Positions 1 through 64,000 of a stretch of 64,000 nucleotides of DNA are shown piece by piece. The notes below the pieces were generated by a model. It was not told the origin of the DNA and did no database searches. It worked only from the letters and a program-made list of their open reading frames with translations. The first letter of the stretch is position 1. The number at the start of each line of letters is the position of its first letter. The DNA comes from Acidobacteriota bacterium (GTDB taxonomy: Bacteria; Acidobacteriota; Blastocatellia; RBC074): contig JACPYM010000090.1 of assembly GCA_016196035.1 (NCBI GenBank), positions 1 through 64,000 on the forward strand, written 5' to 3'. A program made the position numbers and the translations under genes.

Positions 1-2
1 AA

Positions 3-56
3 GGCATCCCAGGGCAGAAGCTCAGCGGAGCGATGGCCGAGCTGTTGAAGAAATAA
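3..56 (+). CDS. C-terminal end of a truncated gene, product unknown
   Basis: An open frame enters from the left edge and ends at TAA (54-56). It reads GIPGQKLSGAMAELLKK. The amphipathic, lysine-ended tail looks like a real C-terminus, but 17 residues are too few to name a family. Confidence 0.4.
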   Translation, partial: GIPGQKLSGAMAELLKK

Positions 57-89
57 TGTCGAGCAAACTTTCTATTTCAAGCAAATGAA

Positions 90-179
90 ACCACGAAGAA
101 ACGAAGCACACGAAGAGCCAGGGAGTCCAGATCGTCTGGGTTTTCTTCCTCGCTTCGTGCTCTTTGTGAGCTTCGTGGT
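90..179. repeat. Inverted repeat, CACGAAG family (copy 1)
   Basis: Arms at 90-115 and 153-179 are imperfect reverse complements built from ACCACGAAG and GCACGAAG. The same family recurs complete at 48286-48380 and as a single arm at 17037-17066. It fills most of the 325-bp gap before the propeller gene; nothing else is recognisable between 57 and 381. Confidence 0.75.
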
Positions 180-381
180 GAGCATCCTTTTTCTTGAAAT
201 CTATAGTAACAACTGCCACTAGCTTGGCCTCCCACTCCGGGTTATCTATGCAGGGACGCAAATATCGCCATGCCATCCTCTGTCCGCTGCTGTGGGTTGA
301 TTGAGTGTCCTGAGTTTAGCAAGTAAAGTTTCCGCAAAAAAAAAGTGCACCAACGACTCGTGAAAGAACGTATAGCGCGAT

Positions 382-2250
382 ATGACTATCAATCAGATTG
401 ACTTGCCGACTTCTCAGAAAACACTGCGGCTCTGGCCTGGCGTGGCCGCCGCAGTGCTGCTGTGTCTGGTGACCTTCGTCGTCCCCAGCGTCATGCCCGA
501 TGCTGGTGGCGCCGCGATCATGGGCGGGATCGCTTGCGGGGTGGCCGTCATTGTGTGGTGGCTGTTTTTCAGCCGGGCACCCTGGGTCGAGCGCGTGGGG
601 GCTATCGTGCTGATGGCCGTCGCGGTCCTCGTGACCAAGCTCTTCGTGCATCAGTCCATTTCGAACGGCATGATGGGGATGATGCTCCCCGTCTTTTCCA
701 TTCCTATCTTGAGCCTCGCGTTGGTCGCCGCTGTGGCCGCCGGACGTCGCCTCTCCAGCGCACCTCGACGTGCGTTGATGGTTGCCGCAATCCTGCTTGG
801 GTGCGGAGTGTTCACGCTCCTGCGGACGGGCGGCATGACCGGCGAGGCCAGTTCGGATTTGCACTGGCGCTGGACGCCGACTCCCGAAGAACGGCTCCTG
901 GCCCAAGCGAAGGATGCGCCAGTACCACTCGCGACGGTGTCTCCCACACCAGCGCCTGCCGCGCCAACGCCTTCCGCGACGGCCCCGGTTATCGCCGCGA
1001 CCCCCGAACCAGGGAAAGAAGTTCCAGCCAAAGTCGGCGATGTGCCCGCCGCCGCCACCGCCGTTCCGGCAGCCGCGAAATCGCACGCCGACTGGCCCAG
1101 CTTTCGCGGCCCGGCGCGTGATGGCGTCGTGCGCGCGGGGCGGATCGAGACCGACTGGGCGAAGTCGCCGCCGGTCGAGTTGTGGCGTCACCCCATCGGC
1201 CCCGGCTGGTCGTCGTTTGCCGTTCAAGGCGAACTTGTCTACACCCAGGAACAGCGCGGCGAGGATGAGATCGTCTCTTGCTACAATCTGACGACTGGCA
1301 AGCCGGTGTGGCGACACGCGGACAAGGCCCGGTTCTGGGAATCGAATGCCGGTGCGGGGCCGCGCGCGACACCGACGCTCAGCAATGGGCGCGTCTACAC
1401 CTTTGGGGCAACCGGAATTCTGAACGCGCTCGACGCGCGCACCGGCTCCGTCGTTTGGTCGCGCAACGCGGCCACTGACACTAACACGAAGGTGCCAGGC
1501 TGGGGCTTTGCGAGTTCGCCGCTGGTGAATGGCGACACCGTTGTCGTGGCCGCCGCCGGTGCGCTCGCGGCTTACGATGTGGCCAACGGCAAGCCACGCT
1601 GGTACGGCCCGGCTGGCGGATCGGGCTATAGTTCGCCGCATTTGTCGAAGATTGACGGCGTCGCCCAGATTCTGCTGCTGAACGGAGACGGCATCATCAG
1701 CGTCGCCCCTGCTGACGGCGCGCTGCTCTGGAAACACGAGTGGCCGGGCGACAGCATCGTGCAACCGGCGGTGATGGCGGGGGGCAACGTCCTGCTCGGC
1801 AGCGGCACCGGCATGGGGCGCGCCCAAAGCGGAGTGCGCCGCGTCGCCGTGACGCACGGAGCCGACGGCTGGACCGCCGAAGAGCGCTGGACGTCGCAGG
1901 GGCTGAAGCCCTACTTCAACGACTTTGTTGTTCACAAGGGCCATGCCTTCGGCTTTGACGGCAGCATCCTCGGATGCATCAACCTTGAAGACGGCAAGCG
2001 CAAGTGGAAGGGCGGACGCTACGGCCACGGGCAAATCATTCTGTTGCCCGACCAGGATTTGCTACTGGTGCTATCAGAAGAGGGGGATTTGGCGCTCGTC
2101 ACGGCAGCCGCAGACCAATTCACCGAACTCGCGCGGTTCCCCGCCATCAAAGGCAAGACCTGGAACCATCCGGTGCTGGTTGGCGACCGCCTGCTGGTGC
2201 GCAACGGCGAGGAGATAGCGGCGTTCCGGCTCTCCCTCGCGAGCCGCTAA
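382..2250 (+). CDS. Membrane-anchored PQQ-like beta-propeller protein
   Basis: The 622-residue protein has about five hydrophobic segments in residues 16-150, a Pro/Ala-rich linker to about residue 235, and then a PQQ-binding-like (BamB-type) beta-propeller beginning with DWPSFRGPARDG near residue 236. That opening motif and the repeated blocks of the kind GxVxALDAxTGxVVW are typical of the exported PQQ-repeat proteins common in Acidobacteriota and Planctomycetota. The likely topology is a membrane anchor with the propeller outside the cytoplasm. No catalytic residues are evident, so a quinoprotein dehydrogenase cannot be claimed; a scaffold or binding role is equally possible. The start ATG at 382 has only a weak ribosome site and follows the repeat-filled leader. 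The gene stands alone, with a repeat-bearing gap after it. Confidence 0.8.
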   Translation: MTINQIDLPTSQKTLRLWPGVAAAVLLCLVTFVVPSVMPDAGGAAIMGGIACGVAVIVWWLFFSRAPWVERVGAIVLMAVAVLVTKLFVHQSISNGMMGMMLPVFSIPILSLALVAAVAAGRRLSSAPRRALMVAAILLGCGVFTLLRTGGMTGEASSDLHWRWTPTPEERLLAQAKDAPVPLATVSPTPAPAAPTPSATAPVIAATPEPGKEVPAKVGDVPAAATAVPAAAKSHADWPSFRGPARDGVVRAGRIETDWAKSPPVELWRHPIGPGWSSFAVQGELVYTQEQRGEDEIVSCYNLTTGKPVWRHADKARFWESNAGAGPRATPTLSNGRVYTFGATGILNALDARTGSVVWSRNAATDTNTKVPGWGFASSPLVNGDTVVVAAAGALAAYDVANGKPRWYGPAGGSGYSSPHLSKIDGVAQILLLNGDGIISVAPADGALLWKHEWPGDSIVQPAVMAGGNVLLGSGTGMGRAQSGVRRVAVTHGADGWTAEERWTSQGLKPYFNDFVVHKGHAFGFDGSILGCINLEDGKRKWKGGRYGHGQIILLPDQDLLLVLSEEGDLALVTAAADQFTELARFPAIKGKTWNHPVLVGDRLLVRNGEEIAAFRLSLASR

Positions 2251-2321
2251 TGGGATTGAGTTTGGCTTGACATTGTCATTAGTTGAAGGAATGAACGAAG
2301 GTAGTGAATCAATGAGCAGGG

Positions 2322-2403
2322 GGCAGACCTGCGTGTCTGTCCCGGTCGGGTCAGGTGTCCCCGTGTCCGTCTACGATCATTGAGGCAGACACGCAGGTCT
2401 GCC
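2322..2403. repeat. REP-like hairpin doublet, GGGGCAGAC family (copy 1)
   Basis: Arms 2322-2339 and 2386-2403 are inverted copies of GGCAGACCTGCGTGTCTG. Each arm is itself a palindrome (GGCAGAC, 6-nt loop, GTCTGCC-like). Related doublets lie at 25748-25839 and 27519-27611; this copy is in flipped orientation, since the CCCGGTCGGG loop block is beside the left arm. Confidence 0.85.
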
Positions 2404-2404
2404 T

Positions 2405-2626
2405 CAATGTTGGGTTCATCTTTCTACCCCATTTCGACATGACCTGAGCGAACATCCGATCGCCTTGCGCGGCATCAAGCTGGCCAACGTTTTCATTAGT
2501 CGTGAGCAGGGGGGCTCGTTTAGCTTGATCTGCGGCGGCGGTTTGTTGGTGCTCAGGTTGACGACCACCCACCCACGCTTGCCTTCGGGGTTCAACCAAC
2601 TGACGGATAATGTGAAGATACTGTAA
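2405..2626 (+). pseudogene. Possible decayed coding fragment, unidentified
   Basis: In the 617-bp gap before korA, one frame stays open for 73 codons to TAA (2624-2626). It reads in part HDLSEHPIALRGIKLANVF, which has protein-like composition, but it has no start codon of its own and begins inside the repeat arm. I do not recognise a family. The rest of the gap (2627-2867) shows no gene and probably holds the korA promoter. Confidence 0.25.
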
Positions 2627-2867
2627 AAGGTGGCTATGAGATGACAGACGGGCAAGCCGCTGTTATGATTCCGGCGGTTCGCTAAATCATCGTGTAAATT
2701 TTATAGTCCAATAAACGCGCAGAGTGGCGCGAACAGTGCGATAATCACCGCTCATTTCGTAATCATCATCGCAAGCTAAGCGCAATTCGGCTTTTTGCTG
2801 AACCCGTGATTAAACAGGGAAGAGCAAACGGCAGTTTGTGCATCACCGGAATGGAGTAGGTTCGTAA

Positions 2868-4727
2868 ATGTCCACAACGACGATTGAAGAGAGTAAAAGC
2901 ACGATTCACCAGATTGAAGAGTTAGAGACCGTCACGATTCGTTTTTGCGGCGATTCGGGCGACGGCATGCAATTGACCGGGACGCAATTCACGGCGACGT
3001 CGGCGATCCTGGGCAACGATATTTCGACGCTGCCCGATTTCCCGGCAGAGATTCGCGCGCCACAGGGCAGCTTGCCGGGCGTGTCGGGCTTCCAGTTGAA
3101 TTTCAGCAGCCGCGACATCCGCACGCCGGGCGATGAACCGGATGTGCTGGTCGCCATGAATCCGGCGGCGCTCAAGACCAACCTGGCTGATCTGCTGCCG
3201 GGCGGCATCCTGCTGGTCAACACCGACGAATTCACCGACAGCAATTTCAAGAAGGCGAGCATCAAGTCGAATCCGCTCGAAGACGGCAGCTTGAGCGGCT
3301 ATCGCCTCTTCAAATTGCCGATCACGCAATTGACGCTCAAGTCGCTGGAAGAATCGAAGCTGCCCTTCAAACAGCGCGAACGTTGCAAGAACTTTTATGC
3401 GCTGGGCCTGATGTACTGGCTGTATGACCGCCCGCTCGACGCGACGGTCAAATGGATTGATGAGAAGTTTGGCAACAAGCCCGAAATCGCCGAAGCCAAT
3501 TTGATGGCCTTGAAGGCAGGCTTCAATTACGCCGACACGACCGAGATTTTCACCACGCATTACCGCGTCAGCAAAGCCGCGATCAAGCCGGGCAAATACC
3601 GCAACATCACCGGCAACGAAGCCACCGCCATCGGCTTCGTCACCGCCGCGCAATTGACCGGACGTCCGCTGTTTTACGGCAGCTACCCAATCACGCCGGC
3701 TTCGGACGTGTTGCACGAATTGTCGAAGCACAAAAATTTCGGCGTCAAAACCTTTCAGGCCGAAGACGAAATCGCAGCCATCGGGGCGGCCATCGGCGCG
3801 GCCTTCACCGGGCACATCGGCTTGACCGGCACCAGCGGCCCCGGTGTCTGCCTGAAATCCGAAGCGATTGGTTTGGCCGTGATGACTGAATTGCCGCTCG
3901 TCATCATTGACGTGCAACGCGGCGGCCCTTCGACTGGTTTGCCGACGAAGACCGAACAGGCCGACCTGTTGCAAGCGATGTTCGGACGCAACAGCGAATC
4001 GCCGGTTGCCATCGTCGCGCCGTCAACACCGGGCGAATGTTTCAGCATGGCGGTTGAGGCGGTGCGCCTGGCGACCAAGTACATGTCGCCGGTATTCTTC
4101 CTATCCGATGGTTATCTGGCGAATGGTTCGGAGCCGTGGCTGATTCCGAACATCGAAGATCTGCCCGAAATGAAGGTCACGTTCCGCACCGAGGTCGAAG
4201 GCTTCTTCCCGTATTCACGCGACGAAAAGACGTTGTCGCGTCCGTGGGCAGTGCCGGGCACGCCGGGCTTGGAACATCGCATCGGCGGCATCGAGAAACA
4301 GCACATCACCGGCAACGTGAATTACGAACCGGACAATCACGATTTCATGGTGCGCTTGCGCCAGGAAAAGATTGACCGTATGGCGCAGGACATTCCGGCG
4401 GTGGAAGTTTATGGCGACCCGCAAGGCAAAGTGTTGGTGCTCGGCTGGGGTTCGACCAACGGTGCAATCACCACGGCGGTCGAACAGATGCGCGAACAGG
4501 GCGCAAGCGTTTCGAGCGCGCACCTGCGCTACCTGAACCCGTTCCCGGCAAATCTGGGCGAAGTGCTGAAGAATTTCGAGACGGTCATTATTCCCGAAAT
4601 GAATCTGGGGCAATTGGCGCTGCTGGTGCGCGCTAAGTTCCTGGTGGATGCGGTCAGCTTCACGAAGGTGAAAGGCAAGCCATTCAAGGTTTCGGAACTG
4701 GTCAAGAAGATCAAAGAGCATCTGTGA
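2868..4727 (+). CDS. korA: 2-oxoacid:ferredoxin oxidoreductase, fused gamma/alpha subunit (KorA type)
   Basis: The 619-residue protein carries an N-terminal gamma domain (about residues 22-200, with [10 protein letters not shown] at 26-35) followed by the pyruvate:ferredoxin-oxidoreductase-like alpha/pyrimidine-binding domain from about residue 243 ([13 protein letters not shown], then ED.E and GTSGPG motifs). This gamma-alpha fusion is the two-subunit KorAB architecture that oxidises 2-oxoglutarate, or another 2-oxoacid, with CoA and reduces ferredoxin. The partner TPP subunit korB follows at 5340. A clear GGAGTAGG ribosome site (2853-2860) fixes the start at 2868. The substrate is inferred from family resemblance; pyruvate or branched-chain acids are not excluded. 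It acts in the cytoplasm. Confidence 0.9.
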
Positions 4728-4737
4728 GGGAGGCAAT

Positions 4738-4974
4738 ATGCGGAACTCAGACTGGGACATTCGGCGGGAAGGACGCCAATGGACGCGCGAGGAGTGGGAA
4801 CGCCGCACTTATCAAGCGCCTGAGAAAATCGAATATGCTGGCGGCATCTTCAATAACGACCGGGAGCGGATGACGGTGCTGGCGATGCTCCTGGAAAATC
4901 TCGGCATTGATCGGGCTGTGCAATTGGGGCAGCCCGCCGATTGGAAAGCTGCGGTGGCCGAGTTGAAAGAGTAA
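4738..4974 (+). CDS. Small conserved hypothetical protein
   Basis: A 78-residue protein begins 10 bp after the korA stop with an excellent GGGAGG ribosome site (4728-4733). It is hydrophilic, contains WTREEWERRTYQAPEKIE and then a leucine-rich helix (MTVLAMLLENLGIDRAVQLG), and has no signal peptide. Small proteins of this kind occur in several phyla without assigned function. It lies between korA and korB on the same strand, so it is probably co-transcribed, but no link to 2-oxoacid oxidation can be shown from the sequence. Confidence 0.7.
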   Translation: MRNSDWDIRREGRQWTREEWERRTYQAPEKIEYAGGIFNNDRERMTVLAMLLENLGIDRAVQLGQPADWKAAVAELKE

Positions 4975-4995
4975 CCGAGTTTGGAGACAGCAATC

Positions 4996-5292
4996 GTGCA
5001 GAAGTCAGAGAGCTTGCTTGAGTTCATTCGTAGGCGCGCTGACGAAGATTACCAGGCAAACTTTCAGGTAAGTTAGCTTGAAGGTCGCCTTGAAGGTCGT
5101 CTTGAGGAAGCTCGCAAACTCATGCACATCATCGCAACCAGCAAATTCGGACAGCTTGATCGGGCAATGGAGGCTAAATTGAACAGGCTTTCGCTGACAC
5201 AAGCCAGAGAGTTGGTTTTAGTCATACAAAAACTCCAAAGCCCTGCGGAGTTCACGCGCTGGCTCAAAAAACACGCAACCAATGGCAGTTGA
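4996..5292 (+). pseudogene. Remnant of an Rpn/PD-(D/E)XK-type protein tail (DUF4351-like), in-frame stop
   Basis: From GTG 4996 the frame reads 26 codons, meets TAG at 5074-5076, and continues in the same frame to TGA at 5290-5292. After the stop come EGRLEGRLEEARK repeats and then KFGQLDRAMEAKLNRLSL, resembling the C-terminal DUF4351 region of Rpn-family recombination-promoting nucleases. The catalytic N-terminal domain is missing. It may be a decayed gene, or a 56-residue protein could start at ATG 5122. It is wedged between korA and korB. Confidence 0.5.
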
Positions 5293-5339
5293 TCTGCCCA
5301 CTTGATCGAAAAGAATTGGGAGAGTTAAGAACTACGCTT

Positions 5340-6389
5340 ATGAGCGAGAATGGAAAAACAAATGGCACGAATGGGCACGTCAAACTAACGCGCCAGGATT
5401 TTGTCACCAATCAGGAAGTCCGCTGGTGTCCGGGCTGCGGTGACTATTCGATTTTGGCCCAGGTGCAAAAGGTCATGCCGGAACTCGGCATTGACCGCGA
5501 GAAGATCGTCTTCATTTCGGGCATCGGCTGTTCGAGCCGCTTTCCGTATTACATGAACACCTACGGCTTCCACACGATTCACGGACGCGCGCCCGCCATT
5601 GCGACGGGCGTCAAGACAGCGAATCCCGACTTGCAGGTCTGGGTCATCACGGGCGATGGCGACGCGCTCTCGATTGGTGGCAACCACTTCATCCACGCGC
5701 TGCGCCGTAACGTGGATTTGAAGATCATCCTGTTTAACAACCGCATCTACGGGCTGACCAAAGGGCAATACTCGCCGACTTCGGAATTGGGCAAGATCAA
5801 CAAGTCCGCGCCGATGGGGACGATTGATTATCCGCTCAATCCGCTGAGCATCGGCTTGGCTGCCGAAGCGACTTTCATCGGGCGTTCGATGGACGTTGAC
5901 CCGAAGCACCTGGGGATGATGGTCGAGCGACTGGCGAAGCATAAAGGTTCGGGCTTCCTGGAGGTTTATCAGAACTGCAACATCTTCAATGATGGCACTT
6001 TCAAATCCTTCACCGACCGCGAAGTGCGCGACGACCGGCTGCTTTATCTCGAACACGGCAAACCGCTGCTCTTCGGCAAGAACAAGCAGCAAGGCATCCG
6101 GCTCAACACCCAAACGATGGGTGCCGAAGTCGTGACTGTCGGCGAAAACGGCGTGACCACCGACGACCTGCTCAGGCACGATGAAAACTCGGCGCGCAGT
6201 TATCTGGCTTATATCCTGGGACGCTTTCAGTATCCTGATTACCCCGTGCCGATGGGTGTCCTGCGCCAGGTCTTGCGACCGACTTACGAAGAGATGCTGG
6301 CCGGTCAGATCAAGACGGCCATTGAGAAAAAAGGCCCCGGCGATTTGCGCAAGCTGTTGCACAGCGGCGAAACCTGGACGATCAACTGA
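5340..6389 (+). CDS. korB: 2-oxoacid:ferredoxin oxidoreductase beta (TPP-binding) subunit (KorB type)
   Basis: The 349-residue protein is the thiamine-pyrophosphate subunit that pairs with korA. It has CPGCGDYS near residue 29, the TPP/Mg site GDGDALSIGGNH near 105, and NNRIYGLTKGQYSPTS near 133, the last being diagnostic for the 2-oxoglutarate/2-oxoacid:ferredoxin beta family. The start was taken at ATG 5340 because the protein then begins MSENGKTNG, followed directly by the conserved domain; upstream in-frame sequence is unconserved. A GGGAGAG-type site precedes it. The C-terminal part (about 250-349) matches the extra C-terminal domain of this family. A palindrome separates the stop from the downstream NuoI-like gene. 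Confidence 0.92.
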   Translation: MSENGKTNGTNGHVKLTRQDFVTNQEVRWCPGCGDYSILAQVQKVMPELGIDREKIVFISGIGCSSRFPYYMNTYGFHTIHGRAPAIATGVKTANPDLQVWVITGDGDALSIGGNHFIHALRRNVDLKIILFNNRIYGLTKGQYSPTSELGKINKSAPMGTIDYPLNPLSIGLAAEATFIGRSMDVDPKHLGMMVERLAKHKGSGFLEVYQNCNIFNDGTFKSFTDREVRDDRLLYLEHGKPLLFGKNKQQGIRLNTQTMGAEVVTVGENGVTTDDLLRHDENSARSYLAYILGRFQYPDYPVPMGVLRQVLRPTYEEMLAGQIKTAIEKKGPGDLRKLLHSGETWTIN

Positions 6390-6475
6390 AGTTCTGGGTT
6401 CTAAGTTCTGGGTTCGGAGCGCAACGGCTGCTTTCAACCTCTGAACCCAGAACTTAGAACCCAGAACCCAGAACT
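6390..6475. repeat. Inverted repeat between korB and the NuoI-like gene
   Basis: Left arm 6390-6415 and right arm 6443-6475 are inverted copies of a sequence built from GTTCTGGGTTCTAAG, with the right arm carrying one extra CCAGAA unit. It begins at the korB stop codon and ends 8 bp before the next ATG, so it would form a stable hairpin in a shared transcript. Confidence 0.85.
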
Positions 6476-6483
6476 AGGGATAT

Positions 6484-7056
6484 ATGTCTTTCCTTTCAGA
6501 AATCATCAACACCGTCAAAGAGATCGCCTACGTGGCGAAATCCACTGCACAGGGCATGAGCGTGACGCTCAGCCACATTCCCGGCAAGAAGGACACGATC
6601 AGTTATCCCGACGAGCCGGTGCAGATTTTCAAACGCTTCCGGGGCGAGCATTACCTGGGTGTGGATGAGAACGGCAAGGAACTGTGCGTGTCGTGTTTCC
6701 TGTGCGCGGCGGCTTGCCCGGCGGATGCCATCTACATCGAAGGCGCTGAAGACCCACGTCCATACGAACAGCGTGGCTCGCAGGATCACCGCTACGCCAA
6801 GATTTATCAGATTGATTACGGGCGCTGCATCCTCTGCGGCTTTTGCGTAGACGCCTGTCCGACCGACGCCATCAAGCACGGCCATAATTTTGAATGGGCT
6901 GTTTACACGCCCGGCGAAATGACCAAGGACAAAGAATATTTGCTGGCCAACCTCTGGCGCGAACCGGATGTAAAGCCGAATGAAAAGCAAAAAGCCCGCG
7001 CGGAAGAATTGCTGAAGAAGCATCCGCACGAGCCGTTCAATCTCGTCTTGCAGTAA
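6484..7056 (+). CDS. nuoI: NuoI-like 2x[4Fe-4S] ferredoxin-type protein
   Basis: The 190-residue protein matches the NADH-quinone oxidoreductase 23-kDa subunit family. It has an N-terminal amphipathic region, then two cysteine clusters, C68xxC71xxC74xxxC78P and C115xxC118xxC121xxxC125P, each able to bind [4Fe-4S]. NuoI normally carries electrons between the peripheral arm clusters of complex I. No other nuo genes are present here, while korAB lies immediately upstream on the same strand, so it may accept electrons from the 2-oxoacid oxidoreductase (inference). It ends at 7056, just before a strong terminator. Confidence 0.85.
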   Translation: MSFLSEIINTVKEIAYVAKSTAQGMSVTLSHIPGKKDTISYPDEPVQIFKRFRGEHYLGVDENGKELCVSCFLCAAACPADAIYIEGAEDPRPYEQRGSQDHRYAKIYQIDYGRCILCGFCVDACPTDAIKHGHNFEWAVYTPGEMTKDKEYLLANLWREPDVKPNEKQKARAEELLKKHPHEPFNLVLQ

Positions 7057-7080
7057 GCGGACTGGCAACACCGAAAGTGA

Positions 7081-7136
7081 AAAGGCTGTGGCGCGCGCCC
7101 AGTTTTGACAAAGCCGCGCGCCACAGCCTTTTATTT
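7081..7136. terminator. Bidirectional rho-independent terminator
   Basis: A 17-bp perfect stem (7081-7097 with 7115-7131, AAAGGCTGTGGCGCGCG) encloses a 17-nt loop and is followed on the plus strand by a T-rich tract. It separates the convergent NuoI-like gene and the small minus-strand gene, whose stop codon overlaps the stem edge. Confidence 0.85.
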
Positions 7137-7364
7137 TTCCGCCGCTTCTTCCCAACTCGAAAGCAGCAAGGTGTAACCGGTCAGCACGCCTTCGGCCACA
7201 ATCCGCTTGCCGACCAGCCGCTCCAAGGTTTCATCGTGAAAGGGGTTGCCACCTTGGCGGCGCAACACATATTCACCCTCAGCCGTGGCCAGCAGCACAG
7301 CGTTGCGTTCGCTTTTGGAACCCGCCGCGAAGGGTTTTTTGATGACGTTGCCGGTGCACTGCAT
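7131..7364 (-). CDS. Small hypothetical protein downstream of the C25-like peptidase
   Basis: This 77-residue protein (MQCTGNVIKKPFAAGSKSER...) is rich in beta-prone residues and has no signal peptide or cysteine cluster. The pattern GEYVLRRQGGNPF... LVGKRIVAEGVLTGYTLLL suggests a small beta-barrel or OB-like fold, which is only an impression. An AGGGTGAG ribosome site precedes the ATG (7364). It starts 26 bp after the peptidase stop on the same strand, so the two form a likely operon. The small size and tight linkage suggest a partner or inhibitor, unproven. Confidence 0.7.
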   Translation of the reverse strand: MQCTGNVIKKPFAAGSKSERNAVLLATAEGEYVLRRQGGNPFHDETLERLVGKRIVAEGVLTGYTLLLSSWEEAAEK

Positions 7365-7390
7365 AAGCTCACCCTATCACAACGCCACGG

Positions 7391-8959
7391 CTATTTGGCC
7401 AGCAGCTCTTGAAACGAAACCACTTTGCCATTGACCTCTTTGGCGACAATAGCCACCGTCGGTTTCAAGCCCTGGGTTGGTTGAATCGTTTTGCGCGCGC
7501 CCAATAAGACGTGTATCCGCATCTGGGCGCTCGAACTCTTGGCCAGCGCGCGTGTCTTCGGTTGCACTTTGGACGTGACTTCAAAACTCTGCGTGGTCAC
7601 GGATTCCATGTTCGCCGCCGCGATCAATTGTTTGAGTTGTGGGGAACCGCTGGCCGCCGGTGCTGCTTTAGCTTTCAGGCCGCGCGCGGTGGCTTTGGGC
7701 GCCGCAATGGGCTGCGCGACGGCTTGGTTTTGGATGAGCCAGGCGCCGCGTTGCGCCAGTTGTTGGCGGCGTTCGATGCGTTCGTGCGGCAGGTCATGCG
7801 CGCTGAGGGCTTTCGCCATTGCGCGTTTAGGCGATGGCGCTGTCACCGGTTGGATGGACGGATCACCCAGCAGATTGAATTGCCCCAGGGTTTTCAAATC
7901 TACCGGATCGAGCGCCGACGCGTGTGAGGCGAATTCCTGGCGCGCTTCCAACACCGCGCGTCCGAGCGAAGCGCCTTGCAGGACGTGCTTCAAAAAGAAT
8001 TGGCAGAGCAAATCCGCCGCGCTGTTGCCTTCCGCCGGGCCATAGGCAATTGTGGTGCTGCCGAGATAACCATAGGCCTTGTCCGCCAGATAGGTATTGC
8101 AAATCGGCATCTGCGGCGGCACGAGCAGCGTCGGATCAAACAACTCCGCGCCGTAACAGCATTCCATCGCCGCGACGGTGCCCTCACTCAATTTGCCGGC
8201 GATAAACGCGGCGCTGTGCGCCTGGGGAAACTTGTTGCCCGATTGACCATAAAAGAACGCATCCGCTGGCGCGCCGTGGCAGTTGATGAAATGCGCGCGT
8301 GCGTTGAGTTGCGCCGCCGTCCAATTCGGCCCTTGCGTTGGTGAAGTGCGCGACGTGGCAGCCGCGCCAAACAGATTGGTTAAGCTGAGCGTGGTGGACT
8401 TTTCCCAGACTTTTGCGCTGATGCCCAAAAAGGGTTGGTATTCACTCGCGGGCCGTTGTTGCGCCGTCGCCGCTGTGGTCAGCAAGCCCACGAGATACGC
8501 CGGGTCTTTGCCGCCCGTGAGATCGGGCAAGCGGCCCATGACGCGCGTCGGCCCAATGAAATCCTGCACCTTTTGGCTGTAGGGCGCATCGCAGGCGTAA
8601 GGCAAATCGCCATACGCGAATTTGTCAGGATCGTTGTCGCCATCAAACACAGGGTTGAGCAAATCCTGATGCGGCACGACATCCACCGCGCCCAGAATCA
8701 TCAGGTATTCCGGCAGCAAGGCGCGATAGACGGCGTCAATGGCCTGTTTATTCTGTTTGGTATCGGATGGATCAGTGACGGCGGCGACCTTGAACGGTTT
8801 CATGGCGGCGGCGCTGTCGAGCGCGATGACGCGGGTTTTGAGACCGCGCGCTTTATCTGCCGCGATCAGCTTTTTCCAGGCAGTCTGAATTTGGGTCAGA
8901 CCCTTGCCGTATTTTTTGCGCAAGGCGGCGACGTTCGTGACGATGATTTTGTCGTTCAT
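7391..8959 (-). CDS. C25 (gingipain-like) cysteine peptidase family protein
   Basis: The 522-residue protein has the caspase-like fold pattern of peptidase family C25. It contains a catalytic His in FINCHGAPAD (H228), a Cys in AAMECCYGAELFD (C267/C268), and the late motif FNLLGDPSIQ. The spacing of about 40 residues between His and Cys fits the family. No signal peptide is seen, so unlike gingipains it may act in the cytoplasm or be released otherwise. The start ATG at 8959 has an AAGGAG site nine bases upstream; the longer upstream frame is not protein-like. About 100 residues at the C-terminus are Ala/Lys/Gln-rich. The substrate is unknown. It is followed by a 77-residue gene on the same strand. 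Confidence 0.8.
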   Translation of the reverse strand: MNDKIIVTNVAALRKKYGKGLTQIQTAWKKLIAADKARGLKTRVIALDSAAAMKPFKVAAVTDPSDTKQNKQAIDAVYRALLPEYLMILGAVDVVPHQDLLNPVFDGDNDPDKFAYGDLPYACDAPYSQKVQDFIGPTRVMGRLPDLTGGKDPAYLVGLLTTAATAQQRPASEYQPFLGISAKVWEKSTTLSLTNLFGAAATSRTSPTQGPNWTAAQLNARAHFINCHGAPADAFFYGQSGNKFPQAHSAAFIAGKLSEGTVAAMECCYGAELFDPTLLVPPQMPICNTYLADKAYGYLGSTTIAYGPAEGNSAADLLCQFFLKHVLQGASLGRAVLEARQEFASHASALDPVDLKTLGQFNLLGDPSIQPVTAPSPKRAMAKALSAHDLPHERIERRQQLAQRGAWLIQNQAVAQPIAAPKATARGLKAKAAPAASGSPQLKQLIAAANMESVTTQSFEVTSKVQPKTRALAKSSSAQMRIHVLLGARKTIQPTQGLKPTVAIVAKEVNGKVVSFQELLAK

Positions 8960-9155
8960 AGTGGCTGCTCCTTGTTGAAGGTTTGTGTAAAACTTAGGTT
9001 TGATTTTTCGGCTTACGGCGTGAGCGCGCGTCACGCCAAGAAATTTGCACTGCAAGCGGGAGAGCAACGAACGCGCGCAGCTTCACGCCCAAGCCGGGCA
9101 AAGTCAAGCGCGACAATTCGTGCGAATGATCTGGGGCAACAGCAAATGATCTTGC

Positions 9156-9233
9156 CGCAGATGAACGCTGCGAGACGCGGTTGAAAGTGACAGACGAAAT
9201 GCACTCATCTGCGTTGCCCGGCGTTCATCTGCG
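9156..9233. repeat. Inverted repeat at the 3' end of the MFS gene
   Basis: Arms CGCAGATGAACGC (9156-9168) and its exact reverse complement (9221-9233) flank a 52-bp loop. The right arm ends 2 bp before the transporter stop codon. The rest of the gap up to the peptidase start (8960-9155) shows nothing recognisable. Confidence 0.7.
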
Positions 9234-9234
9234 G

Positions 9235-10510
9235 CTAACGTTGCTCGGCGGTTTCCAACACCGACTTGTACGGATCAACCAGCAGCCACATCAGCGCGCC
9301 CACCGCAAAAACAGCGGCCATCACATAAAACGGCAGCGCCCACGAATTGAACTTCTCCACCACGTAACCCACCACCAACGGAGCCAGCGCGCCGCCGATG
9401 TTGCCGAATGAATTCATAAAGCCCGTCACCACGCCCGCATTGCGCCGCCCGACATCCAGACACACCGACCAGGCCGCGCTGATCGTGGCGGACTGGCAAC
9501 ACAAGGCCAACGCCAACAAGACCGCCGCGCCGACCCGGTTTTCGACTTGCGGCACGGCCAGCAGCAACAAGCCGCTCATAGCCGCACGCGCCGACGCCGC
9601 AGCGTGCGATCTTCAAGCCGTGCGTGCGCGCCAGCCGGTCAGTCAGCCAGCCGCCAAACCAGAAGGTGCCGATGCTCAGCACCCACGGCAGCGCCGCATA
9701 CCATTTGGCATTGTCGGCAGGGAAGCCGCGCGCCTTGATCAAATAGGTCGGCAGCCACGTCAGATAAAAATACAAACTGTAAGCATAGGCGAAATACATC
9801 CCGCAAATTGTCGCCATGTTGCGGCTGGTGAAGAGCGCCCGCCAGGGTACGTGATGCGCCTGCGGGGTGGTTTTAGCGTCCGTCGCGCCGCCGCGTATCA
9901 AAGCGACTTCGGCGGCATTCACGGCGGGATGCTCTTCGGGTTTGTTGCGGAACCAGCGATACCAGACCACTGCCCAGGCCGCGCCCAGCAAGCCGAATTC
10001 AACAAACGTCCAGCGCCAGCCCTGCCATTTCTGCAAGGTTAGCACCAACGGCGCGCTCAACGCTGCGCCCGTCGCCAAGCCGCGAAACGACATGCTCATC
10101 CCGCGCCCTTGTTCGGCTTGCGGCAGCCAATCGGCCACGCTGCGAGCAATGTTCGGAAAAGCGCCCGCTTCGCCCGCGCCAAACAAAAAACGAATCGCAA
10201 ACAGCGACCAGAAGCCAAACACTGCGCCCGTCAGCGCCGTGAACAGCGACCACCACAACACAATGCGCGTCAACGCCAGTCGTGTCCCGTAGCGGTCGCC
10301 CAGCCAGCCGCTCGGAATCTCAAACGCGGCGTAAGCCACCGTGAACGCGCTGAAGACGTAACCCATCTGCGTCGGCGTGAAACCGAACTCCGCCGTGATC
10401 GCGGGCGCGGCGGCAGCGATGCAGACGCGGTCGAGATAGGTGATGACGGCGAGCGCGTAAAGCAGCCATAAGACGCGCTGGCGGGTGTGAGTTGGCAATG
10501 GTTCAGACAT
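9235..10510 (-). pseudogene. MFS hexuronate/aldonate transporter, frameshifted
   Basis: Two overlapping minus-strand frames together encode a complete transporter of about 425 residues of the anion:cation symporter (ExuT/galactonate-like) group. The N-terminal part begins MSEPLPTHTRQRV at 10510 and contains ITYLDRVCIAAAAPAI and a GWLGDRYGTR loop. The last third (GFMNSFGNIGGALAPLVVGY, ending LETAEQR) is in another frame. One extra base at about 9580 (the T between GCGTGCGGC and ATGAGCGGC on the coding strand) causes the shift; dropping it joins both halves in register. Hexuronate import would fit the pectin region. It may be a sequencing error, a recent mutation or a programmed shift; nothing slippery is visible at the site. 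Confidence 0.8.
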
Positions 10511-10710
10511 GGAGTTCAGCTTGGAAGGCGCACGATGGATGTCGCTGGTCGTGACAAAACGTTGATTGCCCGGCGCCAAAAAAGCTTGCGCGGGCAACGT
10601 CAGTCGTCTGGTTGTTCGCTTGGCGCAAGGCCAAAGGGTCAATGAGGGCGCGATGGTAGGTAGGAGGATGGATTCTGTCAATCTGCGTCACGGCCCATCG
10701 TCCTGCCTGT

Positions 10711-10788
10711 CAGGGCTTTTGCAAAGTCGCCAGCGGGAGTCAGTCGAAGGTCTGTGGCGGATGTTTTGAGGACTTTGCAAAAGCCCTG
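10711..10788. repeat. Inverted repeat between the MFS gene and TonB receptor 1
   Basis: Perfect 18-bp arms (CAGGGCTTTTGCAAAGTC, 10711-10728 and 10771-10788) enclose a 42-bp loop. It lies in the 647-bp divergent gap (10511-11157), which otherwise holds the two candidate regulatory sites listed below and no gene. Confidence 0.85.
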
Positions 10789-10885
10789 CGCTGAGTGCGG
10801 CGGCGGCACGCTGGCCCGAGCCTGGCGTTTGATGGCATTCCTTCAGCAGATTGAAATGTCTGCAAATGCAAGCAGTTGGGTTTCA

Positions 10886-10927
10886 ATTTTAGATTTCTTT
10901 TGGAAAGATTTCAGGCTGGACTCATTG
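10886..10927 (+). promoter_or_regulatory. Shared upstream motif, copy 1 (TonB receptor 1)
   Basis: The block ATTTTAGATTTCTTTTGGAA, continuing with TTTCAGGCT and CTCATTG, recurs almost unchanged at 36330-36371 upstream of the GH106 gene. It lies 231 bp before the receptor start. Being found only ahead of two pectin genes, it may be a promoter or operator, or the edge of a duplicated segment. Confidence 0.4.
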
Positions 10928-11095
10928 CTGAATGCCTGGCAGCAAGTTAGTAACATCAGACACGCTGAGCCATGATGTGACTGGCGCGTCCTCGGCCACA
11001 ATGAAAATTGCTTTGCTGGCTTGACTGGGAAATTTCCTAAAATTTGCTTTTATTCTGTCCGACTTTGCCCCGCTGAGGGTTCGCCCTTGCGCATG

Positions 11096-11111
11096 GGCTA
11101 TGCGCATAGCC
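11096..11111. promoter_or_regulatory. Perfect 16-bp palindrome in the leader of TonB receptor 1
   Basis: GGCTATGCGCATAGCC is a perfect dyad 46 bp upstream of the receptor ATG. Its size and position fit an operator for a dimeric repressor, or a short hairpin in the 5' leader. Confidence 0.35.
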
Positions 11112-11157
11112 TTTGAGCATTGTTGGATTGCCGATGAGGTTTACCAAAGAGGTTGTT

Positions 11158-14100
11158 ATGAAGAATTTGCTCTGTGTTTTTGCTCTGCTTCTGAGTCTGG
11201 CCGCGACCGGCCTCGCACAAACCAATCGCGGCGGCATCAGCGGTACCGTGACGGACGTGACTGGCGCGGTTGTGCCCGGCGCCAAAGTCACGATTACGAA
11301 TGCCGGTACAAACCAGTCTCAAACACTGACGACCTCGTCGGATGGGGCGTTTAACGCGCTGTCGCTTGAGCCGGTGGTGTATCGCATCACCGTGGAAGCC
11401 ACGGGCTTCAAGAAAGCCGTGCTCAACAATGTCAAAGTGGATACCGCCAGCACCGCCACGGCCAACATCGCCCTCACGCCCGGCGAAGTCGCCAACGAAG
11501 TCACGGTGACCGCCGAGTCTCCGCTCATCAATGCGGAAAGAGGCACGACGAGCCAGACCATCACGGAGCGTCAGATTCAGGACGTGCCGCTCAACAACCG
11601 CAGCGTGCTCGATCTGGCCGTGACGATTCCCAACGTCTCAGGCGACGCGGGCAGCGAAGACCCGGAAGTCACTTCCGGGCAACCAGTGCCCGGCTTCAAT
11701 TTGAGTTTGAATGGTGGACGGCCCGGCAGCACTTCGATGCTGGCGGATGGCGTCAACAATACCGGCGTCGGCATCGGGCGCGCGGTGGTCAGCTTCACGC
11801 CGGAGACGGTGCAGGAATTTACGATCCAAACCTCGGCGTATTCGGCTGAGTTCGGCACGACCGGCGGCGGCGTCATCAACATCACGACCAAGTCCGGCAC
11901 CAACAGTTACAACGGCGTGGCGCTCTGGTATCACCGCAACCCGCTGACCAACTCGCGACCTTTCCGCGTGGGCACGGCGCCGCGGCCAGCCAACAATCTG
12001 CGCTACAACCAATTTTCAGGTTCGGTTGGCGGCCCGATTTGGCTGCCCAAAAAAATCTTCGGGCCAGCCGGATACGATGGCCACGACAAGACGTTTTTCT
12101 TCTTCGCCTATGAGCCGCGTTATCGCAAGGATTTTGTGACATCAACGGGGTTGCTGCCTAGCGCCGCCGAACGCGCGGGCGATTTTTCAAATCTGGTGCG
12201 CACCACCAGCGGCTTTTTGCCGGCGGCGGTGGCCGCCAAGTTCAATCAGACTTCGACCGGCCCGGCGAATATCTATCAACAGTTCGCGCTGACCGGCGGC
12301 AGGCTGACGCCGTTGGCGCAAACTTGCACGGTGGCAGGGGCGACGACGGCGTTCTTCTGCCAATTCCCCGATAACAAGATTCCGCAGAACATGCTCGATC
12401 CGACAGCGTTGCGGCTGTTGCAACTGATGCCGCCACCCGGCGAATACTTCGACGATTCGGGGCTGGTCAGAAACTTCCTGCTGGAACGTTCCGTGCGGCA
12501 GGACGAAAAACGCTACACGCTGCGGCTCGATCACAGCTTCACCAGCAAATTCAAAACGAACTTCCGCTTCACCAAAACGCCCGCCGTCGGTATTCGCGGC
12601 GCGGGCAATGACGTGAACGGCAACACCGGCGTTTACAGCGACGCCAAACAGTACCTCTTCACTTTTAACAACATCATCACGCCGACGCTGCTCAACGATC
12701 TGCGGCTCAATTACACGCGCGGCAATTTCAGCGAGGATTTCTCGCCCGAATTCGCCATCAAGACCGGGCGCAGTTTGTCTAACGAATACGGCCTGCCGAG
12801 TTTGACCAAAGGCGGGCTGCCGCTGTTCTTTTTGACGCAGGACAACGGCTATGTGAACGCCGACCTGGGTGCGGGCGGTTCGACCAATAACTTCAACGTC
12901 GAAGAACGCTTCAATCTCAACGACGTGGTTTACTGGACGCGCGGCAACAAGACCTGGAAGTTCGGCGTTGATCTCGATCACGCGCTACTGAACGTCACAC
13001 CCTTCTTTGCGGCTTCCGGCGGGCGCTGGCAATTCCGCACCGTCAACACCAGCAACAATCGTGGGACGGGGCTGCCCAACGGCGGCAATGACCTCGCCAG
13101 CTTTTTACTGGGTGTGCCGAACGCGGTGGATGTGCGCCCGTTGCTGCTCGATTACAACTACCGCTGGAACAGCGGCGCGGCCTTCATCCAAAACGATTGG
13201 AAGGTGCGCCCGAATCTCTCGCTCAATCTCGGCATGCGCTATTCGCTGCAATATCCGCGCGCCGAAAAGAACAACCTGCAAGGCGTCTTCCGGCCTGATC
13301 TGACGCAAACGATCACGCTCACCGAAACGCAACGCCGCGCCATTGCCAGCGGGACAGGCGGTTTGGGCATTCTGGCGACCGATCCGATTCCCAGTTTTGT
13401 GCCGACCAACGTTCAGATACCGGCGTTTGCGTTTGCCGGTCAGGGCGGGCGCTCGAAATATGTCACGCCGGTGGATTACTGGGGTCTCGAACCGCGCTTC
13501 GGTTTCGCCTGGAGTCCGAAACTGCGCTGGGTGCAAGAGCGCCATCTGGTCGTGCGCGGCGGTTATGGCCTGTCGCACGCGCCGCTGACGGGGAATAACC
13601 GCAATCCGTCGCCGGATTTCGGCGGCTTTACCACCGTGGGCACGACCTTGACGGGGTCATCCGGCACGGCGGATGCGACCCTGCCGGTGCGGCTGTCCTT
13701 CAATCAACCCTTGCAAGGCACGGGCACGCCGCTCAATACCCTGTTGGGCACGAATGCCGACGGCATCGTTTATGGCAACGGCATCGGCGTGCCGGGCTTC
13801 GCCAATGATTTCAGCAACGGCAAAGTCCCTTACGCCCAGAACTGGAACCTGGCATTTCAATTTGAAGTCTTGAAAAACACCTCGGTCGAAGTGGCGTATG
13901 TCGGCAACAAAGGCACGCATCTGTACCTGCCGTTGGTCAACCTGAACCCGCGCAATCTGGACTTCGTCAATTTTCTGGAAGCGAACAACATTCCGGCGGA
14001 AGGCACGTTGGCCGATCCGCTGGGCCGCCGCAATTTGCTGGGCGCGGTGGTTACGATCCAGCGCAGCAGCATCGCGACCCCGTATTTCGGCTTTAACGAA

Positions 14101-15276
14101 CTCAATCGTTACTTCGATCCGTCGGCCAACAGCATTCGCCACGCCGTCTATGTGGACGTGCGCCGCCGCGTGCGCAATGGCTTGACGCTGACGGCCAATT
14201 ACACCTTTGGCAAATCCATTGACGACGCCTCGGACGCCAACCCGGATGTCAGAGTGCTGACGACCGGCACGACGCGCGGCCAGGTTTCGTATGGCGCGCC
14301 GCGCAAAGGCGACCGTTCAATCTCGACCTTCGATCTCAAACATAACGCCAGTTCGACCTTCATCTACGATCTGCCCTTCGGCAAGGGGCGCAAGCTGCTG
14401 GCCGGCGCGCCCAGCGTGGTGAATGCCGTCGTTGGCGGCTGGACGACTTCGGGCGTGATCCGCTATCAGGGTGGCCAGCCCTTCATTCCGTTTATCACGG
14501 ACACGAACAAACTGGGCGGCACGAATCGCACCGTCCGGCTCGACCTGGTGCCGGGCGTGCCGCTGAAGAACCCGCTGTATTCGCCCAGTTGCGTGATTGG
14601 CTCGAACTGCGAACCTTATATCAATCCGGCGGCGTTTATGCGTCCGGTCAAAGGCAAATTGGGCAGCGCCCCGCGCACGCTGGATGTGCGCGCACCACTA
14701 CAGGAATACTTTGATCTTTCGATCCAGAAAAACTTCCAGCTTCCGCATCTGGGCGAGAAACGCCGCGTGCAGTTCCGTGTGGACATGATCAATGTCTTTA
14801 ATCACCCCAACTTCCGCTACGTAAACACGGGCAACACGCCGCCGGGCTTCGGCACCTTCCCGACTGAGATTACCACCGAGGCCGAGGCGGTCACGTTGCC
14901 CAACGGCGTGGCAGGCACGCGCGGAGCGGTGATTACGGCGGCGGAATACAACACCTGGGCGGCCTTCAACGGGCAGCCGCTTTCCACGACGACGGCGGGC
15001 GCGGCGCAACTCGCGGCCATTCGCGCGCGCGTGAATGCGACCCGGTTGCCGAACACCGTTGTGACGAACGCGCCCGCCTCGGCGCTGCCGGCGGATTTCT
15101 TCCACGTTCCGATTCCGCAGGGCTTCGCCACCCGCAATGCGAATTCCTTCGATCTCAACACGCTCGAAGGCTTCAAGCTGTACCGCTTGCGGCAGACTTA
15201 CGATCCGAACTTCGGGACGCTGTTCGCGGTGAGCAACCCGCGCTACATCCAGTTCGGTATTCGCATCTTTTTCTAG
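11158..15276 (+). CDS. Oar-like TonB-dependent outer-membrane receptor 1
   Basis: The 1372-residue protein starts with a Sec signal peptide (KNLLCVFALLLSLAATGLAQ), then a carboxypeptidase-regulatory-like domain (about residues 23-105, GGISGTVTDVTGAVVPGAKV), a plug region (LNNRSVLDLAVTIPNVSG) and a long beta-barrel ending in FGIRIFF, with the aromatic last residue typical of outer-membrane barrels. It belongs to the Oar/CarbopepD_reg-TonB family that is highly expanded in Acidobacteriota. The ligand cannot be read from sequence; the position at the head of the pectin region and directly before a CE12 esterase suggests pectic oligosaccharides. Start at ATG 11158 is supported by AAAGAGG and by the signal peptide; the upstream in-frame extension is rejected. 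No SusD homologue follows. Confidence 0.9.
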   Translation: MKNLLCVFALLLSLAATGLAQTNRGGISGTVTDVTGAVVPGAKVTITNAGTNQSQTLTTSSDGAFNALSLEPVVYRITVEATGFKKAVLNNVKVDTASTATANIALTPGEVANEVTVTAESPLINAERGTTSQTITERQIQDVPLNNRSVLDLAVTIPNVSGDAGSEDPEVTSGQPVPGFNLSLNGGRPGSTSMLADGVNNTGVGIGRAVVSFTPETVQEFTIQTSAYSAEFGTTGGGVINITTKSGTNSYNGVALWYHRNPLTNSRPFRVGTAPRPANNLRYNQFSGSVGGPIWLPKKIFGPAGYDGHDKTFFFFAYEPRYRKDFVTSTGLLPSAAERAGDFSNLVRTTSGFLPAAVAAKFNQTSTGPANIYQQFALTGGRLTPLAQTCTVAGATTAFFCQFPDNKIPQNMLDPTALRLLQLMPPPGEYFDDSGLVRNFLLERSVRQDEKRYTLRLDHSFTSKFKTNFRFTKTPAVGIRGAGNDVNGNTGVYSDAKQYLFTFNNIITPTLLNDLRLNYTRGNFSEDFSPEFAIKTGRSLSNEYGLPSLTKGGLPLFFLTQDNGYVNADLGAGGSTNNFNVEERFNLNDVVYWTRGNKTWKFGVDLDHALLNVTPFFAASGGRWQFRTVNTSNNRGTGLPNGGNDLASFLLGVPNAVDVRPLLLDYNYRWNSGAAFIQNDWKVRPNLSLNLGMRYSLQYPRAEKNNLQGVFRPDLTQTITLTETQRRAIASGTGGLGILATDPIPSFVPTNVQIPAFAFAGQGGRSKYVTPVDYWGLEPRFGFAWSPKLRWVQERHLVVRGGYGLSHAPLTGNNRNPSPDFGGFTTVGTTLTGSSGTADATLPVRLSFNQPLQGTGTPLNTLLGTNADGIVYGNGIGVPGFANDFSNGKVPYAQNWNLAFQFEVLKNTSVEVAYVGNKGTHLYLPLVNLNPRNLDFVNFLEANNIPAEGTLADPLGRRNLLGAVVTIQRSSIATPYFGFNELNRYFDPSANSIRHAVYVDVRRRVRNGLTLTANYTFGKSIDDASDANPDVRVLTTGTTRGQVSYGAPRKGDRSISTFDLKHNASSTFIYDLPFGKGRKLLAGAPSVVNAVVGGWTTSGVIRYQGGQPFIPFITDTNKLGGTNRTVRLDLVPGVPLKNPLYSPSCVIGSNCEPYINPAAFMRPVKGKLGSAPRTLDVRAPLQEYFDLSIQKNFQLPHLGEKRRVQFRVDMINVFNHPNFRYVNTGNTPPGFGTFPTEITTEAEAVTLPNGVAGTRGAVITAAEYNTWAAFNGQPLSTTTAGAAQLAAIRARVNATRLPNTVVTNAPASALPADFFHVPIPQGFATRNANSFDLNTLEGFKLYRLRQTYDPNFGTLFAVSNPRYIQFGIRIFF

Positions 15277-15284
15277 GTTGATGC

Positions 15285-15364
15285 GGTACAGGGAGCGGTA
15301 GCGAACTGGTGACTTTGAGTTCTGCAACACTCAGAGTCACCAGTTCGCTACCGCTCCCTGTACC
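15285..15364. repeat. Long inverted repeat, GGTACAGGGAGCG family (copy 1)
   Basis: Arms of 36 bp (15285-15320 and 15329-15364) pair with one mismatch around an 8-nt loop. The arms contain GGTACAGGGAGCGGTAGCGA. It begins 9 bp after the receptor stop and ends 32 bp before the CE12 start. A related element lies at 24621-24703. Confidence 0.92.
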
Positions 15365-15395
15365 GTACCGCTCACCGCCCACCGACGGAGGCGCA

Positions 15396-16694
15396 ATGCA
15401 TCTCAAGCGGTTGTTATGGCTGCTGTCATTGTGTGTGACGCTGGTAATTGTGACGCCCGCGCAATCCAGCCACCGCTTTGATTTCGGGCCAGGCCAAACC
15501 GCTGCCGGTTACACACAGGTTTTACCGGAGACGCTTTACAACCAGGAACGCGGCTACGGCTTTGAACCCGGCGCGGCCCTCAAAGGTGTGGTGCGGGACG
15601 GCAAAGACGCGCTGCGCAGCGACCTCATCACCAGCACGCAACCCTTTTATTTTTCTGTCGCGGTGCCGCCGGGCAATTACCGCGTCACCGTTACGCTGGG
15701 CGATCAGGCCGAAGCCACGGCGACGACCATCAAAGCCGAGCTCCGGCGGTTAATGCTGGAGAGCGTCGCCACTAGCAAAGGCCAATTCATCACGCGCAGC
15801 TTCATCGTCAACGTGCGCACACCGCAGTTTCCGGGTGGCGAAGTCCGGCTCAAAGACCGCGAGAAAACGACCGAATGGTGGGCCTGGGATGAAAAACTGA
15901 CGCTCGAATTCAACGGCGCGCACCCGGCGGTCTGTGCGCTGGAAATCACGCCGGTCGAAGTGCCGACGGTGTATCTGCTCGGCGATTCGACCGTCTGCGA
16001 TCAGCCGCGCGAGCCGTATAACAGTTGGGGCCAGATGCTGTCGCGCTTTTTCAACGACCGCGTCGCCGTCGCCAATCACGCCGAATCGGGCGAATCGTTG
16101 AAAAGCTCGCTGGGCGCGCGACGCCTGGACAAAGTGCTCAGCCTCATCAAACGCGGCGATTACCTCTTCCTGCAATTCGGCCACAACGATCAGAAAGAAA
16201 AGGGCGAGGGCCTTGGCGCGTTCACGAGTTACAAAAGCGATTTGAAGAAGTTCGTCGTCGCCGCGCACGCACGCGGCGCCGTGCCGGTGCTGGTGACTTC
16301 GGTGCAGCGGCGAACTTTTGGAACGGAGGGTGATGCGCAGGGCAAGATCACGAATTCGCTGGGCGATTATCCCGACGCCGTGCGGCAGTTGGCGCGCGAA
16401 GAGCAGGTCGCGCTGATTGATCTGCATGCCATGAGCAAGACGCTTTATGAAACGTTGGGGCCGGTCGGCTCCGGCGTGCTGTTCAAAGAGGGCGACGGCA
16501 CGCATCACAGCAATTATGGCAGTTACGAACTGGCGCAATGCATTGTCGCGGGCATCCGGGCGAACAAGCTGGGCTTGGCAAAGTATCTGGTCAAAGACCT
16601 GCGGACGTTTGACCCCGCGCATCCCGCTGCCTTTGCGCAATTCGCCGTGCCGCCGAGTCCGCAACAAACGAATGTCAAACCGCTGGGGAATTGA
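15396..16694 (+). CDS. Rhamnogalacturonan acetylesterase (CE12-type SGNH) with N-terminal carbohydrate-binding-like domain
   Basis: The 432-residue protein has a signal peptide, a beta-rich domain of malectin/CBM35-like appearance (about 27-175, FDFGPGQTAAGYTQV), and a C-terminal SGNH hydrolase. Catalytic features are LLGDSTVC (Ser198), FGHND (block III) and DGTHHS (Asp367, His370). CE12 enzymes remove acetyl groups from galacturonic acid in rhamnogalacturonan I. The protein is probably periplasmic or surface-located. A CGGAGG site lies 4 bp ahead of ATG 15396. It follows TonB receptor 1 after a long hairpin, so co-transcription with partial attenuation is plausible. Confidence 0.88.
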   Translation: MHLKRLLWLLSLCVTLVIVTPAQSSHRFDFGPGQTAAGYTQVLPETLYNQERGYGFEPGAALKGVVRDGKDALRSDLITSTQPFYFSVAVPPGNYRVTVTLGDQAEATATTIKAELRRLMLESVATSKGQFITRSFIVNVRTPQFPGGEVRLKDREKTTEWWAWDEKLTLEFNGAHPAVCALEITPVEVPTVYLLGDSTVCDQPREPYNSWGQMLSRFFNDRVAVANHAESGESLKSSLGARRLDKVLSLIKRGDYLFLQFGHNDQKEKGEGLGAFTSYKSDLKKFVVAAHARGAVPVLVTSVQRRTFGTEGDAQGKITNSLGDYPDAVRQLAREEQVALIDLHAMSKTLYETLGPVGSGVLFKEGDGTHHSNYGSYELAQCIVAGIRANKLGLAKYLVKDLRTFDPAHPAAFAQFAVPPSPQQTNVKPLGN

Positions 16695-16698
16695 CCTG

Positions 16699-16794
16699 GG
16701 TACGCACCGCTTCCAGCGTGCTCTCGGCTGTGGCGCACTTCCTTCCGGCCGGTGTTGGTCTTATGCCGAGAGCACGCTGGAAGCGGTGCGTACC
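16699..16794. repeat. Long inverted repeat, GGTACGCACCGC family (copy 1)
   Basis: Perfect 30-bp arms (16699-16728, 16765-16794), containing GGTACGCACCGCTTCCAGCG, enclose a 36-nt loop. It starts 4 bp after the CE12 stop. A second family member is at 62519-62640. Confidence 0.92.
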
Positions 16795-16902
16795 TAGTAC
16801 TCCATCAAGCTGAAAATGAGGGATGTAGGGCGGGATTTAATCCCGCCCTACATCCCGGATGCGCTCTCAGCATCCATCATTTTTACCTTGATGGAGTACT
16901 AG
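16794..16902. repeat. Nested palindromic element abutting the previous one, CTAG at both ends
   Basis: Outer perfect 16-bp arms CTAGTACTCCATCAAG (16794-16809, 16887-16902) enclose a second palindrome, GGGATGTAGGGCGGGATT and its complement (16820-16856). CTAG at each end could be a 4-bp target duplication, but being self-complementary it could equally be part of the terminal repeat. It directly touches the upstream inverted repeat. Confidence 0.8.
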
Positions 16903-16915
16903 GTTAAAAGAACAC

Positions 16916-17027
16916 ATGCTGAAACGTCTCCGCATTTTCATCTCTGCTTTGACCGTGTTCAACGGCGCGGCCACGCAAGAACGCGCGCCGCGCCAGATGG
17001 AAAAACTGGGGCACGGCGTGGCTTTTA
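16916..17027 (+). pseudogene. 5' remnant of a PL11 rhamnogalacturonan lyase gene
   Basis: From ATG 16916 the frame gives a signal-peptide-like start and then RAPRQMEKLGHGVAF, which matches the N-terminus of the intact PL11 protein encoded at 31727 (FAQRQMENLGRGVVAV); the DNA is also clearly similar. The match ends at about 17027, where a single arm of the CACGAAG repeat takes over and the frame becomes repeat-derived. The rest of the roughly 1.9-kb lyase gene is missing. The next gene is a PL22 lyase, as it is after the intact PL11, so this is a degraded copy of a PL11-PL22 gene pair. Confidence 0.75.
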
Positions 17028-17036
17028 ACTGCCTTG

Positions 17037-17066
17037 CTTCGTGCTCTTCGTCTCTTCGTGGTGAAA
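17037..17066. repeat. Single arm of the CACGAAG-family repeat
   Basis: CTTCGTGCTCTTCGTCTCTT followed by CGTGGTGAAA corresponds to the right arm of the complete element at 48286-48380. No left arm is present; it sits exactly at the truncation point of the PL11 remnant. Confidence 0.7.
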
Positions 17067-17112
17067 GAGTTTTGTCAAAGAATTTTTGGACTTTACTGAA
17101 ATGTGAGGGCTT

Positions 17113-18384
17113 ATGCGTGAATGCATCTTGATGGCTGTCTTGTTGGCCTGCGCCGTGTTGAACGCGCTGGCGCAAGAACCGCCGACCGAATGGATTGATC
17201 CCGCCACAGGCCACAAAGTCGTGCGTCTGTCGCGTGAACCGGGCAGCCAGAGTCTGTACTTTCATCAAAACGCCTATACGCCCGACGGCCAGAAACTCAT
17301 CATTACCACGCCGAACGGGTTGGCGACGCTCAACCTGAAAACACGCGCCATCGAGCAGGTCGTAGCGGGCCGCGTCAATGTGATTGTGACCGGACGCAAG
17401 AGCGGCTTGGTCTATTACGTCAAAGATCGCGCCGTCTTTGCCACGCAGCTCGAAACCAAAGCGACGCGCGAAATCGCCAAGCTGCCGCCGCGCGGGTCGG
17501 TCGCTTCGGTCAACGCCGACGAGACCTTGCTCTTGGGCAGCTTGATGGAAGGTGAGACGCAAAGCAGTTACGCGCAAGGCCCGGCTCCCGATGCGCCGCG
17601 TCCGACGCCGCCCGAGGTGCGCGGGCCGCAGGGGCAAACGCTGACCTTCGCCGAGCAAAAAGAAGTGCGGCTGAACACGCGGCTGGAACAGCGGCTGCCG
17701 ATGGCGCTGTTTACGATCAACACGCAAACGGGCGAACTCAAAACCATTCATCGCGCGACCGACTGGCTCAATCATCTGCAATTTTCGCCGACCGATCCGG
17801 GGCTGCTGATGTTTTGTCACGAAGGCCCCTGGCACAAGGTGGATCGCATCTGGACGCTGCGCACGGACGGCACGAAGCTGACCAAGATTCACACACGCAC
17901 GCTGAACATGGAGATCGCGGGCCACGAATTTTTCAGCGCCGACGGCCAGACGATCTGGTACGACCTGCAAACGCCGCGCGGCGAAGATTTCTGGGTCGCC
18001 GGTTACGAACTCGCCACGGGGGCGCGCACCTGGTATCACCTGCAACGCGACGAATGGTCGGTGCATTTCAACGTTTCGAATGACGGCAAACTTTTTGCGG
18101 GCGATGGCGGCGACAACGAGATGGTGGCGCACGCCAAAGACGGCAAATGGCTTTATCTCTTCCGCCCGGAAGGCATCCCGGACGTGGCGGGGATCAAAGC
18201 GCCGAACGCCAAAGAGTTAATCAAACCCGGCTTTTTCAAAGCGGAGCGGCTGGTCAATATGAGCAAACACGATTATCGGCTGGAACCGAATCTCACGTTT
18301 ACGCCCGACGGCAAATGGCTGGTGTTTCGCTCGAATATGCATGGGGCTTCACACGTGTACGCCGTCGAGCTTGCAAAACCTTAA
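17113..18384 (+). CDS. ogl: Oligogalacturonate lyase (PL22), copy 1
   Basis: The 423-residue protein has a Sec signal (ILMAVLLACAVLNALAQ) followed by the PL22 beta-propeller. It carries the landmarks WIDPATGHKVVRLSREPG, LYFHQNAYTPDGQKLI, FCHEGPWHKVDRIW, GHEFFSADGQTIWYD and WSVHFNVSNDGK; the conserved histidines in the last three blocks fit the metal- and base-bearing positions of the family. PL22 enzymes cleave digalacturonate and unsaturated digalacturonate by beta-elimination. Unlike cytoplasmic enterobacterial Ogl it is exported. An extra stretch of about 30 residues (PAPDAPRPTPPEVRGPQG) is absent from copy 2 at 33749; the two otherwise align closely. It is preceded by a truncated PL11. 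Confidence 0.88.
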   Translation: MRECILMAVLLACAVLNALAQEPPTEWIDPATGHKVVRLSREPGSQSLYFHQNAYTPDGQKLIITTPNGLATLNLKTRAIEQVVAGRVNVIVTGRKSGLVYYVKDRAVFATQLETKATREIAKLPPRGSVASVNADETLLLGSLMEGETQSSYAQGPAPDAPRPTPPEVRGPQGQTLTFAEQKEVRLNTRLEQRLPMALFTINTQTGELKTIHRATDWLNHLQFSPTDPGLLMFCHEGPWHKVDRIWTLRTDGTKLTKIHTRTLNMEIAGHEFFSADGQTIWYDLQTPRGEDFWVAGYELATGARTWYHLQRDEWSVHFNVSNDGKLFAGDGGDNEMVAHAKDGKWLYLFRPEGIPDVAGIKAPNAKELIKPGFFKAERLVNMSKHDYRLEPNLTFTPDGKWLVFRSNMHGASHVYAVELAKP

Positions 18385-18418
18385 ACACTAAATTCACGAG
18401 CAAAAAGTAAGCAGGTCT

Positions 18419-18530
18419 AGACAGGATGAACAGGGTTGCTAACGGATTCACAGCAAGTGTCGCTACAGGGCGTCAGTAATACGTGATTTGAATCCTGCTA
18501 ATCCGCCCTTCGATCCTGTTGATCCTGTCT
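18419..18530. repeat. Inverted repeat, AGACAGGATGAACAGG family
   Basis: Arms 18419-18434 and 18515-18530 pair with one mismatch, and a second inner pair (GGATTCA, 18444-18450 with 18488-18494) stacks inside. It lies in the gap between PL22 copy 1 and TonB receptor 2. Confidence 0.75.
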
Positions 18531-18562
18531 AAAAGCCTGATTGTTTTTGCCTGGTTACGGAT

Positions 18563-18597
18563 GACGCCAGTCCGCTGAAACAGCGGGAACCGGCGTC
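18563..18597 (+). promoter_or_regulatory. 5'-leader hairpin of TonB receptor 2
   Basis: GACGCC / GGCGTC (18563-18568, 18592-18597) encloses CCGCTG-AAA-CAGCGG (18572-18586), giving a two-tier stem-loop 48 bp before the receptor ATG. It could be a terminator-like or protein-binding leader structure; there is no T-tract. Confidence 0.35.
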
Positions 18598-18644
18598 AGT
18601 TTCAACCCCAATATCGGCCCTACCTTCAGAAAGAGAGGCAATGT

Positions 18645-21600
18645 ATGACGCAGACAAACTCAAGGCAGCTTCGGCTCTGGTGCTTGTTATTCCTGGCGCT
18701 GTTCACCGCGCCGCTGGCGTTGGCGCAAATCGGCGGCGCAGGCTCAATACAGGGTGTCATCTCCGATGCGACGGGGGCAGTCGTGCCCGCTGCGGCGGTG
18801 ACGGCGACCAACCTCGCCACGGGCGTGAAGCTTACGCGACAGACGACGGCGGCGGGCTTGTATGTACTCACGCCGCTGCCGCCGGGCGAATACACCGTCT
18901 CCGTTACGGCCACTGGGTTCAAACCGCTCGTGCAGGAAAAGGTGATCGTGGACGCGCTCAGCACCGTGGGCCTCAATCTGGCGCTACAGGTCGGCGCGAC
19001 AACTGACACCGTCACCGTGACCTCCGCGCCCGCGCAATTGAGCACCTCAGACGCCCGGCTCGGCACGACGATGCGCAATGAGTTGTATACCAATTTGCCG
19101 TTGGCGATGGGCACCGCTGTCGCGGGTTCCGGCATTGGGCAGGGGCCGCGCAATCCGGGTGCGTTTATCTTCCTGTTGCCCGGCGTTTCCGAAGGGAATC
19201 GTTGGGGCACGATCAATGGCGCGCAGGGCTTTTCCAAAGATGTTTTCATCGAGGGCGTGCCCATCACCGACCCGATTCAGCAGGGCGAAGGCCGCACGAT
19301 CAGCCTGGGCGTTTCGGTCGAAGCCGTCGAACAGTTCCAGGTCGAAACCAGCGGGACGGGTGTCGAGTTCAACGGGCAAGGCTCAGAGAATTACACGATC
19401 AAATCCGGCAAGAGCGAATTTCATGGCTCCGGGTTTGAGTATTTGCGCAACACCTCGTTGGACGCGCGTGGCTTCTTTCCGAGCATTCGCCCGGTCGAAC
19501 ATCAAAATGAATTTGGCGCGACCATCGGCGGCCCCATCGTCAAGAAAAAGGCTTTTTTCTTTTTCTCCTACGACGGTTGGCGCTATCGCGTGACCAGCCC
19601 CACGCAATTCGTTTCGCTCCCGACGCTGAAAATGCGGCAGGGCGATTTCACCGAATTGCCGGTGGCGATTTACGATCCGCTGACGACGGTCGCGGTGGCT
19701 GGGGGCTTCAGCCGCACGCAGTTCAGCGACCCCACGCGCGCGACGACGGCCAATCCGCTGGGCCTCAATATCATTCCGGCCAATCGCATTTCGTCCATCT
19801 CGAAAGTCTATCAATCGCTCCTGCCCAACCCGACCACGACGGGCATTGCGAACAATTACCTCGGCTCGGTGCCGGTGGCGTACAACAACAACAGCTACAA
19901 CGCCAAGGTTGATTACAACCTGACGGCCAATCAGCGCCTGTCGGGCATCTATACCCACGGCAAGCGCAGCCAGCCGGGGCCGTATCGCGAAACCAGTGCC
20001 GGCACGCCGCAATCGGCCTTGCCGCTGCCTTACACCGATACGCGGCTGGTCGAAGAAATTCCGACGGTGATCCAGGGCAAACATAGCTGGACGATCAATT
20101 CCGCGCTGGTCAATCAACTCAGCTTCGGCTTCAACCATCTGTTCGTTCCCATCACCAACGCCACATCTGACGGCAAGTGGTCAACCAAATCGGGCCTCAA
20201 AGGCTTGCCCGCCGGGGACGCCAGCGATGCCTTTCTGGAAGCGGCCTTTGGCGGCCCCAATGCGCCGGCGGGCTGGCGCGGCACAGGTTCGCGCGATTTC
20301 GAAGACAACAATTACAACTACACCTTGCAGGACAGCCTGCTGTGGGTGAAGAACAAGCACTCGTTCAAATTCGGCTTTCAATACCAACGCACCTCCGACC
20401 ATACCAAAACCAACGACACCGGCAGTTTGCTGACGACGAATTTCAGCAATCTACAGACGGCGGGTTTCAATGCGACCGGCGGACTGTTGAGCGGCACGGG
20501 CAACGCCTATGCCAGCTATTTGCTGGGCGCGCTCAATTCGGCGACGGTGAACGAAGATGCCGTCGTGCTGACTTACGCGCAGTTCAGCAGCTATGCCTGG
20601 TGGGTGGCGGACGATTTCAAAGTGAACTCGCGGCTGACGCTCAATCTGGGGCTGCGCCATGACATCATGCTGCCTTACACTGAACGGGACAGTTACTTCA
20701 CCTTCCTCGACATCACCGCGCCCAATCCGGCGGCGGGCGGCCTTCCGGGCGCCTTGCGCTTCGGCGGCAAGCGCGCGCCGTCAGCGATTAGCTGCAATTG
20801 CGATCAGATCATCAACACCTATTACAAAGCCTTTGGCCCGCGCCTCGGTTTTGCGTATGCCTGGAATGACAAGACGGTCGTGCGCGGCGGGTACGGCATG
20901 ATGTATTCGCGCAGCGGCGCGGTCGGTGGCCGCGATGGCGCGCGCATCGGCACGGGCTTGACGGGCATCAATGCCAACGCGCCGATTGTCAGCCCGAATG
21001 GCTCCTTCACGCCGGCGCTCTATTGGGACAACGGCATCCCGGCGTATGCGAAAGGGCCGATCTATGATCAGACCTATCAGACCGGCTTCAACGGCACCGG
21101 TTCAGGCGGCGCCGTGACGTTTGGCGACCCATATAGCCAGCCGCCGCGCTATCAGAATTGGAACCTCTCGGTGCAACGTTCGCTGACCAATTCGCTGGTC
21201 GTGACGGCGGCATACGTCGGCAGCAACGGCAAACAATTGCGCGGCGGCGGACGCGGCATTTATTCAAACCAGTTAGATCCCAAATATCTGGTCTTGGGCA
21301 ATCTGCTCACGCAAACCGCGACACCCGCGAACGTCACGGCGGCAGCGGTCATCGTGCCGGGCGTCAAGCTGCCCTTCGCCACCTTCGCCGGAACCATCGC
21401 GCAGATGTTGCGCCCGTTCCCGCAATACAACAGCGTCAGCGATGTTTACGGCAACGTCGGCCAATCGAATTACAACGCCTTGCAGTTGTCCATCCAGCAA
21501 CGCCTTTCCAACGGGCTGACGTTTAATTTCAACTACACGCGCAGCAAGGCGCTGGGCACCATCAACGGCAATCGCAGCGCCTATATTCAAGAAAAACACC

Positions 21601-22199
21601 TTTCGACCACCGATCAACCGAACATTCTCAACGCGTTTTATTCCTACGAACTGCCGTTCGGGAAGGGGCGCATGTTCGAGCCCAAGAACATCGTCGCCCG
21701 CTCGGCAGTGAGCGGCTGGCAGATTTCGGGCATCACGCGCTATGCCACGGGGGCGCCGCTCGGCCCCTTCACGGCGAATTGCAACGTGCCGCAGGCGGGC
21801 ACCTGCTGGGCCAGCTACAACCCAAACTTTACCGGCCCGGTGCGCATCAACGGCGCCTGGGGCAACGGCAATGTGCTGGGCGCGGTGGCGGGCGCTACGC
21901 CGTTTATTGACGTGAATGCCTTCATCTCGCCCGCGTCGTTCACGTATGGCAACACGCCCGCGACGGGCGCGTATGGCTTGCGCAATCCGCACTTCGTGAA
22001 TCAGGACTTGAGCCTCTCGCGGAATTTTTACCTGCATGAAAATCTGAAGTTCGCCTTTGGGGCTGATGCGTTCAACATTTTCAATGTGGTACGCTTCGGT
22101 TCGATCAACACGAACATCACCAGCGCCAGCTTTGGCAAAGTCGGTTCGCAAGCCAATTTGCCGCGCGTCTTCCAGTTCAAGCTCAGACTTGAATTCTGA
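18645..22199 (+). CDS. Oar-like TonB-dependent outer-membrane receptor 2
   Basis: The 1184-residue protein has a signal peptide (LWCLLFLALFTAPLALAQ), a carboxypeptidase-regulatory-like domain (about 29-110, GSIQGVISDATGAVVPAAAV), a plug with GVSEGNRWGTINGAQGFSKD, and a barrel ending FQFKLRLEF. AGAGAGG just upstream supports ATG 18645; an ATG four bases earlier is in another frame. It is clearly related in architecture to the three other receptors here but distinct in its plug and barrel sequence, so each may serve a different oligosaccharide. It lies between PL22 copy 1 and a GH51 arabinofuranosidase, so arabinosylated pectin fragments are a reasonable, unproven ligand. Confidence 0.9.
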   Translation: MTQTNSRQLRLWCLLFLALFTAPLALAQIGGAGSIQGVISDATGAVVPAAAVTATNLATGVKLTRQTTAAGLYVLTPLPPGEYTVSVTATGFKPLVQEKVIVDALSTVGLNLALQVGATTDTVTVTSAPAQLSTSDARLGTTMRNELYTNLPLAMGTAVAGSGIGQGPRNPGAFIFLLPGVSEGNRWGTINGAQGFSKDVFIEGVPITDPIQQGEGRTISLGVSVEAVEQFQVETSGTGVEFNGQGSENYTIKSGKSEFHGSGFEYLRNTSLDARGFFPSIRPVEHQNEFGATIGGPIVKKKAFFFFSYDGWRYRVTSPTQFVSLPTLKMRQGDFTELPVAIYDPLTTVAVAGGFSRTQFSDPTRATTANPLGLNIIPANRISSISKVYQSLLPNPTTTGIANNYLGSVPVAYNNNSYNAKVDYNLTANQRLSGIYTHGKRSQPGPYRETSAGTPQSALPLPYTDTRLVEEIPTVIQGKHSWTINSALVNQLSFGFNHLFVPITNATSDGKWSTKSGLKGLPAGDASDAFLEAAFGGPNAPAGWRGTGSRDFEDNNYNYTLQDSLLWVKNKHSFKFGFQYQRTSDHTKTNDTGSLLTTNFSNLQTAGFNATGGLLSGTGNAYASYLLGALNSATVNEDAVVLTYAQFSSYAWWVADDFKVNSRLTLNLGLRHDIMLPYTERDSYFTFLDITAPNPAAGGLPGALRFGGKRAPSAISCNCDQIINTYYKAFGPRLGFAYAWNDKTVVRGGYGMMYSRSGAVGGRDGARIGTGLTGINANAPIVSPNGSFTPALYWDNGIPAYAKGPIYDQTYQTGFNGTGSGGAVTFGDPYSQPPRYQNWNLSVQRSLTNSLVVTAAYVGSNGKQLRGGGRGIYSNQLDPKYLVLGNLLTQTATPANVTAAAVIVPGVKLPFATFAGTIAQMLRPFPQYNSVSDVYGNVGQSNYNALQLSIQQRLSNGLTFNFNYTRSKALGTINGNRSAYIQEKHLSTTDQPNILNAFYSYELPFGKGRMFEPKNIVARSAVSGWQISGITRYATGAPLGPFTANCNVPQAGTCWASYNPNFTGPVRINGAWGNGNVLGAVAGATPFIDVNAFISPASFTYGNTPATGAYGLRNPHFVNQDLSLSRNFYLHENLKFAFGADAFNIFNVVRFGSINTNITSASFGKVGSQANLPRVFQFKLRLEF

Positions 22200-22236
22200 G
22201 GCGCGAATTGACTGGTTTTTCCCCTACATTCAAGTG

Positions 22237-22545
22237 CTTGTCATTACCCAAATCTTTGCACAAATTCAGCCCGCGAAGGCGGGCGGCAGCATAAAGCCTG
22301 GGGTGAAGGCATAGCCGGAACCCCAGGAAAGCGACAAATTGAAGCACCCAGCCCGCGAAGGCGGGCGACAGACATTGATTGACTGCCCACGCTCTGCCGC
22401 CCGCCTTCGCGGGCTGGGCGGGTTTTCGCCAATGCTCCCAGGGTTCCGCGCGGGCGCGCTCCACCCTGGGCTTTATGCTGCCGCCCGTCTTCGCGGGCTA
22501 AAAACCCGACCACACGTTTCGTGCAAGGATTTGGGTAATGACAAG
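22237..22545. mobile_element. MITE-like palindromic element with 10-bp target duplication (family B, copy 1)
   Basis: The element is 309 bp. Terminal inverted repeats of 25 bp (22237-22261, 22521-22545) begin CTTGTCATTACCCAAATC, with one mismatch between ends. It is flanked by exact direct repeats CATTCAAGTG (22227-22236, 22546-22555). The interior is non-coding and almost wholly palindromic, built from GCCCGCGAAGGCGGGC hairpins and a GCAGCATAAAGCC segment with its complement. A second member with identical outer ends and its own 10-bp duplication is at 29413-29698. This is the main content of the 424-bp gap 22200-22623. Confidence 0.88.
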
Positions 22546-22584
22546 CATTCAAGTGCAGGCCGAACAAGTTTATTGTGCTAGAGC

Positions 22585-22611
22585 GTGGGACAAGCCGTTT
22601 GCTTGTCCCAC
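22585..22611 (+). promoter_or_regulatory. Leader hairpin before GH51 copy 1
   Basis: GTGGGACAAG (22585-22594) and its exact complement (22602-22611) form a 10-bp stem with a 7-nt loop, ending 12 bp before ATG 22624. It may limit ribosome access or be a half-element of a repeat family. Confidence 0.4.
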
Positions 22612-22623
22612 ACCAATCACTTT

Positions 22624-24618
22624 ATGAAAATGAAACAACTGATCCGCACTGGCTGCTTTACCGTGGGAGCGTTTGGGCTGGCGTTTTGGCTGCTGGCCCA
22701 ACCGTTCAAAGCCCACACGCAAAGCCACACCATCACCGTGCAAGTGGACAAACCGCGCGCTGCCGTAAGCCCCAATCAATACGGCATCTTTTTTGAGGAC
22801 ATCAATTTTGGCGCTGACGGCGGTATTTACGCCGAACTGATCAAGAACCGTTCGTTTGAGTTTCCCGCTGGATTGATGGGTTGGAGCAAGTTAGGGGCGA
22901 CAGGCGAGGCGCGCGTGCTGGAAAGCGAAAACCGGCAAACCAACAATCGCCATTACCTGCAACTGCGCGGCACAGGCATCAGCAACAACGGCTTTCGCGG
23001 CATCGGCATCAGCCAAGGCGCGGAATACCTGTTCTCGCTGCAAGCGCGCAACACAGGTGGCGCGCCCGTCGGTTTGCGCGTCGAACTGGTGAATGCGAGC
23101 GGGAAACCTGTGGCCCAAGCCCGGCTGCGCGGGATCAAGGGTGACTGGAAAACCTATCGCTTCACGTTGCGCGCGACGGCTACCGAAGCCAACGCCCAAC
23201 TCAACCTGATTCCCGAAAGCGGCGGCGCGCTCGATCTCGACGTCGTTTCGCTTTTCCCGAAAGCGACCTGGTCAGGGCGCGCCAAGGTGTTGCGCGCCGA
23301 TCTGGTGCAATTGCTCAAAGACCTGCAACCCGCGTTCATACGCTTCCCCGGCGGCTGCATCGTCGAGGGCCGCAATCTGAGCGAACGCTACCAATGGAAG
23401 ACCACGCTCGGCGACCCGGCGGAACGCAAGCTGCTCATCAATCGCTGGAATCTCGAATTCAAAACGCGCAACCCCGAACGCGCGCCCGCCGATTACTTCC
23501 AATCCTTCGGGCTGGGCTTCTTTGAATACTTCGAGCTTTGCGAGGACGTGGGCGCAGAGCCGCTGCCGATTTTGAATTGCGGCATGGCCTGCCAGTTCAA
23601 CACGGGCGAACTCGTGCCGCTCGATCAACTCGATCCGTACATTCAAGACGCGCTCGATCTGATCGAATTCGCCAACGGCTCGGTCGTCACACCCTGGGGG
23701 CGCAAACGCGCCGAGTTGGGACACCCCACGCCATTCAATATGAAGCTGCTCGGCGTCGGCAATGAGCAGTGGGGGCCGGATTACATCCCGCGTTACGAAG
23801 CCTTTGCCAAAGCGATCAAGGCCAAGTATCCGAATATCACACTGGTTTCGAGCGCCGGGCCGTTCCCGGATGGCGACCGGTTCAATTTCCTCTGGGACAA
23901 GTTGCGCGCGCTCAACGCCGATTCGGTGGACGAGCATTACTATCGTCCGCCCAAATGGTTTTTGGACAATGCCAACCGCTACAACGACTACCCGCGCACC
24001 GGGCCGAAGGTGTTTGCGGGCGAATACGCCGCGCACGTTACGGTGCAGGGCCGCCCTGACCGGCCCAATAATTGGGAAGCCGCCTTGGCCGAAGCGGCCT
24101 TTCTGACCGGCCTGGATCGCAATGCCGACGTGGTGACGATGGCCTCGTATGCGCCGCTCTTCGCGCACGTGGATGCCTGGCAGTGGTCGCCGAATCTGAT
24201 CTGGTTCGACAACCTGCGCAGCTTCGGCACGCCCAGCTATTACGTGCAAAAACTGTTCAGCCAGCAGCGCGGGACAGACATTTTGCCCGTGACGGTGAAT
24301 GGCGCGGCCCAAAACGGCCAGCAGCAGCTTTACACGTCGGCTTTGTGGCAGGGAAAAACAAACGAAGTCATTTTGAAACTGGTCAATACCTCTCCAACGT
24401 CTATGATAGTGCACATCAATCTTTCCGGCGCTGGCCGGATCACAAAACCCGCGCAAGTCATCCGCCTGGCAAGTGATGATCTGAAAACGGAAAACAGTCT
24501 GGACGCGCCCAAGCGGCTCGCGCCAGTCGAACAGCAAGCCGTGCTCAAAGCAGCCGAGTTCGACCAAACGTTGCCGCCGCAATCGCTGACAGTTTTGCGC
24601 GTGCTGTGTGCGAAGTAG
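22624..24618 (+). CDS. Alpha-L-arabinofuranosidase (GH51), copy 1
   Basis: The 664-residue protein has an N-terminal signal/anchor segment, then [22 protein letters not shown] typical of the bacterial GH51 start, a carbohydrate-binding-like insertion (about 90-220), the (beta/alpha)8 domain and a C-terminal beta domain. The acid/base is E381 in GVGNEQWGP and the nucleophile E467 in [10 protein letters not shown]51 enzymes release arabinofuranose from arabinan and arabinogalactan side chains of pectin. It is larger than copy 2 (552 residues) and resembles the family branch with an inserted CBM4-like domain. Start chosen at ATG 22624; the upstream frame runs into a hairpin. A long palindrome follows the stop immediately. 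Confidence 0.88.
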
Positions 24619-24620
24619 GT

Positions 24621-24703
24621 GCGGTACAGGGAGCGATAGCGACCTGGTTGCTCCCGGTTGCTACTCCTTGGAGCAACCAGGTCGCTACCGCTCCCTGTAC
24701 TGC
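24621..24703. repeat. Long inverted repeat, GGTACAGGGAGCG family (copy 2)
   Basis: Arms of 34 bp (24621-24654, 24670-24703) pair with two mismatches around a 15-nt loop. The outer half of each arm is the same as in the element at 15285-15364, while the inner half differs. It starts 2 bp after the GH51 stop. Confidence 0.9.
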
Positions 24704-24734
24704 ATCGCCAATAACCAAGAGAGGAACACATTCA

Positions 24735-25739
24735 ATGTATTCAAGAAGAGAATTTGGCAAGCTGACGCTGGTGGGATTGCCATTGTCTATCTCGTCCTTA
24801 GGGTCCCTTGGGTCATCCTTAGGGGCCTTCGGACAAGGCAAAGTCAGCGGCGTGCGCATCGGCATTCAGTCTTACAGCTTCCGCAATCTGGAACTGGACG
24901 CCGCCATCGCCGCCATGAAAGACATTGGCATCGGCGAGTGCGAGTTGTTTTCCGGCCACGTCGAGCCGCGCATGGGGCCGCCTCCTGGCATGGGGCCACG
25001 CCCGCAACAGCCCGGTTTGGCAGGCCCGCCCGCAGGTGGCCCGCCGCCAGGAGGCCGTCCGCCGGGGCAAGGGCCAACGCCGGAACAGCGCGAGGCGATG
25101 CGCAAACGCGCCGAAGAAGTGCGCAACTGGCGGCTGACCGTCTCGCTCGATCATTTCACGGCCATCCGCAAAAAGTTCGACGCGGCGGGCATCAAGTTGC
25201 AGGCCTACAACCTGAGCTTCAACGACAATTTTAACGATGAAGAGATTGAGCGCGGCTTTGAAATGGCCAAAGCGCTGGGCGTCAACCTCATCACGGCGTC
25301 TTCCACCTTGAAAGCGGCGAAACGTGTGGCACCCTTTGCCGATAAGCACAAAATCAAGGTCGCGATGCATGGGCATTCCAACCTGACCGATCCCAACGAA
25401 TTCGCCAAGCCGGAAAGCTTTGAGGCGGCCTTGGCAATGTCGAAATACTTCGCGATCAATTTGGATGTGGGCCATTTCTTTGCGGCAGGTTTCGATCCGC
25501 TCGATTACATTGAGAAACATCACGCGCACATCACCAACTTGCACCTCAAAGACCGCAAGAAGGACAATGGGCCAAACACGCCCTGGGGCGAAGGCGACAC
25601 GCCGATCAAAGCCGTGTTGCAGTTGCTGAAAACGAAGAAGTATGACATTCCGGCGAACATCGAATATGAGTATCGCGGCGACGATGCCGTCGCCGAGGTG
25701 CGCAAGTGTTTCCAATTCATCAAGACCGCGCTGGCGTAG
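24735..25739 (+). CDS. Exported xylose-isomerase-like (AP-endonuclease 2 family) TIM-barrel protein
   Basis: The 334-residue protein starts [15 protein letters not shown], a twin-arginine-type signal, then enters a sugar isomerase/epimerase barrel ([19 protein letters not shown]). Likely metal ligands lie in [24 protein letters not shown] and NIEYEYRG. A Pro/Gly-rich insertion (about residues 82-115, ending [15 protein letters not shown]) interrupts the barrel after the second strand. It heads a three-gene set with a Gfo/Idh/MocA oxidoreductase and a DUF1080 protein, the composition of 3-keto-glycoside cleavage systems, in which such proteins act as lyase or hydratase. Start at ATG 24735 is preceded by AGAGAGGAA. 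Confidence 0.82.
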
Positions 25740-25747
25740 CAGAAATC

Positions 25748-25839
25748 GTAGGGGCAGACCTGCGTGTCTGCCCCGGTGACCACAAGCGAATTCGCGGGCG
25801 TCAAACCCGACCGGGGCAGACACGCAGGTCTGCCCCTAC
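25748..25839. repeat. REP-like hairpin doublet, GGGGCAGAC family (copy 2)
   Basis: Arms 25748-25774 and 25813-25839 are perfect 27-bp inverted copies. Each arm contains the palindrome GGGGCAGAC-CTGCGT-GTCTGCCCC. It lies 8 bp after the isomerase stop and 23 bp before the oxidoreductase start. Confidence 0.92.
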
Positions 25840-25862
25840 GTTGAATCAACCAAGGAACAACA

Positions 25863-27509
25863 ATGTCCAAAGAAAAAATCACCAGAAGAAAATTTGTCGC
25901 GGGCGCGACGCTGGCGGCAGCCGCCCCCATGATCGTCCCGCGTCACGTGTTGGGCGGCGTGGGTTACAACGCGCCCAGCGATACGGTCAACTTTGCGTTG
26001 ATCGGTTGCGGCGGACAGGGCAAGACCGACGCGGCTGAACTCGTCACGGGCGGCCAAAACATGGTCGCGCTGTGCGATGTGGATTACGGCTACGTTGACC
26101 GCGAAGTCGCCAATCTCACTCGGCAGCGTGGCCCCGGCGGCCCCGGTGGCGGCGGCAGACCCGGCGGCGCGAATGCGCCCGCGCCCACGCCAGAACAGGC
26201 CGCGCGCATGCAGCAGCAGGCCGAAGAGCGCCGCTTGCAAGCCGAGAAATTGCAGGCCGCTTACAAGAGCGCCAAGCGGCATACCGACTTCCGCAAGATG
26301 CTCGAATCGCAAAAAGACATTGACGCGATTGTCGTCGCCACGCCTGACCACTTGCACGCCACGATTGCCAAAACCGCAATGGAACTGGGCAAGCACGCCT
26401 ATGTCGAGAAACCGCTGACCTGGTCAATTCAGGAAGCGCGCGTGTTGCGCGAAACCGCCGCGCGCACCAAGGTCACCACGCAAATGGGCAACATGGGCCA
26501 TTCCAGCGAAGGCGCGGCGCTTGTCAACGAGTGGATTCAGGCTGGCCTGATCGGCAAAGTCACAGAGGTCAACGTCTGGACGAATCGCCCCTTGGGCTTC
26601 TGGCCGCAAGGCGTGCCGCGCCCCAGCAAAATTGTCGCTGATGCGCCGGCCAACACACCTGCCAGCGGGCCTGGCGCGAATATGGGTTCGGATTGGACGG
26701 CGCGCTTGGTCAACCGCACGCTGGCTGCCGCGATGGACGGCAATTATCCGGTACCCAGCGGGCTGGAATGGGACTTGTTCCTCGGCCCCGGGCCGCAGGT
26801 GGATTACCATCCGATCTATCATCCGTTCAATTGGCGCGGCTGGTTGGATTGGGGCACGGGCGCCATTGGCGACATGGCCGCGCACTTGATTGACCATCCG
26901 TATTGGGCCTTGGGGCTGACCTATCCGACCAGCGTCGAAGCGACCTTCACGCCGTTTGGCACCGACCTGAAAAACAAACCCGTCAGTTATCCAATGGGTT
27001 CGCACGTCGTGTATCACTTCCCGGCGCGCGGCGCGCAACCGCCCGTCAAACTGACCTGGATGGATGGCGGCCTGATGCCCGCGCGGCCTGACGCCTTGCC
27101 GGACGATGTGCAACTCGACGGCGGCGGCGGCGCGATCTTCATTGGCGAAAAAGGCATCCTCGTCCACGGCACCTACGCCGCGAATCCGAAGCTTTATCCG
27201 CTATCGCTGATGGAAGCCACGGCCAAAGTGCCGAAGACTTACTTCCGCGTCGAGTCGAGCGGCGCGGGGGCCTTCGCCTCGGCCAAACATCGCATGAACT
27301 GGATCAGGGCCATCAAAGGCACTGAGAAGGCGACCTGCCCGTTTGAATACGCCACGCGGCTGACCGAAACCATGCTGCTCGGCGTCGTTGCGATGAAGGT
27401 CGGACAGAGCAAGAAGATTTACTACGACGGCGAGAAGGGGTTGATTACCAACAACTCCGATGCCAACCAGTACCTGCAACGTGAGTATCGCAAGGGCTGG
27501 ACGTTGTAG
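25863..27509 (+). CDS. Tat-exported Gfo/Idh/MocA family oxidoreductase (putative glycoside 3-dehydrogenase)
   Basis: The 548-residue protein begins with a Tat signal ([21 protein letters not shown]). The nucleotide-binding fold follows ([14 protein letters not shown]), with the family motif [16 protein letters not shown] and a C-terminal alpha/beta domain. A Gly/Pro-rich insertion (about 85-125) ends with [15 protein letters not shown], strikingly like that in the upstream isomerase. Export through Tat suggests that it folds with its NAD(P) cofactor bound, as in glucose-fructose oxidoreductase. With the flanking isomerase-like and DUF1080 genes it probably oxidises C3 of a sugar or glycoside in the periplasm (inference). 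CAAGGAA precedes the ATG. Confidence 0.83.
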
Positions 27510-27518
27510 CACACTAGC

Positions 27519-27611
27519 GTAGGGGCAGACCTGCGTGTCTGCCCTCAATGGCATTAGACGAATTTCGGTGCGACCAATCCGACCGGGGCAGACACGCAGG
27601 TCTGCCCCTAC
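27519..27611. repeat. REP-like hairpin doublet, GGGGCAGAC family (copy 3)
   Basis: Arms 27519-27544 and 27585-27611 match the copy at 25748-25839 almost exactly, including GACCGGGGCAGAC at the right arm. The loop is diverged. It stands between the oxidoreductase and the DUF1080 gene. Confidence 0.92.
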
Positions 27612-27691
27612 TTTCTGTGCGACAAAGAAGTGAGGCTGAAAACGCAGCGGGGCCAGCGCTATCGCTCGCTGGCGGAGTTGAAAGGGATTGT

Positions 27692-28504
27692 ATGAGACAG
27701 CGGGTTCACCCCAAGACGCTAGCGCTTTGCCTGTTGCTGTTCGCGGTGTCGGCAGCGGCGCAAAGCACGCAGCCCAAACTTGAGCGCGGCTTCAAATACA
27801 TCTTCAACGGCAAAGACCTGACCGATTGGGACGGCGACCCAAAGCTTTGGCGGGTCGAAGACGGCGCCTTGACTGGCATCGCGAATGGCACGTTGCGGAT
27901 GAACAGCTTCATCATCTGGCGCGGCGGCACGGTCAAAGACTTCGAGATGCGCGTGCAGGTCAACATCACCCGCGAAGGCAACTCCGGCCTGCAATATCGC
28001 AGCGTCCTTTTGCCCGAAGCCGGGCCGTATGTCATGACCGGCTATCAATGCGACATCGTGCAAAATCGTAGCGATTACAACGGCATGCTCTATGAAGAGC
28101 GTGGCCGCCGCATTCTGGCGCACACAGGCGAAAAGGTTGTCGTGGACGCTGCCGGACAACCGTGGGTCGTGGGTGCGGTGGGAAAAAAGCAGGAAGGCAA
28201 AACCCTCACCGCCGAAGAGTGGCACGATTACCGTGTGGTGGTGCGGGGCAATCATCATCAGCATTGGGTTGACGGCGTAATGATCACAGACGTAGTTGAC
28301 CACGACGCCATCGGTCGCCGCCTCGAAGGCTTAGTAGGCGTACAGGTTCACGTCGGCCCGCCGATGAAAGTGCAATTTCGCAACTGGCGCATCAAGCATT
28401 TGCCCGACGCGAAACTTATCAAACCCGAACAAACTCCGATTCCGCCTGATGCGCCGAAAGTCGTGCCGCAAGCCGGTACACCGCCGCCGCGCAAGGCCTC
28501 GTAA
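27692..28504 (+). CDS. DUF1080 (3-keto-disaccharide hydrolase-like) exported protein
   Basis: The 270-residue protein has a Sec signal (TLALCLLLFAVSAAAQ) and one DUF1080 concanavalin-like domain, with FKYIFNGKDLTDWDGDPKLW, the core EMRVQVNITREGNSGLQYR and a final VGPPMKVQFRNWRIKHL strand. The N-terminal FNGKDLxxW and the internal NSGLxYR motifs are diagnostic. Characterised relatives cleave 3-keto-glycosides. It is the third gene of the isomerase-oxidoreductase-DUF1080 set. The start at ATG 27692, with AAAGGG ahead of it, was preferred because a longer in-frame extension is read out of the repeat doublet. The C-terminus is Pro-rich. Confidence 0.85.
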   Translation: MRQRVHPKTLALCLLLFAVSAAAQSTQPKLERGFKYIFNGKDLTDWDGDPKLWRVEDGALTGIANGTLRMNSFIIWRGGTVKDFEMRVQVNITREGNSGLQYRSVLLPEAGPYVMTGYQCDIVQNRSDYNGMLYEERGRRILAHTGEKVVVDAAGQPWVVGAVGKKQEGKTLTAEEWHDYRVVVRGNHHQHWVDGVMITDVVDHDAIGRRLEGLVGVQVHVGPPMKVQFRNWRIKHLPDAKLIKPEQTPIPPDAPKVVPQAGTPPPRKAS

Positions 28505-28557
28505 GGATCGCAACGCGAGCTTGTTTATGGATATTTCTGGCAGTCCTTGCGTTTCGG

Positions 28558-29208
28558 TTAGAAACGAATTCCGACGCCAGCATTGATTTGCAGATGATGG
28601 CGCACGACTACTACATCAGGGGCAGGCGCGATGGTCACGCTAATAGGAAGTGAAGTGGTGTCAACGGTAAAGTCCGGCAAGCGACGACGTGATACCAAGT
28701 CACTAGCGTCGAAACGAATTACCCAACGGCGGGTTGGGTAAAATTCAAGAACACCACCCATGTCCAAGGCAAAATCATGGCGCGTCAGGATTTCATAACG
28801 ACACCGTGGCAGGGTTGAGTTCGGCGGTGGGTTGATACCAAAACAAGGCGCTTTCGTATACTCCCCAAATTTATTACGCACGATGCCAGGACGGATTTTG
28901 CCAAAAACACCGAACTTGCTGAAACGCGCGCCTGCTTTCAATCCGCCCAATCCCTGTCCGCGCATGTACCCTCCAATGCCCGCGTGGTTAAAGAGATTGG
29001 CTTCGCCCTCAAGCGCGAGCATTGAATTGAAATTGTAAGTAACGCGAAGGCCTCCCCCAATCGTTCTGCTAGGGGCTTGGGCGGGTTGGACGCTTGTCGC
29101 ATGAACTCCAATCTCATACTTGGGTGGATCGCTTTGTGGTAACGCGGTGGTTGAGAAAAAGAGAAGCAGGTAAAAGGGAAAAGTGAGCGGAAATATTTTT
29201 TGCAGCAT
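28558..29208 (-). CDS. Hypothetical outer-membrane beta-barrel protein
   Basis: The 216-residue protein has a signal peptide (FPLTFPFYLLLFFSTTALPQ) and alternating beta-prone stretches (IGGGLRVTYNFNSMLALEGEANLF, GGLKAGARFSKFGVFGKIRPGIV) ending HLQINAGVGIRF, with a terminal Phe. This is the pattern of a small eight-stranded outer-membrane barrel (OmpA/OmpW-like). Two cysteines in APCFGINPPPNSTLPRCRY may form a disulphide in a surface loop. It is one of only two minus-strand genes inside the pectin region and is convergent with the DUF1080 gene. Function unknown. Confidence 0.7.
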   Translation of the reverse strand: MLQKIFPLTFPFYLLLFFSTTALPQSDPPKYEIGVHATSVQPAQAPSRTIGGGLRVTYNFNSMLALEGEANLFNHAGIGGYMRGQGLGGLKAGARFSKFGVFGKIRPGIVRNKFGEYTKAPCFGINPPPNSTLPRCRYEILTRHDFALDMGGVLEFYPTRRWVIRFDASDLVSRRRLPDFTVDTTSLPISVTIAPAPDVVVVRHHLQINAGVGIRF

Positions 29209-29412
29209 CTTGTGAGGTATTCCTTATAGGTATTCTCTACAGTAAGCGGAATGGCCTACCTGCTGAAGGCCACGCACAGGTTTAGGCTAAGTTCGGTTTT
29301 AATTCTTTACTGCTACTGTTCGCGACAAGTTTTATCGGTAGTGGTAAAAATGTAAGGCTGTGGTTTTGCAGCCGCGTAGCGGCGACCCGATTTTAGCCCG
29401 GCGTTTCAACGC

Positions 29413-29698
29413 CTTGTCATTACCCAAATCTTTTCAGTTGCGCGCTGAAGGCGCGACGGACATTAGCCGGTGGTGAAACCACCGGAACCGCGTCGTTATT
29501 GGGTTTACGTCCCGGCAGGGACGCCGGACTCTGATTTATTCGTAAATCAGCTTCGGTCCCAGCGCCCCTTCAGGGCGCGAAAATGGTGGTATCTTTTCCG
29601 GTGGTTCCGCGCAGCGCTTCACCACCGGCTAATATCCACAGCCCTTTCAGGGCCAAAAGCCCGAATCGCCAAACGCGAAAGATTTGGGTAATGACAAG
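29413..29698. mobile_element. Family B MITE-like element (copy 2), nested in the family A element
   Basis: This 286-bp element has terminal repeats CTTGTCATTACCCAAATC (29413-29430 and the complement at 29681-29698), flanked by direct repeats GTTTCAACGC (29403-29412, 29699-29708). Restoring the empty site gives CCCGGCGTTTCAACGCCGGG, itself a palindrome, so insertion was into a hairpin loop. The interior is palindromic (CATTAGCCGGTGGTGAA and its complement) and differs from copy 1. Both target duplications carry TTCAA at the same internal position. Confidence 0.88.
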
Positions 29699-29726
29699 GT
29701 TTCAACGCCGGGAAAGCTTGGCAACG

Positions 29727-29782
29727 GTTCCGCGTCGCGTCAGCGCCGCCTGAATTCAAGCGGCGCTGACGCGACGCGGAAC
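29727..29782. repeat. REP-like inverted repeat inside the family A element
   Basis: Perfect 23-bp arms (29727-29749, 29760-29782), containing GTTCCGCGTCGCGTCAGCGC, flank a 10-nt loop. It lies in the right half of the family A element, making three palindromic layers at this locus. Confidence 0.85.
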
Positions 29783-29916
29783 TGCTGCGCACCGCTACCG
29801 TGGTTTGAAAACCACGGCTAAACTCAACTGTCGCTACGCGACAAAAACTGATGAGCCTTACATTTTTACCACTACCGTTTTATCAAATTAAAAACAACGT
29901 GAGGCGATAGACTTTC

Positions 29917-31575
29917 ATGAAACGACGTGAATTTATTGGAGCAACTGTCGCGAGTGGTATGACGCTCGTTACGCGCCATACGCTGGCGGCGCGGCAGAGC
30001 AAACTGGCCGATGCGCACATTGAGGTCTTGCTTGATGAACCCATTGGTCGCATCGCGCCGGAAATCTACGGCCATTTCGTAGAGCATCTGGGCGGCGTGG
30101 TCTATGACGGCATCTGGGTTGGCGAGGATTCCAAAGTCCCCAACATCGGCGGCCTGCGCAAGGCGCTGGTGGAGGCCTTGAAACGGATCAACCCCGCTGT
30201 GATTCGCTGGCCCGGCGGCTGTTTCGCCGACAGCTACAACTGGCGCGATGGCGTGGGGCCGAAAAAAGATCGCCCGCGCCGCCCGAACTTTTGGGTGGAC
30301 GCGCAAGAATGGCCGAAGGGCGCGCCGGATGGCCCGTGGAAGTATGACCCCAATCAATTCGGCACCGATGATTTTGCGCGTTTCTGCCAATTGACGGGCG
30401 CGCAACCATACTTGGCCGCGAACCTGCGCAGCCTGACGCCGAAGGATTTTTATGAGTGGGTGGATTACTGCAACTCGCCCGCCGGCACGACCACGCTGGC
30501 CGATCTGCGCGGTGCGCACGGTGCGCGCGAACCATACAAGGTGCGTTACTGGGGCATCGGCAACGAATCGTGGGGCTGCGGCGGCAATTTCTCGGCGGAT
30601 GAATACGCAATTGAGTATCGCCGCTTCGCCGAATGGGTGCCGCGTTATGGCTTGAACATGGCCTACATCGGTTCAGGGCCGAACGGCGGCGATCTAAGCT
30701 GGTCGCGCAAGTTCTTTGGCAAGCTGGCCGAGAAGGGCGGCTTCGGTCGTATGTGGGGCTGGGCGCTGCATCACTATTCGTGGAATGTCAGCCAGGGCCG
30801 CACGACCGATTGGTACCAGGGCAAAGGCGAAGGTCTCAACTATCCCGACGTTGAGTATTACGAATTGCTGGCGCACGCCGATCAGATGGAAAGTCTGATT
30901 ACCGATCACTGGTCGGTGATGGGCGAATTCGACCGCCAGCACCGCGTCAAACTCGTCGTGGACGAATGGGGCGCCTGGTACAAGCCCGGCAGCGAATTGC
31001 ACAACACGCATCTGTTGGGCCAGCAGAACACCATGCGCGATGCCGTGCTGGCTGGGCTGACTTTGGATACGTTCCAGCGCCACGCCGACAAAGTCGCGAT
31101 GGCGAACCTTGCGCAACTCGTCAATTGTTTGCAGGCGCTCTTTTTCGCGCACGAAGACAAATTCGCCGTCACGCCGACCTATCACGTATTTGATCTGTAT
31201 TTGCCGCATCAGGGCGCTGATTCGTTGCGCACTTTGGTCAGCGCGCCACGTTCGGTTTATACGCGCGCAGGCAAACCTGCGTCGGTGCGTGGCCTGTCGA
31301 GTTCGGCTTCGCGCAAAGATAAGCAAGTGACCGTGACCGTGACCAATCCTGATTTGACGCAAACACGTGAGACTGAAATCGCCTTGCGCGGCGCGACGAT
31401 CAAAGAGGTCAAGGTCACGACGCTGGGCGGTGGCGATGCACATGCGCACAACACGTTCGAGCAGCCGCGGGCAGTTGAGTTGAAAGAAGGGAAGGCGGTT
31501 GTGCGCGGCGATGGCGTCGTGACGTGCAGCTTGGCGCCCGCTTCGGTGACGCGGTTGCAGATCACGCTGGCCTAG
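29917..31575 (+). CDS. Alpha-L-arabinofuranosidase (GH51), copy 2
   Basis: The 552-residue protein starts MKRREFIGATVASGMTLV, a twin-arginine signal, and then follows the compact GH51 plan: IGRIAPEIYGHFVEHLGGVVYDGIWVG, IRWPGGCFADSYNWRDGVGP, acid/base E217 in WGIGNESWGCGG, nucleophile E350 in VDEWGAWY, and a C-terminal beta domain. It should release terminal arabinofuranose from arabino-oligosaccharides. It is only distantly related to copy 1 and represents the typical hexameric-type branch. The leader is only 33 bp to the edge of a MITE-like element; GTGAGGCG may be the ribosome site. The next gene is a PL11 lyase. Confidence 0.9.
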   Translation: MKRREFIGATVASGMTLVTRHTLAARQSKLADAHIEVLLDEPIGRIAPEIYGHFVEHLGGVVYDGIWVGEDSKVPNIGGLRKALVEALKRINPAVIRWPGGCFADSYNWRDGVGPKKDRPRRPNFWVDAQEWPKGAPDGPWKYDPNQFGTDDFARFCQLTGAQPYLAANLRSLTPKDFYEWVDYCNSPAGTTTLADLRGAHGAREPYKVRYWGIGNESWGCGGNFSADEYAIEYRRFAEWVPRYGLNMAYIGSGPNGGDLSWSRKFFGKLAEKGGFGRMWGWALHHYSWNVSQGRTTDWYQGKGEGLNYPDVEYYELLAHADQMESLITDHWSVMGEFDRQHRVKLVVDEWGAWYKPGSELHNTHLLGQQNTMRDAVLAGLTLDTFQRHADKVAMANLAQLVNCLQALFFAHEDKFAVTPTYHVFDLYLPHQGADSLRTLVSAPRSVYTRAGKPASVRGLSSSASRKDKQVTVTVTNPDLTQTRETEIALRGATIKEVKVTTLGGGDAHAHNTFEQPRAVELKEGKAVVRGDGVVTCSLAPASVTRLQITLA

Positions 31576-31582
31576 CGATTAG

Positions 31583-31691
31583 GCACGAGTAGCGCAACCC
31601 GCCGAGGTTGTGCGGCTTCGTGAGTTACAGACTTGGCGCCGTGTTGTTACTGATGAAGCCGCGCAACCTCGGCGGGTTGCGCTACTCGTGC
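31583..31691. repeat. Long inverted repeat between GH51 copy 2 and PL11
   Basis: Arms of 37 bp (31583-31619, 31655-31691) match with one mismatch. Each arm folds on itself as GCGCAACC-CGCCGA-GGTTGTGC. It begins 7 bp after the GH51 stop and ends 35 bp before the PL11 start. Confidence 0.92.
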
Positions 31692-31726
31692 GGTGCCGCC
31701 TCGTTCGGCTGAAGCCGGAAAACAGC

Positions 31727-33688
31727 ATGAAGAAGATGACCAGTTTTCAAATTGCGCGGATCGTTGCCGTGGTCAGCGTGATGTTGGGAACGCAGACATT
31801 CGCGCAACGACAAATGGAAAACCTGGGGCGCGGCGTGGTTGCCGTGCGCCAACCCGAAAACAAGGTTTGGGTTGGCTGGCGCTTGTTGGGTCTGGATGCA
31901 GAGAACATCGCGTTCAACCTATATCGCAGCACTGCCGGCGGCACGCCAGTCAAATTGAACGCGCAACCCATCACGGCGGCGACTAATTGGATAGACGACA
32001 AGGCTGATTTGACCAAGGCCAATGCGTACTTTGTGCGTCCCGTGCGCAACGGCAAAGAGCAAGCGGCGAGCGCGACGTTTACGCTGCCTGCTAATGCGCC
32101 TGTGCGGCAATACCTGGCGATTCCGCTGCAAACGCCAACGGGCTACGCGCCGAACGATGCTTCCGTAGGTGATCTGGATGGCGATGGTGAATATGAAATC
32201 GTGCTGCATCAAGCGGGGCGCGGACGCGATAATTCGCAAGCCGGGCTGACCGATCCGCCGATTTTGCAAGCCTACAAACTCGACGGCACATTGCTGTGGA
32301 CGATCAATCTGGGCAAGAACATCCGCGAAGGCGCGCATTACACGCAGTTCATGGTTTATGACCTCGACGGTGACGGACGCGCGGAAATCGCTTGCAAAAC
32401 CGCCGATGGCACGGTGGATGGCAAAGGCAAGGTCATCGGTGATGCCAACGCCGATTGGCGCAATCCCGAAGGCACGTTTCTGACTTCGCTGGATCGCAAC
32501 GGCGTCGAGCGCAAGCAGAACGTGACCGGCTACGTTTTGAAAGGGCCGGAATACCTGACGATTTTTGACGGATTGACGGGCGCGGCATTGGCGACGACCG
32601 CTTTCATTCCGCCGCGTCACCCAACGAAAACCGATCCGACGGCTGACCAATTGAAAGCGGTTTGGGGCGACGGTTACGGCAATCGCGTTGACCGCTTCCT
32701 CGCCGCTATCGCGTACCTAGACGGCAAACAGCCGAGCTTGGTGATGTGCCGTGGCTATTACACGCGCTCGGTGTTGACGGCGTGGAACTGGCGCGGCGGC
32801 AAGCTAAGCAAAGTTTGGACATTCGATAGTGACGACGGCACGCCGGGCAATAAGGCTTTTGCGGGGCAGGGCAATCACAACTTGAGCGTTGGCGATGTGG
32901 ATGGCGATGGCAAAGACGAGATCGTTTATGGCGCGATGGTGATTGATGACAACGGCAAGGGGCTTTATTCGACGGGCCTGGGTCACGGCGATGCGTTGCA
33001 TTTGAGTGATCTTGACCCGACGCGACCAGGCTTGGAGGTCTTCGACATTCAGGAGCGCTTTGACGATGCGGGAGCACATTTTCGCGACGCGCGCACGGGC
33101 GAGATTTTGTGGAAAAAGCCTTCGATCAAGGCGGGCGCGGATGGCGAAGGGCCGGGGCGCGGCTTGGCGCTGGATATTGATCCGCGCTATCCGGGTAGCG
33201 AGTGCTGGGTGAAGGGGGCGGGCGTCACGGGCTTGTTCAGCGCCAAAGGCGAAAAGATTGCCGAGCGCGAACCGCGTTCGTGCAACTTCGGTGTCTGGTG
33301 GGATGGCGACGTGCTGCGCGAATTGCTGGATCGCAACGTCATCACCAAATGGAATTGGCTGGATGGCACGGAAACCACTTTGCTGACGGCGGAAGGTTGC
33401 ACTTCGAACAATGGCACGAAGGCCACGCCCGCGTTGAGCGCCGACCTCTTTGGCGATTGGCGCGAAGAAGTCATCTGGCGCACGACTGACAATAAAGAGT
33501 TGCGGATTTACACCACGACGATTCCGACGCCGCACCGGTTTTATACGTTGATGCACGACCCGCAATACCGGCTGAGCATTGCGTGGCAAAACGTGGCGTA
33601 CAACCAGCCACCGCATACGGGCTTTCATTTGGGCGAAGGGATGAAGCCGCCGCCACGTCCGGCGATTGTGGTGAAGGGGAAAAGGTAA
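31727..33688 (+). CDS. Rhamnogalacturonan lyase (PL11)
   Basis: The 653-residue protein has a signal peptide (ARIVAVVSVMLGTQTFAQ), then RQMENLGRGVVAV and VGWRLLGLD, the PL11 N-terminal beta domain, and an eight-bladed propeller with calcium-binding loops DLDGDGEYE, DLDGDGRAE and DVDGDGKDE. The late motifs GYYTRSVLTAWNW and FGDWREEVIWRT are diagnostic. PL11 enzymes (YesW/YesX type) cleave the rhamnose-galacturonate backbone of rhamnogalacturonan I by beta-elimination. Start taken at ATG 31727 because upstream in-frame codons are read from the inverted repeat. PL22 follows at once; a truncated second PL11 copy also precedes the other PL22 at 17113. Confidence 0.92.
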   Translation: MKKMTSFQIARIVAVVSVMLGTQTFAQRQMENLGRGVVAVRQPENKVWVGWRLLGLDAENIAFNLYRSTAGGTPVKLNAQPITAATNWIDDKADLTKANAYFVRPVRNGKEQAASATFTLPANAPVRQYLAIPLQTPTGYAPNDASVGDLDGDGEYEIVLHQAGRGRDNSQAGLTDPPILQAYKLDGTLLWTINLGKNIREGAHYTQFMVYDLDGDGRAEIACKTADGTVDGKGKVIGDANADWRNPEGTFLTSLDRNGVERKQNVTGYVLKGPEYLTIFDGLTGAALATTAFIPPRHPTKTDPTADQLKAVWGDGYGNRVDRFLAAIAYLDGKQPSLVMCRGYYTRSVLTAWNWRGGKLSKVWTFDSDDGTPGNKAFAGQGNHNLSVGDVDGDGKDEIVYGAMVIDDNGKGLYSTGLGHGDALHLSDLDPTRPGLEVFDIQERFDDAGAHFRDARTGEILWKKPSIKAGADGEGPGRGLALDIDPRYPGSECWVKGAGVTGLFSAKGEKIAEREPRSCNFGVWWDGDVLRELLDRNVITKWNWLDGTETTLLTAEGCTSNNGTKATPALSADLFGDWREEVIWRTTDNKELRIYTTTIPTPHRFYTLMHDPQYRLSIAWQNVAYNQPPHTGFHLGEGMKPPPRPAIVVKGKR

Positions 33689-33726
33689 GTCTGGGGAAGT
33701 CTTGAGAAGTCCGAGGAAGTCTTGAG
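33687..33726 (+). repeat. Four tandem 10-bp repeats between PL11 and PL22 copy 2
   Basis: AAGTCTGGGG, AAGTCTTGAG, AAGTCCGAGG, AAGTCTTGAG run head to tail from the PL11 stop codon, which overlaps the first unit. Confidence 0.7.
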
Positions 33727-33748
33727 AGGGCGAAAAGCGAGGCCGTTT

Positions 33749-34972
33749 ATGAAAATGAAATTGAGTCTATTGTTTTTGATGCTCATCACTGTTCCGCACG
33801 CGGCGCAACAACCTACGTCTATGGCTGAACCGCCGCTCGACTGGATCGAACCTGACACCGGCCATCGCGTCATTCGCCTGTCACGTGAACCCGGCACGGC
33901 GAGTCTGTACTTTCATCAAAACGCCTACACCGCCAATGGCGACAAGTTGGTGGTCACGACGCCCAAAGGCATCGCCACGATTGAACTCAAGACCGGCAAG
34001 CTCGAACAGATTGTCGAAGGCCGCGCGGGCAGTTTGGTCGTTGGGCGCAAAACGCGGCAGGTGTTTTACATCAAGGACGGCGCTGTAATGGTTACGCACC
34101 TCGACACCAAAGCCACGCGCGAGATCGTCCGGCGGCCCGAATTGCGCACTGGCTCCGGCTTGGCGGTGAATGCCGACGAAACGTTGCTCGGCGGCAGTTA
34201 TGTCGAGAACGATGCGCTGGCCGGGTTTCAAGCGCCCGCCAGCACGCAACCCGGCCAGCGGTTGGACAGTTATCCTGGCAAGGGCGACATGATGGAGCGG
34301 CGCTTGGCGGCCAAGTTGCCGATGGCGCTTTACACCATCAACATCAAGTCCGGCGAGGTGAAGCCGTTTTATCGGGCGACTGATTGGCTGAATCATGTGC
34401 AGTTTTCACCGACCGATCCGACGTTGATGATGTTTTGCCACGAAGGCCCTTGGCACAAGGTGGATCGCATCTGGACGATACGCACCGACGGCACACAAAA
34501 ACGGTTGATGCACAAACGCACGCTGGACATGGAAATCGCCGGGCACGAATTTTTCAGTGCCGACGGCCAGACGATCTGGTACGACCTGCAAACGCCCAAG
34601 CGCGAAGTCTTCTGGCTGGCGGGCGTAAACATCGCGACCGGTAAACAGACGCGTTACCCTGTGCCACGCGACCAATGGTCGGTGCATTTCAACATCGCGC
34701 CGAACGGCAAATTGTTCGCGGGCGATGGCGGCGGGCCGAGCAGTGTGGCAGCACCGGGCAACGGGCAATGGATTTATCTGTTCACGCCGCGCAACGGCCC
34801 AGGTGGCCCAGGTGATATGAAGCTGCAAGCCGAAAAGCTGGTCAATCTGGCCAGGCACAACTATCAGTTGGAACCGAACGTCACCTTTACGCCGGATATG
34901 AAATGGCTGGTGTTTCGCTCGAACATGCACGGGCCGACGCACGTGTATGCGGTGGAAGTGGCGAAGAAATAG
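33749..34972 (+). CDS. ogl: Oligogalacturonate lyase (PL22), copy 2
   Basis: The 407-residue exported protein (signal KLSLLFLMLITVPHAAQ) is a close paralogue of the PL22 at 17113. It shares WIEPDTGHRVIRLSREPG, SLYFHQNAYTANGDKL, FCHEGPWHKVDRIW, GHEFFSADGQTIWYD, WSVHFNIAPNGKLFAGDGG and a C-terminal LVFRSNMHGPTHVYAVEV. The predicted reaction is beta-elimination of unsaturated digalacturonate. It follows the intact PL11 by 60 bp, so backbone lyase and oligomer lyase are probably co-expressed. Start ATG 33749 was chosen as the first Met before the signal peptide; the upstream frame includes the tandem repeats. Confidence 0.88.
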   Translation: MKMKLSLLFLMLITVPHAAQQPTSMAEPPLDWIEPDTGHRVIRLSREPGTASLYFHQNAYTANGDKLVVTTPKGIATIELKTGKLEQIVEGRAGSLVVGRKTRQVFYIKDGAVMVTHLDTKATREIVRRPELRTGSGLAVNADETLLGGSYVENDALAGFQAPASTQPGQRLDSYPGKGDMMERRLAAKLPMALYTINIKSGEVKPFYRATDWLNHVQFSPTDPTLMMFCHEGPWHKVDRIWTIRTDGTQKRLMHKRTLDMEIAGHEFFSADGQTIWYDLQTPKREVFWLAGVNIATGKQTRYPVPRDQWSVHFNIAPNGKLFAGDGGGPSSVAAPGNGQWIYLFTPRNGPGGPGDMKLQAEKLVNLARHNYQLEPNVTFTPDMKWLVFRSNMHGPTHVYAVEVAKK

Positions 34973-35003
34973 TTCAGCATCGTGCATAGCCCCGGAGGTC
35001 TTG

Positions 35004-35414
35004 ATGCGTCCCCAACCTATGCTTGTCGTCGCCGATGTCGAAGCCAGCAGCCGCTGGTATCAACACCTGTTCGGTTGCCAAAGCGCGCACGGCGGTAAGG
35101 AATACGAACGGCTGATGTCGCATGACGCCTTAATCATGCAATTGCACCACTGGGAAGTTGACCATCATCACGGCTGCCTAGGTGATCCGCACGATAAACC
35201 GTATGGCAACGGCGTTTTGCTCTGGTTCGAAGTTGATGATTTCGATGCTGCCGTAGCGCGGGCGACTGAGTTGAAAGCGGAAATCGTCCTGCCGCCCCAC
35301 CGCAATCCGCCGGATGGTGATGGCGGCCCGAATCATCGCGAAATCTGGTTGCGCGATTTAGATGGTTACACCGTGGTCATCGCCAGCCCCGACAGTGAAG
35401 CCGGTAGTTTGTAA
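35004..35414 (+). CDS. VOC (glyoxalase/bleomycin-resistance) superfamily protein
   Basis: The 136-residue cytoplasmic protein has the paired beta-alpha-beta-beta-beta modules of the vicinal-oxygen-chelate fold: MLVVADVEASSRWYQHLFGC at the N-terminus and VLLWFEVDDFDAAVARATEL before the closing IWLRDLDGYTVVIAS, whose D-x-D-G-Y block is typical. A His-rich loop (HHWEVDHHHG) is unusual. The substrate cannot be assigned. CGGAGG at 34993-34998 supports the start at 35004. It lies between PL22 copy 2 and a CE12 esterase, so it may be an operon passenger. Confidence 0.8.
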   Translation: MRPQPMLVVADVEASSRWYQHLFGCQSAHGGKEYERLMSHDALIMQLHHWEVDHHHGCLGDPHDKPYGNGVLLWFEVDDFDAAVARATELKAEIVLPPHRNPPDGDGGPNHREIWLRDLDGYTVVIASPDSEAGSL

Positions 35415-35433
35415 AGCTTGCAAGGAGAACCCT

Positions 35434-36252
35434 ATGAAAACACGTCTCGCACTTAGCTTTGTGGCGTGGCTGCTTTTGCTGAGCGCGCCGCACGCTTTCT
35501 TTGACGCGCCTGCCGCCCAACAACCTGCCGCGCGCAAACCGGTGCTCTACCTCATCGGCGATTCGACGGTGAATACGCCGACCAAAGGGCAGCAGGGCTG
35601 GGGCACGCCGCTGCCGGAGTTTTTCGACTTGACGAAAATCAGCATTGAAAACCGCGCGCGCGGCGGACGCAGCAGCCGCACCTTTCTGACCGAAGGGCTG
35701 TGGCAGCAGGTATTCGACGCCTTGCAACCAGGCGATTTTGTGTTGATGCAGTTCGGCCACAACGATGGCGGGGCGCTCAATGATGATTCGCGCGCGCGTG
35801 GCTCCATTCGCGGCACCGGCGAAGAGACGCAGGAGATTGACAACCTCATCACCAAAAAGCACGAGGTCGTGCACAGTTTCGGTTGGTACTTACGCCAGTT
35901 CATCGCGGGCACAAAGGAAAAAGGCGCCACGCCCATCGTGTTGTCGCCCGTGCCGCGCAATAACTGGCCCAATGGCGGGAAAGACGGGAAAATCGCACGC
36001 GCCAGCAACGATTACGGCAAATGGGCGGCGGAAGCGGCCAAACAGGGCGGCGCGTTCTTCATTGATTTGAATGAAATCAGCGCGGCCCATTACGAAACGC
36101 TCGGCCCTGAAAAGGTCAAGGCCGAGTATTTCACCGAGGCTGACAATACGCACACCAGCCCAGTGGGCGCGCGGCGCAACGCGGTTTCGGTGGTCGAAGG
36201 ATTGCGCGGCTTAAAGGGCTGCGCGCTGCAAGCTTATTTGTTGGAAAAGTAG
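35434..36252 (+). CDS. Rhamnogalacturonan acetylesterase (CE12), single-domain
   Basis: The 272-residue protein has a signal peptide and one SGNH domain: LIGDSTVNTPTKGQQGWG (Ser44), NRARGGRSSRTF, FGHNDGGALND and ADNTHTSPVGA (Asp237, His240). The length and the GRSSRTF block match rhamnogalacturonan acetylesterases. It should deacetylate rhamnogalacturonan I so that PL11 can act. AAGGAG seven bases upstream supports ATG 35434, 20 bp after the VOC gene. It is the simplest of three CE12 modules in the window; the others carry a binding-like domain (15396) or a GH28 domain (60509). Confidence 0.9.
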   Translation: MKTRLALSFVAWLLLLSAPHAFFDAPAAQQPAARKPVLYLIGDSTVNTPTKGQQGWGTPLPEFFDLTKISIENRARGGRSSRTFLTEGLWQQVFDALQPGDFVLMQFGHNDGGALNDDSRARGSIRGTGEETQEIDNLITKKHEVVHSFGWYLRQFIAGTKEKGATPIVLSPVPRNNWPNGGKDGKIARASNDYGKWAAEAAKQGGAFFIDLNEISAAHYETLGPEKVKAEYFTEADNTHTSPVGARRNAVSVVEGLRGLKGCALQAYLLEK

Positions 36253-36329
36253 CGTGTCCAGGTTGGCCCCCTTACTGAGTTACGCATAGGCCGCAGCCAA
36301 TCTATCCAGCCTCAGCAGTTTAGCCTGCG

Positions 36330-36371
36330 ATTTTAGATTTCTTTTGGAAACTTTTCAGCCTCCGCTCATTG
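36330..36371 (+). promoter_or_regulatory. Shared upstream motif, copy 2 (GH106 gene)
   Basis: This block starts ATTTTAGATTTCTTTTGGAA and ends CTCATTG, matching 10886-10927. It lies 271 bp before the GH106 ATG. The 390-bp gap 36253-36642 shows no gene and no other structure that I can identify. Confidence 0.4.
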
Positions 36372-36642
36372 TTAAAGACGTGCGGCTGCTTTATTCAAGC
36401 CGGGTACGACTAGCCTTCTTTGCTGGGACGAATAACGAAATCAAACAAACATTGCAAGCATACGCGGTCTGCCAGCCGCGCTGCGATCTCCGGCACGGTT
36501 TTCGGCGAGTTCAACGGCGCCTGTGGCGCGCGCAGTATTCAGGGAGCGGTGGAATTCGATTTCTAAAGTGGGAACCTGGGGACGCACTGCCTGACCGTAC
36601 ACCCAATTGCAATTTGCTCTGAAGCTGGGAAGAACCAATCGC

Positions 36643-39405
36643 ATGAGATTTCAAAAGCGTTCGACGAACATGCCCAAGTTGCTGGCTTTGTTCATGCTGC
36701 CTTTGGTGTTGGCCGCGTCCATCTTGCAACATCCGGGCGCCTCGCCCGATTCGTTGGCTGAATTGCAACGCCAATTCCAAACGCCGCCCGACGACGCGCG
36801 GATCATGATGCGCTGGTGGTGGTTCGGCCCGGCCGTGACCAAGGCCGGCATCGAACGCGAGTTGCGCCAGATGAAAGACGCAGGCATTGGCGGCGTAGAG
36901 ATTCAACCCGTCTATCCGCTGGCCTTGGATGACGAAAGCAAGGGCCTCAAAAATCTGCGCTTCCTCTCGGCTGAGTTCCTCGACGCGCTGAAATTCGCCA
37001 ACGAAAAGGCCCGTGAATTGGGCTTGCGCGTGGATTTGACGCTCGGCAGCGGCTGGCCCTTTGGCGGGCCGCTGGTGCCCGCGACCCAGGCGGCGGGGCG
37101 GTTGCGCGTTGAACGGGTGACGGCTGAACAAGCGCGCGTGCCCCTGCCCAAGCTGGGCGATGGCGAGGAATTCATCGCGGCCTTTGCGGGGCAACGCGAG
37201 TTGACCGAGGTCAAAGACGGCGCGGTCTGGCTGCCCGCCGAGCAATCCAAAAAGAGCGAAGTGCTTTTCTTCATCGCGGGCCGCACGCGCCAACAGGTCA
37301 AACGCGCGGCGTATGGAGCCGAGGGCTTCGTGCTGAATCATTACGACCGCGCGGCGCTCGACACGTATTTGAAAAATGTCGGCGAACCGCTGATACAGGC
37401 GTTCGGCACGCAGCCGCCTTACGCCGTCTTTTGCGACAGCCTCGAAGTGTTTAGCTCTGACTGGACGAGCGATTTTCTGCCAGAGTTCCAACGGCGGCGC
37501 GGCTACGATTTGAAACCGTTGTTGCCCGCGCTGGTGCGTGACATTGGCCCGCAAACCGCGAGTGTCCGCCACGATTGGGGGCAGACGCTGACCGAGTTAC
37601 TCAACGAACGCTTCCTCGCGCCGTTGCAACAGTGGGCCAAGCAGCACCATACCAAATTCCGCCTGCAAGGCTATGGCATCCCGCCCGCGACGATTGGCAG
37701 CAATGCCAATGTGGATTTGACCGAAGGCGAGGGGCCGCAGTGGAAAACCCTGCGCGCCGCGCGTTGGGCCTCGTCAGCGAATCATCTGTACGGGCGCAAT
37801 ATCACGTCCTCAGAAACCTGGACGTGGTTGCATTCGCCGTCGTTCCGCGCGACACCGCTCGATGTCAAAGCCGAAGCCGATTTGCACTTCCTGCAAGGCA
37901 TCAATCAACTCATCGGGCATGGCTGGCCGTATACGCCTGAGAGCGTCGAATATCCGGGCAATCGTTTTTATGCGGCGGCGGTCTTTGACGAAAAGAATCC
38001 CTGGTGGATTGCGATGCCGGAGGTTTCAAAGTATCTGCAACGCATCAGCTATCTGATGCGACAGGGCGCGTCCGCCAATGACGTGGCGTTCTATCTGCCC
38101 AACAGCGATGCCTGGGCCGGCTTCGTCAATCCCAAAGTGCATTACATGATCGAAGCGCTCAAAGAGCGCATCGGCGAAGACGCCATCGCGCAAGTGCTGG
38201 AAGCGGGCTTCAACTTGGATTTCTTTGACGACGAGGTGTTGCGGCAACTCGGCAAGGTTGAAGCAGGCGGGCTGGCCTTGGGGCCGAACAAATACAAGGC
38301 CGTCGTCTTGCCGAACGTCGAACGCCTGCCGCTGGCGACGTTGCAAACGCTGGAAGCTTTTGCGCGGCAGGGCGGCGTGGTGATTGCGGCGCGGCGTAAA
38401 CCTGCGCTGTTGCCGGGCTTCAAAACCACTGAGGCCGAGCGCGCGCAATTCAGCGCATTGGTTCAGAAACTGTTTGCGGGGGGAAAACCGCTCGCGCATT
38501 TTGTCGCGGATGACCGGGAACTCGGCGGCAAGCTGGCCTCGTTGACGCAACCCGATGTGCGGCTGACGCCTGCCGTGCCGGGTATTGGCTTTATTCATCG
38601 CCGCACTGCGGAAGCCGAGATTTACTTTCTCGCCAATTCGACCAATGAAACGCAGCGCGTCACCGCCACGTTTCGCGTGATGGCGGGGCAAGCCGAAAGC
38701 TGGAACCCGCTGGATGGCGGCGTCGCGCCGCTCCCAGCCGAATGGAGCGCGCCAGGCGCGACCGTCGCGCTGTCGTTTGCGCCTTATGAAGCGCGGGTGC
38801 TGGTCTTCACCCGGCGGCGTTTGCCCGTGCCCGCGCCGTCGCTGCTTGCCGCGCTGCCCGCGCCCGTGGAAATCAGCAACGACTGGCGGGTGACCATCGG
38901 TCAAGTGAGCCAGACGCGCGCGCAATTGCGTTCGTGGACGGAAGACGAGGCGACGCGTTTCTATTCGGGCGCCGCGACATACGAAAAAGAAATCAATGTG
39001 CCGGCGGCGCTGTTGCAACCGCTGGCACGGCTCAGTGTGCGGCTGGATTTCGGCGCGGGGCAGGCGGTGCCCGTGCAAGCGCGCAAAAACGGTATGCAGG
39101 CTTGGTTCGATGCGCCGGTGCGGGATGCGGCGGTAGTGTATGTCAACGAGCAGCGCGCGGGCGCGGTCTGGTGTCCGCCGTATTCGCTTGAGGTGACGAA
39201 GCTGTTGAAACCAGGCGCGAATCGCTTGCGCATCGTCGTCGGTAACACGGCGATTAACTATCTGGCCGGGCACAAACAGCCCGATTACAAAGAACTCAAT
39301 CAGCGCTACGGCGAGCGTTTCCAGCCGCAGGACATGGAAAACCTGCAACCGTTGCCGTCAGGTTTGTTAGGGCCGGTGCGGTTGGTGGCGGGCCGTGGGA
39401 ACTGA
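36643..39405 (+). CDS. Alpha-L-rhamnosidase (GH106)
   Basis: The 920-residue protein has an N-terminal signal/anchor ([18 protein letters not shown]) and then the GH106 opening [39 protein letters not shown], with [32 protein letters not shown] and a C-terminal galactose-binding-like beta domain closing with LGPVRLV. GH106 enzymes remove alpha-linked rhamnose, including from rhamnogalacturonan oligosaccharides. Length agrees with the family. The start at ATG 36643 is the first that gives a signal peptide; ATG 36670 is an alternative. No strong ribosome site is visible at either. It is followed by an inverted repeat and a convergent LysR gene. Confidence 0.88.
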
Positions 39406-39415
39406 AACACTTGTT

Positions 39416-39517
39416 GGAACAGTACCGCGACAGTGATGGAGCGGTCGCGTTTCATTGCACGCTGTTCCGCTAGGTTTGCTGACCAAGACCGCTCCATCAC
39501 TGTCGCGGTACTGTTCC
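39416..39517. repeat. Long inverted repeat between GH106 and lysR, right arm inside lysR
   Basis: Perfect 31-bp arms (39416-39446, 39487-39517), containing GGAACAGTACCGCGACAGTG, enclose a 40-nt loop. The right arm supplies the last codons and stop of the convergent LysR gene. Confidence 0.92.
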
Positions 39518-40432
39518 GCGTTTCGCGCCATTGCGGCCAGGTTGTTTCGTGCCGAGTTCCTGCACGATCAGATTGAACAGTTCCTGCACGGCGTTGGGCA
39601 CAAACGTGGATTTCAAGGTGACCAGCGCGAGTTGGCGATGGAGGCGATGCCGCTCGACGCGCAAGAGGCGCACTTTTTTATCCAACGCATCATTGCCGAC
39701 GGCGTGACTGGGCAGGACGGAAGCGCCCAGACCGGTGCCGACCAGACTTTTGATGGCTTCGATGTTTTCCATGACCATCGCCAGTTGCGGCGTCACGCCG
39801 AGCGAGGCGAAAAAGTTGTCAATCAAGCCGCGCATCACGGTTTTCTTTTCGTACAGAATGAACCGCAACGCGCGCAGATCATTGACCGTCAAGGAGCGTT
39901 TGCGCGCCAGCGGATGGCGGCGGGGCAGGGCGATCAATAATTCTTCATCGCACAGCGGAGTGAGTTGCAGGTCGTTTTCCACGACGGGCAGCATCACCAG
40001 CCCCAGATCGAGGCGTTGGGCTTGCACGTCACGGATGATGACATCGGTGGTTTCCGACACGATGACCAGTTCGATGTTGGGATAACGCGCCTGATAAGTT
40101 TCGAGCACGTGCGGCAATTGATAAATCAGCGTCGTTGCGCCAGTGCCCAGGCGGACTTTGCCGCGTTGCATGCCGTTGAGTTCGCGGATCGCCATCTCGG
40201 CGTTTTTGACGTCTTGCAGGATGCGCTCGCAATGGTCGCGCAGCAATTGCCACGCCTCGGTCAGCAAAACGCGCTTGCCGACGCGCATGAAAAGCTGGCA
40301 ACCGAGTTCGTGCTCGAGTTGTTTGATGTGCTGGCTGATCGTGGATTGTGACAAGTGCATTTCGCGGCTGGCGTGTGTAAAACCACCGGTGCGGACGGCG
40401 GAATAGAAGATTTTGAGTTGGTGTAAGTCCAT
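39497..40432 (-). CDS. LysR-family transcriptional regulator
   Basis: The 311-residue protein has the LysR winged helix (MDLHQLKIFYSAVRTGGFTHASREMHLSQSTISQHIKQLEHELG, residues 1-44) followed by the two-lobe substrate-binding domain (about 88-295; GKVRLGTGATTLIYQLPHVL, LDLGLVMLPV). It is divergent from TonB receptor 3, with a 435-bp shared upstream region, so it probably controls that receptor and itself (family habit; inference). Start placed at 40432, since codons upstream are not protein-like. The last seven residues and the stop are encoded by the arm of an inverted repeat, so the native C-terminus may have been replaced. The ligand may be a pectin-derived acid; not shown. Confidence 0.88.
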   Translation of the reverse strand: MDLHQLKIFYSAVRTGGFTHASREMHLSQSTISQHIKQLEHELGCQLFMRVGKRVLLTEAWQLLRDHCERILQDVKNAEMAIRELNGMQRGKVRLGTGATTLIYQLPHVLETYQARYPNIELVIVSETTDVIIRDVQAQRLDLGLVMLPVVENDLQLTPLCDEELLIALPRRHPLARKRSLTVNDLRALRFILYEKKTVMRGLIDNFFASLGVTPQLAMVMENIEAIKSLVGTGLGASVLPSHAVGNDALDKKVRLLRVERHRLHRQLALVTLKSTFVPNAVQELFNLIVQELGTKQPGRNGAKRGTVPRQ

Positions 40433-40796
40433 GTTTCCGGCTCCTGTGATTGATCGGTATTTGCGATTGAAACGTTTGGAATTATGAATTTTACAGATAA
40501 ATGTGGATGCGGTAAAACCTTGAATATCCACGGGTGTCGTTACTGCGACGCGGACGATGACTGACACGACAAAAGGAACCCGGCTCGCCCGCCACGCGGC
40601 TGAGCACGCCACAGAAGTTCCACCTTTCTTTGCTGGGCTTATTTCTATCAAATCGTTTTATTCGCAACAGAGCATGAGGTTCAGGTTGTGGCCTGTGCGT
40701 GTGCTTGCCGAAACAGGCGGCTGCCTGAATCGCATGTTCTTTGGTGCCAATTTTAATCAGCAATTCGGCTTGAATATATGAAGATCATGATGGGAC

Positions 40797-40848
40797 GGAC
40801 GGACGTCTGGCGGCTAGTGAACGGGCTAGGACAGACGTACATCCGTCC
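40797..40848. repeat. Imperfect inverted repeat in the lysR-TonB receptor 3 gap
   Basis: GGACGGACGTCTG (40797-40809) and CAGACGTACATCCGTCC (40832-40848) pair imperfectly. It ends 19 bp before the receptor start. The rest of the divergent gap (40433-40796) holds no gene and presumably the divergent promoters. Confidence 0.6.
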
Positions 40849-40867
40849 TGCACTCACGGAGGACTCG

Positions 40868-44512
<3,645 letters not shown>

Positions 44513-44657
44513 GCCGGTCTGTTATGCCAAACACGTGGCAGCCGCTCGATTCATTCCGGCGGCTGCCTGCTTTTCCGCCCGCTCAAGTAACTCAACTCTG
44601 GTTGGTTCGCGCTGCCAGACAATTAATAGACTTAACCACAACATCTCTGGAGGCAGT

Positions 44658-47600
44658 ATGAAACATTCGATCTGCGTCCTGCGTGTGCTGCTCTTTTGCG
44701 TTATTAGCTGTAACTTGATGACGCTCGGCCACGCGCAAGACTATCGTGCGAAATTACAAGGCACTGTGGCCGACGCTTCGGGCGGCGCGCTACCGGGCGC
44801 CAAAGTTGTCTTACGCAACGTCGGCACCGGCGTCGAAGTGACGCGCCAGACCAACGGCGAAGGACTGTATATTTTCGATTTCGTCGAATCGGGAACCTAT
44901 ACCGTCCTTGTCGAAGCGCAGGGGTTCAAGAAATTCGAGCAGCGCAATATCCTCGTGCAAAATCGCGGCGACATCACCGTCAACGTGAAGATGGAAATCG
45001 GCGGCGTCAGCGAAGTCGTCACCATTCAGGACACACCCGTGGCTGTGCAATTCAATTCCAGCAGCGACTCGACAACCATCGGCAACGAACTCATCAACCA
45101 GCTTCCGTTGCGCGGACGCAATCCTTACAACGTCGTCGCGCTCGACCCGACGATCAACGGCGGCGAAAACGCCAACGGCGAAAACCGCCCTTATCACCAC
45201 GCCTTCGCCAACGAATTCGACGCGGGCGGCGGCACCACGCGCGCCAACGACATTCAACTCGACGGCGTGCCGCTGACTTCAAGCTACAAAACTTCGTACA
45301 CGCCTTCGATTGAAGCCGTGCAGGAAGTGTCGTTTCAAAAGAACGCGGTGGATGCCGAATACGGTTATAGCGCGGGCGGCGTCATCACGTTGAACATGAA
45401 ATCCGGTACGAATCGCTTTCACGGTTCGGGCTATTACCACAACCGCGATCCGCGCTTTAACGCATTCGGCGACCCGACCATTCCGCGCACGGCGGGTGCT
45501 GACGAAACCATCTATCGCGGCACGCGGCTCAAAATGTATGGCGGCACGATTGGCGGCCCCATCGTGAAAAACAAAGTGTTCTTTTTCTCTTCGTGGGAAC
45601 AGTGGTACGACCATCGCCCCATCACTGTGAAACTTACCGTTCCAACGGCGCTCGAACGCAAAGGCGATTTTAGTCAGTCCAGAATCGGTGCTTACACCTA
45701 TACGGTCACTCCCGGAGCTACAGCAAGTTTATGTGGCGGAAGTGGTGCGACCTGTGCGCGTCCCGTCTATGATCCGCTCACTTCAACTGGTACCAGCGGT
45801 TTGCGCGCCATACCATTTCTCAACAACATCATTCCGGCCAATCGCTTTGATCCGACGGCGGCGAAGCTGATTGCTGAAACGCCCCTGCCCAATCTGCCGG
45901 GCAATGATTTGAACTGGCAAGGCACCAAGACCGAAAACGTAGGTTATTGGAATCTCTCGAACCGCGTGGATTGGAACGTCAACGAAAAGCTCAAAGCGTT
46001 TGTGCGTTATGGCTATTTCAAAACCAACCTGCTCGAAGCGCCGCAAGACAACACGACGGGCAAGCTGTTTCCGGCGGCGGGCAGCCATCGCAACGGCTTG
46101 AGCATTGCGGCGGATACGGTTTACACGATCTCTTCGTCCAAGGTGCTGAACGTGCGAGCCAATTATCACAAGCTGATTGACGAGTTCGCGACGAGTGACG
46201 ACTACATTCTCGGCAAGTCGGGCATCGAGTCGCTGTGGCCGAATAACCCGTGGTACACGTCGCTGTTCACGCGCGATTTGATTTATTACCCCGCCGTGAA
46301 TGTGCTGACTGGCACTACGAATAACCAACTGGGGCGTCCCGGAAGCAGCGAGTATTGGCAACGCCCGCAAGGCTGGGGCGGCTCGGCGCGCATGAACTGG
46401 TACGCGGGCAATCACAACCTCAAGTTCGGCGGCGAACTGCGCGTGGATAAAGGTAAGGGCGCGCGCTTCATTCCGCTCAATCTGAACTTCCGCGCGCAAA
46501 ACACCGCGAGCCAGAACACCAGCGCCAACATCAACACCTCCGGCAACGAATGGGCGACGATGTTGCTCGGCGTGTTGGACGCCAACACCGTCGCGCAGCG
46601 CATACCCGTGCAGGAAGTCGTGACGTTGGGTTACGCAGCGTATTTCCAAGATGATTTCAAAGTGAACAGCCGGTTGACCCTCAATCTGGGCTTGCGTTGG
46701 GAATATGAACCTGGCCCGGTAGATCGGCAAAATCGTTTGTCACAGCGGCTCGATCTCACGAATCCGATTCCTGAATTTCAAACGACGCCGCCGAACATGC
46801 CTGCTTCGGTGCTGGCGCTGTTGGCGACCAAAGGCTACAAGCCGACTTATAACGGCGCGTGGGTGTTCACGGATGCCAACAACCGCAACGCCTGGTCGCG
46901 GCAAGCCTTGAATCTGTTGCCGCGCATCGGCGGCGCGTTCAAGCTCGACAGCAAATCGGTGCTGCGTTTTGGCTATGCGCGCTATCTGTCACCTTCCTCG
47001 AAAATTCGTGACCCGCTGGGGGCTTTCGTCACCCAATATGCGGGCTACTCGACCAGTTCGAACCCGCTGGGTTTGTCAACGGTCAACGGCAATACGGGCG
47101 TGCCAGTGGCGTTTCTTTCCAATCCGTTTCCGACCACTGGCACGTTTGCGAATCCCTTGCAACAGCCGACCGAAAAAGCGTTGGGGCGTTATACCAATCT
47201 GGGCAACGCGGTCAGTCTCGACCAATACGAATTGAAGCCGCAAAACAACGACCGCTATTCGTTGTCTTATCAACGCGAAGTGTGGAAGCGCACCATCGTG
47301 AGTTTCGATTTCTTTTACAACAACGGCACCAATCTGCCGATTGACGTTGACCTGAATCAGGCCGATCCGAACTTCCTGTATGACCAACCGCGTTCGGTGA
47401 CGAATGCTTCGGTAGCAAATCCGTTCCGCAATTACCTGACGACCAACGTCTTCCCCGGCGCGTTGCGCAACGGCGCGGCCAATGTGACGGTGGCGACGTT
47501 GTTGCGGCCTTATCCGCAATATGGTGCGATCACGCAAACCAACACGGCGCTGCGCAAATTGCACGTGATGTCTTACAAAGTGCAGGCCCAACGCCCCTTC

Positions 47601-48263
47601 GCGCAGGGCCTGAGCCTGTTGGTGAATTACGCCTATCAAACCGAAGAGCAAACGGAATTCTTCGACGACCGCGCGATGTATGCGCGCGAGTTGACTTGGC
47701 GTCCATTGCCCGTTGCGCATCATCGGTTCAATCACGCGGTGACGTGGGAAATTCCGGTGGGCAAAGGCCGCTGGTTGCTCAAGAGTGCGCCGCTCCCGGT
47801 TGATCTGGCGCTGGGCGGCTGGCAATTGACGACGACCAACCGGTGGTATTCGGGCCGCCAGTTGATCTTCAATCAAAACCTGATCGTGAGCGGCAATCCG
47901 CACCTCGACAACCGCACGCTAGGCCCGAATGGCGCGTGGTTCGACAAGTCTGTGTTTGCGGCCTTGCCGGTGTTATCCGCGCAAACCGATCCGGTCAACA
48001 TTCGCCGCACCAATCCGTGGACGTATGACGGCGTCGTCGGCCCCGGCACTTCGCAAGTAGACATGACGCTGAGCAAGTCCTTCCGCATCCACGAAGGCTG
48101 GAAGTTCGAGTTCCGTGTCGAAGGCTACAACGTGGCGAATCATATCAACTGGGATAATCCGGTGGTGGATTTCAACAACACGGCGAACTTCGGCAAAGTC
48201 ATCAGCAAGCGTCCGGGTTACATCGGGCGCGAGGTTCAGTACGGCTTCAAGCTTACGTTCTGA
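44658..48263 (+). CDS. Oar-like TonB-dependent outer-membrane receptor 4
   Basis: The 1201-residue protein begins MKHSICVLRVLLFCVISC with a signal peptide, followed by YRAKLQGTVADASGGALPGAKVVLRN (carboxypeptidase-regulatory-like domain), a plug (QLPLRGRNPYNVVALDPTINGGENANGENRP) and a barrel ending VQYGFKLTF. GGAGG at 44649-44653 supports ATG 44658. It lies tandem to receptor 3 but is not a recent duplicate: plug and barrel differ widely. A lipobox-like LLFCVISC is present in the signal region, so lipoprotein processing cannot be excluded. A complete CACGAAG-family palindrome follows the stop. Confidence 0.9.
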   Translation: MKHSICVLRVLLFCVISCNLMTLGHAQDYRAKLQGTVADASGGALPGAKVVLRNVGTGVEVTRQTNGEGLYIFDFVESGTYTVLVEAQGFKKFEQRNILVQNRGDITVNVKMEIGGVSEVVTIQDTPVAVQFNSSSDSTTIGNELINQLPLRGRNPYNVVALDPTINGGENANGENRPYHHAFANEFDAGGGTTRANDIQLDGVPLTSSYKTSYTPSIEAVQEVSFQKNAVDAEYGYSAGGVITLNMKSGTNRFHGSGYYHNRDPRFNAFGDPTIPRTAGADETIYRGTRLKMYGGTIGGPIVKNKVFFFSSWEQWYDHRPITVKLTVPTALERKGDFSQSRIGAYTYTVTPGATASLCGGSGATCARPVYDPLTSTGTSGLRAIPFLNNIIPANRFDPTAAKLIAETPLPNLPGNDLNWQGTKTENVGYWNLSNRVDWNVNEKLKAFVRYGYFKTNLLEAPQDNTTGKLFPAAGSHRNGLSIAADTVYTISSSKVLNVRANYHKLIDEFATSDDYILGKSGIESLWPNNPWYTSLFTRDLIYYPAVNVLTGTTNNQLGRPGSSEYWQRPQGWGGSARMNWYAGNHNLKFGGELRVDKGKGARFIPLNLNFRAQNTASQNTSANINTSGNEWATMLLGVLDANTVAQRIPVQEVVTLGYAAYFQDDFKVNSRLTLNLGLRWEYEPGPVDRQNRLSQRLDLTNPIPEFQTTPPNMPASVLALLATKGYKPTYNGAWVFTDANNRNAWSRQALNLLPRIGGAFKLDSKSVLRFGYARYLSPSSKIRDPLGAFVTQYAGYSTSSNPLGLSTVNGNTGVPVAFLSNPFPTTGTFANPLQQPTEKALGRYTNLGNAVSLDQYELKPQNNDRYSLSYQREVWKRTIVSFDFFYNNGTNLPIDVDLNQADPNFLYDQPRSVTNASVANPFRNYLTTNVFPGALRNGAANVTVATLLRPYPQYGAITQTNTALRKLHVMSYKVQAQRPFAQGLSLLVNYAYQTEEQTEFFDDRAMYARELTWRPLPVAHHRFNHAVTWEIPVGKGRWLLKSAPLPVDLALGGWQLTTTNRWYSGRQLIFNQNLIVSGNPHLDNRTLGPNGAWFDKSVFAALPVLSAQTDPVNIRRTNPWTYDGVVGPGTSQVDMTLSKSFRIHEGWKFEFRVEGYNVANHINWDNPVVDFNNTANFGKVISKRPGYIGREVQYGFKLTF

Positions 48264-48285
48264 GTTGTGCTGAAGTTAAAACCGC

Positions 48286-48380
48286 TTTCACCACGAAGCG
48301 ACGAAGAGCACGAAGAATTAAGAAGAACCTCCCGCGCGCCAGCGCCTTCACTTCGTCTTCTTCGTCGCCTCGTGGTGAAA
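48286..48380. repeat. Inverted repeat, CACGAAG family (complete copy)
   Basis: Arms of 30 bp (48286-48315, 48351-48380) pair with three mismatches; the left arm begins TTTCACCACGAAGCGACGAA. It ends 25 bp before the next start codon. Confidence 0.88.
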
Positions 48381-48405
48381 TTTTCTTGCAAGCTGGGTTC
48401 CCGTG

Positions 48406-49344
48406 ATGACCGAACAGGATCGTAGCAAGTTGCAGCGCCGCACTGTGGGCGAAAACACCTGGCTCGCTTACGCCGCTGACGAAGCCGCACATCTGGCCGC
48501 GCTGAGCTGTCTGAAAGCGCGCGAGTTGCAACCCGAAATTTTACCTTCTGAAGAAGCCGTCGGCGCGGCGCTGCTGGCCGAACTCGAAGCCCTCGGGCGC
48601 GCCAAAGACGGCGACCTCGTGATGATCTTGCTGGGCGGGCGTGGCGCACAGGCGCTGCATCGCTTGCTGGGCGAACGCGCGCGCCGTGGCCCCGATGAAT
48701 TGCTGGCGCGGCTGCACGTGTTTACCCAAGATGCCCTCGCGCCCTTGCCGATGAAAAGCAGCCTCAGTTTCATCCGCGATTTTGAACGTTTGCTGGGCGA
48801 GGCGTTTTTCCAACAGATCAAAAGCTTCACGCCGATGCAGACCGAGACGGCGGATGTCGAAGGCGAGTTGGTGGCTTACCTCAACAAACTGGAAGCGCTG
48901 GGTGGGCCGGACATTTTCTTTTTAGGCCACGGGCCTGAACCCGATGATGCCTCGCATCTGGCTTACATCCGCGCCGGTTCGGGTGCGACGGTGAACGATG
49001 CGGCGGGGCTGATCTCGATTTCTCCGCTCATCCTCGATCACCACATCACCAAGTTCAAAGCGGGCGGCAGCGCCGTGAGCACGGCGGATGAGGCCGAATG
49101 CCGCGCGGCCACGCACATTTTGACACTCGGCCCGGCGTTGATTCTGGGCGCGCGCCGCATCGTGCAATCCGTCGTGGATGCCGCCACCGCGCCCGCCAAA
49201 CGCCGCACTTATCGCCGCGTGCTCGAAACGAAAATCGCCGCCGACCCGGCAGCGCGCGCGCAGCAACTCGATGCGAATCCGGGGTTGTGGGTGCGGTTGC
49301 ATCCCAATGCTCGCTCGCTGATTCTGCCGGACGTGTTGAACTGA
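48406..49344 (+). CDS. Divergent 6-phosphogluconolactonase/glucosamine-6-phosphate isomerase-fold protein
   Basis: The 312-residue cytoplasmic protein has the NagB/6PGL pattern: [17 protein letters not shown] (phosphate-binding loop), [16 protein letters not shown] (the strand bearing acidic residues), [19 protein letters not shown] in place of the family LGxGxDGHxAS block, and [12 protein letters not shown] near the end. Changes in the GxDGHxAS block suggest a different substrate or loss of classical lactonase activity. The stop overlaps the next start (TGATG at 49342-49346), so it is translationally coupled to the ApbE gene. The start at ATG 48406 follows a palindrome and has no good ribosome site; GTG 48403 is possible. 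Confidence 0.72.
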
Positions 49345-50342
49345 TGTACGAACGCCGCGAATTCCTAAAACTCGCTCCACGCCGCGAACCTGCTGCCAGC
49401 AGCTATTGGCTGCACGTCAGTCGCATGGCGATGGCTTGCCGCTTTGAAATTACGTTGCCGCAAACTGCGCAGGCCGGCGTGCGCGTGGCGAGTGCCGCGC
49501 TGGATGAGGTCGCCCGTCTCGAACAGCAATTGACGGTCTTTCGCGCTGACAGCGAAATCAGCCACATCAATCAAACCGCCGCTACCCAGGCCGTGCCAGT
49601 CGAACCCGCGCTCTTTGCCTTGCTCGGTTTGTGTCAGGAACTGGCGCGCGCGACCGCTGGCGCATTCGACATTACGTCCAGCCCCTTGAGCCATTGCTGG
49701 GGCTTTCTGCGGCGGCAGGGACGCATCCCCACGGCGGCGGAAATCGAAGCGGCGCGTCTGAACACCGGCAGCGCAAAGCTGCGGCTGAATGCCGAGGCGC
49801 GCACCATTCGATTGGCGCAACCCGGCGTCGAGATCAATCTGGGCAGTATCGGCAAAGGCTACGCGCTGGATCGCGTGGCCGGACAAATGCGCGGCGCGGT
49901 TCGCACGGCCTTGCTCAGTGCCGGTTCGAGCAGCATGCGCGCGCTGGGCAGTGGCGCACGCGGTCAGGGTTGGGTGGTTGGTATTCGTCATCCGCGCAAA
50001 CCGGATCAGCGCTTGGCGGTCTTGCGATTGTGCGAGACTGCGCTGGCGACCAGTGGCGGCGAAGAGCAGTTTTTTGAACACGCGGGCCAACGCTACGCCC
50101 ACATCCTTGATCCGCGCACGGGTTGGCCCGCCGAAGGTGTTGCGGGCGTAACCGTCGTGACCGATGCTGCGGCAGTCGCCGATGCGCTGGCGACGGCGTT
50201 TTATGTCGGTGGACGTGCGCTGGCCGAAACGTATTGCGCGGCACATCCCGGCACGCTGGCCGTGCTGCTGGAACGTGACGCCGAGCAACCCCTTGTCATC
50301 GGGCACAACGCGCATTGCGCAGTAGAGCTTTTCCATGACTAA
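49344..50342 (+). CDS. apbE: FAD:protein FMN transferase (ApbE)
   Basis: The 332-residue protein matches Apb[10 protein letters not shown] near the start, RFDADSEIS-like [40 protein letters not shown], a Gly-rich turn, [11 protein letters not shown] and [13 protein letters not shown] with the D-x-x-T-G-x-P metal/FAD site, and [18 protein letters not shown]. ApbE attaches FMN to Thr/Ser of exported flavoproteins. [14 protein letters not shown] at the N-terminus resembles a short Tat-type leader without a clear hydrophobic core. It is coupled to the upstream NagB-like gene and overlaps the downstream DoxX gene by 8 bp. No RnfG/NqrC or other obvious flavinylation target is in the window. Confidence 0.88.
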
Positions 50343-50859
50343 CGGCAACAAGCTTCTTCTCTCAAACAAACAGCAGATCGCCTTGATCGCGTTGCGCACG
50401 CTGATCGGCTGGCACTTTCTTTACGAAGGCTATTACAAATTCAGACTGCCGGGTTGGAGCGCCGACGGCACACGGCTCAGCGCCTGGACATCCGCCGGGT
50501 ATCTCAAGGCGGCGACAGGGCCGCTGGCCGCGCTCTTTCAACGAATGCTGGATGCAGGTTGGGCCGGTTGGCTGGATCGCACGGTGAAAATCAGTCTCGT
50601 GCTGATTGGCCTTTCACTGATGCTTGGATTGTTCACACGCATCGGCTGTTGGGGCGCGTTGCTGTTGCTGTCGTTGTTTTATTTGTTGATGGTGCCGCTC
50701 GCCGGAACACAACAGCCCGGCAGCGAAGGCGCCTATCTGCTCGTCAACAAAACCTTGATCGAAGCCGCTGCCGCCGCCGTATTGCTGCTGTTCAACACCG
50801 GCGGCATTGCCGGGTTGGACTTGTTGGTTGCGCATCGGCAAGTACGGCAGGCAAGTTAG
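50335..50859 (+). CDS. DoxX-family integral membrane protein
   Basis: The 174-residue protein has four hydrophobic segments (about 10-30, 80-100, 103-125, 143-165). It shows the DoxX pattern [18 protein letters not shown] near the N-terminus, [34 protein letters not shown] in the middle and a final [13 protein letters not shown]. DoxX proteins are small membrane subunits linked to thiosulfate:quinone oxidoreductase or redox balance in other bacteria. Overlap with apbE by 8 bp argues for one operon, so a membrane redox module using a flavinylated partner elsewhere is a reasonable guess. Confidence 0.85.
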
Positions 50860-50860
50860 A

Positions 50861-51108
50861 AGAGCATGGGTTTCAGGCTTTAACCTGAATCCACGGCTAA
50901 CGCCGTACAGCAGACTGCTAGTCTGCTGTGGTCTCGGCGAGTAGCCCACTGGCCGTGTCTTCAGCAGCCTGGCAGTCTGCTGTACGGCGGCGCATTTCAC
51001 TCAATGGGTGAGCAGCCAGACTGACAAAAGAGCCCGCTGTTACTGGTCGAAACTGTGTTTTCAACTGCTTAACCGTGGATTTGGGCTGAAGCCTGAACTC
51101 CATGCTCT
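50861..51108. repeat. Outer inverted repeat of a nested palindromic element after the DoxX gene
   Basis: Arms 50861-50900 and 51069-51108 match at 33 of 40 positions without gaps (AGAGCATGG...TTCAGGCTT...ATCCACGG). TAGA occurs immediately outside both ends (50857-50860, 51109-51112), a possible 4-bp target duplication; the left TAG is also the DoxX stop codon. The element fills the 307-bp gap before the next gene. Confidence 0.75.
50901..50989. repeat. REP-like doublet, TACAGCAG family (copy 1), inside the previous element
   Basis: Arms 50901-50928 and 50962-50989 are inverted with two mismatches, each folding as CAGCAGACT-GCT-AGTCTGCTG or a near variant. A relative with perfect arms is at 60410-60497. 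Confidence 0.85.
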
Positions 51109-51166
51109 TAGATTATGCGCCCATCTCGGCCGGTCGGGCGGTTACTCAAATTTGAAAGGATTGACT

Positions 51167-52468
51167 ATGAATCTAACTGACGAACAGAAAGAACAAGGCC
51201 GCCGCAATTTCCTAAAAGCCCTGGCGGGCACGCCCGCGCTCGCTGCGCTTGGTGTTGCTGCGGCGACGCATGGCCCGATCAAAGGTGGCCCGGTCAAAGC
51301 TGCAGTCATCGGCACGGGCGGGATGGGACGCGGCTTGATTGCGCAATGTCAGAAAGACCTGATTGACCTACGCGCCTTGTGCGACATCAATCCAAAGCGG
51401 CGGCGCGCGGTGGCCGAGACGCTGGTCAAAAACGGCTGGCCGCAACCCAAAGAATATGACGACTGGCGTGAGATGCTGCAAAAAGAAGACCTAGAAGCCG
51501 TCATCATCGCCACACCGCTCTGGTCGCACGCCGACATCGCGGTCGGCTGTTTGGACGCGGGCAAGCACGTGCTGTGCGAAAAGATGATGGCGAAAAGCGA
51601 GGCCGACTGTTTGCGCATGATTGACGCGATGAAGCGCAACAAGCGCCTGCTCGAAATCGGCTATCAGCGCTATTACAACCCCGTCTATCAGGCTTCGTAC
51701 AGCAACATCATCAAACAGGGTTTGATCGGCGAGGTCTATTTCGCGCGCCTCGTCTGGCATCGCAACGGCAACTGGCGGCGCAAAGAAGACCCGCCCGCGC
51801 CCGATTTCAACCCCGGCAAGTGGGGCTATCCAGATTGGGAGCATCTGGTGAACTGGCGGCTTTACAAGCAGTATTCCGAAGGGTTGATGGCTGAATTAGG
51901 CAGCCATTTGATCACGGCGACGAACTGGTTTTTTGAAGCCCCGCCGGTCGCTGCTTATTCGACCGGCAGCATCGCGCGCTTCAACGACGGGCGTGAAGTT
52001 TACGATCACGTTTACGCCACGCTCGAATATCCGGGTGGACGCGCGGCGACGTTTTCATCCATCGAATCGAACGCCTTTGAAGATCATTACGAAATGTTCC
52101 TCGGCACCAAAGGCACGTTGATTTTGCAAAACGAAGTCGAGGTCTATCTGTTTTACGAGGGCGAAGCCGCGACGACCAAAGTCGAAGTCTCCCGGCAAAG
52201 CGCCGCGCCGGTCGCTGATACTTCCGCCACACGTCCGGCGGACGCGCCCGGACGCACAGTGAACGCCGCGACGGCAGGGCAGGTGGACAGAAACATTTCG
52301 TATCGCAACGAGATTGCTGAATTCTGCGCGTCTGTTCGTACAGGCAAGCCGGTGCGTTGCGGCCCGCAAAAAGCGATGCAATCGGCGCTGGCCGTGTTGA
52401 CGGCGAATCAGGCGGCGGAAAAACGCGCGCGGGTTGAGATCAAACCGGCAACGCCTTCAGCCGCATGA
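51167..52468 (+). CDS. Gfo/Idh/MocA family oxidoreductase, exported (second copy)
   Basis: The 433-residue protein has a Tat-type start ([25 protein letters not shown]), the nucleotide-binding motif [25 protein letters not shown] in place of the EKP motif, and the C-terminal alpha/beta domain ([17 protein letters not shown]). It is related to but distinct from the oxidoreductase at 25863 and lacks its Gly/Pro-rich insert. EKM instead of EKP is a variant seen in other family members. AAAGGA precedes ATG 51167. Its position just before the CE8 and PL genes suggests a pectin-derived sugar or glycoside as substrate; no isomerase or DUF1080 neighbour accompanies it. Confidence 0.82.
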
Positions 52469-52482
52469 ATTGACAGGACATT

Positions 52483-52570
52483 GTGAACTGACTCCTGATT
52501 CCCGAATTCCGACGCCTGATAGTTAAGCTACCAGGCGTCGGAATTCGGGAATCGGGAATCAGTTGTTCAC
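52483..52570. repeat. Inverted repeat between the oxidoreductase and the CE8 gene
   Basis: Inner arms CTGATTCCCGAATTCCGACG... (52495-52518) and its complement (52532-52553) are extended by GTGAAC / GTTCAC at the outer ends (52483-52488, 52565-52570), with ATCGGGA duplicated on the right. It ends 18 bp before the CE8 start. Confidence 0.85.
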
Positions 52571-52587
52571 CCCAAAGGTAAAGCAGG

Positions 52588-54390
52588 ATGAATAGAATGG
52601 TTCCCCGATTAAGTTGCGTAGCAGTGCTGTTGCTGGTTTGCGTTGGTTACGCCAACGCCGCCGACGCCACCGTTGCGCCCAACGGCGATGGACAATTCAA
52701 ATCCATTCAGGATGCGATCATGGCCGCGCCACAGGGACTGCCCAGCGCCGAGCGGCCCTGGATCATCAGCGTCAAACCGGGCGTGTACAAAGAACTCATC
52801 TACGTCCAGCGCGAACGCCGCTTTATCAAGCTGGTTGGCGAAGACCCCAAGACGACGATCATCACGTTCAACTTAAACGCGAACATGATTTTCTTTGATG
52901 GCAGGCCGCTCGGCACCTTTCGCACACCGACAGTGCAAGTGGATGGCGATGGTTTTGGCGCTGAAAACATCACGTTTGAAAATTCCGCCGGGCCGGTCGG
53001 ACAGGCGCTGGCCTTGCGCGTGGACGGCGATCAGGTCAGCTTCAAAAACTGCCGCTTTCTGGGCTGGCAAGATACGATTTTGCTCAATCGCGGGCGGCAG
53101 TATTTCGAGAATTGCTACATCACCGGGCACGTGGATTTCATCTTCGGCGGCGCAACGGCCTGGTTTGAACGCTGCCACATTCACGTGTTGAAAGAAGTAT
53201 TGAAAGACGGTTACATCACGGCGGCCTCGACGCCGGAAACGCAGCCGTATGGTTTCATCTTTTCAAACTGCCAGATCACGGGCGAACCGGGCGTGAAAAC
53301 TTATCTGGGCCGCCCTTGGCGCGGCTTTGCGCATACGGTTTTTCTGAATACGGAAATGTCCGATGCCGTGCGTCCGGTGGGCTGGCACAACTGGACAGGG
53401 CCGGAGCGCGAAAAGACGGCACGTTACGGCGAATTCGGCAGCACAGGCGCAGGCGCGAATGAAGCCGCGCGCGTGGCTTGGGCGCGCAAGCTGACCGCTG
53501 CTGAAGCCGAAGCCTTGACGGTCGCCAAAGTGCTTGGCGCTTGGAATCCGAGAGCTGTGCCAAAAGCCGAAGTCGCGCCTGTGCGCCGCAATCCTTACGA
53601 CCATCCGCTGCTCAAAGGCCGCGTCAAAACCGACATCGAATACGCACAGGCGGGCGGCGAAAGCCTGAAGCTCGACGCGTTTGTGCCAACTGGCAAAGGG
53701 CCATTTCCAGCGGTGATCTTCGTGCACGGTGGCGGCTGGTCGGCGGGCACTCGCACGGGCGGCAACGATCCGTTGTTTGCGCCGGTCGCCCAGCGCGGCA
53801 TCGCCTGGTTCACGATCAGCTATCGTCTCGCGCCCAAGCACAATTACCCCGCGCCGATTGAAGATGTCTACGCCGCCATTCGCTGGGTCAAGGCGCACGC
53901 GGCGGAATTCAACGTTGATCCTAAACGCCTCGCCTTGGTGGGCGAATCGGCAGGCGGACAAATCGTCGCGCAAGCTGCTGTGCTGGCGAAAGACGATACG
54001 CAGGTGGCCGCCGTCGTGCCGTTTTATGCGCCGGTGGATTTCATCGCCGATATGGCGCGGCGCGGCGGCTTGAGCACTTCGATGCGGGGTTTGTTCGGGC
54101 GCACTGACGCCAAAGCGGATGAAGCGACATTGCAACAGTTGCGCGAGGCCTCGCCAATCAATCACATTAAACCTGGCTTGCCGCCGTTCCTGCTGGTGCA
54201 CGGCACGGGCGATATGAGCGTGCTGTACAACTGGTCGCCGCAGTTTCAGGCGAAGCTCAAAGCGGCAGGTGTGCCGTGTGACCTCATCACGATCCCCGAT
54301 GGCGTGCACGGCATGGCGCGGTGGGAAAGCTTCGCGCCCGAATACAAAGAAAAGGTTGCTGACTGGCTCGCGCAACAATTGAAGCTATGA
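52588..54390 (+). CDS. Pectin methylesterase (CE8) fused to an alpha/beta-hydrolase esterase
   Basis: The 600-residue exported protein (signal SCVAVLLLVCVGYANA) has a CE8 parallel beta-helix in residues 27-335: VAPNGDGQFKSIQDAI, D162 in LGWQDT, D183 in GHVDFIFGGA and R245 in YLGRPWRG are the catalytic Asp pair and Arg. From about residue 350 comes an acetylesterase/BD-FAE-like hydrolase with oxyanion motif HGGGW (H380), nucleophile S454 in GESAGG, D542 and H574. One chain may therefore remove both methyl esters and acetyl or feruloyl groups from pectin (inference). The downstream gene starts inside its stop codon (ATGA overlap). Confidence 0.9.
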   Translation: MNRMVPRLSCVAVLLLVCVGYANAADATVAPNGDGQFKSIQDAIMAAPQGLPSAERPWIISVKPGVYKELIYVQRERRFIKLVGEDPKTTIITFNLNANMIFFDGRPLGTFRTPTVQVDGDGFGAENITFENSAGPVGQALALRVDGDQVSFKNCRFLGWQDTILLNRGRQYFENCYITGHVDFIFGGATAWFERCHIHVLKEVLKDGYITAASTPETQPYGFIFSNCQITGEPGVKTYLGRPWRGFAHTVFLNTEMSDAVRPVGWHNWTGPEREKTARYGEFGSTGAGANEAARVAWARKLTAAEAEALTVAKVLGAWNPRAVPKAEVAPVRRNPYDHPLLKGRVKTDIEYAQAGGESLKLDAFVPTGKGPFPAVIFVHGGGWSAGTRTGGNDPLFAPVAQRGIAWFTISYRLAPKHNYPAPIEDVYAAIRWVKAHAAEFNVDPKRLALVGESAGGQIVAQAAVLAKDDTQVAAVVPFYAPVDFIADMARRGGLSTSMRGLFGRTDAKADEATLQQLREASPINHIKPGLPPFLLVHGTGDMSVLYNWSPQFQAKLKAAGVPCDLITIPDGVHGMARWESFAPEYKEKVADWLAQQLKL

Positions 54391-57300
54391 GATCGCCAAG
54401 AATTTATTTACTGCTGGCAACCCTGCTGGGCCTCACGCTGTGGGCGGTTGATTGGCGCGGACTGGCCGCCGCGTTGATTGACGACCGCTTTGCCGACGGC
54501 AATAGCCAGAATCAAAACCTGGCGAATAACTCCTTGCGGGTTTTCAACGGGCGCGCCAACACCGTGCGCACCGACGCCACCGGCTCCGTCTCGTTTGAGG
54601 TGACCAACGCGGGTGGTTCCGAAGCCTTTTGGGCCTACTTCACCAACGCGGGCGCGCCGGTCACGCTGGGCGTAGGCGATGCGCTGTCGGTCGCGTTAGA
54701 CTTTTCGGTCAGCGGATTTGGCGGCACCGGGCAGGACGTGCGCTTTGGCGTGTTGGATTCGCTTGGCACGCGCAACACGACGAATTTGACGGCGGGGATG
54801 AACGATGCGACGTTCATCAACGACACCGGCTACGGCTTGCAGTACTACGCCAGCGGCGCGGGCAACCCGTTCGTGATTGGCCGACGCGCGTTGTTGACGG
54901 GCGGGAATATCTTCAACAACTTCGGCGATTTTGCGACGATCTCGACGGGCACCAGCGGAGCCACCGCGCGGCAGCCGCTCGAAAACAACGTGCCTTATAC
55001 GTTGAGTTATACGATCACCCGTGTGTCGGCGAACGAGACGCAAATCGAAGCCGCCGTGACCGGGGGCGCACTGAACGGGCTGACTTACAAAGTCGTCGAG
55101 AGCAGCATCGCGCCGCAAACCACGTTTGATTATTTCGCCTTTCGCATTGCCGGGCCGACCTTTGCCACGAAGCTGACGTTCACGCGCCTGCTGGTGGATT
55201 ACACGCCGCAACCCCCCGTCATCACCAGCCAGCCGCAACCTTCGACGTTGACCGTACAGGTCGGCGGCAATGTCACGTTCGCCATTGCGGCGCGTGGCGA
55301 TGTGCCTGCCTACCAGTGGCAAAAAAATGGTGTGGACGTGGCGGGCAATGCTTCGGCGCGCACGGCGACGCTGAATCTGACGAATGTGCAATTGGGCGAC
55401 GCGGGCGATTACACCTGCGTGGTGAGCAATGCGGGCGGCAGCGTGCGCAGCAATCCCGCCAAACTGAATGTCACGACCGATCAGGTGCCGCCCGCGCCCG
55501 CGATCGCGCAACAGCCGCGCGACACCACCGTCGTGGCTGGCGCTGCCGCGAGTCTGTCGGTCACGGCGACGGGCGCAAATCTGGTTTATCAATGGTTCAA
55601 GAACGGCGCGCTGATTCCGCAGGCGAACGAAGCGTCCTTGCGGTTTGCCAGCGCGCAAATCAGCGACGCGGCGAATTACACGGTCGTCATCAGCAATTCT
55701 AGCGGCAGTGTGCTGAGCGCGGCGGCCAGGCTGTTGGTCGTTTCGGCAATGAGTGTTGTGCAAACAGCGCCGCTCGGCGGCGCAATGAATGTATGCATTG
55801 ACGCACCGCTGACGCTGACCTTCGATCAAGCGCCGCGCCAGGGCACGAGCGGACGCATTCAAGTGTATCGGCTGGACGCGAACGACAATGGTGTGTTAGT
55901 TGACGCAATTGATCTGTCGTTGGCGGGGCAGAGCCGTAGCGTTGGCTCGGCCAGCACGACGTTCAATTACTATCCGGTGCTGCTCGATGGCAACACGGCG
56001 ACGATCACGCTGCATCGCGCGCTCGATTACCAACAACGTTATTACGTGACGCTTGAACCCGGCGTGCTGACCGATGCCAGCGGCGCGCCTTTTGCCGGAC
56101 TCGACGAAACCAAAGCCTTGCGCTTCACGACCAAAACGCTGGGGCCGCCGTTGGGCGCGACTTCGTTGTGGGTGGCGGTGGATGGCACGGGCGATTTTTG
56201 CACGGTGCAGGGCGCGCTTGATTTTGTGCCGGTGAACAACACGCAACCGGTCAACATCACGGTGGCGCGCGGCACTTACAACGAGATCGTTTATGTCCCG
56301 TCGAACAAACCTTTCATCACCGTGCGCGGCGCAGACCGCGACTTGACGCGCATTCAATACGCCAACAACGCGGTGTTGAATCCGACCAGCACCGTCACGC
56401 GCACGATGTTCGGCGTGGACGCGCCCGATTTCACGCTCGAAAACATCACGCTGCACAACACGACCGCGAAAGGCGGTTCGCAGGCCGAGGCATTCAGGGG
56501 GAATAACCAGCGCCTCACCCTCAACCGCGTTTCCTTGTTCAGCTTTCAGGATACGTTGATGCTGCAAGGCCGCGCGTTCGTGAACGACAGTTACATCGAG
56601 GGCGACGTGGATTTCATGTGGGGCAGCGGCGCGGTGTTTTTTCAAAACTGCGAGTTGAAAGCCAACAACGCGGGCTTTTATACGCAGATTCGCAACGGGC
56701 AGAGCGGCAACGGCAACGTGTATGTGAATTGCCGCCTGACGAGCACGCCCGGCTTGACCGGTGTTTATCTCGCGCGCATTGATCCGACGGTTTTCCCCTA
56801 CAGCCAGGTCGCGTTCATCAATTGCGCAATGGGGCCGCACATCCTGCCGGTCGGCTGGCAATTGAATAACGCGGCGACCGCGCCCAACGTGCAGTTCTGG
56901 GAATACGGCAGCAAGACGCTGAACGATGCGCCACTGGATGTGAGCCAGCGCGCGCCGTTCGCGCGGCAACTTTCCGCCGACGAAGCCGCGCGTTGGAGCG
57001 ATCCGGCTTTCGTGCTTGGCAATTGGACGCCGACGACGTTGACGGCTTCGCCCAGCTTGGCGTTGGAGGAAACGCTGACGGTCAATCTACTCGCGCCCGC
57101 TGCCACAGTGGCTTCGGACACCGTCGGGCTTTATCGCGTAAGCGCCGCCGACGCCGAATCGCTGACGCGCCAGAGTCTGGCTGCCGCGCAAAACGGCGTG
57201 TTGCGCTTTGCGCGTCCCGCACAAGCAGGCCGCTATGAATTTCGTTACCTGCGCGGCGACGGTGCGCGCGTGGCGACCAGCAACATTGTCACGGTGCCTG

Positions 57301-58235
57301 CCGCGCCGTTGCGCCGCGCCGATGTGCCCATCGGTTTTGCCGCCGTCGAGGCCTGGGGGCAGAACGGCACGACCGGCGGCGCGGGCGGCCAAACCGTCAC
57401 CGTCACAACGGCGAATGAATTTCTGCAAGCCATCGCGCGGCCCGAACCGCTCATCATTCGCGTCAGCGGCATGCTCGCCTTGCCGCCGCGTATGCACAGC
57501 GTGGCTTCCAACAAAACGCTCATTGGTGTCGGCGCGAACTCGGGCTTCACCAACGGCGGCTTGCTCATCGGCTTGCCCTTCCGCGAAGGCGTCACCGAAC
57601 CGCCGGTTGACGCGGTCAAAAACGTCATCGTGCGCAATCTGCGCTTTGCCAATGCGGCGGATGACGCGATCAACATTCAGATGTTCGCGCATCACATCTG
57701 GATAGATCATTGCGATCTGAGCAATGCGTTCGACGGGCTGATTGATATTCGTTTCGGTTCGAGTTATGTCACCGTGTCGTGGAACCGGTTCAGCCAGCAC
57801 AGCAAGACTTCGCTGGTGGGTGCGGACGATAGCAACGCGGCGCTGGACGTGGGCCGTTTGAAAGTCACCTATCATCACAACTGGTTTGACGGCACGACTG
57901 AACGCCATCCGCGCGTGCGTTACGGCGAACCCGTGCATGTGTTCAACAACTTTTATCTGAACAACAGCGGTTATGGTGTTGGCTGTTACCAGCAATCCGG
58001 TTGTGTAATCGAAGGCAATTATTTCGAGAATGTCGCCGTGCCCATCACGATCACCGGCCCGACCGAAGCCGGGCGCGCGGTCGAACGAAACAACTTTTTT
58101 GTGCGCAGCGGCGTGCCTGTCGTAGGTGGCGCGGTGCTTGAGCCGCAGACGTTTTACGGTTATGTGTTAGACCCGCCCGCCGATGTGCGTGCGCTCGTGG
58201 CGCGCGACGCGGGCGTGGGCAAGTTGCGATTTTAG
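54387..58235 (+). CDS. Multidomain pectinase: Ig-like domains, pectin methylesterase (CE8) and pectate lyase (PL1)
   Basis: The 1282-residue exported protein carries an N-terminal beta domain of unknown type (about 28-270), two Ig-like domains (about 274-455; YQWQKNGVD, YQWFKNGAL), a Big_5/SbsA-like Ig domain (about 455-590), a CE8 methylesterase (about 594-890; D722 in SFQDT, D742 in GDVDFMWG), a linker beta domain (about 905-975) and a PL1 lyase (about 977-1282; WIDHCDLSNAFDG with D1110, RHPRVRYG with catalytic-type R1176). CE8 makes the de-esterified galacturonan that PL1 cleaves, so the two steps are joined in one chain. Start overlaps the previous stop by 4 bp, so translation is coupled. 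It has no cell-surface sorting signal that I can see. Confidence 0.9.
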   Translation: MRSPRIYLLLATLLGLTLWAVDWRGLAAALIDDRFADGNSQNQNLANNSLRVFNGRANTVRTDATGSVSFEVTNAGGSEAFWAYFTNAGAPVTLGVGDALSVALDFSVSGFGGTGQDVRFGVLDSLGTRNTTNLTAGMNDATFINDTGYGLQYYASGAGNPFVIGRRALLTGGNIFNNFGDFATISTGTSGATARQPLENNVPYTLSYTITRVSANETQIEAAVTGGALNGLTYKVVESSIAPQTTFDYFAFRIAGPTFATKLTFTRLLVDYTPQPPVITSQPQPSTLTVQVGGNVTFAIAARGDVPAYQWQKNGVDVAGNASARTATLNLTNVQLGDAGDYTCVVSNAGGSVRSNPAKLNVTTDQVPPAPAIAQQPRDTTVVAGAAASLSVTATGANLVYQWFKNGALIPQANEASLRFASAQISDAANYTVVISNSSGSVLSAAARLLVVSAMSVVQTAPLGGAMNVCIDAPLTLTFDQAPRQGTSGRIQVYRLDANDNGVLVDAIDLSLAGQSRSVGSASTTFNYYPVLLDGNTATITLHRALDYQQRYYVTLEPGVLTDASGAPFAGLDETKALRFTTKTLGPPLGATSLWVAVDGTGDFCTVQGALDFVPVNNTQPVNITVARGTYNEIVYVPSNKPFITVRGADRDLTRIQYANNAVLNPTSTVTRTMFGVDAPDFTLENITLHNTTAKGGSQAEAFRGNNQRLTLNRVSLFSFQDTLMLQGRAFVNDSYIEGDVDFMWGSGAVFFQNCELKANNAGFYTQIRNGQSGNGNVYVNCRLTSTPGLTGVYLARIDPTVFPYSQVAFINCAMGPHILPVGWQLNNAATAPNVQFWEYGSKTLNDAPLDVSQRAPFARQLSADEAARWSDPAFVLGNWTPTTLTASPSLALEETLTVNLLAPAATVASDTVGLYRVSAADAESLTRQSLAAAQNGVLRFARPAQAGRYEFRYLRGDGARVATSNIVTVPAAPLRRADVPIGFAAVEAWGQNGTTGGAGGQTVTVTTANEFLQAIARPEPLIIRVSGMLALPPRMHSVASNKTLIGVGANSGFTNGGLLIGLPFREGVTEPPVDAVKNVIVRNLRFANAADDAINIQMFAHHIWIDHCDLSNAFDGLIDIRFGSSYVTVSWNRFSQHSKTSLVGADDSNAALDVGRLKVTYHHNWFDGTTERHPRVRYGEPVHVFNNFYLNNSGYGVGCYQQSGCVIEGNYFENVAVPITITGPTEAGRAVERNNFFVRSGVPVVGGAVLEPQTFYGYVLDPPADVRALVARDAGVGKLRF

Positions 58236-58273
58236 ATCGGGTTTCACTTTGGTGTACGGGAAAACCGTGCAGC

Positions 58274-58370
58274 GGGACAGTACCGCGCGCGTCAGCAAGC
58301 GGCGCATTGGCGGTTCGGCCAATGGGGCAAGCTTGACGCCACCGCTTGCTGACGCGCGCGGTACTGTCCC
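58274..58370. repeat. Long inverted repeat between the CE8-PL1 and PL10 genes
   Basis: Perfect 29-bp arms (58274-58302, 58342-58370), containing GGGACAGTACCGCGCGCGTC, enclose a 39-nt loop. AGC lies just outside both ends. It sits in the 217-bp intergenic gap. Confidence 0.92.
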
Positions 58371-58452
58371 AGCGTCAACTGATTCCCGTATATGCAATTG
58401 CAAACCGCTCTCATTGCTTGCTGCATACAGTTGAGGGCCGGAGCCAACAAAC

Positions 58453-60405
58453 ATGAAACAAATTTGCTGCTTATTCTTCGTCTGGTTCGCGTGGCTGGGC
58501 GTCAGCGCATTCGGTCAAGACGCCGCACCGCATTACCTGTTCGCCTATTTCAAAAACAACGGTGAGGACGGCTTGCATCTGGCCCACAGCCGCGATGGCC
58601 TGAAATGGCAGCCGCTCAACAATGACAAGTCGTACCTGACGCCGCAGGTGGGCAGCCAGAAGCTGATGCGCGATCCCTGCATTCTGCCGGGGCCGGACGG
58701 CGTCTTTCATCTGGTCTGGACGACCGGTTGGGAAGGCCGCGACATCGGCATCGCGCATTCCAAAGACCTCCTCAACTGGTCGGAGCAGCAAACGATTCCC
58801 GTGATGGCGCACGAACCGACGGCGCTGAATTGCTGGGCGCCGGAGATTTTTTATGACACGGCGAACCGGCAATACCTGATCTTCTGGTCAACGACCATCC
58901 CCGGCAAGTTTCCTGAAACCGCAGGCTCGGCGGGCAAGGGCCGCAACCATCGCATCTATTACGTGACGACAAAGGATTTCAAAAGCTACAGCCAAGCGGC
59001 GGTGTTTTATGACGGCGGCTTCAACGTAATTGATGCAACCGTGGTTCAGGATGCCCAACGCTTCGTAATGATCGTCAAGGACGAGACTGAATTGCCGGTG
59101 GCCAAAAAGCATCTGCGTCTTGCGACCAGCGATAAGGCCGTCGGGCCATACAGCGCGGCCTCGCCCGCCTTCACCAAAGATTGGGTCGAAGGGCCGACGG
59201 CGCTGAAGCTGGGACAGGAATGGATTGTTTACTACGACGAATACCGCGACCACCGCTACGGCGCGCTCAAAACGCGTGATTGGAAAAGCTGGGAAAACAT
59301 CAGTGAGCAACTCAGCTTTCCGGCGGGCGTGCGGCACGGCACTGCCTTCGCCGTTTCGGCCAACATCCTCGCGGGGTTGCAAGGACAGCAGCCGCAAATC
59401 GCCTGGCGCAATGCGCTGCGGCAAAGCGCCGGCTGGTACGGCAGCGACGAAGCCGTGCGCGTGGCCGACAACGTGCTGCTTTACCAACGCGACACGGGCG
59501 GCTGGCCGAAGAACACCGAGATGGCGAAGCTGCTCACCGCAGGCGAGCGCGCCGAACTGAACGAAAACAAAGATCACCTGGATTCGACGATTGATAACGG
59601 CGCGACTTACACACAGCTTGAATATCTCGCCCGCGTGTTCAGCGCGACCAAACAGGAGCGGTTCAAAACAGCCTTCTTCAAAGGGCTGGATTACCTGCTG
59701 CAAGCGCAATACGCGAACGGCGGCTGGCCGCAGTATTTCCCGCTGCGCAAAGGTTATTACACGCACATCACCTACAACGATGATGCGATGATCGGTGTGC
59801 TGCGCTTGCTGCGGGACATCACGCGCAAGCAGCCGGAATATGGCTTTGTAGATGACCCGCGCCGTCAGCGCGCTGGGCAAGCCGTCGCCAAGGGAATTGA
59901 ATGCATCCTGAAAACACAGATTGTGGTGGACGGCAAACGCACCGCGTGGTGCGCGCAACACGACGAAGTGACACTCGCTCCCGCCAAGGCGCGCGCGTAT
60001 GAACATCCTTCGCTCAGCGGCAGCGAGAGCGTCGGGATCGTGCGCTTTCTGATGGAGATAGAGAACCCCGATGCGCGTGTCAGCAACGCGATTGAAGCCG
60101 CCGTCGCCTGGCTCAAGGCGGTGCAGGTCAACGGCTTCCGCTATTACGACAAACGTGATGCGGCGTTGGAAAAAGGCTATGACCGGGTGCTCGAAGCCGC
60201 GGCCAATGCCGGGCCGCTCTGGGCGCGCTTTTACGAAATCGGCACCAATCGCCCGATCTTCAGTGGACGGGATAGCATCATCAAATACAGTGTGTCCGAG
60301 ATTGAACACGAACGGCGCACCGGTTACGGCTGGTATTCAGACCGCGCGGCAGATTTGCTGGCGAAAGAGTACCCGGCGTGGTGGGCGAAACAAGAGAAAC
60401 GATAA
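58453..60405 (+). CDS. GH43-like propeller fused to pectate lyase (PL10)
   Basis: The 650-residue exported protein (signal LFFVWFAWLGVSAFGQ) has two catalytic-type modules. Residues about 22-300 form a GH43-type five-bladed propeller (HLAHSRDGLKW, MRDPCILPGPDG, WAPEIFYD, DATVVQD, DWVEGPTALKLG), although the exact catalytic triad is not certain. Residues about 314-645 are a PL10 pectate lyase (alpha/alpha toroid; DTGGWPKNTEM, STIDNGATYTQL, YLLQAQYANGGWPQYFP, YNDDAMIGVL). The lyase cleaves polygalacturonate; the propeller could remove arabinose side chains or act as a binding module. ATG 58453 follows GCCGGAG. The next gene, GH28-CE12, lies beyond a palindrome. Confidence 0.88.
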   Translation: MKQICCLFFVWFAWLGVSAFGQDAAPHYLFAYFKNNGEDGLHLAHSRDGLKWQPLNNDKSYLTPQVGSQKLMRDPCILPGPDGVFHLVWTTGWEGRDIGIAHSKDLLNWSEQQTIPVMAHEPTALNCWAPEIFYDTANRQYLIFWSTTIPGKFPETAGSAGKGRNHRIYYVTTKDFKSYSQAAVFYDGGFNVIDATVVQDAQRFVMIVKDETELPVAKKHLRLATSDKAVGPYSAASPAFTKDWVEGPTALKLGQEWIVYYDEYRDHRYGALKTRDWKSWENISEQLSFPAGVRHGTAFAVSANILAGLQGQQPQIAWRNALRQSAGWYGSDEAVRVADNVLLYQRDTGGWPKNTEMAKLLTAGERAELNENKDHLDSTIDNGATYTQLEYLARVFSATKQERFKTAFFKGLDYLLQAQYANGGWPQYFPLRKGYYTHITYNDDAMIGVLRLLRDITRKQPEYGFVDDPRRQRAGQAVAKGIECILKTQIVVDGKRTAWCAQHDEVTLAPAKARAYEHPSLSGSESVGIVRFLMEIENPDARVSNAIEAAVAWLKAVQVNGFRYYDKRDAALEKGYDRVLEAAANAGPLWARFYEIGTNRPIFSGRDSIIKYSVSEIEHERRTGYGWYSDRAADLLAKEYPAWWAKQEKR

Positions 60406-60409
60406 GCAT

Positions 60410-60497
60410 GTACAGCAGGCTGCCAGCCTGCTGCTGCTTTGAATGAAAGCCAATTGGCTCGACGCGCTGGCCCCAGCAGGCTGGCAGCCTGCTGTAC
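60410..60497. repeat. REP-like doublet, TACAGCAG family (copy 2)
   Basis: Perfect 24-bp arms (60410-60433, 60474-60497). Each arm folds as CAGCAGGCT-GCC-AGCCTGCTG. It fills the 103-bp gap between the PL10 and GH28 genes, ending just before the GAGAGGA ribosome site. Confidence 0.93.
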
Positions 60498-60508
60498 GAG
60501 AGGAAGCT

Positions 60509-62515
60509 ATGAACGACCGACGCACATTCATCAAAACACTCGCGGCCACCGGCACTGTCTTTTGGCTGCCGTTACCTGCGCCGACCTCTGCTGCCGTTGA
60601 AGACCCGTGGACACAGGTGCCCGCCATCCTGCGCCGCATCAACCCCCCCGTCTTCCCGAAACGCGATTTCGTCATCACCAAATACGGCGCGGTCACGGGC
60701 GGCCAGCGCGATTGCACTGACGCGATTCGTAAAGCCATCGTGGCGTGCAACAAAGCGGGCGGCGGGCGCGTCGTCGTGCCGCCGGGCGAATTCCTGACGG
60801 GCGCGATTCATTTGCTGAGCAACGTCAATCTGCACGTCAGCGCGGGCGCGACGCTCAAGTTCAGCCAGGACACCAAACAGTATCTACCCCTCGTCTTCAC
60901 GCGCTGGGAAGGCGTCGAGTTGATGAATTACTCGCCGTTCATTTACGCCATTGAGCAGCGCAACATCGCTATCACCGGCGCGGGCACGTTGGATGGACAG
61001 GCCGACGAGACGCATTGGTGGCCGTGGAAAGGGCGCGGGCGCGGCGCCGAAACGCAGGACAAGGCGCGCAATCGTTTGATCGAGATGGGCGAACAGAATG
61101 TGCCCGTCAGCGAGCGCGTCTTTGGCGAAGGCTCTTTCTTACGCCCGAATTTCATTCAACCCTATCGCTGTCAAAACGTGTTGATCGAGGGCGTGACGAT
61201 CAAGCGTTCGCCGATGTGGGAGATTCATCCCGTGCTTTGCCGCAACGTCACCGTACAGGACGTCAAGATCAGCAGCCACGGCCCGAACAACGACGGTTGC
61301 GATCCCGAATCGTGCACGGATGTGCTCATCAAGGATTGTTCTTTTGACACAGGCGACGATTGCATTGCCATCAAATCGGGCCGCAACGGCGACGGCCGCC
61401 GCGTCAACGTGCCGACCGAAAACGTCATCATTCAAGGTTGCGAAATGAAAGACGGCCACGGCGGCGTCACTATCGGCAGCGAGATTTCGGGCAGCGTGCG
61501 CAATGTCTTTGCCGAGAACTGCAAGATGGATAGCCCACATCTGGATCGTGCGTTGCGGCTGAAAACCAATGCCGTGCGCGGCGGCACGCTCGAAAACATT
61601 CATATGCGCAACGTTCAGATCGGGCAGGTCAGCGATGCGATTGTTTCGGTTGATTTCACTTACGAAGAAGGTGAGAAGGGCACGTTCATGCCGGCTGTGC
61701 GTAATGTCAGTGTGCGCGAGGTGACCAGTCAGAAAAGCAATTTCGCCCTGTATCTGCGCGGCTTTGAGAAAGCGCCGATCACCGACATCCGGCTGGAAAA
61801 TTGCACCTTCGAGAACGTGGCGCGAGCGAGCGTTTACGAATACGCGCACGATGTGCGGCTCAGCAACGTGAAGATCAATGGCGCGAAACCAGTGCGCATT
61901 GCCTTGGTCGGCGATTCGACCGTGACCGAAGGTTCCGGCTGGGGCGTCGGGTTCAGAGAACGTTTGAGCGCGACAGTCGAATGTATGAATCAGGCGCGCA
62001 ATGGGCGCAGTTCGCGCAGCTATATTGCCGAGGGCCACTGGCAATGCGCCCTCGCGCAACACGGCGATTACGTTTTGATTCAATTCGGCCACAACGATCA
62101 GCCGGGCAAGGGGCCGGAGCGCGAGACCGTGGCCGGGACAACCTACAAAGATTTTCTGCGCCGTTACGTGGACGAGGCGCGCGCGGCGAATGCGAAACCC
62201 GTGCTGGTCACTTCGTTGGCGCGCCGCAATTTCAACGCTGAGGGTAAGGTGGCCGACGACATCCTCGCCACTTATGCTGAAGCTTGCCGTCAGGTTGCGG
62301 CGGAAAAGAATGCGCCGCTGCTTGATCTGCACGCGCGCAGCATCGAGTTGCTCAATCATTTGGGCAAAGCCGGTACGGCTGAGTTTGATGTGAAGAAAGA
62401 AGACGGCACTCCCGACACCACGCACCTGTCGCGCAAGGGCAGCGCGGTGTTTGGGAAAATGGTGGCGGATGAGTTGGTCAAAGTCGTGCCGGAATTGCAA
62501 AGTAAGTTGCGCTGA
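60509..62515 (+). CDS. Polygalacturonase (GH28) fused to rhamnogalacturonan acetylesterase (CE12)
   Basis: The 668-residue protein has a Tat signal (MNDRRTFIKTLAATGTVFWLPL), a GH28 beta-helix (about 45-455; D262 in PNNDGCDPESC, D283/D284 in DTGDDCIAIKSG, H317 in GHGGVTIGSE) and a C-terminal CE12 SGNH domain (about 460-668; S470 in VGDSTVTEG, FGHND, D636/H639 in DTTHLS). The GH28 domain cleaves galacturonic linkages in pectin or rhamnogalacturonan and the CE12 domain removes acetyl groups that block them. GAGAGGA sets ATG 60509; the 22 extra in-frame codons upstream come from the repeat and are rejected. A long palindrome follows. Confidence 0.92.
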   Translation: MNDRRTFIKTLAATGTVFWLPLPAPTSAAVEDPWTQVPAILRRINPPVFPKRDFVITKYGAVTGGQRDCTDAIRKAIVACNKAGGGRVVVPPGEFLTGAIHLLSNVNLHVSAGATLKFSQDTKQYLPLVFTRWEGVELMNYSPFIYAIEQRNIAITGAGTLDGQADETHWWPWKGRGRGAETQDKARNRLIEMGEQNVPVSERVFGEGSFLRPNFIQPYRCQNVLIEGVTIKRSPMWEIHPVLCRNVTVQDVKISSHGPNNDGCDPESCTDVLIKDCSFDTGDDCIAIKSGRNGDGRRVNVPTENVIIQGCEMKDGHGGVTIGSEISGSVRNVFAENCKMDSPHLDRALRLKTNAVRGGTLENIHMRNVQIGQVSDAIVSVDFTYEEGEKGTFMPAVRNVSVREVTSQKSNFALYLRGFEKAPITDIRLENCTFENVARASVYEYAHDVRLSNVKINGAKPVRIALVGDSTVTEGSGWGVGFRERLSATVECMNQARNGRSSRSYIAEGHWQCALAQHGDYVLIQFGHNDQPGKGPERETVAGTTYKDFLRRYVDEARAANAKPVLVTSLARRNFNAEGKVADDILATYAEACRQVAAEKNAPLLDLHARSIELLNHLGKAGTAEFDVKKEDGTPDTTHLSRKGSAVFGKMVADELVKVVPELQSKLR

Positions 62516-62518
62516 ACC

Positions 62519-62640
62519 CTGGGTACGCACCGCTCCCAGCGTGCAGTCATGGCCTGAGACGGATAAAGACCGGAGGGATTTCCTTTCAGCATCAGCCTGT
62601 CTGATTTCAAGACGGCACGCTGGAAGCGGTGCGTACCCAG
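62519..62640. repeat. Long inverted repeat, GGTACGCACCGC family (copy 2)
   Basis: Arms of 26 bp (62519-62544, 62615-62640) pair with one mismatch and share the arm sequence of the element at 16699-16794. It begins 3 bp after the GH28-CE12 stop. Confidence 0.9.
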
Positions 62641-62749
62641 GAGTGTCGCTCCCAGCGGTTGCATCCCCTCTTTTCAAAGCGTATCTTTCCCGCCGTCGCA
62701 ACCCACTCCTTCCAATCAATTCAAACTTAACTTGCAGGAGGCACGCGCT

Positions 62750-64000
62750 ATGAAACAGCAGCACAGCATTCTGATGACACTCTTCTTGGCAGCCGCGCTG
62801 GCATTGGTCTTAACGCCGGGCGCTTCCATATCAGCACAGCAAAGTGGGGCCGCTCCCGCCAAGGCCGAAGGCGGCAAACGCCCCATCGAAATGAAAGACA
62901 TTCTGGCGTGGAAGCGGCTGGGCACGGCCACGGTTTCCAACGACGGCAAGTATTTCGCCTACAAGTTGACGCCGACCGAGGGCGATGGCGAAGCCGTGTT
63001 GCGTCGCGTGGCCGATGACAAAGAGTGGCGCTTCGCCATCGGCGAATCGGCTGGATTCGGTGGCGGTGGCGGTGGCGGCGCGTTTGGCGAGGGGCCGGTG
63101 GCGCGTGAATTGGCGTTTTCGGAAGATGGCAACTGGTTCGCTTTCACGGTCTATCCCGGCGCCAAAGAGGCCAAGCGATTGAAGCGCGAGCGCAAACCGT
63201 TGCAAAACAAAATCACGCTCGTCGAATTGGCGACTGAAAAGAAAACCGAGTTTGAGAAGATCAGACGTTTTGCCTTTTCGGCGGAGAACGCCGCGTGGAT
63301 CGCGCTGCATCGTTACGGCGCTGAGGCCGCGCCGGCTGGACCAACAGTAGCGACGGGGCCGCCGTCTGGTGCGCCTGCGGGCGGCGGCGCGGCTGCGCCC
63401 GAACGCGCGACGGGTTCGGATTTGATCCTGCACGAACTGGCGACGGGCAATGAACTCAACGTCGGCAACGTCGCCGATTTCGCCTTCAACAAAAAGGGCG
63501 ACTGGCTGGCGTGGACGATTGATGCGACTGACAAGGTTGGCAACGGCATTCAAGTGCGCAATATGAGCAATGGCGCAGTCTTGCCGCTCGATAGCGACAA
63601 GGCCGTCTATCGCGGCTTGAACTGGACGGAGAAGGGTGAGGCGCTGGCTGCGGTGAAAGGCGTCGAGGACAAAGGCTTCGAGGATAAGCTTTACAGCTTG
63701 GTCGCGGTTACGTTCAGCAGCGGCACGCCGCAAAAGACTGTGTACGATCCGCGCCAGGACAAAGATTTCCCTGCCGGGCTTTCGGTCAGCCCGAATCGTT
63801 CGCCAGCCTGGACGGACGATCTGAGCGCCGTGCTTTTCGGTATTCAGGAAGTGAAACGCAAGAAGCCAGGACGCGAGGGCGAAGCGAAAGCGCCCGAAAC
63901 AGTAGCTGTTACTGCGGCTGCTCCGCCTGCCGGGATGCGTCCACCACAGGACGAAACCGAAAAACCTGATCTGGTGTTGTGGCATTGGCAGGACAAACGT
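62750..64000 (+). CDS. S9 (prolyl oligopeptidase) family peptidase, N-terminal part, cut by the window edge
   Basis: An AGGAGG site (62735-62740) precedes ATG 62750, and the frame stays open for 417 codons to the window end. The protein has a signal peptide (LMTLFLAAALALVLTPGASISAQ), then KRPIEMKDILAWKRLGTATVSNDGKYFAYKLTP and repeated propeller-type blocks (GDWLAWTID, AAWIALHRYG), the N-terminal beta-propeller layout of S9 acylaminoacyl/dipeptidyl peptidases. Gly- and Ala/Pro-rich insertions occur near residues 104-113 and 200-225. The hydrolase domain with Ser-Asp-His would lie beyond the edge, so the peptidase call is by family resemblance only. It is separated from the pectin genes by a long palindrome and need not belong to them. 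Confidence 0.75.
   Translation, partial: MKQQHSILMTLFLAAALALVLTPGASISAQQSGAAPAKAEGGKRPIEMKDILAWKRLGTATVSNDGKYFAYKLTPTEGDGEAVLRRVADDKEWRFAIGESAGFGGGGGGGAFGEGPVARELAFSEDGNWFAFTVYPGAKEAKRLKRERKPLQNKITLVELATEKKTEFEKIRRFAFSAENAAWIALHRYGAEAAPAGPTVATGPPSGAPAGGGAAAPERATGSDLILHELATGNELNVGNVADFAFNKKGDWLAWTIDATDKVGNGIQVRNMSNGAVLPLDSDKAVYRGLNWTEKGEALAAVKGVEDKGFEDKLYSLVAVTFSSGTPQKTVYDPRQDKDFPAGLSVSPNRSPAWTDDLSAVLFGIQEVKRKKPGREGEAKAPETVAVTAAAPPAGMRPPQDETEKPDLVLWHWQDKR

Follow-up and report, generated by a model that had tools for sequence, protein, structure and literature searches.

A 64,000-nucleotide stretch of an Acidobacteriota genome (GCA_016196035.1, contig JACPYM010000090.1, positions 1 to 64,000; hereafter the window) contains two MITE-like elements which have common ends and are each flanked by a target duplication (Table 1). 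These elements are most likely MITEs which belong to the IS4 family, in its Tn5/IS50 branch, are served in trans by a Tn5-type transposase, land preferentially on the tip of palindromic hairpins and carry RAYT hairpin arrays as cargo, a reading to which a probability of about 0.87 is assigned.

Table 1. Features of the two MITEs and of the host element in the window
Feature	Position	Strand	Support
Left target duplication CATTCAAGTG of the 22-kb MITE	22227-22236	+	exact
22-kb MITE, sub-family B, 309 bp	22237-22545	+	ends, duplications, interior alignment, fold
Left terminal inverted repeat CTTGTCATTACCCAAATC of the 22-kb MITE	22237-22254	+	exact 18-mer
Cargo of the 22-kb MITE, hairpin array h1 h2 h3 / h3' h2' h1'	22267-22502	+
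Right terminal inverted repeat of the 22-kb MITE	22528-22545	-	exact 18-mer
Right target duplication CATTCAAGTG of the 22-kb MITE	22546-22555	+	exact
8-bp target duplication GTTTTATC of the host element	29329-29336, 29877-29884
Host element, palindromic, MITE-like, perfect inverted ends GGTAGTGGTAAAAATGTAAG...	29337-29876	none
Left target duplication GTTTCAACGC of the 29-kb MITE, at the tip of hairpin CCCGGCGTTTCAACGCCGGG	29403-29412	+
29-kb MITE, sub-family A, 286 bp	29413-29698	+	ends, duplications, interior alignment, fold
Left terminal inverted repeat of the 29-kb MITE	29413-29430	+	exact 18-mer
Cargo hairpins near Acido-Lenti-1 in the 29-kb MITE	29441-29485	-	34.7 bits (gathering score 37), E 4e-4
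Right terminal inverted repeat of the 29-kb MITE	29681-29698	-	exact 18-mer
Right target duplication GTTTCAACGC of the 29-kb MITE	29699-29708	+	exact
Host-element hairpins near Acido-Lenti-1	29798-29843	+	36.8 bits (gathering score 37)

Both elements have perfect 18-bp inverted ends with an exact 10-bp target duplication directly outside. At up to three mismatches, the 18-mer has four matches in the window, all of them exact, against none expected from 100 dinucleotide shuffles. An end-to-end stem is predicted for both elements, with a folding energy of -211 kcal/mol for the 22-kb element against -112 (sd 5.3) in 50 mononucleotide shuffles, and of -146.5 kcal/mol for the 29-kb element against -89 (sd 5.4) in as many shuffles. 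With a limit of 40 aa, the longest open reading frames reach 107 and 73 aa in the 22-kb and 29-kb elements, respectively, and several of these frames cross the element borders. Common 18-bp ends, an exact direct repeat proper to each element, non-coding interiors and end-to-end hairpin folding, all proposed by the initial annotation, were thereby confirmed. An arabinofuranosidase domain (Pfam) on the window stretch adjoining the element is unrelated.

The 29-kb MITE sits inside one hairpin of a second, different MITE-like element. The right part of the interior of this host element has matches in both RAYT flanks at G000:C105 (G000 being the genome of the window), and its 16-bp end had no other copy among the 301 loci examined.

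The window belongs to a 9.59-Mb genome, in which the 18-mer was matched exactly at 16 places and, when up to three mismatches were allowed, at 64; the same pattern read backwards without complementing gave none and one, respectively. These include 22 paired copies of 285-315 bp, further copies being cut by contig ends. Flanking duplications, which the initial annotation had wanted checked genome-wide, accompany most of them: 17 of the 22 have 8-10 bp duplicated with no (10 copies) or one (7 copies) mismatch, and the remaining five have none or a poor one. Alignment of the copies revealed a common terminus, CTTGTCATTACCC, followed by a CCCAAATC- or a CCCACATT-type continuation. The conserved end had been given as 18 bp, which is exact for the window elements, but genome-wide only the first 13 bp are strongly common. 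At least three types of interiors were distinguished, namely A (CCGGTGGT arms), B (CCTGGGGT/CCCAGGGT arms) and C, the latter of unrelated sequence. The 13-mer end was not found in the literature text searched, nor was a description of these elements, as judged by title or abstract start; the family can thus be called new, as had been claimed, at the level of sequence, but its kind, an IS4/Tn5-family MITE, is already known.

Within the class, the exact 16-mer occurs in 6 of 162 genomes, five of them from the window's bacterial family (its own genome included) and one, G019, from another family, while at two mismatches the 18-mer has a match in 9 of the 11 genomes of the window's family. Among named genomes, 50 stretches were found to contain the exact 17-mer. 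In many of them it is single and probably due to chance; it is, nevertheless, repeated near contig ends in one Waddliaceae (Chlamydiae) and one Phycisphaerales genome, and paired in a few others. Viral contigs contained three exact 17-mer matches, with no second end at up to two mismatches in the 13-mer. In total, 55 elements were collected, leaving out those cut by contig ends and two loci of G019 with a single good end each (L186 and L188); on contig L135, one of two candidate right ends was dropped for want of a duplication. The shortest element, of 81 bp, comes from a Chlamydiae genome (L142, 7346-7426) and has the same ends without a duplication. Other copies without a duplication (L070, L079, L098 and L045) are flanked by halves of two different REP-like hairpins, one half at each end, an arrangement which could follow from recombination between copies.

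The best autonomous partner of these elements is a 1,455-bp IS from the same class (G059:C36), which encodes a 466-aa transposase containing PF14706, PF01609 and PF02281, matched by the NCBIfam IS4/Tn5 models and, at ~4e-33, by Tn5 crystal-structure sequences. Both of its termini read CTTGTCATTACCCACATTTT and are identical over 20 bp to MITE sub-family C; the window ends agree with them at 16 of 18 positions and differ at two. The elements are therefore called MITEs here as short, non-coding, multi-copy sequences with terminal inverted repeats, a target duplication and an autonomous partner with the same ends, the last being found for sub-family C and within the class. This IS copy is inserted in a hairpin which, by eye, is of the Acido-Lenti-1 type, and lacks a target duplication because the two loop halves differ, which again could follow from recombination between copies.

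In the genome of the window itself, a relative lies at the end of contig C108. Its transposase matches a profile of five Tn5-like transposases at E 4.5e-81, and its stop codon is located 7 bp inside a terminus, CTTGTCATTACCTAG..., whose first 12 bp are those of the MITE ends. The N-terminal part of the protein falls off the contig; in what is left, PF02281 scores just under its cut-off and the NCBIfam model NF033590 over it. IS4 transposases are defined by a DDE triad and a Y(2)R(3)E(6)K signature. In an alignment of five transposase relatives, D88, D185, Y317, R320, E324 and K331 are invariant, and the signature can be read by eye in both the C108 fragment (YAPRWLVEEFHKALK) and the G059 protein (YSHRWLIEEYHKCLK). 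A further Tn5-like transposase fragment of this genome, at the end of contig C98 (loci L248 and L301), runs in frame into a different gene and is either a truncated copy or an assembly chimera.

The N-terminal domain of the Tn5 transposase (PF14706, Tnp_DNA_bind) was found in none of 12 genomes (the window's family, with its own genome, and G019) and, therefore, no complete autonomous copy has been assembled in the window's family or in G019. Among 16 genomes with the 17-mer end, PF14706 was present in four and not found in 12. In three of these four, from Chlamydiae, Hydrogenedentota and a cyanobacterium, the 17-mer lies within ~120 bp of the domain; the PF14706 gene of Fischerella has no such end beside it. 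The transposase of G155 possesses all three Tn5 domains. Similarly, in three of five plasmid IS4 loci, the ends share TTACCCA and are accompanied by 9-10-bp duplications: Hymenobacter (ends CTTAGCCTTACCCAAACT, 10 bp), Nostoc (CTATCCATTACCCACATC, 9 bp) and Caballeronia (CTCAGGATTACCCACAA, 9 bp at one mismatch). No end pair was found for the Polaromonas plasmid copy, and the end pairs of the E. coli plasmid copy are weak, with six mismatches. Domains and termini thus argue that the window elements are non-autonomous relatives of Tn5 (IS4 family). As for the active transposase which had been predicted to reside elsewhere and to recognize only the ends, a Tn5-family IS with matching ends does occur (G059), but the window's own genome shows only the truncated relative at a contig end; the transposase would presumably need no more than the ends.

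The interior of the 22-kb element, of type B, has 71 matches in its own genome, many of which represent both strands of one palindromic place. When 16 long B-type copies were compared, Tn5-like ends were recognized in ten, and no trace of them in six; the array therefore exists independently of these ends. The two halves of B flank a Y1_Tnp (RAYT) gene (G000:C91:22643-22987) in inverted order, being 90-92% identical to the flanks over their best 65-68 bp. Interior A has matches on either side of the RAYT at G000:C88 (E 7e-8 and 8e-7) and at RAYTs of G019, and interior C has matches on a single side of the RAYT at C33 of the window's genome. Five array queries gave matches at 11 of 33 RAYT loci (105 kb; 33 of 51 Y1_Tnp matches, from five genomes), and none at seven control loci (65 kb) or at five plasmid loci (27 kb). 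In a tree of the arrays, copies with and without ends are interspersed, with supports of 0.42-0.97 and possible gene conversion between arms. The likeness to RAYT flanks indicates that the cargo is a RAYT (Y1 tyrosine transposase) hairpin array and not random sequence. The interiors do differ, as had been reported under the term of unlike cargo, but they stem from one kind of source.

Some of these arrays resemble an annotated RNA. Over the 33 RAYT loci, the Acido-Lenti-1 family (RF01687), which Rfam lists as an sRNA with a two-hairpin unit, has 16 matches at E <=0.05, four of them above the gathering score. They are distributed over ten loci, at nine of which they lie within ~200 bp of the gene and at six of which they form inverted pairs around it (L265, L266, L268, L271, L284 and L292). 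None was found at the seven control loci (65 kb, all from the window's genome). Of two family matches in the window, one belongs to the 29-kb MITE and the other to its host element; both narrowly miss the gathering score. At E <=0.05, the B-type 22-kb element is not matched. Matches of the palindromes to Rfam 'mir' families were all under the gathering scores and were rejected as hairpin noise. Because it often flanks RAYT genes, at six loci as inverted pairs, Acido-Lenti-1 may represent a hairpin of REP DNA and not an RNA.

Target sites were analyzed after omission of 12 of the 55 elements, which have no duplication at up to one mismatch, leaving 43 sites: 33 from the window's bacterial family, three from other phyla and seven from G019. 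These sites are non-independent, as they belong to REP families and related genomes. Duplications are of 9 bp in 26 cases, 10 bp in 13 and 8 bp in four. The target duplication of Tn5 is ~9 bp long, with the consensus GNTYWRANC, and the 26 nine-base duplications (all genomes) score on average 6.04 of 9 against this consensus, compared to 4.41 for random 9-mers. A preference for TTCAA had been suggested from the two window sites; however, TTCAA or TTGAA is present in only 8 of the 33 family duplications and is therefore not the target rule, several of these cases being explained by REP loops of the type GTTGAAAC.

The position of the duplications is better accounted for by palindromes. Three scans with different slack and loop limits were used; the neighbour positions overlap and, as the sites are not independent either, p-values derived from them exaggerate the significance. 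A stem score of at least 6 centred on the duplication was obtained for 20 of the 33 family sites, versus 5.9% of 2000 neighbour positions, and a score of at least 7 for 17 sites, versus 2.3%. Searching the best hairpin within 15 bp either way, 21 family sites have one, and in 18 of these 21 the dyad is at most 1.5 bp from the midpoint of the duplication. A REP foot (TAGCC on the left or GGCTA on the right in the 55-bp site) is present at 18 of the 33 sites, against a background of 3.0% of 20,000 random positions in loci of the window's genome. For some sites, unoccupied paralogous hairpins hold the duplicated bases once, as does CCGTGGGTTGAAAACCCACGG beside the C105 RAYT gene; all empty sites encountered were paralogous, none orthologous. 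This pattern has exceptions: 12 of the 33 family sites have no hairpin of score 6 in the 15-bp search and 13 fall under 6 in the duplication-centred scan, and in the third scan the 22-kb window site scores only 4. Two of the three usable sites from other phyla score at least 6. Insertion at a REP axis, as known for ISRm22, was thus encountered in the family and at none of the seven sites of G019, most of which lie in 7-bp tandem repeats. At loci L115, L184, L185, L187, L189 and L190 of this genome, the MITE ends are mostly found in repeats of the GGGTTCA or GGGTTCC type, which possibly form a quadruplex. Collectively, a preference for the tip of palindromic hairpins, combined with a Tn5-like base preference, fits these sites better than the TTCAA motif.

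A mechanism can be proposed based on these observations. A Tn5-type DDE transposase, supplied in trans, would recognize the terminal ~13-20 bp (CTTGTCATTACCC...), excise the MITE and paste it into a staggered cut of 9 or 10 bp, leading to the target duplication. Target choice would involve two layers: within the duplication, certain bases would be preferred as in Tn5, and insertion would strongly favour the dyad, or tip, of palindromic hairpins, many of which have a RAYT REP foot. The hairpin might be read as a cruciform, as a single-strand hairpin or as a bent symmetric duplex. As for the cargo, a RAYT-type hairpin array would have been captured by, or assembled between, Tn5-like ends, presumably when transposons inserted into a REP array or to either side of it and the transposase gene was later lost.

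Other explanations account for part of these data. The base consensus might act alone, as in Tn5, its symmetry being matched by chance in REP loops and no structure being read. The 9-bp duplications do fit GNTYWRANC above chance, and repeat sites of G019 such as GTTCAGGGT and GCTCAGGGC also fit much of the consensus; on the other hand, loops as different as ATTCTCAAC, GCTGGCAGC and GCAGGTGTC are used in stems scoring 7-10, all centred within 2.5 bp, and this explanation is considered less likely than not. Ordinary Tn5-like MITEs inserting at random could, alternatively, appear enriched in hairpins by surviving in intergenic repeats, since only harmless insertions are visible, and 13 of 33 family sites and 7 of 7 G019 sites score under 6. 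Survival alone, though, would hardly place the dyad so close to the midpoint of the duplication, nor does it agree with the scarcity of such stems at neighbour positions of the same loci, which makes this explanation improbable.

The elements could also be RAYT/REPIN repeats moved by the Y1 tyrosine transposase, the ends being merely the outermost conserved part of the array. Arrays indeed occur at RAYT genes and alone elsewhere, and in the tree those with ends are mixed among those without. Nevertheless, the six long B-type copies without ends contain nothing like them (the best 13-mer match having 5-7 mismatches), while the other ten have them, and copies with ends mostly have 8-10-bp duplications. 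Y1 elements are not known to produce such duplications. Moreover, the same ends adjoin Tn5-type transposase genes, and an autonomous Tn5-type IS has matching ends. Movement by the Y1 enzyme is thus regarded as highly improbable, and transposition of Tn5-type MITEs into hairpin tips is retained as the favoured reading.

These elements define a candidate group of Tn5-type transposons with a natural preference for hairpin tips, mainly in Acidobacteria-related genomes with single examples in one TM6 and one Parachlamydiales genome, and offer a concrete case which can be tested. They suggest how intergenic regions come to contain palindromic repeats one inside the other, with bacterial repeats hosting and spreading one another. 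They also call into question an annotated RNA family, which may consist of transposon-linked DNA hairpins, with consequences for genome annotation. A broader view, tentative and held at somewhat less than even odds, is that a Tn5-type clade spanning phyla lands on hairpin tips, the REP palindromes of RAYTs, and carries the same RAYT arrays as non-autonomous cargo, one lineage thereby spreading the repeats of another; the Acido-Lenti-1 'RNA' would then be a RAYT hairpin, and the G-rich 7-bp repeats of G019 would suggest that an unusual DNA structure is read and not a sequence.

Several known systems can be compared with these elements. Similar to Tn5/IS50, the partner transposase has the three Tn5 domains and matches Tn5 structures, the ends begin with CT and have TTA at positions 8-10, and the duplications are centred on 9 bp with a GNTYWRANC-like bias. 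In contrast to Tn5, the ends are CTTGTCATTACCC(A)AAT instead of CTGTCTCTTATACACA, 10-bp duplications are frequent, the hairpin-tip preference is strong and short forms carry repeat-array cargo. REP palindromes are already known as IS targets, and the closest precedent is ISRm22 of Sinorhizobium meliloti, a member of the IS4 family which occupies the axis of REP palindromes and for which a link to the palindromic targets of Tn5 has been made (Tobes and Pareja, 2006; PMC1525189). ISRm22 differs by its 6-bp duplications and, in the part of that article available, is described as an IS alone, without MITEs or RAYT-array cargo. With regard to Acido-Lenti-1 (Weinberg et al., 2010; PMC2864571), both the host element and the A-type cargo come close to the gathering score of the family without reaching it, but what Rfam lists as an sRNA here often flanks RAYT genes. 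Finally, REPIN/RAYT (TnpA-REP) elements are a known system (PMC3116915; PMC8266576), and tyrosine transposases have been linked to REPs in Acidobacteria (PMC3733652). The cargo arrays resemble the repeats beside Y1_Tnp genes and many target hairpins share the REP foot, whereas the arrays described here are enclosed by Tn5-like ends and presumably moved by a DDE transposase with target duplication.
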